From a bacterium (GTDB taxonomy: Bacteria; Vulcanimicrobiota; Xenobia; Xenobiales; Xenobiaceae): a DNA stretch of 34,610 bases. A program made the translations under genes and the position numbers. Location of the stretch: assembly GCA_017458675.1 (NCBI GenBank), contig JAFTAM010000047.1, positions 1-34,610 on the forward strand. Direction: 5' to 3'. The notes under the pieces were generated by a model. It worked only from the letters and a program-made list of their open reading frames with translations. It was not told the origin of the DNA and made no database searches. This document shows positions 1 through 34,610 of this stretch, piece after piece. The first letter of the stretch is position 1, and every line of letters begins with the position of its first letter.

Positions 1-141
1 AGAGTACCCGCTTACAAATCTAGCAAGCTCAGACAATGGCGTAAGTTTCCAATCGTGGGGACATTTACCGCAAAATGGAATATACTCGTTTAGCCAAGCA
101 TTACACATAGTTTTAATTAGCTTAAGTAAATTCTCATTTAT
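1..141 (-). pseudogene. 5'-truncated HsdS fragment (central conserved region plus start of a target-recognition domain), cut by left edge
   Basis: Read on the minus strand, positions 141 to 1 encode an open frame beginning INENLLKLIK and continuing through NEYIPFCGKCPHDWKLTPL to ARFVSGYS at the edge. This has the layout of the central conserved helix of type I restriction specificity subunits (INENL, then a W and a PF motif) followed by the DWK...L...G opening of the second target-recognition domain. The first half of the gene is missing: upstream of the INENL motif the frame runs into a T-tract that is part of the neighbouring terminator. The only ATG is at 108, without a Shine-Dalgarno sequence. 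HsdS chooses the DNA sequence recognised by a type I restriction-modification enzyme. A half gene starting at the central repeat is typical of silent cassettes in shuffling hsdS loci, but a plain deletion remnant is equally possible. Assignment rests on motif pattern only. Confidence 0.55.
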
Positions 142-144
142 CGT

Positions 145-174
145 AAAAAAAAACGCCGCGGAGAGGCGCTTTGC
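145..174 (-). terminator. Rho-independent terminator of the DUF4143 ATPase gene
   Basis: On the minus strand, just after the ATPase stop codon, a short GC hairpin (CGCC, 7-nt loop, GGCG, extended by A-T and G-T pairs) is followed by nine T residues. It lies exactly where homology to HsdS starts on the same strand. Confidence 0.65.
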
Positions 175-185
175 TTTAAAGGCGG

Positions 186-1439
186 TTAAAAGTCCAGGCT
201 GTTTGGATTGAGCAGGAAGTCGAATATGTTCATGGTCAGAATGCCTTTTTCGTTGTAAAGCGGAGCTAAGGCGTCTTTGGTTACGATTATTTTTTTGAAG
301 GCGTCGTCGGTTTTGAGAAGCGAGCGCTGCTCCTGTTCTCTCTTGGCTTGGTCGGGCAGGGTCAGGGCGGACTGAATGTAAAACCGTTTTGAGCCTTTGT
401 TGCAGACAAAGTCAATTTCCAGCTGTTTGCGGATTTTTTTGCCGCTTCGGTCGGTTTCGTTGGATACTATTATCCCTATATCCACGTTATAGCCGCGCGC
501 CTTCAGTTCATTAAAGATGATGTTTTCCATGGCGTGATTCTCTTCGATTTGCCGGAAATTCAGCCGGGCGTTCCTGAGACCGAGATCGCCGAAATAATAT
601 TTTAAGGGAGCTCCGATGTATCTTTTCCCTTTAATATCGTAACGGCTCGCGCTGTCGATCAGAAATGAATCTTCCAGGCACTCGATATACTTTTTCACGG
701 TGTTCGGACTTAAAGTTTTGTTTTTGATGCTTTTAAAGGCCGCAGAAAGCTTGGTCGGGTTGGTGAGCGAGCCTATGGCTGAAGATAAAATATTTAATAT
801 TTCTTCCAGCTCAATTTTATTCTTTATTCTGTTTCTGCCGATGATATCGGAAAGATAAGTCTTACTGAAAAGCCTTTTGAGAAATTCCGCTTTTTGCTCG
901 GGAGAAGTCTGCTCCAAAACCAGGGGAATGCCTCCGTAAAGAACATACTCGCTCCAGGCGGATACTCTGTCGCCGGAATATACGCTCATAAATTCCGCGA
1001 AGGTGAGAGGATACATATGGATTTCGTCGCCGCGTCCCCGGAATTCCGTTATAATATCCTTGGATAAAAACTTGGCGTTGCTTCCGGTAACATAAATATC
1101 GACATTTCTGAGGCGCGCCAGACTGTTGAGGACCGCTTCGAATTCGTCAAGCAGCTGGATCTCGTCCAAAAGAATATAGTATGGAGCGCTGTCGGCAATT
1201 TGCTCCTTTATGTAAGGCAGGAAAGCTTCGGGACTGCGGTATTTCTTATTTTCGTACAGATCGAAGGCTATTTCCAGAATGTGATTTTCGGGAACGTTTT
1301 CGCTCAGAAGGCGATCGCGGAACAGATTGAAGAGCAGATAGGATTTTCCGCATCTCCTTAGGCCGGTAATAACTTTAATAAGTTTATTGTGTCTTTTTGC
1401 CAAAAGCTTGTTGAGATAGAGATCTCTGCTGATTTCCAT
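186..1439 (-). CDS. AAA ATPase of the ATP-binding / DUF4143 type
   Basis: Predicted protein of 417 residues. The N-terminal half is a P-loop ATPase: Walker A GLRRCGKS around residues 26-33, Walker B ILLDEIQ around 90-96, and a TGSNAKF sensor-like segment near 118. A REFRGRGDEIHMYPLTF-type linker follows. The C-terminal half ends in a DUF4143-like region with LEIDFVC, resembling the nuclease-fold part of this family. Members are widespread in gut and oral bacteria, often in variable regions; their molecular role is not established. I chose ATG 1439 because AAAAGG lies 9 nt before it and the family normally begins a few residues before RxxYL; an ATG at 1457 in the same frame lacks a ribosome site. 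A terminator follows, and two matching palindromes lie upstream, suggesting autoregulation. Confidence 0.85.
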   Translation of the reverse strand: MEISRDLYLNKLLAKRHNKLIKVITGLRRCGKSYLLFNLFRDRLLSENVPENHILEIAFDLYENKKYRSPEAFLPYIKEQIADSAPYYILLDEIQLLDEFEAVLNSLARLRNVDIYVTGSNAKFLSKDIITEFRGRGDEIHMYPLTFAEFMSVYSGDRVSAWSEYVLYGGIPLVLEQTSPEQKAEFLKRLFSKTYLSDIIGRNRIKNKIELEEILNILSSAIGSLTNPTKLSAAFKSIKNKTLSPNTVKKYIECLEDSFLIDSASRYDIKGKRYIGAPLKYYFGDLGLRNARLNFRQIEENHAMENIIFNELKARGYNVDIGIIVSNETDRSGKKIRKQLEIDFVCNKGSKRFYIQSALTLPDQAKREQEQRSLLKTDDAFKKIIVTKDALAPLYNEKGILTMNIFDFLLNPNSLDF

Positions 1440-1464
1440 GCCGCTGTTCCTTTTCATTGACAGA

Positions 1465-1484
1465 AAATGCGGATTCCCGCATTT
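1465..1484. promoter_or_regulatory. Operator-like palindrome 1 in front of the DUF4143 ATPase gene
   Basis: AAATGCGGATTCCCGCATTT, an 8-bp perfect inverted repeat with a 4-nt centre, lies between the ATPase start codon and a TATAAT hexamer on the minus strand (1502-1497). A 22-nt stretch from here (1468-1489) recurs at 1545-1566 with one mismatch. Confidence 0.5.
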
Positions 1485-1496
1485 TTATTCACTGAA

Positions 1497-1502
1497 ATTA
1501 TA
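1497..1502 (-). promoter_or_regulatory. Possible -10 box of the DUF4143 ATPase gene
   Basis: Perfect TATAAT on the minus strand, 58 nt before the chosen start codon. No good -35 hexamer stands 16-18 nt upstream (TTCCAT at 17 nt is poor), so the promoter would need an activator or is only partly recognised. The two palindromes sit on either side of it. Confidence 0.35.
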
Positions 1503-1544
1503 TTCGCTCCGCTTGGGAAATGGAATAGCTCAATTGAATTATTT

Positions 1545-1566
1545 TGCGGATTTCCGCATTTTTATT
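1545..1566. promoter_or_regulatory. Operator-like palindrome 2, direct copy of palindrome 1
   Basis: TGCGGATTTCCGCA followed by TTTTTATTCA repeats 21 of 22 bases of the copy at 1468-1489. Centre-to-centre distance is 77 bp. The inverted-repeat core is TGCGG-ATTT-CCGCA. Confidence 0.5.
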
Positions 1567-1737
1567 CATTTGAAAATCTGCAGGCTTTGCCGGGGCAAGG
1601 TTGGCCGCCGGCTGTCCCCGCCGGTCCGCAGTGCGGCAAAATGGCGGAAATGCGCGGATAATTTCCGGAGAGCATACGCCTAAACACTGTCGGTAAGTTA
1701 AGCTAAAACAGGCTTTAAGCATACACGCTTTGCACAG

Positions 1738-1805
1738 GTTTTGTTTTGTACTGAAGCGAGCGTCCGAAGCGAAGCGCAGTCGCGGAGCGAAGTACAAAAC
1801 AAAAC
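1738..1805. repeat. Inverted repeat with 15-bp perfect arms
   Basis: Arms GTTTTGTTTTGTACT (1738-1752) and its exact reverse complement (1791-1805) enclose 38 bp rich in GAAGCG/GCGAAG words. It is flanked by direct TAAAACArGC motifs. It resembles a small palindromic repetitive element; there is no coding capacity. Confidence 0.7.
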
Positions 1806-1838
1806 CGGCATAGCTAAAACAAGCAGAACATGCTTGAA

Positions 1839-1865
1839 AGATTCTTCGCTGCGCTCAGAATGACA
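1839..1865. repeat. Dispersed intergenic repeat, copy 1
   Basis: The stretch begins AGATTCTTCGCTGCGCTCAG and ends GAATGACA. Related sequences occur as inverted pairs at 8072-8132 and 13641-13694. Similar AGATTCTTCGCTCAGAATGACA-type repeats are scattered through many bacterial genomes; their function is unknown to me. Confidence 0.65.
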
Positions 1866-2095
1866 AGGGAAACAGTTACAAGCATTAGTAAAACAAGCTA
1901 ATGTATCTATTTTAGCAATATTTTGCCTTAACTTTATGACATGCGCTTAAAAGGCCGTTTTATACGTTATGATGAATCCGGCGGGCGGCTGAGGCTTGGG
2001 ATGACTGTCCGGGCAGGCTTGCCGCTTTTTTTGACAAAATCTTCGCGGCTGAAAAGCGCGATCATGAACTTGGGTCCGGGGAATTTTTGACTGTT

Positions 2096-5000
2096 ATGGC
2101 GGGATTTTATACGGAAGAGAATTATGAAAATTCTCTTATAGAGCTCTTTCGGAATTTAGGCTACGGCTATGTTTACGGTCCTTATGAGGAGAGAAACTTT
2201 TACAGTCCTCTTTACGAAAAGGAGCTGGAGGAGGCTTTGCACAGGCTCAATCCGCGCCTTCCGGAGGCGGCTCTTCAGGAGGCTCTTTTTAAGCTGAAAA
2301 ATTTTGAAAATGCCGATCTGGTTCAGAAAAACGCCGTCTTTACGGATTATCTTCAGCACGGCGTCGAGGTTCGCTATACGGACGGCGGCGAGGAACGCTC
2401 TGCTCTGGTCTATCTGGCCGACTATAAAAATCCCGATAACAATACCTTCATAGCTGCCAATCAGTGGACGTTTATCGAAAACAGCAATAAGCGGCCGGAT
2501 ATAATTATCTTTCTGAACGGCCTGCCGATAGCGCTGATTGAGCTCAAGTCTCCCTCCCGGGAAGAGACGGACGCCTCGGAAGCTTATAAGCAGTTACGAA
2601 ACTATATGCACGAGATCCCCTCTATGTTCATTTACAACTGCATCTGCGTCATGAGCGACCATCTGACCACCAAGGCGGGGACGGTCACTTCCGGGGAAGA
2701 CCGCTTTATGGAGTGGAAAACCAAGGAGGGCAGTTACGAAAACACCAAGTATGCGCAGTTTGATACTTTTTTTGAGGGAATCTTCGCCAAGGAGCGCCTT
2801 CTCGACATTATCAAAAATTTTATCTGTTTTTCCGACGAAGGCCTGAAGAGTTATAAAATCCTGGCCGGATATCATCAGTATTTCGCGGTCAAAAAAGCCA
2901 TAGAATCGACAAAGCGGGCGGCGGCCTCCGACGGAAGGGGCGGCGTGTTCTGGCATACTCAGGGCAGCGGCAAATCGCTGTCGATGGTCTTTTACGCCCA
3001 TCTTCTGCAGGAAGCCATGGACAGTCCGACCGTGGTGGTCCTGACCGATCGCAACGATCTTGACGATCAGCTTTTCGGACAGTTTGCCAAATGCCGGGAT
3101 TTTCTGCGGCAGCAGCCGCTCCATGCCGAAAATCGGGAACATCTGAAGTCATTGCTGGCGGGGCGTCAGGCTAACGGCATAATCTTTACTACCATGCAGA
3201 AGTTTACGGAATCCCACGAGCCTCTGTCCGAACGCAGAAACATTGTGGTAATGGCGGACGAGGCCCATCGCGGGCAGTACGGATTTAAGGAAAAAATAGA
3301 TACCGCCACGGGAAAGATCAAGACGGGACTGGCCCGGATTATCCGCGGAAGCCTGCCCAACGCTACATATATAGGCTTTACCGGAACCCCGGTGGCTCTG
3401 AAGGACAGAGTGACCTGCGAGGTGTTCGGAGATTATATCGACGTCTATGATATGACCCAGGCCGTTGAGGACGGTGCCACCCGTCCGGTCTATTACGAAA
3501 GCCGGGTTATAAAGCTGAAGCTGGACGAAAATACCCTGCGGATGATCGACGCCGAATATGACCTCATGGCCTGCAATGCCGATCCGGAGGTTTTAGCCAA
3601 AAGCAAGCAGGAGCTCAGCCGCATGGAGGCGGTTTTGGGCAGCGACCAGACGGTGGCTTCCTTAGTCGACGATATCCTCGAGCATTACGAGAATTGCCGG
3701 GCCGGGCTGCTGACCGGGAAAGCCATGATCGTCGCTTATTCCCGCGCCATCGCCGTGAAAATTTACCGTCGGATCATGGAGCTGCGGCCGTCCTGGGGCG
3801 ATAAGATCGCCGTCGTCATGACTTCGAGCAACAAGGACCCTGAAGAATGGCATGCGCTCATCGGCAACAAGCGCCGCCGCGACGAGCTGGCCAAGAGGTT
3901 TAAGGACAACGGCGATCCGCTCAAGATCGCCATCGTCGTCGATATGTGGCTGACCGGCTTTGACGTACCCTCGCTGGCCACTATGTATATTTATAAGCCG
4001 CTGCAGGGACACAACCTCATGCAGGCGATCGCCCGCGTAAACCGCGTCTTCAGGGACAAGGAGGGCGGTTTAATAGTCGATTACATCGGTATAGCCTCAG
4101 CTCTTAAAGAGGCTATGAGCGCCTATACCTCCCGCGATAAAAAGAACTACGGCGATACCGATATTGTCAATACCGCCTATCCCAAGTTTCTGGAAAAGCT
4201 CTCGGTCTGCCGCGATATATTTCACGGCTGCGATTATTCCCGGTTCGCCGAGGGGAGCGACCTGGAGCGTTCCAAAGCTATCAGCGGCGCGGTCAATTTT
4301 ATATGCGCCGTCAATAAAGAGCGCGAGCGGGAAAGCTTCCTGAAGGAAGCTCTGCTGCTGCGTCAGTCCCTCTCGCTGTGCGCTTCGCTTGCCGAAAGAC
4401 CGCTGCGCATAGAAGCGGCTTTCTTTGAAGCGGTTCGGGTTCTGGTCATGCGGATAATGAGTCAGGGCGAAGGCAAGCGGATCTCTTTGCCGGAGATGAA
4501 CGCCCGAATTCAGGCTCTGCTGGAACAGAGCATTAAGAGCAGCGGCGTGATAAACCTCTTCTCGGACGTCAGCGGCGATTTTTCTCTGTTCGATCCTAAG
4601 TTTTTGGAAGAGATCGGACGGATGAAGGAAAAGAACCTGGCCGTTGAGCTTTTGAAAAAACTCATTGCCGAACAGATTTCCCTTTACAAAAGAACCAATT
4701 TGGTTAAGTCCGAAAAATTCAGCGAAATCATTCAGCAGGTCATGAACAGATATCTCAACGGCATGCTGACCAACGAACAGGTCATTGAAGAACTGCTGAA
4801 ACTGGCCAAAGATTTAAAAGAGGCCGGGGAGGAAGGCGAACAGCTGGGACTTACGCCCGATGAACTGGCTTTCTATGACGCTCTGACCAAGCCGCAGGCC
4901 ATCAAGGATTTTTATGAGAACGAGGAGCTCGTCGCCATTACCAAGGAACTGACGGAAACGCTGCGGCGCAGCCGCACGGTTGACTGGCAGCGACGCGAAC

Positions 5001-5140
5001 CGGCCCGGGCCAAGATGCGCATGATGGTCCGCAGGCTTTTGAAAAAACACAAATATCCGCCGGAGGGCATGGACGACGCCGTCCAGACCGTAATGCTCCA
5101 GTGCGAACTTTGGACGGACAACAACGACATGAGCGCATGA
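2096..5140 (+). CDS. hsdR: Type I restriction enzyme, R subunit (HsdR)
   Basis: Full-length R subunit of about 1014 residues, the usual size. HsdR is the ATP-driven DNA translocase and nuclease of type I restriction-modification and works only in complex with HsdM and HsdS. In order: a PD-(D/E)xK nuclease domain (D135 in RPDIIIF, E149 and K151 in IELK); helicase motif I QGSGKS with K293; DEAH box at 388-391 (MADEAHRGQYG); motif III GFTGTP near 427; motif VI QAIARVNR near 643; and a helical C-terminal region for complex assembly. ATG 2096 fits the family start (MAGFYTEENYE); a TTG at 2087 is 5 nt after GGGG and could be used instead. No hsdM is present in the window. The only hsdS trace is the fragment at the left edge, so partners must lie outside or be lost. 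The frame is intact with all motifs, which argues for function. Confidence 0.95.
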   Translation: MAGFYTEENYENSLIELFRNLGYGYVYGPYEERNFYSPLYEKELEEALHRLNPRLPEAALQEALFKLKNFENADLVQKNAVFTDYLQHGVEVRYTDGGEERSALVYLADYKNPDNNTFIAANQWTFIENSNKRPDIIIFLNGLPIALIELKSPSREETDASEAYKQLRNYMHEIPSMFIYNCICVMSDHLTTKAGTVTSGEDRFMEWKTKEGSYENTKYAQFDTFFEGIFAKERLLDIIKNFICFSDEGLKSYKILAGYHQYFAVKKAIESTKRAAASDGRGGVFWHTQGSGKSLSMVFYAHLLQEAMDSPTVVVLTDRNDLDDQLFGQFAKCRDFLRQQPLHAENREHLKSLLAGRQANGIIFTTMQKFTESHEPLSERRNIVVMADEAHRGQYGFKEKIDTATGKIKTGLARIIRGSLPNATYIGFTGTPVALKDRVTCEVFGDYIDVYDMTQAVEDGATRPVYYESRVIKLKLDENTLRMIDAEYDLMACNADPEVLAKSKQELSRMEAVLGSDQTVASLVDDILEHYENCRAGLLTGKAMIVAYSRAIAVKIYRRIMELRPSWGDKIAVVMTSSNKDPEEWHALIGNKRRRDELAKRFKDNGDPLKIAIVVDMWLTGFDVPSLATMYIYKPLQGHNLMQAIARVNRVFRDKEGGLIVDYIGIASALKEAMSAYTSRDKKNYGDTDIVNTAYPKFLEKLSVCRDIFHGCDYSRFAEGSDLERSKAISGAVNFICAVNKERERESFLKEALLLRQSLSLCASLAERPLRIEAAFFEAVRVLVMRIMSQGEGKRISLPEMNARIQALLEQSIKSSGVINLFSDVSGDFSLFDPKFLEEIGRMKEKNLAVELLKKLIAEQISLYKRTNLVKSEKFSEIIQQVMNRYLNGMLTNEQVIEELLKLAKDLKEAGEEGEQLGLTPDELAFYDALTKPQAIKDFYENEELVAITKELTETLRRSRTVDWQRREPARAKMRMMVRRLLKKHKYPPEGMDDAVQTVMLQCELWTDNNDMSA

Positions 5141-5292
5141 GAGGTAAAGCCGCGGCGGAACCGGTTCCGGTCTGACTGCGGCGCGGCATAGCGGAAAAAT
5201 GCGCGGCAGGAGCCTCCTTCAGCTTCTAAAACATAAACGCGGAGGCCGCTCCGTCGGCCGCTTGATTAAACGCCAGCAAAGGAGCTCAGGCG

Positions 5293-5526
5293 ATGGCCTG
5301 TAAAATTATCGATGTTCACCGTTCAGACCGCGGCGGGCGTTACAGCGACCCGGCCTGCAATCCTAACGGCTTCCAACATCAGGGCAGAATTTTAGGTTTT
5401 CAGGACCCTCATTTTCTTTTGCATAAAAGATATTACGAAGCGCACAAAACCTGGACTATGCCTGACGAGGCCGGATTTGAAGCGCCTCAGGGAATGCTTG
5501 GAGCCGATGAGTTTTTCGGCCGCTAG
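5293..5526 (+). CDS. Short soluble member of the five-gene MACxxIDVH paralogue array (paralogue A)
   Basis: 77 residues, family not recognised. It starts MACKIIDVHRSD, like the four genes that follow, and ends with the family's C-terminal block: NPNGFQHQGRIL, then a D-x-HxLLH core, YY, TWTMPDE. The middle part found in the other four (PMCLP, basic HKK, two membrane segments) is absent, so this copy should be soluble. It keeps Cys3, Asp7 and His9 and has one further Cys in DPACNPNG. A strong AAAGGAG ribosome site stands 9 nt before the ATG. It lies 152 bp behind hsdR and 40 bp before paralogue B. It could be an internally deleted copy or a functional soluble form; the intact frame and good ribosome site favour the latter. 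Confidence 0.75.
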   Translation: MACKIIDVHRSDRGGRYSDPACNPNGFQHQGRILGFQDPHFLLHKRYYEAHKTWTMPDEAGFEAPQGMLGADEFFGR

Positions 5527-5566
5527 GCTTCAGACTTTGATTTTCAGCATAGCATAAGGAGCAGAA

Positions 5567-6043
5567 ATGGCTTGCGTACTGATTGACGCTCATATTTACA
5601 GTCAATATGAAATTAAACCTAAGCTGCCTCGGGAGCCGATGTGCTTGCCTGTTGAGGTTCACAAAAAACATGTCCTCAAATGGTTTGTTTTATTTTTTCT
5701 GCTGATGGCCCCGTCGGTGCTGCTTTATTCTCACTTATTAGACTTTTCCCGGTATGATGAGGCGATGAATATTGCGGTATCCTTTTTGGGCTTTATTATA
5801 CCTGTAGCGTTATTCTCTGTCATGTATGCATGCTTTAAAAGCAGCCGAAAGAGGATGTTTGCCAAGCTGCAGAGTCCGATGCACAATCCGCAGGGCTATA
5901 AATATCAGGGGCGGGTGCTGAGCCAGAACGACGCCCATTATCAGCTGCATCTGCTCTATTACAAAACGAACGGAACCTGGACGCTGCCCGACGAAGTCGA
6001 GCACAGCGGCTTTGTAGGACAGGGCGGCTTCAGCGGCGGCTGA
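5567..6043 (+). CDS. Small two-pass membrane protein, paralogue B of the tandem array
   Basis: 158 residues; I recognise no named family. Layout: an N-terminal cytosolic-looking block with Cys3, Asp7, Cys26 in EPMCLP and His32; a hydrophobic segment at about 38-58; a second at about 68-92; a basic stretch (KSSRKR); then the C-terminal block NPQGYKYQGRVL, HYQLHLLYY, NGTWTLPDE. A glycine-rich tail (GFVGQGGFSGG) is unique to this copy. The array repeats this plan in C, D and E. ATAAGGAG lies 5-6 nt before the ATG. With both ends on the same side of the membrane, the conserved terminal blocks could meet and form one domain; the Cys/His/Asp pattern might bind metal. Both ideas are inference. Confidence 0.8.
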   Translation: MACVLIDAHIYSQYEIKPKLPREPMCLPVEVHKKHVLKWFVLFFLLMAPSVLLYSHLLDFSRYDEAMNIAVSFLGFIIPVALFSVMYACFKSSRKRMFAKLQSPMHNPQGYKYQGRVLSQNDAHYQLHLLYYKTNGTWTLPDEVEHSGFVGQGGFSGG

Positions 6044-6127
6044 GCTGAGTTTTTTTCGTTTGTTGATCGCCTGGCAGCGGCTGGGCTGCCGAATTTAGAA
6101 TTTATTAACCAAAGGGCTGCGGTAAAA

Positions 6128-6613
6128 ATGGCTTGTACGCTTATTGACGTTCACAAATACGGTAAGGATGAAAAAGAGACTGAGATCCCGCAGGAGCCGG
6201 TGTGTCTGCCTGATGACATTCAAATCAGGATTACTCTGAAGATAATAGCCGTTATGCTCATAATGTTTGCGCTCATGATGGCTTTGCTGTATTTTAACGG
6301 CCGCCTGCGGGAGGAAAGCGGCGGCGGTCCCGCCGCTTCGGCCGCTCAGTCAGAGGAGGGCGGCGAAAATAATTTTTCCTTTTTTGACATAATCATACCC
6401 GTGGGCGTATTCGGCGCTTCTGTATTTTTAATCCGAAATGTTCAGGAAAACGCTTTCAATCGGCTGCAGAATCCTATATATAACCCAAAGGGCTGCAAAT
6501 ATCAGGGGCGGATATTGAGCAAAACTGAAGACCATTATCGGCTGCATCTGGATTACTACAATGCGCACGGAACCTGGACGCTGCCGGACGAACTCGAGCG
6601 CGGCGGGGATTGA
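6128..6613 (+). CDS. Small two-pass membrane protein, paralogue C of the tandem array
   Basis: 161 residues, same family as its neighbours, function unknown. N-terminal block MACTLIDVHKYG with Cys3 and His9, PVCLP with the second conserved Cys; a membrane segment at about 38-58; then a longer, low-complexity acidic/Ala/Gly loop (GGGPAASAAQSEEGGE) not found in the others; a second membrane segment at about 84-104; and the C-terminal block YNPKGCKYQGRIL, HYRLHLDYY, HGTWTLPDE. The conserved His of the HKK motif is replaced here (DDIQIR). The leader AAAGGGCTGCGGTAAAAATG is nearly the same as those before D and E, showing that the ribosome site was duplicated together with the gene. Spacing to D is 53 bp, too short for an obvious separate promoter. 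Confidence 0.8.
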   Translation: MACTLIDVHKYGKDEKETEIPQEPVCLPDDIQIRITLKIIAVMLIMFALMMALLYFNGRLREESGGGPAASAAQSEEGGENNFSFFDIIIPVGVFGASVFLIRNVQENAFNRLQNPIYNPKGCKYQGRILSKTEDHYRLHLDYYNAHGTWTLPDELERGGD

Positions 6614-6666
6614 GACAAGAAAGGTTAGGCAGGAAACTTGAATAATTTTAAAGGACTGCGGAGAAA

Positions 6667-7092
6667 ATGGCTTGCAAGTTAATTGACGTTCACCATTACG
6701 GGCGGTATGAAAAACGGCCGAAGATCCCTAAAGACCCGATGTGTCTGCCCGTTGACATACATAAAAAGCTCAGATTGAAGGTATTTGCTCTGATAGCTGT
6801 TATGTTTGGGATTCTGCTGGTTTATCTTTTATTAGGCGGCAGCGAAAAAGACTTTACTCTGTTTGACGTTTTGGTCACTTTGGCTGTGTTCGGCGGCGGC
6901 GTTTACTGTATTGTAAAAGTTCAGGAAAAGGTCTATGCCAGGCTGCAGGATTCCATTTATAATCCAAAGGGCTGTAAATATCAGGGCAGGATCCTCAGTA
7001 CGAACGACCCCCATTATCAGCTGCATCTTAACTATTACAACACGCACGGCAGCTGGGAACTGCCGGACGAACTCGAGTACGCTGCCGATTGA
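6667..7092 (+). CDS. Small two-pass membrane protein, paralogue D of the tandem array
   Basis: 141 residues, the most compact member and close to what looks like the family consensus. MACKLIDVHHYG, PKDPMCLPVDIHKKL, membrane segments at about 38-56 and 66-86, then VQEKVYARLQDS, YNPKGCKYQGRIL, HYQLHLNYY, HGSWELPDE. It is closest to C in the C-terminal block and to E in the N-terminal block and second membrane segment, as expected of serial duplication. The ribosome leader AAAGGACTGCGGAGAAAATG matches those of C and E. No enzyme motif is visible. The gene is probably co-transcribed with its neighbours; function unknown. Confidence 0.8.
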   Translation: MACKLIDVHHYGRYEKRPKIPKDPMCLPVDIHKKLRLKVFALIAVMFGILLVYLLLGGSEKDFTLFDVLVTLAVFGGGVYCIVKVQEKVYARLQDSIYNPKGCKYQGRILSTNDPHYQLHLNYYNTHGSWELPDELEYAAD

Positions 7093-7144
7093 GGCAGAGA
7101 AGGCTGAAATAGAAACTTGAAAATTTTAAAGGGCGGCTGAGAAA

Positions 7145-7579
7145 ATGCCTTGCAAGATAATTGACGTTCACAGTTACGGGAAATGCGAAATAAAACCGAA
7201 GTTCCCTAAGGAACCGATGTGTCTGCCCGTTGAGGTTCATAAAAAGCTCATATTGAAGAAAATAGCGCTGATAGCTTCAATATATGTGATTCTGCCGGCT
7301 TATTTCTTTATCGGCAGCGGCAGACTGACTGTAAACGAATTTACCGTAACCGATATTCTTGTAACTGTCGCCGTGATCGGCGCGGTGATATACTCGGTTA
7401 TTAAAGTACAAAAGAATACTTACGCCAGGCTGCAGGACCCCATGCACAATCCCCGGGGCTGCAGATATCAGGGGCGGGTGCTGAGCGAGGACGACGCCCA
7501 TTATCAGCTGCATCTGGACTATTACAAAACGCACGGAACCTGGACGCTGCCGGACGGGTTCGAGCCCGGGGCCGAATGA
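7145..7579 (+). CDS. Small two-pass membrane protein, paralogue E of the tandem array
   Basis: 144 residues, last member of the array. It starts MPCKIIDVHSYG (Ala2 changed to Pro; Cys3, Asp7, His9 kept), then PKEPMCLPVEVHKKL, membrane segments at about 39-57 and 68-88, and the C-terminal block HNPRGCRYQGRVL, HYQLHLDYY, HGTWTLPD. In this copy the closing DE is DG. The leader AAAGGGCGGCTGAGAAAATG repeats that of C and D. The MazG-like gene starts 27 bp after the stop codon, so the two are likely in one transcript. Function unknown. Confidence 0.8.
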   Translation: MPCKIIDVHSYGKCEIKPKFPKEPMCLPVEVHKKLILKKIALIASIYVILPAYFFIGSGRLTVNEFTVTDILVTVAVIGAVIYSVIKVQKNTYARLQDPMHNPRGCRYQGRVLSEDDAHYQLHLDYYKTHGTWTLPDGFEPGAE

Positions 7580-7606
7580 GGGGCGTCAAGCGCAGAGGGT
7601 AAATAT

Positions 7607-8062
7607 ATGTCGGATGATTTAAACAGAGAGTATGCGGAAACGGATATAACCGAGGAGGAAGCCGAGAGCAGGCGGGCGGTCTTGGAAAACGGGGAGGCTG
7701 CCGTTACGGTTGAGCAGCTGCGGCTGGCGGTGACCGCCTTCAGGGACGTCCGCAATTGGAGGCAGTTTCACAATCCCAAGGATCTGGCGGTGGCGATGGC
7801 GGTAGAGGCGGCCGAGGTCCTGGAGCTCTGCCGCTTTAAGACCGATGAAGAAATTGCGGCTGCCGTAAAAGCAGGCGATCACAGCTTCGCCGACGAGATG
7901 GCCGACGTGCTTTCCTATCTTCTGAGCCTGGCCGACGTTTTGAACATAGACTTGCCCAAGGCCCTGGCCGCCAAAATGAAAATCAACGCCGAGCACTATC
8001 CGGTTAAGCTGGCCAAGGGCCGGGCCGCGAAATACACCGAGCTGCAGCGGAACCGGGATTGA
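7607..8062 (+). CDS. MazG-like nucleotide pyrophosphohydrolase (all-alpha NTP-PPase)
   Basis: 151 residues. The core from about residue 35 matches small all-alpha NTP pyrophosphohydrolases of the MazG / dCTPase (RS21-C6) type: FRDVRNWRQFHNPKDLAVA, then the metal-binding pair E67xxE70 in VEAAEVLEL and E97xxD100 in DEMADVLSYLL, and a C-terminal KMKINAEHYPVKLAKGRAAKY signature. Such enzymes hydrolyse (d)NTPs to (d)NMP and pyrophosphate with magnesium, clearing non-canonical nucleotides; some act in phage defence by nucleotide depletion. The first 30 residues are an acidic extension with no family match. AGAGGGT stands 6-7 nt before the ATG. Position directly behind the paralogue array and downstream of hsdR hints at a shared accessory role, but housekeeping nucleotide clean-up is the default reading. 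Confidence 0.9.
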   Translation: MSDDLNREYAETDITEEEAESRRAVLENGEAAVTVEQLRLAVTAFRDVRNWRQFHNPKDLAVAMAVEAAEVLELCRFKTDEEIAAAVKAGDHSFADEMADVLSYLLSLADVLNIDLPKALAAKMKINAEHYPVKLAKGRAAKYTELQRNRD

Positions 8063-8071
8063 GAACAGCGC

Positions 8072-8132
8072 TGTCATCCTGAGCCTTCAGGCGAAGGATC
8101 TGTATATTTAAGATTCTTCGCTCAGAATGACA
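8072..8132. repeat. Dispersed intergenic repeat, copy 2 (inverted pair)
   Basis: Arm 8072-8101 (TGTCATCCTGAGC...GAAGGATCT) and arm 8111-8132 (AGATTCTTCGCTCAGAATGA, then CA) are imperfect reverse complements around a short AT spacer, so a transcript would fold into a hairpin. It lies directly behind the MazG-like gene. Confidence 0.7.
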
Positions 8133-8210
8133 GGAGGGGGGGCGGGCTCGGAATGACAGGGGCGGCGGCGTGTGCGCAGCGGCGGGCTGCGGCTCTGTGC
8201 CGACAAATAA

Positions 8211-8249
8211 AAATGCGGCCTCTCAGCCAACGCTGATTCAGCCGCATTT
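8211..8249 (-). terminator. Second hairpin behind the Sel1-repeat gene
   Basis: AAATGCGGC (8211-8219) pairs with GCCGCATTT (8241-8249), with an inner TCAGC/GCTGA stem. On the minus strand it ends in TTTTTATTTG, as expected of an intrinsic terminator. It may also stop the plus-strand transcript coming from the MazG-like gene. Confidence 0.55.
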
Positions 8250-8261
8250 CCGTTTGCTGAA

Positions 8262-8280
8262 AAAATCCGCAGACCTGCGG
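8262..8280 (-). terminator. Rho-independent terminator of the Sel1-repeat gene
   Basis: Three bases behind the stop codon, the minus strand reads CCGCA-GGTC-TGCGG followed by ATTTTTT. Confidence 0.7.
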
Positions 8281-8282
8281 AA

Positions 8283-8864
8283 TTAAGGAGTGACGCCCCA
8301 TTTTTTAAGCATATTTTTGGCGTGATCGGAGCCGTTGGCCGCCGATTTTTTCATCCAATAGACGGCGGCCTCTCTGTCCTGTTTAACAACCAGGCCGTCC
8401 CATAAATAGAGCGCATACATGCCCTGCCCGTATTTGCTGCCTAATTCGGCGGATTTTTTGTAGCAGGCCACGGCATTTTTGTGATCTTTTTTCAGACCGG
8501 CCAAGCCGTTCTGGCAGAAATAGCCTAAGCGGTAAAGACCGTCGGGATTGTTCTTCTGGGCGGCCTTTGTAAACCAGCCCAGAGCCTCCAATTCGTTTTT
8601 GGGAACGCCGTCTCCGGTTTCGTACATAACTCCCAGACATACCATAGCATGGGAGTCGCCGCTTTCGGCCTGCTTCTTATAGGCGGCGAAGGCTTCCTCG
8701 TTTTTCGCAAGTAAATTCAGATTGTATTCGCAGGGGCGCTGCGCGCAGATTTGCGGCATTTCTTCGGCTGCTTCCGGAACGGCGGCCCGCAGGGCGGGAG
8801 AGAGGAAGCCGGCAAAGCCCGCGGCCGTGAGAATCAGAGTATAGGCGAAAGCTTTTGTATTCAT
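8283..8864 (-). CDS. Exported Sel1-repeat protein
   Basis: 193 residues. A signal peptide (MNTKAFAYTLILTAAGFAGF, cleavage likely near ALRAAV) sends it out of the cytoplasm. From about residue 54 on there are at least three 36-residue Sel1-like repeats, with the usual GDSHAMVCLGVMYETGDGVP, a YRLGYFCQNG unit, and a final AANGSDHAKNMLKKW. Sel1/TPR-type solenoids bind proteins and are common in envelope or host-interaction proteins; nothing indicates a specific partner. AAAGGA lies 7 nt before the ATG. The gene stands alone, with terminators behind it. A second exported Sel1-repeat protein is encoded at 20691-21608, but the two differ in length and in having a lipobox. Confidence 0.88.
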   Translation of the reverse strand: MNTKAFAYTLILTAAGFAGFLSPALRAAVPEAAEEMPQICAQRPCEYNLNLLAKNEEAFAAYKKQAESGDSHAMVCLGVMYETGDGVPKNELEALGWFTKAAQKNNPDGLYRLGYFCQNGLAGLKKDHKNAVACYKKSAELGSKYGQGMYALYLWDGLVVKQDREAAVYWMKKSAANGSDHAKNMLKKWGVTP

Positions 8865-9045
8865 ATGTCAATCCTTTTCGGTAGAGTATATATTAGATTT
8901 TACAGCATTTAAAGCCGCAATACTATATGTAAAACCGTTATTTATCGGTTTTGTTTTCCCGGAACGGAGAAAGAGGCCGGAGCGGAAGGGCTTACTGGCC
9001 TGCGCTCGGGCTGACGGCCGCGCCGGCCCTGCGGATAGCCTGCTC

Positions 9046-9933
9046 TCATTCGCTCTTAAATACGAGCCGGTGCCCCAGCGAGGCTATGCCTATGACCGCG
9101 GCCAGCACGAGGGCCATGGCGGCGGCGTAGCCCATGTCGAAGCTTTCAAAGGCGGTCGTATATATGTAATATGAGGCGGTCAGCGTGGAACTCCGGGGAC
9201 CGCCGCCGGTCATTATGTAAATTTCCGTAAAGACTTTCAGGGCGGAAATTAAAGAGAGCAGCGAGCAGACCGCCGCGGTAGGTTTAATCAGCGGCAGTTC
9301 TATTTTTAAGAAGATCTGTAAGGGGGAAGCTCCTTCCAGAGCGGCGTGTTCTTCCAACTCTTTGGGAACGGCCTGCAGGCCGGCCAGATACAGAATGAGG
9401 TAGTAGCCGACCCCCTGCCATAAAGTTACCAGCATGACGGAAAAAATAGCCAAGTCGGCGTCGGTAAGCCAGGGTATTGGTTTAACGGTTCCTGCGCTTA
9501 AAAAAGAGAGGATTTGATTGACAAAGCCGTCGGTCTTTAAAAGCCATTTCCAGACTATGCCTACTATTACCGACGAGGTTATGACCGGTATATAGAGAGC
9601 GGCGCGGGCCAGAGCGGAAAAGCCGGTTTCGTCCTTCAGCAGCCGGGCCAGAATGACGGAAGCGAGCTGCAGAACCGGTACGATCAGGACGTAAAGAAGC
9701 GAATTTTTCAGGGCGATATGGAAATACTTATCATGGCAGAGGCGATAAAAGTTTTCCAAGCCTATGTATTTTGGCGGAATGAGGCTGCCGGAAGCGTCGT
9801 AGCTCAGCAGGCTGAATTTAAAAAAGGCCAGAGCGCTGCCGCATAAAATCGGATAGACCGTAAAGGTAATTAAAATTATCAAAGCCGGCAGCAAAAATAG
9901 CCAGGGAGTCCAGAATTTTTCCGATTTGCGCAT
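9046..9933 (-). CDS. ABC transporter permease, sugar / glycerol-3-phosphate type (MalF/UgpA-like)
   Basis: 295 residues with six membrane segments, the first at about 11-32 (FLLPALIILITFTVYPILCG). The cytosolic EAA loop that docks the ATPase is present: ELEEHAALEGASPLQIFLKIELPLIKPT around residues 195-222. This marks the inner-membrane permease of a carbohydrate-uptake importer of the CUT1 type, which normally works as a dimer with a MalG-like partner plus a binding protein and an ATPase. None of these is encoded next to it. Upstream is the transglycosylase terminator and downstream a Sel1 gene in the same direction. The frame is intact, so it may pair with components encoded elsewhere. The substrate cannot be read from the sequence. 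Confidence 0.9.
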   Translation of the reverse strand: MRKSEKFWTPWLFLLPALIILITFTVYPILCGSALAFFKFSLLSYDASGSLIPPKYIGLENFYRLCHDKYFHIALKNSLLYVLIVPVLQLASVILARLLKDETGFSALARAALYIPVITSSVIVGIVWKWLLKTDGFVNQILSFLSAGTVKPIPWLTDADLAIFSVMLVTLWQGVGYYLILYLAGLQAVPKELEEHAALEGASPLQIFLKIELPLIKPTAAVCSLLSLISALKVFTEIYIMTGGGPRSSTLTASYYIYTTAFESFDMGYAAAMALVLAAVIGIASLGHRLVFKSE

Positions 9934-9955
9934 GATAAAACGCCGAAAGCCTCTG

Positions 9956-9995
9956 AAAAACAGACAGGTCCATGTTCAAGCGACGCATGGACCTG
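9956..9995 (-). terminator. Rho-independent terminator of the lytic transglycosylase gene
   Basis: Perfect 10-bp stem CAGGTCCATG / CATGGACCTG (9965-9974 and 9986-9995) with an 11-nt loop, followed on the minus strand by TCTGTTTTT. Confidence 0.8.
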
Positions 9996-10019
9996 CCGGA
10001 GATATATCTGCAGCTGATG

Positions 10020-11009
10020 TCAGTTCTTATTTATTTTATATTCCTGAGCTACAGACTGATTGTATAGGTTAATAATTTTAACAGGATATGCGGATAGCTC
10101 CCGGTATTTGCTGGCGGCGCCGCCTTTGTAGATCTCGGTGCAGGCCTGATATAGGGGAGAAGCCGACATATTTTTGGGATCGCCCACCAGGTTGGACCAT
10201 TCCCGCGGGTCCTTTCCCTGTTTCCAGGCTATGGACATGGCCCGCAGAATAGTTCCGCCTCCGCCGTTGTAGGCGCCCAGCATCAGGTACCAGTATTGCT
10301 GAGGCGTGGGAGTTCCCAGTTTCTCATAAGCCTTGGCTACGTTGGAGGCATATAGGCACTGCTCGGGAGCGACGCCCATAAGCTTATGATAGTTGCCGGG
10401 ATCGATGACGACCTTGGCTTTTTCGGCCAAAACTTTGACGCCTATCGGTATGGCCTGGTTGGGATTGCGGCAGCCGGACCAGCTGAGACCGAAGCGCCTG
10501 GCAGTGTCCGGAGTAATTTGGGCAATTCCCAGAGCGCCGGTATAGCTGACCGCGGTCGGATCGAAGCCGCTTTCGCAGGCCAGCAGAGATTTTAGCAGCA
10601 GAGGATGCAGGGCCACATGAGTACTGTGGGGCCAGGCCTCGCCGCTGGCTTTCAGGATGATGCCGTTATACATGTTTTCGCGGCCTCCGTAGCCCCAGGA
10701 GGTAACTAAATCCTGCGGGGTATTGACCGGAGGCATGGCAAAGGGCAGCTTTTCCGAAGACTTCTTGCTGTCTTTATTGACGCGGCGCACGGTAGCCGTG
10801 GCGTCCGGAGCCGTAAAGGTATTGCCTACGGGTTCTATGGACGGGCTGACCTCTTTCTCGGGCCAGACGTCGTTTATATCGAACAGGGGAGAGGATATGT
10901 GCAGATCCTCGTTGGATTCGCGTCCCCAAGCTGAATCTACAGTGAATATACTGCAGCTCAGAATCAGGACGGCGGCTGCGGTTAGATATTTAAGATTAAA
11001 CTTAGACAC
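10020..11009 (-). CDS. Lytic transglycosylase, SLT family (exported)
   Basis: 329 residues with a GTG start. An N-terminal signal peptide covers about residues 1-29 (LTAAAVLILSCSIFTVDSAWG; a lipoprotein at ILSC is possible but the lipobox is poor). Residues 30-125 are a low-complexity linker. The catalytic SLT domain follows: LLACESGFDPTAVS holds the catalytic Glu, then TGALGIAQITPDTARRFGL, the NPNQAIPIGVKVL helix and the GAYNGGGGTI motif. These enzymes cleave peptidoglycan between MurNAc and GlcNAc, forming 1,6-anhydro ends, for wall remodelling or insertion of envelope machines. There is no LysM or peptidoglycan-binding repeat. It stands alone with its own terminator. The ribosome site is weak (GGTGAA). 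Confidence 0.9.
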   Translation of the reverse strand: MSKFNLKYLTAAAVLILSCSIFTVDSAWGRESNEDLHISSPLFDINDVWPEKEVSPSIEPVGNTFTAPDATATVRRVNKDSKKSSEKLPFAMPPVNTPQDLVTSWGYGGRENMYNGIILKASGEAWPHSTHVALHPLLLKSLLACESGFDPTAVSYTGALGIAQITPDTARRFGLSWSGCRNPNQAIPIGVKVLAEKAKVVIDPGNYHKLMGVAPEQCLYASNVAKAYEKLGTPTPQQYWYLMLGAYNGGGGTILRAMSIAWKQGKDPREWSNLVGDPKNMSASPLYQACTEIYKGGAASKYRELSAYPVKIINLYNQSVAQEYKINKN

Positions 11010-11120
11010 GTCTATTCACCAAATAAGTTTCTGAATCGGTTAGGTCGGATCACTTGGTCGTAAACAAAACTGATATAAATTTATATAAATTCTTATACCG
11101 AGGGGCGCCTTCCTCTGTTG

Positions 11121-11155
11121 ATACTGCTTTATCAGAAAAAAAACTTCAGCAGTAT
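11121..11155. repeat. Short inverted repeat in the merC / transglycosylase divergent spacer
   Basis: ATACTGCT (11121-11128) and AGCAGTAT (11148-11155) are exact reverse complements around an A-rich 19-nt loop. It could be an operator for either divergent gene or chance. Confidence 0.35.
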
Positions 11156-11168
11156 TATTAGTGAGGGC

Positions 11169-11197
11169 TTGACAAATGGATAATGATAAATTATTAT
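11169..11197 (+). promoter_or_regulatory. Sigma-70-type promoter of the MerC-family gene
   Basis: TTGACA (11169-11174), 17-nt spacer, TATTAT (11192-11197). The -35 is perfect and the -10 differs from consensus at one position. Start of transcription would be near 11204, 46 nt before the gene. Confidence 0.8.
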
Positions 11198-11198
11198 C
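11179..11198. promoter_or_regulatory. Fur-like (or Zur-like) operator over the merC promoter
   Basis: GATAATGATAAATTATTATC covers the spacer and the -10 hexamer. It differs from the classical Fur box (GATAATGATAATCATTATC) mainly by one extra base near the centre. A bound repressor would block RNA polymerase, so metal-dependent repression of the downstream gene is likely. Which metal cannot be told from the site. Confidence 0.6.
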
Positions 11199-11249
11199 AA
11201 CAGCAATTAAGTTATAGGATTAAAAAGAATAGTATTTTACGGTGAACAT

Positions 11250-11738
11250 ATGAACGCCATTAACGACATAAAAAATAATAACGGGGATAAAAGCGGCAGG
11301 GGACTGCGCGGCTGGGATCTGCTGGGCGTTACCCTTTCGGGCGCCTGTCTGATTCACTGCACGGTTCTGCCTTTGATTTTAGCCTTGCTGCCTGTTTTCG
11401 GAAGCAGCTTCCATTTAGACGAGCGCTGGCACAATTATATGACGCTTTTAATCGTTCCTGTGGCTATGATCGCTTTGGTGACCGGTTATCTGCGCCACCG
11501 CAGAAATATCGTGGCGGTTTTGGGCGTTCTTTCGCTCAGCATGATTTTAGGCGCTCATCCTCTGCATGAAATGGGACTCTACAGCCATCTGATTTCGGAA
11601 ATTATCGGAACTCTGGGCGGCTGCACGCTGATAAGCGCGCATCTTTTCAACCATTATTATCAGCATAAAGCGGCCGGATGCTGCTGTGAGCATGACTGCT
11701 GCGAAGAAGCGGAGGCCAAAAGCAGCTTAGTAGCATAA
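11250..11738 (+). CDS. MerC-domain membrane protein, probably metal-regulated
   Basis: 162 residues. After a polar N-terminus, the MerC signature GVTLSGACLIHCTVLPLILALLP opens the first of four membrane segments (about residues 25-47, 60-78, 84-100, 110-132). The Cys-x3-HC pair in this segment is the metal-handling site of MerC. The C-terminus is rich in Cys, His and acidic residues (CCCEHDCCEEAE), a likely metal ligand cluster. MerC was first known for mercuric ion uptake in mer operons, but no merR, merT or merA is present. A Fur-like box covers the promoter, so transport of iron or zinc, or a metal-stress response, is more probable. The ribosome site is weak (GGTGAAC before ATG). The gene converges on the DUF6311-like gene, with 19 bp between stops. 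Confidence 0.85.
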   Translation: MNAINDIKNNNGDKSGRGLRGWDLLGVTLSGACLIHCTVLPLILALLPVFGSSFHLDERWHNYMTLLIVPVAMIALVTGYLRHRRNIVAVLGVLSLSMILGAHPLHEMGLYSHLISEIIGTLGGCTLISAHLFNHYYQHKAAGCCCEHDCCEEAEAKSSLVA

Positions 11739-11757
11739 ACTGCGCTTCCTTTGGCAT

Positions 11758-13500
11758 TTATTCTGCAGGTTGATATTGGGCGGTAACTAAGGGTAAATTG
11801 CCGTCCTTTATTATTTCCCGCAGCTCCTTCTGAGTTAAGGGCGGACATCCAGCCAGCGGCGTGCGGCAGCCGACGATAAACTGGCCGGTGAAATAATAAT
11901 TTAAGCCGAGGCGAAGGCAGTCTTCCTTATTTTCTTCAAAAAAGACATAAAGATTCTCTTCACTTAAATTTTCCAAAGCCTCGCTGATATTCTGAAGATA
12001 GATTTCCTGCTTCAGCTCCCGGGCAAAGAAGAAGCAGTTTAAGGTCTTATGGCTGCTTAAGGCTATATCAGCTATGGAATACAGAATATTGTCGGCCGAA
12101 TAGCTGAACGGCAGAGTGAAGATTATGTGTTTGATTTTTTTGTCGGCCGCAATTTTTTCCCAGAGGTATTCGTCGGAAAGATAGGTCTTTCGGGGCTCGA
12201 GCTTATAGGTAAAGTTATTTAAGAAAAAGTTGGGAAGCTCGCAGATCTGGACAGTAAGGATAATTGCGGCAAGTCCGTTTAATAGCCATTTTTTGGCAAT
12301 GCCCCTGAACAGCAGAATAAATGAACTCAGCAAGAGGATGTAAATAAAGATCCAGACGCAGCGGGCGGTGGATTTGCAGAACCCCCACAGGGCCATGACG
12401 GGTTCCGGCAAGGTATACTGAAAAAGCATATGTCTGCCGAAGGTGACCTGGGGAGATGCGGCCAGCAGCAGAGTAAAAGCGGAAAGGATGATTAGAGCCG
12501 CTGCCGTGGGAAGATTTCTCTTGAAAGTATCTTTAAGCGAAGAATACCTGAGCGCCAGGACGGCTGCGGCGGAGAGCGTCAGCAGGAAGCCGCCCAGTCC
12601 CAGGTAGGCAAAGCCGTCAGTTTGAGTATTTGCGTAAAGCGGCAGAGCCCGTACGTACTTTGAAAACCCCATGGAATTAAATAAGGCGTTGAGATTCATC
12701 GAGGAATCCAGGACATTGCCGCCGCTGCCGACGATTAAAGTCATTCTGGGATCGATACCGCCTAAAAGAAAATGCGGAATAATGGCGGAAAACAGGTAGA
12801 GCATTAAAACAGCCGCGCTTCTCTTAACGCTTTTAGTATAGAAAACAATTAAGGCGCATAACGTCAATACTATAAAACCGCAGAATATATCGAAATAGGG
12901 ATGAATTAAGGAGGCCAGCAGACCGGCCGCCGCAGTTCTGCAATACAGCCCGGGGCCTTTAAGGTATTTTTTGCAGTTAAACAGAGGATCAAGCATAAAC
13001 AAAATGATCCACTGTCCGGCCAGCGCGTTATGCAAATGTATGCGCTTGAGCATGACGGGAGCGGCCGCAAAAAAAAGAGACGCGGCGATCAGTGCGAATT
13101 TGCTGTCTGTATGTTTTCTTAAAATGCCGGCCGCGCACAGGCATTGGAGAATAAAACAGAGCAGAAACCATAAAGTAAAATATTGGAAGCTTTCCGGCAA
13201 AACGGGCGATAAGGCTTTAAAAAATACTGCGAAGAGGGGCAGCGAGTCCGTAAAGGTTACGGAAACTTTTGTCGGATATGAGAGCTGATCCATAAAGCCT
13301 AAAGGAAAATACCAGGGACTGTTCCTATAGGCTTCCCAGCCCAGCTGGTGCTGAGACTGGTCTCCCCTGTCGGGCACGAGACAATTGATATAGGAAAAAT
13401 CGAATTCCTGCCAGCCTGCAGACGAAGCTATATACGAAATACAAAATAGCAGCGAAAAAATAATAATGTAAACGTAGGCGATCTTTAAATCCGTTTTCAT
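11758..13500 (-). CDS. Large polytopic membrane protein, DUF6311-like (glycosyltransferase-C type)
   Basis: 580 residues with about ten to twelve hydrophobic segments in the first 410 residues and a soluble C-terminal part. The N-terminal luminal loop contains the pattern GDQSQHQLGWEAYRNSPW, FPLG, LSYPTKVSVTFTDSLPL, which resembles DUF6311 proteins, a family with the general plan of GT-C sugar transferases (acidic residues in the first loop, lipid-linked sugar donors). The end has an acidic/Lys-rich stretch and CRTPLAGCPPLTQKEL. I infer a role in decorating surface polysaccharide or lipid; no substrate evidence is present. It stands alone, converging on the MerC gene. Start ATG 13500; no strong ribosome site seen. 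Confidence 0.75.
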   Translation of the reverse strand: MKTDLKIAYVYIIIFSLLFCISYIASSAGWQEFDFSYINCLVPDRGDQSQHQLGWEAYRNSPWYFPLGFMDQLSYPTKVSVTFTDSLPLFAVFFKALSPVLPESFQYFTLWFLLCFILQCLCAAGILRKHTDSKFALIAASLFFAAAPVMLKRIHLHNALAGQWIILFMLDPLFNCKKYLKGPGLYCRTAAAGLLASLIHPYFDIFCGFIVLTLCALIVFYTKSVKRSAAVLMLYLFSAIIPHFLLGGIDPRMTLIVGSGGNVLDSSMNLNALFNSMGFSKYVRALPLYANTQTDGFAYLGLGGFLLTLSAAAVLALRYSSLKDTFKRNLPTAAALIILSAFTLLLAASPQVTFGRHMLFQYTLPEPVMALWGFCKSTARCVWIFIYILLLSSFILLFRGIAKKWLLNGLAAIILTVQICELPNFFLNNFTYKLEPRKTYLSDEYLWEKIAADKKIKHIIFTLPFSYSADNILYSIADIALSSHKTLNCFFFARELKQEIYLQNISEALENLSEENLYVFFEENKEDCLRLGLNYYFTGQFIVGCRTPLAGCPPLTQKELREIIKDGNLPLVTAQYQPAE

Positions 13501-13640
13501 GGCTAGTATTACCAGATATGTCTCTTACAATTATAATACCTGTTAATGAGCAGTTTGTCCAATCCTGTATTTCTGAAGTTTAAGGCTGCTTTGCCGATCC
13601 CGAGTTCGGCAAATATGGGATACCTTTTTACAGTAAAGAC

Positions 13641-13694
13641 CCTTCGACAGGCTCAGGGTGACATAAATAGCTTGTCATTATGAGCGAAGAATCT
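13641..13694. repeat. Dispersed intergenic repeat, copy 3 (inverted pair)
   Basis: Arm CCTTCGACAGGCTCAGGGTG-ACA (13641-13663) faces arm TGTCATTATGAGCGAAGAAT-CT (13673-13694) around a 9-nt spacer. The second arm is the reverse-complement form of the element at 8111-8132. Confidence 0.7.
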
Positions 13695-13817
13695 ATATAT
13701 TTCTCTATGCGGCAAATATGAACCTGTTTTGGGCTGTATGTCCTGATTCGGCTACTATTGCGCGAAATATTGCGGCCGCATACAAATAAAATATATGCTG
13801 ACGTTTATTATGTATTC

Positions 13818-13846
13818 TTGACAGTATTATAATTGTAGCATATAAT
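13818..13846 (+). promoter_or_regulatory. Perfect consensus sigma-70 promoter upstream of rho
   Basis: TTGACA (13818-13823), 17-nt spacer, TATAAT (13841-13846), both hexamers and spacing ideal. Transcription would start near 13853 and leave an untranslated leader of about 320 nt before rho. Confidence 0.85.
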
Positions 13847-14056
13847 AAAACTGCAAAAATTATTGCTTGATGTATATAAAATATTGCGGTATGTTTTGAT
13901 AATATTAATTACGTATTGCGGCTCATTATCATACCAATAATTACTGAGAAGAGGATTTCCCCAACATTTTATATCTTGGTAGTATTGCATCAATATTATA
14001 TTGCTGTAAACAGTCTTATGTTAAATAATCAAAAGTGTCTTCTGGAATAGTTATTT

Positions 14057-14100
14057 CGCTGCGGAATTTATTTATTTTTCCGTGCAGCGTCATTTTGTAA
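14057..14100 (+). promoter_or_regulatory. Hairpin in the rho leader, possible attenuator
   Basis: CGCTGCGGAA (14057-14066) pairs with TTCC-gt-GCAGCG (14078-14089); the 3' side is followed by TCATTTTGTAATG. The T-run is weak, so this is at most a Rho-responsive or modest intrinsic attenuator. Autoregulation by premature termination in the leader is known for E. coli rho. Confidence 0.4.
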
Positions 14101-14172
14101 TGTTTTTTCGGCAAATTTCGCATTTTATAAAAAATATCTCGGCAGGTTGGCTGTCGTCAAAGGATGGAAAAT

Positions 14173-16182
14173 ATGGAAGATGTAACTCTTAGTCAGCTGA
14201 CCGGCTACAGGCGCGAGCAACTGATCAATATTATTCGGGAAGCCAATTTACAGGTCGCAAAACTGACGCGCAAAAAGACCGAAGAATTGATGCATATTAT
14301 TCTTGAGAATCAGGATAAGATAAAGTCGCTGCCCGAGCCTGAACCCAGTGAAAAGAGAAGGGGACGCAAGCCTCAGTATTCTCAGGAGAGTCAGGCTGTT
14401 ATTGAGAGAGAAAAATCATCTTCAGAATATAAAGCTGTAGAGATGCAGCAGAAGCAGAATAAGACAGACGCCGGTCTGCCGGAGCAGAGCGGCGGCGTTT
14501 ATACGGGGGATGCGGAAACCAGAGAGACCGAACCTGCGGCGCAGGCTTCTTCAAGACCTGATGCAGGCGAGGATAAATCTGAGCAAAAGGAAGCTGAGGC
14601 GGCCGAAGAAGCTGAGAGCTCTGAGAAAAAGGACCCTTCCTTGAGCGATAATATAGTATTGCCCAGGATCGAGCTCAACAATTACACCGGTACGGTCAGA
14701 GTACGCCATAAGGATAAGCAGGGGCGCAGACAGGGCCGCGGCGCTTTGGCCGAGACCGAAGAGGACGGAGTTTCTCCTCGAACCGAAAATGAAGGCGCAG
14801 GAGAGGCGGATGAGGCCGTTCCGTACAATAAAAGCAGGAACGGCGCCGATGAAGGAGGATATGCTGCTTCCGGACGCAGGCTCAGAGATAACGGCGACAG
14901 CTTTGTAAGGGAGGGCAGCCGTTTCTCGCCGAGAACCGACAAGAAAAATAATTCAGACAGTTATTACAGTCATACGGTCGTTTATCCGGAGCCGAATTAT
15001 AACCTGGGCGACATATATACGGGCGACGATATCGACGAGGTCAGTATTGCCGATAACTGTATGCCGACGGTAACCGGTATTCTGGACCTCAGACCTAAGG
15101 GGTTCGGCTTGCTGCGCGGCCGCAGTTATAAAATAGGAGAAAACGATGTGCGCGTAAGCATGGGGCTTATAAAAAAGCACTGTCTGCGCATGGGCGATAT
15201 GATCTGCGGAAAAGTTCGCTCCGTAAAGCATGGCGAGAGCGGCTATGAGCTGGAAAATATTATCTCCGTCAACGGCATTTCCCCGGAAAATGCCGCCCGC
15301 CGGCAGACGTTCGAGCAGCTGGTCCCTATTTATCCTAATGAGACTTATATTTTAGAGGGCGACGACCATGATATGACCGCCCGCGTCATCGATCTCTTCG
15401 CTCCCATAGGCAAGGGACAGCGCGCTTTGATCGTCTCTCCTCCCAAGGCCGGCAAGACTATCTGTCTGAAGAAGATTGCCGCCGGCATTTCAGCCAATTT
15501 CCCGGAAAGCATTTTAATAGCTCTGTTGGTTGACGAGCGTCCGGAAGAGGTTACCGACATGGAGCGCTCTATTCGCGGCAGCGTAGTGTCTTCTACCTTT
15601 GACGCAGACCCCATGCAGCATATTTCTATCAGCTATTTGGTGCTGCAGCGCGCCTGTCGTCTGGCGGAAATGGGCAAAGACGTGGTCATTCTGCTCGATT
15701 CTCTGACCCGTTTAGGCCGGGCCTGCAACAATGTCGCGCCGAACTCCGGACGCACTATGTCCGGCGGATTGGACAGCAGCGCGCTGCGCATGCCCAAGCG
15801 CTTTTTCGGATCGGCCCGCAAATTTGAAAAAGGCGGTTCGCTGACAATAATTGCCACCGCCCTGATTGAGACCGGTTCGCGCATGGACGAGGTGATTTTT
15901 GAGGAATTCAAAGGCACCGGCAACAACGAGATTAATCTTTCCCGCAAGCTGGCTGAGCGCCGCGTTTTCCCGGCTATTGACATTAAAAAGAGCAGTACCC
16001 GCCACGATGAGCTTCTGCAGGATGAGGATACTCTGGAAACCATGACTCTGCTGAGGCGCAATCTGGATACTTTGAGCGGCGAGCGCGAACCGACTGAGGT
16101 GATTATCGAGAATCTCAGAAAGACGGTGGATAACGCCGATTTCTTAGGACGTTTCAAACGCAACAGAACAAGCAAGCCCTGA
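14173..16182 (+). CDS. rho: Transcription termination factor Rho with a long N-terminal insertion
   Basis: 669 residues against about 420 in E. coli. Rho is the hexameric RNA-translocating ATPase that ends transcription of untranslated RNA. In order: the Rho N-terminal helical domain (residues 1-50, LTGYRREQLINIIREANLQV); an insertion of about 240 residues, highly charged and probably disordered (60-295); the cold-shock-type RNA-binding domain (from PTVTGILDLRPKGFGLLRG, about 297); and the RecA-type motor with Walker A SPPKAGKT (K428), the DERPEEV motif, LLDSLTRLGRA (Walker B) and the C-terminal DIKKSSTRHDELL. AAAGG precedes ATG 14173 by 9 nt; ATG 14164 is adjacent to it and less likely. The stop overlaps the start of the next gene. 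Insertions at this place occur in several phyla and alter RNA binding or give phase-separation behaviour in some. Confidence 0.96.
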   Translation: MEDVTLSQLTGYRREQLINIIREANLQVAKLTRKKTEELMHIILENQDKIKSLPEPEPSEKRRGRKPQYSQESQAVIEREKSSSEYKAVEMQQKQNKTDAGLPEQSGGVYTGDAETRETEPAAQASSRPDAGEDKSEQKEAEAAEEAESSEKKDPSLSDNIVLPRIELNNYTGTVRVRHKDKQGRRQGRGALAETEEDGVSPRTENEGAGEADEAVPYNKSRNGADEGGYAASGRRLRDNGDSFVREGSRFSPRTDKKNNSDSYYSHTVVYPEPNYNLGDIYTGDDIDEVSIADNCMPTVTGILDLRPKGFGLLRGRSYKIGENDVRVSMGLIKKHCLRMGDMICGKVRSVKHGESGYELENIISVNGISPENAARRQTFEQLVPIYPNETYILEGDDHDMTARVIDLFAPIGKGQRALIVSPPKAGKTICLKKIAAGISANFPESILIALLVDERPEEVTDMERSIRGSVVSSTFDADPMQHISISYLVLQRACRLAEMGKDVVILLDSLTRLGRACNNVAPNSGRTMSGGLDSSALRMPKRFFGSARKFEKGGSLTIIATALIETGSRMDEVIFEEFKGTGNNEINLSRKLAERRVFPAIDIKKSSTRHDELLQDEDTLETMTLLRRNLDTLSGEREPTEVIIENLRKTVDNADFLGRFKRNRTSKP

Positions 16183-17624
16183 TGAGTAAAGCATCTGATT
16201 CCATTCCCTTCCCCGGAACCGGCAGGGCCGGCGGAGATCGCCGCAATGGGCCCAAGCGGAGCAAAGGACGCGGTTGGGGCGGCAGAGGCGATAACGGCCG
16301 GCGCGGCTCTTCCCATAATTCCGCCTGCAGCTCTGATGGACGCCGCGGCGGCGAAGACTGTATTTTAGTCTGCGCCGACGGCAGCGGCGCTTTCGGCGAC
16401 GAGCCCGGTTTTGTCGCCGCTTTCCGAAGCGGGAATACAATTCGTATGCCCAGAGCTGAGGAACTGTCGCCTCTGCCCGAAGACGCCTCCCTGCAGTTTC
16501 TGCCCGGCCGGCGTCCTTTGGCCTGGCCCAGAGGCGGCGTCTGCCGTCCCGATAATTTGAGGGTATTTGAGGACGCTTTGGTTTTGGCGGCTCAGCTGCC
16601 TTCGGGCTGGACGCGCACTCTGCTTCCGGCCTGGCAGGCGGATAGAAATGCCGATATTCTGCCGATATTCGGCTATACGGCGGTTTTTTGCCGGGGAGGA
16701 CGTCTTTGGTGCGCGGCGGTGCGGACCGAAAACAATCCCCGCTGGCGGCCGTCCGCCTATGCCTTGCCGGAGCTGGGCGAATGCATAGCCGAGGTCAAAA
16801 AGGATCTGCCCGGCAACAGGCTGCTGGAACAGCTGGAAATCTGCGCCTGTCAGTACGGCTGCTACAATGCGCAGAATATTTTTTACGGCCGCTGGGAGGG
16901 CGCCTGTCCGGTTTCGCCTCAGTGCAACGCCGGCTGCATAGGCTGCATCTCCAAGCAGCCCGATAAAGAAGCGCCGCCTTCTCCGCAGATCCGTCTCAAT
17001 TTTGTGCCGACCGCCGAGGAAATATGCGAGCTGGGCCTTTACCATATCGGCAGAGCCGAAAGAGCTATCTTTACATTCGGCCAGGGCTGCGAAGGCGAGC
17101 CGCTGCTGCAGGCCCCGCGCATAGCCGAAGCGATAGCCGCTATCAGGAACAAAACCGATGAGGGAACTCTGCATATGAATTCCAACGGTTCGCGTCCTGA
17201 GGGGGCCGAGCTGCTCTTTAAAGCCGGCCTGAACTCTATCCGGGTGTCCATGTGCTCGGCCGTGGAATCGACCTATAATTCCTATTATCGGCCGCGCAAT
17301 TATAAGTTTGCCGACGTCATGCGGACAATAAAAAGTGCGCGCGAGCACGGTCTGTGGATTTCGATAAATCTGCTGCTCATGCCCGGCCTTACCGATCAGA
17401 AGCGGGAAACCGAGGCGCTGGCCGCCATGATCAATGAATACGGCGTCAACATGGTGCAGCTGCGCAATCTGAATATCGATCCCGACTGGCTCTTTGCTCA
17501 GATCGGCATCCCTCAGGAGGAGGGCATAGGCGTGCCGGCCATGATCGCTCTTCTGAAGGAGAAATGTCCGCATCTGCGCATCGGCTGCCACAATCCCTCC
17601 CGCGAAGAAATGGATATTAAGTAG
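16182..17624 (+). CDS. Radical SAM protein translationally coupled to rho
   Basis: 480 residues. The start ATG shares one base with the rho stop codon (TGATG), so ribosomes probably reinitiate. Residues about 12-50 are Gly/Arg/Lys rich (GGDRRNGPKRSKGRG, GGRGDNGRRG), an RG-type disordered segment. Residues 60-240 form a domain I do not recognise, with CQYGCYN near 225. The radical SAM core starts with C248xxxC252xxC255 (CNAGCIGC), which would hold the 4Fe-4S cluster that cleaves S-adenosylmethionine; later motifs include FGQGCEGEPLL, LHMNSNGSRPEG and SINLLLMPGLTD, typical of the TIM-barrel. There is no SPASM cysteine cluster at the end. Substrate unknown. The coupling to rho and the basic segment hint at an RNA or protein-synthesis target, but this is inference. 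Confidence 0.88.
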   Translation: MSKASDSIPFPGTGRAGGDRRNGPKRSKGRGWGGRGDNGRRGSSHNSACSSDGRRGGEDCILVCADGSGAFGDEPGFVAAFRSGNTIRMPRAEELSPLPEDASLQFLPGRRPLAWPRGGVCRPDNLRVFEDALVLAAQLPSGWTRTLLPAWQADRNADILPIFGYTAVFCRGGRLWCAAVRTENNPRWRPSAYALPELGECIAEVKKDLPGNRLLEQLEICACQYGCYNAQNIFYGRWEGACPVSPQCNAGCIGCISKQPDKEAPPSPQIRLNFVPTAEEICELGLYHIGRAERAIFTFGQGCEGEPLLQAPRIAEAIAAIRNKTDEGTLHMNSNGSRPEGAELLFKAGLNSIRVSMCSAVESTYNSYYRPRNYKFADVMRTIKSAREHGLWISINLLLMPGLTDQKRETEALAAMINEYGVNMVQLRNLNIDPDWLFAQIGIPQEEGIGVPAMIALLKEKCPHLRIGCHNPSREEMDIK

Positions 17625-17690
17625 GAACAAAGCCCCTGAAAGTTGAAAAACAAATAGCTCATTTTTTCACTTTAAGGAGCCGGGCCGCTC

Positions 17691-19676
17691 ATGACAATGG
17701 TCAGCGCGACTATAGGTCGCTACCAAATAATTGAAGAACTGGGACGTGGAGGCATGGGAGTTGTCTATAAGGGACACGATCCGCTGCTGAACCGTTCTGT
17801 CGCTATTAAGATTCTCTCCCAGCAGCTTGTCGGCAACGCCGAGTGCAAGGACCGCTTTATCCGTGAAGCTCAGGCTGCGGCGCGTCTGAACCATCCTAAC
17901 ATTACCGCTATTTACGATATCAACGAGCATGAGGGCATATATTTCCTCGTCTTCGAGTTCGTCAACGGCATGTCTCTGGATAAATACATGCAGGAGCACG
18001 GCCATTTAGGCGTTGACGAATCCCTGAAAATCTTTATCGCCGCGGCCAGAGCCCTCGACTACGCTCACCAGCACGGCATTGTGCACCGCGACGTCAAGCC
18101 CGGCAATATTATGGTTACCGAAAGCGGCGACGTCAAGGTCGGCGACTTCGGCATCGCCTGGGTGGAGGCCTCGCAGACCCTGACTCAGCCCGGCCAGGTA
18201 ATAGGCTCCTGTTTCTATTTCTCTCCGGAGCAGGCCCGAGGCGAAAAGGTCGACCGCCGCGCCGATATTTATTCTTTGGGCATTCTGCTTTACGAAATGC
18301 TGGCCGGTCAGGTCCCTTTCAAGGCCGACAACCTGCCGGCGGTCATCCAGCTCCATCTGACCAAGGAGCCCGAGCCGCCTACAAATTACAATATGGCCAT
18401 CCCCACCAATGTGGAGCGGGCCGTACTGCGCTGCCTGAAAAAGGACCCCGCCGAGCGCTATCAGAACGTCACCGACTTAATCAACGATCTCAATTTCGAA
18501 GAGAACAAGGAAGATTTAAGCGTCAGCAAGATCAGCCCTTCGGAAGCGGCTCTGCACAACATTCTGGGCAACAACTACTATAAACAGGGCAAGCTCGACC
18601 TGGCGGTCATGGAGTGGAACAAGGCTACCGGCCTGGACCCCTACAACGCTCTGACCCACAACAACCTGGGCACCGCCTTGGACGGCATGGGCAAACTGAG
18701 CGACGCCATTACCGAATACGGCAAGGCCGTGGATTTGAACCCCAACAACTTTGTGGCTCACTACAATTTAGGTTCGGCCCATTACCGCAACGGCAATGTG
18801 GAGGAGTCCATTGAGGAGTACCGCATGGTTACGGTGCTCAATCCCAAATTCGCTCCCGCCTACTACAATCTGGGCAACGGCTATTTCCGTCTGGGCAAAA
18901 TCGACTCGGCCATCGAGGAATGGCAGAAGGCGCTGATTCTCAATCCTCAGTTCGCCGAGGTTCTCTACAACTTAGGCAACGCCTATTACCAGAAGGGCCG
19001 CCGCGAAGAAGCCAAAGACTATTGGAACAAGGCTTTAGAGATCGATCCTCAGTTTGCCATCGCTCTTTACAACGTGGGCAGCATGCGCATGGAGGAGGGC
19101 GAGGTGGACGGCGCCATCGAGCTCTGGCAGAGGTGTCTGGAGGTCAACCCCGACTTCGCCGAAGCCCGCTACAATCTGGGCAACCTCCATTACGATCGCG
19201 GCGAAGTGGAGCTGGCTATTCCCGAATGGGAAAAAGCCACTCAGGCCAAATACGGCTTCTGGCAGGCCCATTACAATCTGGGCAACGCCTACTGCTATCT
19301 GGCTCAGTACGACGAGGCCATCAACCAGTGGCAGAAGACCGTGCAGTTTGAGGACCAGCACTGGCCGGCTCACTGGAATCTGGGCAATACCTACTATTAC
19401 GAGCGCGCCCAGATCGAGGCGGCTATCGTGGAGTGGCAGAGAGTGGCGGCCATCAACGGTCAGTACTGGCAGGCCTTCTACAATTTAGGCGAGGCCTATC
19501 TCACTCAGGGCAAGATCGAGCTGGCCTGCCTGGAGTGGGACAAAGTGGTGCAGATCAATCCCAAGTTCTGGCACGTCTATCACAATTTAGGCTCCCTCTA
19601 TTATCAGCGCGGCAAGCTGGATCAGGCGGTAGCCTACTGGACCAAGGCCATAGCTCTGATGCTCTTCCCCTGGTAA
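17691..19676 (+). CDS. Cytoplasmic Hanks-type Ser/Thr protein kinase fused to 11 TPR repeats
   Basis: 661 residues. Kinase domain at about 11-270: glycine loop GRGGMGVVYKG (18-28), ATP-anchoring K40 in VAIKIL, catalytic loop HRDVKPGN with D134, DFG with D152, then SPEQARGE and RADIYSLGILLYEM. All catalytic residues are present, so it should phosphorylate Ser/Thr. Residues 285-655 are 11 tandem TPR units of about 34 residues with the recurrent form YNLGNAYY...AIEEWQKA...NP. The Trp in the second helix recurs in most units, an unusually regular pattern. No membrane segment follows the kinase, unlike the PknB/PASTA type. The TPR array probably recruits substrates or partners. AAGGAG is 11 nt before ATG 17691; an ATG two codons on is an alternative. 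A strong terminator closes the gene. Confidence 0.95.
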   Translation: MTMVSATIGRYQIIEELGRGGMGVVYKGHDPLLNRSVAIKILSQQLVGNAECKDRFIREAQAAARLNHPNITAIYDINEHEGIYFLVFEFVNGMSLDKYMQEHGHLGVDESLKIFIAAARALDYAHQHGIVHRDVKPGNIMVTESGDVKVGDFGIAWVEASQTLTQPGQVIGSCFYFSPEQARGEKVDRRADIYSLGILLYEMLAGQVPFKADNLPAVIQLHLTKEPEPPTNYNMAIPTNVERAVLRCLKKDPAERYQNVTDLINDLNFEENKEDLSVSKISPSEAALHNILGNNYYKQGKLDLAVMEWNKATGLDPYNALTHNNLGTALDGMGKLSDAITEYGKAVDLNPNNFVAHYNLGSAHYRNGNVEESIEEYRMVTVLNPKFAPAYYNLGNGYFRLGKIDSAIEEWQKALILNPQFAEVLYNLGNAYYQKGRREEAKDYWNKALEIDPQFAIALYNVGSMRMEEGEVDGAIELWQRCLEVNPDFAEARYNLGNLHYDRGEVELAIPEWEKATQAKYGFWQAHYNLGNAYCYLAQYDEAINQWQKTVQFEDQHWPAHWNLGNTYYYERAQIEAAIVEWQRVAAINGQYWQAFYNLGEAYLTQGKIELACLEWDKVVQINPKFWHVYHNLGSLYYQRGKLDQAVAYWTKAIALMLFPW

Positions 19677-19700
19677 GGCCATAGGGATTAAACGAAAAGG

Positions 19701-19731
19701 CGGCGCGTGATTTTTCCGCGCCGTTTTTTTT
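19701..19731 (+). terminator. Rho-independent terminator of the kinase-TPR gene
   Basis: CGGCGCG (19701-19707) pairs with CGCGCCG (19717-19723) and is followed by eight T residues. Confidence 0.85.
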
Positions 19732-19847
19732 ATGTGCGCCGGCTTTTCGCCTGACGGCGGACGCCCGGTTTCGGCGGCCGGTTAAATACATTGGGGGCGC
19801 GGAGAGGCGCATAGCCGCATAAACGTAAATGCTGTCAATTATGCCTA

Positions 19848-19876
19848 TTGACATTTACAGATAATTGTGCTATAAA
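19848..19876 (+). promoter_or_regulatory. Promoter of tRNA-Arg copy 1
   Basis: TTGACA (19848-19853), 17-nt spacer, TATAAA (19871-19876), 22 nt before the mature tRNA. Confidence 0.85.
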
Positions 19877-19988
19877 ATGCAGGCATTCAGTTGCAGATGT
19901 ACCCGTGGCTTAACGGATAGAGCGGCTGGCTACGGACCAGCAGGCTGGGGGTTCGAGTCCCTCCGGGTATACCAGAAAAGAGTCCTTG
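19866..19988. repeat. 123-bp exact direct repeat containing tRNA-Arg, copy 1
   Basis: Identical to 21677-21799, covering the -10 box, the tRNA and the ascending arm of its terminator. Outside these limits the two loci differ, including the first 11 bases of the promoter spacer. Confidence 0.95.
19899..19974 (+). tRNA. tRNA-Arg (anticodon ACG), copy 1
   Basis: 76 nt folding into a complete cloverleaf: acceptor GTACCCG/CGGGTAT with a G-U first pair, D stem GCTT/GAGC, anticodon stem GCTGG/CCAGC with loop CTACGGA, T stem GGGGG/CCCTC with loop TTCGAGT, discriminator A and encoded CCA. Anticodon ACG (A34 normally edited to inosine) reads CGT, CGC and CGA arginine codons. Identical to the copy at 21710-21785. 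Confidence 0.97.
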
Positions 19989-20005
19989 CAGAAGGGCTCT
20001 TTTAT
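19978..20005 (+). terminator. Terminator of tRNA-Arg copy 1
   Basis: AAGAGTCCTT (19978-19987), loop GCAG, AAGGGCTCTT (19992-20001) then TTTATT; one T-G pair in the 10-bp stem. Confidence 0.85.
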
Positions 20006-20127
20006 TTGCTTCGGGCGATTATATAACTGCTCTCAGAATAATTGTCTGAGCGGAGTTCTGCGTTTTTTGGGGGAAAGGGCGGGGCGGTCTGCGAAAATAC
20101 AGTTTATTTTCCTTTTGTGGAGGACGC

Positions 20128-20649
20128 ATGAGTACCGCTGTCAAGACGCTCCTGGGCGATATCACCGAAATAACCGACGTGCAGGCCATAGTCAACGCCG
20201 CTAACTGCAGTTTGCTGGGCGGGGGAGGCGTGGACGGCGCCATCCATCGGGCCGCAGGTCCCCGGCTTTTGGCCGAGTGCCGTACTCTGAACGGCTGCCG
20301 TACCGGAGAGGCCAAAATCACCGGGGCCTATAACCTGCCCTGCGATTATGTCATCCATACGCCGGGACCGATCTGGTACGGCGGCGGCCGGGGCGAGGCG
20401 GAGCTGCTGGCTTCCTGTTACCGCAGCTGCCTGCGGCGGGCGGCTTCTAAAGGCATCAGAACGATCGCTTTTCCTTCAATCTCTACCGGCGTATACGGAT
20501 ATCCGGTCTATGAAGCGGCCAAGGTGGCCGTCGGGGAGGTCAGGAAGTTTATTGCCGAAAACCCCGAGGCTTTTGATTTTGTTGAATGGGTCCTTTTCGA
20601 CTCAGGAACATTAGCCGCTTATGAAAGGGCTCTGGCTGAGCGGGAATAA
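20128..20649 (+). CDS. Macro-domain protein, O-acetyl-ADP-ribose deacetylase type (YmdB-like)
   Basis: 173 residues, a single macro domain of normal length. It starts with [37 protein letters not shown]: the invariant Asp, the NAAN motif and the glycine-rich [10 protein letters not shown] loop that binds ADP-ribose. Later come [25 protein letters not shown] and the second binding loop [10 protein letters not shown]. Proteins of this subgroup hydrolyse O-acetyl-ADP-ribose or remove ADP-ribose from acidic side chains; some reverse ADP-ribosylation by toxins. TGGAGGA stands 5-7 nt before ATG 20128. The gene lies between the two tRNA-Arg copies, convergent with a Sel1 lipoprotein gene. No ADP-ribosyltransferase partner is seen nearby. 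Confidence 0.95.
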
Positions 20650-20661
20650 ACCAAAGCCCGT

Positions 20662-20682
20662 CAGCCGCAGCCAGGGCGGCTG
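20662..20682. terminator. Hairpin between the convergent macro-domain and Sel1 genes
   Basis: CAGCCGC (20662-20668) and GCGGCTG (20676-20682) form a perfect 7-bp stem with a 7-nt loop. Neither side carries a clear T-run, so termination may need Rho. Confidence 0.4.
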
Positions 20683-20690
20683 TTCCCTGC

Positions 20691-21608
20691 TTATTTGTTT
20701 TTCGCTGTCAGCAGCAGGAAGACGTCGGGGAACCTTTTTTCGTCGGGATTTTCAGCGAGCCAGCGGCTGATTTTTTCGGCGTTTTTGCTTTTTTGAGCGG
20801 CTTCGTCGATCAGCTGTCGGCCTTTTTCCTCGTCTTTTGCGGCGCCGCTGCCGTAAATATACATTAAGCCGACGACGCCTTTTGCGTCGTCGCTGCCGTC
20901 CTCGGCGGCCGGTTGAAAATATTTATAGGCCCGATCGGTTTTTTGGGAGGTACCGGCGCCTGCGAAATTCATAAGTCCGACCATAAAGCGGGCCTGGCTT
21001 TGGACCGCTTTCATTCTGGCTTTTGAGGCGGGATCGGCCGGACTTTTGGCTTCGGCGGCTTTGCTGAACCAGTAATAGGATTTTTTGTAATTCTCCGAAC
21101 CGCCGTTTTCAAAATAGATCGTCCCCAGCTTAACCTGAGTTGAAATATCGCCCTCTTTTGCCGCCTGAGACATTATATGCAAGCCTTTTTGAGGATTTCT
21201 GATTACTCCCAAGCCTTTATAGTGCATCTCGCCGATTTCGCTTTTGACCTTGAGCCGAAGCCGGCGGTCCGCTTTGGGATTGCTCAGAATCCTGTGAAAA
21301 TAGACGAGAGCTTTTTCATAGTCCTGCTCGGCGTTATGACCGAAATAATAGGCGTCGGCTACCGCATACTGAGACTGGGGATCGCCCTTGTCGGCGGCTT
21401 CTTTGCAGTATAAAAAGGCCTGATGGTCTTCCTTTTTGTTTTGGTCCGGTTCAGCGCCGTCGGCAGTCCGGCTTTCCTTGCTGTCGGCCTGAACGTCTGA
21501 GGAACGGACCTCTTCCGGATTATTGTCGGAAGCCGCAGTGCAGGCGGAAAGGACGAGGCTCAGCAAAAGCAGCGAGACGGCAAGCCATGAATTACTGCGG
21601 AATTTCAT
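20691..21608 (-). CDS. Sel1-repeat lipoprotein
   Basis: 305 residues. A lipoprotein signal ends in LVLSACTAA, so Cys23 would be lipidated and the protein anchored in the cell envelope. A charged, disordered linker (about 25-65) precedes five to six Sel1-like repeats: DPQSQYAVADAYYFG, a KSEIGEMHYKGLGVI unit, ISTQVKLGTIYFENG, ARFMVGLMNFAGAGT and DDAKGVVGLMYIYGSGA. Sel1 solenoids bind proteins; no enzyme motif is present. It lies between the duplicated tRNA-Arg genes, and its start codon is 50 nt from the -35 box of copy 2 on the other strand. The short exported Sel1 protein at 8283-8864 is a distant relative. Confidence 0.9.
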   Translation of the reverse strand: MKFRSNSWLAVSLLLLSLVLSACTAASDNNPEEVRSSDVQADSKESRTADGAEPDQNKKEDHQAFLYCKEAADKGDPQSQYAVADAYYFGHNAEQDYEKALVYFHRILSNPKADRRLRLKVKSEIGEMHYKGLGVIRNPQKGLHIMSQAAKEGDISTQVKLGTIYFENGGSENYKKSYYWFSKAAEAKSPADPASKARMKAVQSQARFMVGLMNFAGAGTSQKTDRAYKYFQPAAEDGSDDAKGVVGLMYIYGSGAAKDEEKGRQLIDEAAQKSKNAEKISRWLAENPDEKRFPDVFLLLTAKNK

Positions 21609-21658
21609 TAGATGCAGGCTCCTTTTAAGTGGATTTTAAGAATTGCAGCTTTCGGCGC

Positions 21659-21687
21659 TTGACATGTTCGGTTGAATGTGCTATAAA
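21659..21687 (+). promoter_or_regulatory. Promoter of tRNA-Arg copy 2
   Basis: TTGACA (21659-21664), 17-nt spacer, TATAAA (21682-21687). Hexamers and distances equal those of copy 1, while the first 12 spacer bases have diverged. Confidence 0.85.
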
Positions 21688-21799
21688 ATGCAGGCATTCA
21701 GTTGCAGATGTACCCGTGGCTTAACGGATAGAGCGGCTGGCTACGGACCAGCAGGCTGGGGGTTCGAGTCCCTCCGGGTATACCAGAAAAGAGTCCTTG
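21677..21799. repeat. 123-bp exact direct repeat containing tRNA-Arg, copy 2
   Basis: Identical to 19866-19988, 1811 bp downstream in the same orientation. The intervening segment carries the macro-domain and Sel1 lipoprotein genes. Confidence 0.95.
21710..21785 (+). tRNA. tRNA-Arg (anticodon ACG), copy 2
   Basis: Same 76 nt as the copy at 19899-19974, with full cloverleaf, anticodon ACG and encoded CCA. It keeps its own promoter and terminator, so it should be expressed independently. Confidence 0.97.
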
Positions 21800-21819
21800 A
21801 AAAAGGGCTCTTTTTTTTT
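21789..21819 (+). terminator. Terminator of tRNA-Arg copy 2
   Basis: AAGAGTCCTT (21789-21798), GAAA tetraloop, AAGGGCTCTT (21803-21812), T-run to 21819. Stem as in copy 1, loop different. Confidence 0.88.
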
Positions 21820-21943
21820 GGTACGCAGTAGGAACGGCTGCAGCGGGTCCAGGCGGCGAAGAAGCTTTCGGCTTTCGGGGAGGCGGAGCCGCCGGCGTCC
21901 TTGCTTCAGGACGCAGCGGCTGATAGCAGGCAAGAATGCGCTT

Positions 21944-23470
21944 TTAAGCGTCTTCGTCCTTAAAGAGCGGCTTCCACTGGCCCTTTCTGCAGTTCTCCGG
22001 GCCCAGGTATCCGGTCATGTCAGGATGCTCGTAAAGACGCCACATAAGGCCCTCAAAGACCTTGGCATAGTAGCTGCACATGGGCGATTCCCGCATGATG
22101 GTTCCGAAGAAACTCAGCGTTTTAGAGGTGCAGCCGCCGGTGCAGAAGCGCTTGAACATGCAGCGCCGGCATTTGGGAATGTTGTTGACGCAGCGGGAAT
22201 TGAGCTCGGCAACCTGCGGACTGGAGTCGATCAGCTCCTTCAGATTAAGACCGGGATCGTAAATATTGGCCAGCTTCAGGAAGCCGCTGGAGGCCAGTTC
22301 CTCGCAGGCGTGGATGCCTCCGTCAATGGCGAATCCGAAGACGGAGTTCCCCGCGCCGCAGGGAGAGCGGTAGCACATGAAGGGACGTCTTTTGAAGATT
22401 AAATTGTTGATTTGGTTGTCGATGTCGCTTATGCGCAGATGAGTATCGTGCTTTTTTGCAAATTCGTAAGCGTGATCGACCATATTCAGCCAATTCTCGG
22501 CAAATTTGCCGTTGCGGTCCAGGGGAAAATCGAGCAGCCGGGCGCTTCGGCCTATGTATGAGGAATAGTTGAGCCGGAATTCGCGGAGCCCCAGCTCCTC
22601 GGTGAAAAATTTGAAGCTGGTCAGATAGTCGGCTGGGTCGTGGATGACGCCCAGAACTCCGGGCCTGAGCCCCATCTCTTTGGCTCTCTTCAGATTTCTG
22701 ACGATAACCTCGAAACTGCCGCGTTCCCCGTTCTGAGTTCCGGCGAAGATGCGGTTTTTGTCGTGGACGCTTTTAGGGCCGTCCAGGCTGACTCCGAACT
22801 GCAGGCGGGGGATACCTTTCAGAATTTCGATATTTTTTTCGTTCAGCAGAGTTCCGTTGGTCTGGAAGCTGTAGAGCAGCTTCTTGCCTAAGTTTTCTTC
22901 TTCATTGAGCTGTTCGGCATAATTGACCGCTTCGACAATTTTATCCAGAGCCAGCAGCGGCTCGCCGCCGTGAAAGTCTATGGTAAAGGTGTCGTTGGGC
23001 AGCTCAGTGAGAACTTTGCGGATGGCAAATTTATAGACTTCCAGAGGCATGGCTTTGTTGGTGGGCACCGAGTCGGCCAGACAGTAGCGGCAGGCCAGAT
23101 TGCAGGCTTCGGTTATGTGGAAGCAGATAAAATCGGGATACTTTTTAGGCGTTTTGAAGGTCTCGGCGGGATCGCAGTAAAGGCGTCCGTTGACGGTAAG
23201 CATATTCTGGCGGTAGAGCTCTAAGGTGACTTCGCTGCGCTTGAGCTCCGAGAAGGGATGTTCAATTTCCAGAATCTGCTTCCAGGCGCCGGCTGTGGGA
23301 AGCTTTTTCCAAAAATCGAAATAGAGCGGAGGCAGGACCGCCCAGGAAGCGCTGTCGGGATCGATCAGCAGGCACAGATCTCCTTTGCGCTTGAGGCGGA
23401 GAGAAGGATTTTTGCCTAAGCAGGCTTGAGGTGAAATCCACTGTTGGCCGGTAGTTTTAGTGTTGTTCAT
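21944..23470 (-). CDS. Radical SAM/SPASM peptide-modifying enzyme, second gene of the pair
   Basis: 508 residues. Residues 1-100 form a small domain (SLRLKRKGDLCLLIDPDSASW...ELYRQNMLTVNGRLY) in the place where maturases of ribosomally made peptides often carry a PqqD-like recognition element. The radical SAM core begins with C123xxxC127xxC130 (CNLACRYC), followed by DFHGGEPLLALDK and FQTNGTLLNE. A SPASM domain closes the protein: CYRSPCGAGNSVFGF, GIHACEEL, then CVNNIPKCRRCMFKRFCTGG and PMCSYY, giving ligands for two auxiliary 4Fe-4S clusters as in anaerobic sulfatase-maturating enzymes. The start overlaps the stop of the first gene by 4 nt (ATGA). The two proteins share the whole layout, so they probably modify the same or related peptides. 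Sulfatase maturation is less likely, as no sulfatase is present. Confidence 0.9.
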   Translation of the reverse strand: MNNTKTTGQQWISPQACLGKNPSLRLKRKGDLCLLIDPDSASWAVLPPLYFDFWKKLPTAGAWKQILEIEHPFSELKRSEVTLELYRQNMLTVNGRLYCDPAETFKTPKKYPDFICFHITEACNLACRYCLADSVPTNKAMPLEVYKFAIRKVLTELPNDTFTIDFHGGEPLLALDKIVEAVNYAEQLNEEENLGKKLLYSFQTNGTLLNEKNIEILKGIPRLQFGVSLDGPKSVHDKNRIFAGTQNGERGSFEVIVRNLKRAKEMGLRPGVLGVIHDPADYLTSFKFFTEELGLREFRLNYSSYIGRSARLLDFPLDRNGKFAENWLNMVDHAYEFAKKHDTHLRISDIDNQINNLIFKRRPFMCYRSPCGAGNSVFGFAIDGGIHACEELASSGFLKLANIYDPGLNLKELIDSSPQVAELNSRCVNNIPKCRRCMFKRFCTGGCTSKTLSFFGTIMRESPMCSYYAKVFEGLMWRLYEHPDMTGYLGPENCRKGQWKPLFKDEDA

Positions 23471-25017
23471 GGAAGGTCTGCCTCCGCAGAAAGATTATGC
23501 TTGGGGTCGGGGTTCTGAAGCGCCAGAGCCTGCAGCAGGTCTTCTTCGGCGCCCAGCAGCCACATCAGGTCGGGATACAGCTCCTTATAGAGCCCGCACA
23601 TGGCTTCGGGGAAATTGAGCCCGCCGTTTTGGGCCAGGGCTCTTTGAGCGCAGCCGCCTCCGCAGTGGCGTTTGAGCCAGCAGCGGCGGCATTTGGAAAT
23701 ATTTTCGACGTTCCGGCTCAGCAGATGTTTCAGGTTCTCGTTTTTCACCGGCAGTTCGGCTAAGGGGGGCAGCTCTTGCGCATTTCCCAGGAAAAGAGCG
23801 CTTTTGCAGCTCTGTTCGTATTCTTCGCAGGCGTATACTCCGCCCTCTGGGTCCAAAGACAGGATTGAAGTCCCTATGCCGCAGGGAGATCGCAGGCACA
23901 TATAATCCTGCCTGAATTCAGCCAGACTTTTCAAGCGAAACTGGAGATCGTAAATATTGAGCGGGCGGCCGCAGCTCCGGAAGCGCTGCAGCGCTTTGAA
24001 TATAACCTTCAGATAGGGCTCGCGGTAGGCGGAGGGAGGACATAAACTTTCTTTCAGTTCGCGTCCACGCCCCAGAGGGCAGAAGAAGTTGAAGCGCATG
24101 GATTCGCAGCGCAGCTCTTCAATGAAAAAGTCAAAAGCTTCCTCCAGCTGCTCCGGAGCATATATGACCGCCAGAGGGGAGACCTTCAGCCCCAGTTCCT
24201 GAGCCTTTAAAAAGTTTGAGCAGATCAGGCCATGGAAGGAGCTTCCCTGAGAATTGCGCCGGTAACGGTCGTGCCAGCGGGCCGGACCGTCTATGGATAC
24301 GCCCACGCCCACGCCGTGTTCCCTTAAAAGACGGGCGGTTTCTTCGCTGAGCAGCATGCCGTTGGTCTGCAGCAGAAAATTGATTTTTTTGCCGTATTGC
24401 GAAGCCAGCGGCGGCGCTTTCCTCAGAATCTCTTTTACGGTATCCAGGGCTAAAAGCGGTTCGCCGCCCAGAAAATCTATGTTCAAAACCGGAGCGGGCA
24501 GCTCGGCGCAGGCTCTTTTTATAAAGTATAAAGCCGTTTCTGTCTGCAGAAACTTTTTTGAATTCTGGCCGGAAGAATTGTAGCAGTAGGCGCAGCGCAG
24601 ATTGCAGTCCGAGGTCATGTGCAGGGCCAGAAAATGAGATCCCAGCGGCGGCTCGGGCCCGGAGGCGTATCGGGGATGCATTTTGCCGCCGACGGAGATA
24701 AAGCCCATATTGTAGGCGACGTCCAGCAAATTGGCGGCGTATTGGGGATCGGACGGATTCAGAGCGCTGAGGAGGCCGTCCAGGGTTCGGGGACGGCTGA
24801 GAAGGGCAAAGAGAGCTTTTTCCCGAACGCTGACGGTTTTCCAGGTTCCCAAGGCCTTATTGACTATCCAGGCCGTACCCTCTCGGGGATGTTTCAGTCC
24901 CTGAGCGCGGGCCAGTCGGCTCAGCTGAAAACTTTTTATTTCCGTATCCGGATGCTTGGCGATCAGAACGGAAGCGCTTAATGGCAGATTGGGATTGCTG
25001 GGGAAGTTAAGGTACAT
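23467..25017 (-). CDS. Radical SAM/SPASM peptide-modifying enzyme, first gene of the pair
   Basis: 516 residues. N-terminal part about 40-115 (GTAWIVNKALGTWKTVSVRE, FALLSRPRTLDGLLSAL, NMGFISVGGKMHP) looks like a PqqD-type recognition element: beta hairpin, helix, winged end. Radical SAM core: C138xxxC142xxC145 (CNLRCAYC), DFLGGEPLLALDTVK, LLQTNGMLLSEE, GVSIDGPARWHDRYR. SPASM end: CLRSPCGIGTSILSL, GVYACEEYEQ, LGNAQ, CRRCWLKRHCGGGC and MCGLYKELYPDLMWLL. It resembles, and is probably an old duplicate of, the next gene. ATG 25017 has no good ribosome site; a short frame at 25007-25087 that overlaps the start could couple translation. Chemistry (thioether, epimerisation, carbon-carbon link) cannot be read from sequence. 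Confidence 0.9.
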   Translation of the reverse strand: MYLNFPSNPNLPLSASVLIAKHPDTEIKSFQLSRLARAQGLKHPREGTAWIVNKALGTWKTVSVREKALFALLSRPRTLDGLLSALNPSDPQYAANLLDVAYNMGFISVGGKMHPRYASGPEPPLGSHFLALHMTSDCNLRCAYCYNSSGQNSKKFLQTETALYFIKRACAELPAPVLNIDFLGGEPLLALDTVKEILRKAPPLASQYGKKINFLLQTNGMLLSEETARLLREHGVGVGVSIDGPARWHDRYRRNSQGSSFHGLICSNFLKAQELGLKVSPLAVIYAPEQLEEAFDFFIEELRCESMRFNFFCPLGRGRELKESLCPPSAYREPYLKVIFKALQRFRSCGRPLNIYDLQFRLKSLAEFRQDYMCLRSPCGIGTSILSLDPEGGVYACEEYEQSCKSALFLGNAQELPPLAELPVKNENLKHLLSRNVENISKCRRCWLKRHCGGGCAQRALAQNGGLNFPEAMCGLYKELYPDLMWLLGAEEDLLQALALQNPDPKHNLSAEADLP

Positions 25018-25312
25018 ATAAACCAGAATACGGGAGCGGTCGGCATTGACCGATTAAGTCTCTGTTAATTTGCAGGGGTTCGGGCAAAAACCTCCTTCAG
25101 AGGCGGAGCCGCAGCGGCGGCGGAAATAATATAGGAAGGAATAGAGCGGCGGCGAAGACTTATAGGTTTTTTGGCAAATAAAGGACGGTTTTGACTCGGG
25201 CCTATCGGCAGCGCGCGCCTGCGCAGAAGAGTTGAAACCGGCTTCAGCCTCTGTAGGCGCGGATATTTTTAGGCGGCGCCCGGGGGTGAAATATTTTGAT
25301 TTGGAGTTTTCT
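25018..25312. other. Divergent spacer between the radical SAM pair and pheS
   Basis: 295 bp. I found no T-box signature for pheS. On the minus strand there is CCTC-TGAA-GGAGG followed by TTTTT (25086-25103), which could act as a weak hairpin or as a ribosome site for a 26-codon TTG frame at 25007-25087. No clear sigma-70 promoter was found on either strand. Confidence 0.5.
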
Positions 25313-26341
25313 ATGTCGATCCTGGAACAGTTAGAGCAGTTGAAGGCTGAGGCGGAGCGCGAGATAAAAGAAGCCTCTCAGCAGTCAAAGATTGATGAGC
25401 TTTGGACTAAGTATTTTGGGCGCAAGGGAGGAGAGCTTACCTCTATTCTCAGGGGCGTTAAGACGCTGTCTGCCGAAGAGCGTCCCGCGGTGGGCAAAGC
25501 GGCCAACGAGGTGAAAGTTTTTATTGAAGAACTGTTTGCCGTTCAGAAGGAAAAGATCTATCAGGACGGCCTGGCGGCCAAGCTGTCTGCCGAACAAATT
25601 GACGTAACTCTGCCGGGCAAGTGGAAGGCTCCCGGGCGCATACATCTGCTGAATATTACGATGCGCCGCATTAAAGAGGTTTTTAAGGGGCTGGGCTACA
25701 GCGTGGTATCGGGGCCGGAGATAGAAACCGATTATTACAATTTCGAAGCCCTGAATATCCCCTCCAACCATCCCAGCCGGGAAATGTGGGATTCCTTCTT
25801 CCTGCGCGAGGGACTGCTCATGCGCAGCCACACTTCTCCCAGTCAGGTCCATGTTATGGAAAAGCAGGAGCCGCCGGTCAGGGTCATCTGCCCCGGCAAA
25901 TGCTACCGCCGCGACGCCGTAGACGCCACTCATTTCTGGGAATTTCATCAGGTAGAGGGCCTTCTGGTCGATAAAAACGTGACCTTTTCCGATTTAAAGG
26001 GCACTTTGGAGCTCTTTGCCAAGGGCATGTTCGGCCATCGCCGGCGCACCCGCTTCAATCCCTCTTATTTCCCCTTTACCGAGCCTTCGGCCGAGGTTAT
26101 GGTAGACTGCTTCGTCTGCGACGGCAAGGGCTGCCGCGTCTGCAAAAACAGCGGTTGGATTGAGATTATGGGCAGCGGCATGGTCCACCCCCGCGTGCTT
26201 AAGGGCGTGGGCTACGATCCGGAAAAATATACCGGCTTCGCTTTCGGCATGGGCGTAGAGCGTATAGCCATGCTCACCTACGGAGTCGACGATATCCGCC
26301 TTCTGTACGAAGACGATATGCGCTTTTTGAGTCAGTTTTAA
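25313..26341 (+). CDS. pheS: Phenylalanine-tRNA ligase alpha subunit
   Basis: 342 residues, normal length. Together with PheT it charges tRNA-Phe as an alpha2beta2 enzyme in the cytoplasm. Residues 1-85 form the N-terminal coiled coil (MSILEQLEQLKAEAEREIKE). The class II catalytic core follows: NFEALNIPSNHPSREMWDSF, LLMRSHTSPSQVHVM (motif 2 region), GKCYRRDAVDATHFWEFHQ, and motif 3 FAFGMGVERIAMLTYGVDD near the end. A Cys cluster (CFVCDGKGCRVCKNSGW, about 265-281) is seen in many bacterial PheS proteins. I chose ATG 25313, with GGAG 7 nt upstream; the frame extends to a TTG at 25232, but that part has no PheS similarity. pheT follows after 23 bp. Confidence 0.97.
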   Translation: MSILEQLEQLKAEAEREIKEASQQSKIDELWTKYFGRKGGELTSILRGVKTLSAEERPAVGKAANEVKVFIEELFAVQKEKIYQDGLAAKLSAEQIDVTLPGKWKAPGRIHLLNITMRRIKEVFKGLGYSVVSGPEIETDYYNFEALNIPSNHPSREMWDSFFLREGLLMRSHTSPSQVHVMEKQEPPVRVICPGKCYRRDAVDATHFWEFHQVEGLLVDKNVTFSDLKGTLELFAKGMFGHRRRTRFNPSYFPFTEPSAEVMVDCFVCDGKGCRVCKNSGWIEIMGSGMVHPRVLKGVGYDPEKYTGFAFGMGVERIAMLTYGVDDIRLLYEDDMRFLSQF

Positions 26342-26364
26342 TATTCAGGGATGAGGGTGTAAAA

Positions 26365-28725
26365 ATGCGTGTTCCTTTTTGTTGGTTAAAAGATTATGTT
26401 GAGCTGCATGAATCGGCTCAGGAGGCCGCCGAACTGCTGCAGTCGGTCGGCGTGCCCGTGGAAAATATCGAACAGGCCGGCGCTTCGGTCAGCGGCATTG
26501 TAACCTGCCGCATAGTAAGCGCCGAAAAGCATCCCGACGCCGAGCGTCTCCTGATCTGTCAGGTCGACGCAGGCTCGGAGAAGCTGCAGATCGTCACCGC
26601 CGCTCCCAACGCCAGAGCGGGCATGGTAACGGCGGTCGCGCTGCACGGCGCGATTCTGGCCAGCGGCACGAAGATTAAGAAGGGCAAGCTCAGAGGAGCG
26701 GTTTCCGAGGGCATGTTCTGCGGCTGGGACGAGGCTGGCGTCGATCCCGAATGTCTGCCCGAGGACAAGCGCGAGGGCATTCTGGATCTGCCCGAAGATA
26801 CCGAGATAGGCGTGCCAGTTCAGAAGGTTCTGCCCATCGTCGAGGATATTTTGATTGTGGAATCCTTTGCCAACCGCGCCGATCAGCTTAGCATCCTGGG
26901 CATCGCCCGCGAGCTGGCCGCTAAATTGGAGCGCCCTCTGCGCATGCCCGAGATTATGCGGGATTACGATCAGGCTTCGATCAACGGCGAAGATAATTTG
27001 GTCGCTATTGAGGATTATACGGCCTGCCCCCGCTTTATGGCCCGCCTGGTCAGCGGCGTCAAGGTCGGTCCTTCTCCCAAGTGGATGGCCCGCCGCCTGG
27101 AGCTGGCCGGCATGCGCAGCATCAATAACGTGGTCGATATAACCAATTATGTAATGCTGGAGACCGGACAGCCTCTGCACGCCTATGACCGCGCCCGTCT
27201 GGCGGAAGGACGTCTGATTGTGCGCCGTTCCCGTCCGGAGGAGACGATAGTCACCCTTGACAGCGCGGAACAGAAGCTGCCCGCCAATTCCATTATTATT
27301 GCCGACGCCGAAAAGGCCGTGGGCGTGGCCGGCGTCATGGGCGGTCTGAATACGGAGATCGAAGAAGCCACCTCCGAGCTGCTGCTGGAATCGGCTTCCT
27401 TTGACAACGGCGACGTGCGGCGCACCTCCCTGCGGCTGGGTCTGCGCACCGAATCTTCCAAGCGCTTTGAGAAGGGCATGGATATTGAAAGGGTAATTTT
27501 CGGTTCCCAGCGCGCCGCTTATCTGCTCAATGAATATGCCGGCAAGGTTATGCCCGAAATAGTCGTAAAGAGCGTTCCTCAGCCTGAGCCGGTTACGGTG
27601 GAACTGCGCCTGGCTTTGATTAAGAGAGTTCTGGGCGTGGAAGTCCCCTTCGAAAAGGTCTGCGCCATTCTGCGCAGTCTGGAATTTGCGGTTAAGGATC
27701 TCGGAGACGGACGCCTTGAGGTTAAGGTTCCCTCCTTCCGCATCGATATAACCGAGGAGATCGATCTGATAGAAGAGATCGCCCGACATGCCGGCTATGA
27801 CAATCTTCCCAACACCGTACCCGCCGTAGAGCAGGGCAGCGTCGTCTTCCACAACGACGTCAATGAGGAGACCTTCCGCGATCTCTGCGTAAAGCTGGGA
27901 TTGACGGAGATCCTGACTCCTTCGCTCTGCAGTCTGGAAATGATTAAAAAGTACCGCGTTGAGGACGAGGTTCTGCAGATCATGAATCCTCTCAGCGAGG
28001 ACCAGCGGGTTCTGCGTCCCTGCCTCTTCCCGTTCATGACCAATGTGGTTCTTCGCAATCTCAGAGTGCGCAATGAGGATATGCGCCTCTTTGAGATCAG
28101 CCGAATTTACGAGAAGGACGGCGACGGAGTAAAGGAGCCGCTGCGCTTGGGTCTGGCTCTTAGCTATAAGGACGCTGATTTCTTCGCTCTGAAGGGTATT
28201 GTCGAGGAGATCGCGGCCATGCTGGGCACGGAATTTAAGTATGTGCGCGCCTCCAAGGCCTGGACGCATCCCGGAGCCTCCGCCGAGGTAATGCTTGGAA
28301 ATTCCGTCGTAGGCTGGCTGGGAGTTATTCATCCGGTTCTGGCCAAGGAACTGGATCTGGAGCAGAACGCCATTCTGGGCGAGCTCGATATCGACGCCAT
28401 TATGGCGGCTCAGAAGCTCAGGCAGTATAAGAAGATATCCAGGTATCCTTCGGTCGAGCGCGATCTGGCCCTGGTAATGGAAGCGAGCGTACAGGCCGGC
28501 GACGTCGCGGCCCGCTTTAAGCAGGTGGGCGGCGATCTGGTCAGCGAAGTGCGCTGCTTCGACGTCTATGTCGGCGAGGGCATACCGGCCGGTTATAAGA
28601 GCCTGGCCTTCAGGTTCGTCCTCCAGGCTATGGACAAAACTCTGGAAGATGAAGATATCTCCCGCCTGATGAAAAAGCTGCAGAAGATAGCCGAGCGCGA
28701 GTTTAAGGCGAAAATCCGCGAATAA
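26365..28725 (+). CDS. pheT: Phenylalanine-tRNA ligase beta subunit
   Basis: 786 residues, the usual bacterial size. Domains in order: N-terminal MRVPFCWLKDYVEL; a tRNA-binding EMAP/OB fold at about 40-150 (GIVTCRIVSAEKHPDAERLL); the B3/B4 region with the editing site at about 205-375 (MRSINNVVDITNYVMLETGQ); B5 at about 405-475 (SFRIDITEEIDLIEEIARH); the catalytic-like core; and the C-terminal anticodon-binding FDX-ACB domain at about 693-786 (RYPSVERDLALVME). The editing domain hydrolyses Tyr-tRNA-Phe. It forms an operon with pheS, and a strong terminator follows 13 bp after the stop. Confidence 0.97.
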   Translation: MRVPFCWLKDYVELHESAQEAAELLQSVGVPVENIEQAGASVSGIVTCRIVSAEKHPDAERLLICQVDAGSEKLQIVTAAPNARAGMVTAVALHGAILASGTKIKKGKLRGAVSEGMFCGWDEAGVDPECLPEDKREGILDLPEDTEIGVPVQKVLPIVEDILIVESFANRADQLSILGIARELAAKLERPLRMPEIMRDYDQASINGEDNLVAIEDYTACPRFMARLVSGVKVGPSPKWMARRLELAGMRSINNVVDITNYVMLETGQPLHAYDRARLAEGRLIVRRSRPEETIVTLDSAEQKLPANSIIIADAEKAVGVAGVMGGLNTEIEEATSELLLESASFDNGDVRRTSLRLGLRTESSKRFEKGMDIERVIFGSQRAAYLLNEYAGKVMPEIVVKSVPQPEPVTVELRLALIKRVLGVEVPFEKVCAILRSLEFAVKDLGDGRLEVKVPSFRIDITEEIDLIEEIARHAGYDNLPNTVPAVEQGSVVFHNDVNEETFRDLCVKLGLTEILTPSLCSLEMIKKYRVEDEVLQIMNPLSEDQRVLRPCLFPFMTNVVLRNLRVRNEDMRLFEISRIYEKDGDGVKEPLRLGLALSYKDADFFALKGIVEEIAAMLGTEFKYVRASKAWTHPGASAEVMLGNSVVGWLGVIHPVLAKELDLEQNAILGELDIDAIMAAQKLRQYKKISRYPSVERDLALVMEASVQAGDVAARFKQVGGDLVSEVRCFDVYVGEGIPAGYKSLAFRFVLQAMDKTLEDEDISRLMKKLQKIAEREFKAKIRE

Positions 28726-28738
28726 TCAGCCTCTGCCG

Positions 28739-28779
28739 GGCCGCTTTTGCCGAATTCCCATGGAAAAGCGGCCTTTTTT
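28739..28779 (+). terminator. Rho-independent terminator of pheST
   Basis: GGCCGCTTTT (28739-28748) and AAAAGCGGCC (28764-28773) form a perfect 10-bp stem with a 15-nt loop, followed by six T residues. This argues against a start of the next gene before 28780. Confidence 0.92.
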
Positions 28780-28830
28780 GTCGGCGGCTTCTCTTTGCTG
28801 CAGAGAGCTTTTAGGGTAATATATATAGCT

Positions 28831-29754
28831 ATGAAGACAGTTTTTGCAAGATTATTTATATTGCTGCTGGCGCTGGGAGCTGTTTTCGGCTGTTTCGCCG
28901 GAAGCAGCCGGGCCGCCCTCAATAAAAGCTGGGCCGTCGGGGATCTGCGCCTGAATGAGGAAATGAGCGTTTTGGAGGCTCATTTGCTGGCCTGCGGGCG
29001 CGCGCTGCGGGATTTCTCCCAAGGGCGCGCATATCAGCGCGACGCTCTTAAGCAAGTTTCGGCCATCCAGGACAAGGCTCAGGCGGCTTTTTCGAAAATT
29101 TCCGGGATGGACAAATCTTCCGATCCCACTCTGTATGCCTGCGGTCTGGATACGGCCAGGAAGCAGCTTCAGCAGATCAAGGCTGCCAAAGCTCTTTTGG
29201 AAAAACCTGAGGTTTTAAATAAAGATATATTGGAACTGCAGTCCGGCAACGCCGAGCTTTATAAATCGCAGGCGCGTTTTATGAGAGTGCGTCTGCAGTC
29301 GATAAAAGTGTTTTTGGAGAAACAGCGCGGACAGAGTTTCAGCGATAAAAAAGACGATGCAGACAGAGGCGTCAGGGAGTATTACCTCTTTCAGAAGAAT
29401 CTGCTGCCTTTGCAGATTGAAGAGCTGCAGCAATCCGAAGTCTTAATGAAAATTATGGAAAATATTGTCGTCAACGGCAAAAGCCTTCCTGTCGGCGACC
29501 TTTTAAGCAAATGCCGCAGTATTGAACAGCGCTGGCTCGGCTGCGCGGCCGACGCCTCTCTGCAGGAACTGAAGGAAAAATACCGCCTGGAATTTGCCGA
29601 TTTCGCGCATTTTGCCGAGGCGGTGCTGCTGCTTAAAAAAGATCTCAGCGTCGATTCCGTCAGCCGTCTGAATCGCTGGGACAGTAAGCTGCAGAAGGAC
29701 AGCCAGGCGGCCAAAGAATGCAGTATTGCCATTATCCGTAAATATCTGCGTTGA
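28831..29754 (+). CDS. Exported helical protein of unknown function
   Basis: 307 residues. A signal peptide occupies about residues 1-30 (FARLFILLLALGAVFGCFAG, cleavage near SRA-A; a lipobox at VFGC is possible but has an unusual Phe). The rest is predicted mostly helical, rich in Lys, Gln, Leu and Glu, with heptad-like stretches (LKQVSAIQDKAQAAFSKI; EELQQSEVLMKIMENIV), so a coiled-coil bundle in the periplasm or on the cell surface is likely. No named family recognised. ATG 28831 was chosen because the same frame upstream passes through the pheT terminator. It lies 41 bp before the next gene in the same direction and may be co-transcribed with it. Confidence 0.8.
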   Translation: MKTVFARLFILLLALGAVFGCFAGSSRAALNKSWAVGDLRLNEEMSVLEAHLLACGRALRDFSQGRAYQRDALKQVSAIQDKAQAAFSKISGMDKSSDPTLYACGLDTARKQLQQIKAAKALLEKPEVLNKDILELQSGNAELYKSQARFMRVRLQSIKVFLEKQRGQSFSDKKDDADRGVREYYLFQKNLLPLQIEELQQSEVLMKIMENIVVNGKSLPVGDLLSKCRSIEQRWLGCAADASLQELKEKYRLEFADFAHFAEAVLLLKKDLSVDSVSRLNRWDSKLQKDSQAAKECSIAIIRKYLR

Positions 29755-29795
29755 TTTTGTGAGTTTATAATTTTTTGAGATCGGGGAGCTTCGGT

Positions 29796-31547
29796 ATGGA
29801 CAGACAGAGTAATCAGGGCGGCCGTTTGGAAATCGGCAAAGCGCGCAAGTCTGACGGCGGACCTGCCTCTCAGCAGGCCCCTATAGGCTTCGATCCTTAT
29901 CAAACGCGTTTTATGTCGGCTGAAGAGCAAAGGAGCTATTCTCAAGCTCCCGCTGCTGCGGGAAACCGTCGTCAGACGCCTGCCGGCGCGCCCGGTCCTC
30001 AGGTCCCCAATTACGGCAGTTCCAATGCGCCCGGTCCCCAGGGCCCGAACTATGGCCGCGTCGGCGCGCCCGGTCCCCAGGGTCCCAAGTATAGTCGTTC
30101 CGGCGCTCCCGGTCCCCAGGGTCCCAATTACGGCCGTTCCGGCGCGCCCGGTCCTCAGGGCCCCGATTATGGCCGTCCCGGCTCTGCCGGTCCGCAGGGA
30201 GCTAATCGCGGCCGTTCGGCTGCTCAGCCGCGCCCGGTTATGCCTGCCGAAGAACCCAGGCAGTATTATCCCGCTCAGTACAATCTCAACAATAACGGAG
30301 GCAGATCCGGAAACGGGAATTATTTTCCCCGCAATCCGGCCTCTTTGCCTGCCGAATCTGGGGAGCAGTCCTTTGGCGGTCAGCTTTCGGGGAGTTTTGA
30401 ACCTAATTGGCAGGAGAGACGCCCCGAGGGTTCCGGCTCAGCTCAGAAGCCTGCCGACGCCGGCGTAAACGGCGGCCCCAAGCCGGTTATGGCGGCCGGC
30501 GGCCGGGAGAGCGCTTTTGACAAGTCCCCCGGCGCTTATCCTGCCGATCGGCGCGGTCCTGAAGGCGGATTGAACGGCGCTCCGGAGCGCGAAGCTGCCC
30601 CGGATCTTACGGCGGACTGGGACGATAATTTCGGTCCCCGCGAAAAGAAGAGCTCGGACGACTGGGCTCTGAAGATGTCGGCCAAAGGCTCGTCCGGCCC
30701 CGGCTTGAAGGGCGGCGGCGCGATTCCGCCGGAGATGTCGGGACGCAAAAAAACTTCAGGTTCTTCGGCTTTTTGGTTCCTGGCGGTAGGCGTAATCTTT
30801 TTGGGCGCAGTTTCGGCTTTGGTTATCTATAACTATAACCGCGATGCGATTGTGGGTGAAAATCTGCCCGAAAATCTCCAGGAGCAGAAATTTTCTCTCT
30901 CTCAGGAGCAGGTCGAGGAGTATGCCGCCAAGGACCCTGTCAGCAAAAGACCGGTGAGCGCCGGCTCGCCTTACCGTCTGGACGTTTACGGAACGACTTT
31001 CTTTTTTGAAAATGAACGCAATCTTATGATGTTCGTCAACGATCCGCTTAAGTATGTGAAGCCGAAAATCAAGGTGCGGGTCAGCGACGTGGAGCAGGGC
31101 AGCGGCGCCAGCAACATTACTATTGTCGGCAAGGACGGCCGTCCGGCGGTAGAAGGAATGCCGGCCGGAACAAGCGGCAGTCAGGGAACGGACGTCAGAC
31201 CTCACGCCGCGGCCCAACCTCCTGCGGGTTCAGGCTCCGAGAACGCCATGAACGGCGGAAGTTCCGGTGATAACAGCGATTTTGATATCCCTTTGACTCC
31301 TAAGGAGGATAAGGGCGGCGGAATTCCGGAGTCCGGAGGAGAAGCGGGAAGCGGAGCCGCGCCTGACGCTCCTGCCGGGGGCGGAGTTTCCGACGGCGGC
31401 AGCGGAGTTGGAGCTCCCGAAGCCTACGAAGGCGGGGAAACCGGCGGAAGCAGCCCAGGTTACGGAGATATACCCGCTCCGGAAAACAATATTGATTTGC
31501 AGAACTCTAATATCACTGACGAAGAGGTTGTGCCTCCTGCCCAGTAA
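29796..31547 (+). CDS. Single-pass membrane protein with collagen-like repeats and a cysteine-free YHS-like domain
   Basis: 583 residues. Residues 65-142 are six 13-residue repeats of the form APGPQGPNYGRSG, collagen-like. A disordered Gly/Pro/Ser region continues to about 320, where one membrane segment lies (SAFWFLAVGVIFLGAVSALV), so the N-terminal two-thirds are probably cytosolic. Outside, DPVSKRPVSAGSPYRLDVYG followed by TTFFFENERNLMMFVNDPLK follows the plan of a YHS domain (CPVCGM...Y.GK.YYFCSE.C...F..NP.KY), but all cysteines are replaced. A long Gly/Ser/Pro-rich acidic tail ends the protein. GGGGAG stands 7 nt before ATG 29796; a TTG at 29775 is less likely. Function unknown; the YHS resemblance is by eye. 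Confidence 0.75.
   Translation: MDRQSNQGGRLEIGKARKSDGGPASQQAPIGFDPYQTRFMSAEEQRSYSQAPAAAGNRRQTPAGAPGPQVPNYGSSNAPGPQGPNYGRVGAPGPQGPKYSRSGAPGPQGPNYGRSGAPGPQGPDYGRPGSAGPQGANRGRSAAQPRPVMPAEEPRQYYPAQYNLNNNGGRSGNGNYFPRNPASLPAESGEQSFGGQLSGSFEPNWQERRPEGSGSAQKPADAGVNGGPKPVMAAGGRESAFDKSPGAYPADRRGPEGGLNGAPEREAAPDLTADWDDNFGPREKKSSDDWALKMSAKGSSGPGLKGGGAIPPEMSGRKKTSGSSAFWFLAVGVIFLGAVSALVIYNYNRDAIVGENLPENLQEQKFSLSQEQVEEYAAKDPVSKRPVSAGSPYRLDVYGTTFFFENERNLMMFVNDPLKYVKPKIKVRVSDVEQGSGASNITIVGKDGRPAVEGMPAGTSGSQGTDVRPHAAAQPPAGSGSENAMNGGSSGDNSDFDIPLTPKEDKGGGIPESGGEAGSGAAPDAPAGGGVSDGGSGVGAPEAYEGGETGGSSPGYGDIPAPENNIDLQNSNITDEEVVPPAQ
29988..30221 (+). repeat. Six 39-bp tandem repeats coding for collagen-like units
   Basis: Six in-frame 39-bp units starting at 29988, 30027, 30066, 30105, 30144 and 30183. 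The inner four are the most alike; the first and last have drifted. Copy number is likely to vary between strains by slippage or recombination. Confidence 0.9.
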
Positions 31548-31650
31548 AGAAGGATCATTCCTTTATGTGTCAAGAATAAAGGACTCGTTCTGATTTATTA
31601 GAATGTATTATAGTTTTAGAAATTATCTTTGGGAAAGGATAGCTTTTGTA

Positions 31651-32046
31651 ATGCCTGAGCTGAAAAAAGTTAAGGGAATCGAAATTTATACTTGGAAAGA
31701 TTGCCCGTATTGCAAACGCGCCAAAGAAATTTTAAACGCTCATAATATCAAACCCAGCTATATCATCGAGCATCAGATAGATGATAACGAGGAAGCCAGA
31801 GAGAAGATGGCCATGCGCTGCTTTACCAGCAGCGGCGAGGTCAGTATGGTCACCTGGAACGAAGCCAGAAGCATTCCCCGCATCTTTGTTGACGATGAAC
31901 TGATAGGCGGCTGCTATACTTTGGTAGAGCTTGACGACAACAATACCTTTGATGAAAAGTTCGCTAAATACATAGATCACAGCGACGGCAAGCAGCCGTT
32001 TAACGATAGTGCAAACGAAATATTTACCGATATACACAGTAAATAA
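31651..32046 (+). CDS. Glutaredoxin-like protein
   Basis: 131 residues. Thioredoxin-fold core with active site WKDCPYCKRAKEIL (Cys-Pro-Tyr-Cys, the classical dithiol glutaredoxin motif), a cis-Pro segment ARSIPRIFVDDELIGGCYTL that contacts glutathione, and a C-terminal helix. It would reduce disulfides or glutathione adducts in the cytoplasm. Two features are unusual: an insertion of about 17 residues before the cis-Pro segment (AMRCFTSSGEVSMVTWNEA) and a polar tail of about 25 residues (SDGKQPFNDSANEIFTDIHS). I chose ATG 31651, after AAAGGA at 11 nt; the frame is open back to an ATG at 31603, which would add 16 residues without family similarity. A strong terminator follows. Confidence 0.9.
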   Translation: MPELKKVKGIEIYTWKDCPYCKRAKEILNAHNIKPSYIIEHQIDDNEEAREKMAMRCFTSSGEVSMVTWNEARSIPRIFVDDELIGGCYTLVELDDNNTFDEKFAKYIDHSDGKQPFNDSANEIFTDIHSK

Positions 32047-32053
32047 TATTTTG

Positions 32054-32079
32054 AGCCTCAGCTATGAGGCTTTTTTTTT
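32054..32079 (+). terminator. Rho-independent terminator of the glutaredoxin-like gene
   Basis: AGCCTCA, loop GCTA, TGAGGCT, followed by eight T residues. It lies 33 bp before the upp start. Confidence 0.92.
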
Positions 32080-32111
32080 CTGCTCAGGAATCGGCTGAGC
32101 CGGGAGGCAAG

Positions 32112-32743
32112 ATGTCTGTTTATATATTGGATCATCCTTTAATTCAGCATAAAATTACTTTGCTGCGCGACGAGAATACTGGATCGAAGGATTTTCGCGA
32201 ATTAGTTTCGGAAATAGCGGCGCTTATGGCTTATGAAGCCACTCGCGATCTGCCGCTTGAAGATACGGTGGTAAAAACTCCCATCGCTTCTGCCTCAGGC
32301 AAGACCCTGGGCGGCAAAAAGCTGGCTTTGGTTCCTATTTTAAGGGCCGGTCTGGGCATGGTGGGCGGCATTGAACGCATGATCCCTGCCGCCAAAATCG
32401 GCCATATCGGTATGTACAGAAATGAACAGAGCCTCGAGCCTGTTGAGTATTTCTGTAAAATGCCGGTCGATCTGGAAGAAAGGGAGATTCTGCTTTTAGA
32501 CCCCATGCTGGCTCCGGTGGTTCGGCCATCGCGGCCATAGGAGCTCTGCTCAAGCGCGGAGCTTCTTTAAAATCCATTAAGTTTTTATGTCTGGTGGCCG
32601 CTCCCGAGGGTATCAAAAATTTGACGGAGGCTTATCCGGAGCTTTGCATCTATACTACTTCTATAGACGAGCGTCTCAATGAGCACGGCTACATTGTGCC
32701 CGGTCTGGGAGACGCCGGCGATCGCATATTCGGAACGCTGTAA
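32112..32743 (+). pseudogene. upp: Uracil phosphoribosyltransferase with a one-base frameshift
   Basis: Upp makes UMP from uracil and PRPP in pyrimidine salvage. From ATG 32112 (GGGAGG 5 nt upstream) the frame reads like a normal Upp: [66 protein letters not shown]. It then leaves the family and stops at 32540. In another frame the protein continues at once from about 32514: [61 protein letters not shown], ending at 32743. The break is in the PRPP-binding motif MLATGGS, where the Thr codon is one base short (GCTCCGGTGG for an expected GCTACCGGTGG). Everything else is intact, so this is a recent mutation, a sequencing error or, less likely, recoding. The truncated product would lack the PRPP site. 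Confidence 0.93.
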
Positions 32744-32796
32744 AAAATCAAATATAAATCTCATACTACATATACGCAGTTAAAATATTAAATATT

Positions 32797-32802
32797 TATA
32801 AT
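32797..32802 (+). promoter_or_regulatory. Possible -10 box upstream of clpB
   Basis: TATAAT overlapping the left foot of the large hairpin at 32800-32884; no convincing -35 at the right distance. No CIRCE element was found. Confidence 0.25.
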
Positions 32803-32886
32803 ACGGTTCAGAGAACAGAAAAAGCTATATATAAGCTGCCTGAATAGGCGGCTTGAATATATCGCCTGGGTTCTGAGCCGTATTTT
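32800..32886 (+). promoter_or_regulatory. Large structured element between upp and clpB
   Basis: The outer stem AATACGGTTCAGA (32800-32812) pairs with TCTGAGCCGTATT (32872-32884), 13 bp with one G-T pair. Inside, ATATATAAGCTGCC (32827-32840), a 6-nt loop, and GGCGGCTT-ga-ATATAT (32847-32862) form a second stem with a 2-nt bulge. TTTT follows the outer stem. It may terminate upp transcription, or act in the clpB leader. Confidence 0.65.
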
Positions 32887-32939
32887 GTTATACGGACGGC
32901 GCGCAGGCAAATCGAGGAAAAGGAGCTGTGAAGGTTGCT

Positions 32940-34610
32940 ATGCGTACGGATCGTTTTACTTTGAAAACTCAGGAAGCATTACAAAACGCTATAGATATTG
33001 CCCGGGACAGTCGGCAGCAGAGTCTGGAACCTTTACATATGTTAAAGGCTCTTCTCGAACAGGACGACGGCTTAACCGTCAGTATTCTGCAGAAACTCGG
33101 AGCTAATGTCGCCTCCGTTAAGAGAGATGCGGATAATTCCCTGAGCAAACTGCCTAAGGTTCAGGGCAGCGGCATAGAAGTTTATTTGAGCAATAATTTT
33201 AACGCTTTGATTGAGAAGGCCTGGAAGGAGGCCGAAAAATTAAAGGACGAGTATCTGTCGGTAGAGCATTTTCTGCTGGCCATGTCTGCCGACGCCAAAG
33301 ACGAGGCGGGAAGAATTCTGCGCGAATACGGCGTCAATCCGGATCGCCTTTATAAGGTTCTCATTGAAGTGCGCGGCACGCAGAGAGTTACCGACCAGAA
33401 TCCTGAAGCCAAATATCAGGCTCTGGAAAAGTACGGACGCGATCTTACCGACCTGGCTCGGCGTGGCAAGCTCGATCCGGTTATAGGCCGCGACGAGGAG
33501 ATCAGGCGCTGCATTCAGGTACTGTCGCGGCGCACTAAAAATAACCCCGTTCTGATCGGCGAACCCGGCGTAGGCAAGACCGCCATAGCCGAAGGTCTGG
33601 CTCGGCGCATCGTGGCCGGAGACGTGCCGGAAAGTCTGAAAGGACGCCGCCTCTTCGCTCTGGATTTAGGTTCTCTGATCGCCGGCGCTAAATACAGAGG
33701 CGAGTTTGAGGACAGATTCAAGGCGGTATTAAAGGAGATCACCTCATCTCAGGGACAGATCATTCTCTTTATCGACGAACTGCATACCCTGGTGGGCGCG
33801 GGCTCGGCCGAAGGCGCGGTCGACGCGGCCAATATGCTTAAGCCTGCCCTGGCCCGCGGCGAGCTGCGCACGGTGGGCGCGACCACCTTAAACGAATACC
33901 GCAAGTACATTGAAAAAGACGCTGCCTTGGAGCGGCGCTTCCAGCCCGTTTATGTGGGCGAGCCCTCGGTGGAGGACACTATCGCTATTCTGCGCGGTTT
34001 GAAGGAAAAATACGAAGTCCATCACGGCGTGCGCATCACCGACGGCGCTATCGTGGCGGCCGCGGCTCTTTCCAACCGCTATATAACCGACCGCTTCCTG
34101 CCCGACAAGGCGGTGGACTTGATCGACGAAGCCGCCTCCAAACTGCGCATCGAAATCGACTCTATGCCTCTGGAAATTGACGAGGTGGAGCGGCGCATTA
34201 TCCAGCTGGAGATTGAGCGTCAGGCTCTGAGCAAGGAAAAGGACGAAGCCTCGCTGGAGCGCTTGCAGAAGCTGGACAAGGAGATGGCCGAACTGAAGGA
34301 TCGCTCTATGGAAATGAAATCGCGCTGGAACCTCGAGAAGGAGCAGATTCAGCGGATAGGCTCATTAAAGACCTCCCTGGAGCAGGCCGTCAACGATTCG
34401 GAGGCGGCGGAACGCCGCGGCGATCTGGCCAAGGTGGCCGAGCTGCGCTACAGCACTATCGCCTCTTTGAAGAAAGATATCGCCCAGGCTTCGGAAAAGC
34501 TTCAGGAAATGCAGAAGAACGGCAAGTTCCTCAAGGAGCAGGTCGAGGATGAAGACGTGGCGGCCATTGTGGCCAAATGGACCGGCATTCCGGTGACGCG
34601 CCTCATGCAG
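32940..34610 (+). CDS. clpB: ATP-dependent disaggregase ClpB, N-terminal 557 residues (cut by right edge)
   Basis: ClpB is the hexameric AAA+ machine that, with DnaK, pulls proteins out of heat-induced aggregates. Visible parts: the double Clp N-domain (residues 1-145; [31 protein letters not shown]); the first AAA+ domain with Walker [10 protein letters not shown] (about 203-211), Walker [10 protein letters not shown] and arginine-finger region LERRFQP; then the long middle coiled coil (about 405-530), the hallmark separating ClpB from ClpA and ClpC; and the start of the second AAA+ domain ([14 protein letters not shown]). ATG 32940 has AAGG 5 nt upstream; a GTG at 32928 sits too close to AGGAG. 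The rest, including the second Walker motifs, lies outside the window. Confidence 0.96.

Follow-up and report, generated by a model that had tools for sequence, protein, structure and literature searches.

A multi-copy family of small proteins with conserved ends and predicted membrane hairpins, arrayed in tandem beside a type I restriction gene

The window (the whole stretch of DNA analyzed here, 34,610 nucleotides, contig C185) contains five forward-strand genes, A to E, lying one behind the other between positions 5293 and 7579. Every start codon is ATG and the gaps between neighbors are 40–84 bases. The five products align over their full length; identity to D runs from 45 to 57%, and 20 columns of the alignment are invariant. 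Over all pairs of the eight complete copies described below, local alignment scores lie 16 to 91 standard deviations above those of composition-matched shuffles. The claim of the initial annotation that the open reading frames at these positions are five paralogous genes is thus borne out: A to E form a genuine array. The genes on either side (Table 1) do not belong to the family. The MazG-like gene starts 27 bases past the end of E and is possibly co-transcribed with it.

Table 1. Coordinates of family members, their flanking genes and repeats
Feature	Location	Strand	Description
HsdR, type I restriction subunit	window 2087..5140	+	PF04313, PF11867, PF18766; upstream of A, not a family member
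Gene A	window 5293..5526	+	77 aa; C block directly after the first 9 N-terminal residues, hydrophobic hairpin missing
Gene B	window 5567..6043	+	158 aa; predicted two-helix hairpin, residues 40-58 and 69-87
Gene C	window 6128..6613	+	161 aa; predicted two-helix hairpin, longer Ser/Gly/Glu loop
Leader of D	window 6632..6666	+	near copy of E leader (7110-7144)
Gene D	window 6667..7092	+	141 aa; predicted two-helix hairpin, residues 39-57 and 65-83; copy modeled with AlphaFold2
Gene E	window 7145..7579	+	144 aa; predicted two-helix hairpin, residues 40-58 and 68-86
MazG-like gene	window 7607..8062	+	PF12643, E 6.5e-12; not a family member
F	C129 (L012) 3358-3861	-	complete copy
A remnant	C129 (L012) 3892-3969		5'-truncated, C-terminal end only; just upstream of F
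G	C125 (L013) 672-1181	-	complete copy
H	C125 (L013) 84-635	-	complete copy
Third C125 copy	C125 (L013), at contig end		first 23 codons present
Dispersed repeat copies	window 1685-1942; L012 3074-3329, 6578-6859; L013 7645-7873, 9812-10211		

Full-length members of the family carry a conserved N block (about 36 aa) and a conserved C block (about 44 aa). The motif strings by which these blocks were first described hold as a consensus, but they are not literal in each copy. In the C block, A reads HFLLHKRYY and HKTWTMPDE, B reads NGTW, D HGSW and E LPDG; in the N block, QIR replaces HKK in C. The two hydrophobic segments reported for four of the genes were found in B to E and are missing from A. 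Less of the proposed likeness among the leaders of C, D and E survives: those of D and E are near copies, but that of C matches them over the last ∼20 bases only. The leader of B resembles that of F, a copy on another contig, rather than these, and the Gly-rich tail of B is also present in F.

A search of the genome (3.28 Mb in 196 contigs, 90% complete) revealed that the five-gene array is an incomplete rather than a wrong description, since contigs C129 and C125 carry further copies and fragments. The genome thus holds at least nine copies, eight of them complete and one interrupted where its contig stops, besides a truncated one. The complete copies are intact open frames on three contigs, all with the two-block layout. 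The A remnant on C129 retains only its C-terminal end and adjoins F, so that the pair looks like a duplicate of A and B. Repeated tandem arrays, which the initial annotation had named as support for a new family, occur on both C185 and C125.

Of the eight complete copies, all but A contain a pair of hydrophobic segments. These seven are predicted to form two-helix hairpins, in support of the membrane location first proposed. Lys/Arg-rich sequence precedes the first helix and follows the second, and in B to F the helices are joined by a short or acidic loop. This distribution of charge suggests, although it does not settle, that both conserved ends are cytoplasmic; in G and H the loop is basic, and for these two copies the positive-inside argument is weaker.

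Nine residues are invariant in the eight complete copies (D numbering): Met1, Cys3, Gln106, Leu110, His116, His120, Tyr124, Trp130 and Pro133. The metal site earlier conjectured from Cys3, His9 and Cys26 is not supported in that form: position 9 is occupied by Tyr in H, and the segment that contains Cys26 is missing from A. The metal-capable residues retained in all eight are instead Cys3, His116 and His120; if the family binds metal at all, these would be the candidate ligands. A reading of the family as lipoproteins was rejected, there being no signal peptide ahead of Cys3.

AlphaFold2 models, resting on an alignment with five sequences, were of low confidence, both for D (mean pLDDT 64.9, pTM 0.41) and for A (mean pLDDT 55.2, pTM 0.38). 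Both predict a short N-terminal strand and a helix across DPHYQLHLxYY, the latter carrying an HxxxH motif; the model of A has an additional strand at QGRIL. Such a secondary structure is compatible with a small domain to which both termini contribute, without proving it. In the model of D a second strand, at 23–28, comes after the N-terminal one and the C block contributes an isolated bridge residue only, which leaves contact between the ends hypothetical.

The copies are mosaic. Measured at conserved residues, the codon identity of B and E falls from 0.91 in the C block to 0.59 in the N block and 0.38 in the middle (Fisher p 0.0014, uncorrected across pairs); that of D and E is 0.95 in the N block as against about 0.65–0.67 elsewhere (p 0.008, likewise uncorrected across pairs). 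Such unevenness between the blocks of one pair points to gene conversion among copies, so that the conservation of the ends in part reflects recent exchange. G and H show greater synonymous divergence and nevertheless retain both blocks, with residue identities of 33–57% in the end blocks versus 6–22% in the middle, which argues that selection acts on the blocks too. Values of dN/dS are below 1 in most end-block comparisons and generally below 1 in the middle. The initial attribution of the conserved ends to selection therefore needs to be shared: the diverged copies speak for it, but part of the similarity stems from ectopic gene conversion.

Relatives were sought well beyond this genome. Among 149 genomes of the phylum (its own and 148 others, including one congener, 86% complete, and six members of the same family), neither the full-length profile nor the C block alone detected a relative in the other 148. 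Matches to the C-block profile were confined to its own genome, bar weak ones elsewhere (E 0.04–0.9) that we judged to be chance: seven were inspected, the layout was seen in none, and the readable ones resemble a methyltransferase, a PIN-like protein and a Sel1-repeat protein. Short-peptide pattern scans, which can overlook diverged members, returned no relative from the GTDB-species collection (one genome per species) or from viral collections; neither did tblastn against phages and plasmids. The family had been put forward as unrecognized, and in keeping with this no profile of Pfam, NCBIfam, PHROGs or PADLOC exceeded its curated cut-off or gave an E below 0.001 (best E among the eight copies 0.048; the NCBIfam comparison took in A to E only). 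A profile search of PDB sequences gave no significant match (best E 0.98), and a Foldseek comparison of the low-confidence D model with the PDB gave none at E ≤ 0.001 (best E 0.46). DUF3784 (PF12650) and Otopetrin (PF03189) resemble the family at chance level and in their hydrophobic segments only, falling short of the cut-offs of 28 with their 12–13 bits (E about 0.1) and leaving the conserved blocks uncovered. The family is probably an orphan confined to one lineage.

The surroundings of the copies are not uniform: type I restriction–modification genes are linked to the family on C185 and C129, but not on C125, and the family is found in no other genome that could extend the comparison. On C129, after F and the A remnant come hsdM, a nucleotidyltransferase gene, its HEPN-like partner and hsdS; the nucleotidyltransferase and HEPN-like pair occupies L012 828–1548, between hsdM and hsdS. 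Near the C125 copies are genes for a Sel1-repeat protein and for a C_GCAxxG_C_C protein of redox type, with a DUF1016/YhcG nuclease gene about 4 kb away. Positions 1–141 of the window are identical to positions 1–141 of C129 and lie inside hsdS, the two sequences diverging beyond. The pattern hints that the assembly branched where a segment of hsdS is duplicated or inverted, in which event the C129 and C185 copies would flank a single restriction locus, possibly a phase-variable one.

Other features of these contigs may be recorded here. An intergenic repeat of about 260 bases is dispersed through the genome (at least 50 matches, 74–100% identity), one copy lying just downstream of F. Elsewhere in the window, two tRNA-Arg (acg) genes (19899–19974 and 21710–21785) are contained in a 160-base direct repeat of 94% identity and flank two genes, one for a macro-domain protein and one for a Sel1-repeat protein; a protein kinase domain is fused to an extended series of TPR repeats (17691–19676); and two radical SAM genes sit side by side on the reverse strand (21944–25017).

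The best-supported reading, which we hold tentatively and at somewhat less than even confidence, is that the family comprises a membrane-anchored cytoplasmic interaction domain that has been duplicated in tandem and is probably oligomeric, with A as a soluble variant. A full-length copy would be a two-helix hairpin in the inner membrane with both blocks probably cytoplasmic, where they would probably pack as one small interaction domain made up of a short strand near residues 3–8, a strand near 105–110 and a helix near 115–127 bearing His116 and His120. Copy number would grow by tandem duplication, and the end blocks would pass between copies by gene conversion as the membrane part drifts. Homo- or hetero-oligomers would most likely assemble through the common cytoplasmic ends, and A, its hairpin lost, could serve as a soluble partner or competitor.

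Three other explanations were weighed against this one. The family may be no more than a weakly selected, duplicating orphan in a plastic region, its copies made and decayed by unequal recombination and its role a general one in the envelope. The truncated A remnant, the loss of the hairpin from A, gene conversion, the dispersed repeats nearby and the family's absence from the single congener all speak for this. Against it stand the intact frames of all eight complete copies, dN/dS values mostly below 1 and the invariance of Cys3, His116, His120, Tyr124, Trp130 and Pro133, which extends to the most diverged copies; we regard the explanation as possible but doubtful. Arrays of immunity genes are a known pattern, and an array of paralogues whose membrane segments vary and whose ends recombine recalls it: each copy would answer to a different membrane-active toxin or bacteriocin, the membrane part diversifying on a preserved cytoplasmic scaffold. 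The two-helix immunity proteins of bacteriocin and polymorphic-toxin systems are likewise small and membrane-bound, and they often occur as arrays of paralogues. However, their models do not contain the conserved ends of this family, the closest being the Bf21 family (NF053700; 11 bits where the cut-off is 350, E 0.2), and no toxin gene was recognized among the searched flanking genes of any copy. Neither an RHS repeat nor the type VI secretion protein VipA was found on searching the 90% complete genome, which lowers the immunity reading further, and dN/dS generally below 1 in the middle sits poorly with diversification. An orphan immunity array thus seems quite unlikely.

An effector or accessory of type I restriction, namely a two-helix defense protein that strikes the membrane once infection is sensed, is an improbable explanation as well. 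Two hydrophobic helices and genes adjoining a type I restriction locus are what such effectors would share with the family: hsdR stands directly upstream of A to E, restriction genes follow F and the A remnant, and even C125 has its YhcG-type nuclease. But none of the eight copies matches PADLOC, no cognate sensor or nucleotide cyclase was recognized beside the arrays, the 10 kb contig C125 has no restriction genes next to its copies, and the dispersed repeats mark plastic regions in which the neighborhood may be incidental. A bolder combination, in which a cytoplasmic domain formed from both ends is organized round a Cys3/His116/His120 metal site, linked to type I restriction with a variable hsdS and shaped by gene conversion within a defense island, appears very improbable; if true, it would define a new family of two-helix membrane proteins.

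Orphan membrane families in tandem are common, and in general terms our findings are only moderately surprising. Their value is that of a clean case: a multi-copy orphan membrane family in which the exchange of end blocks between paralogues is visible, and one that is useful for the question of how new genes spread and diversify. Should the link to type I restriction be functional, the family could be an undescribed component of defense or immunity.
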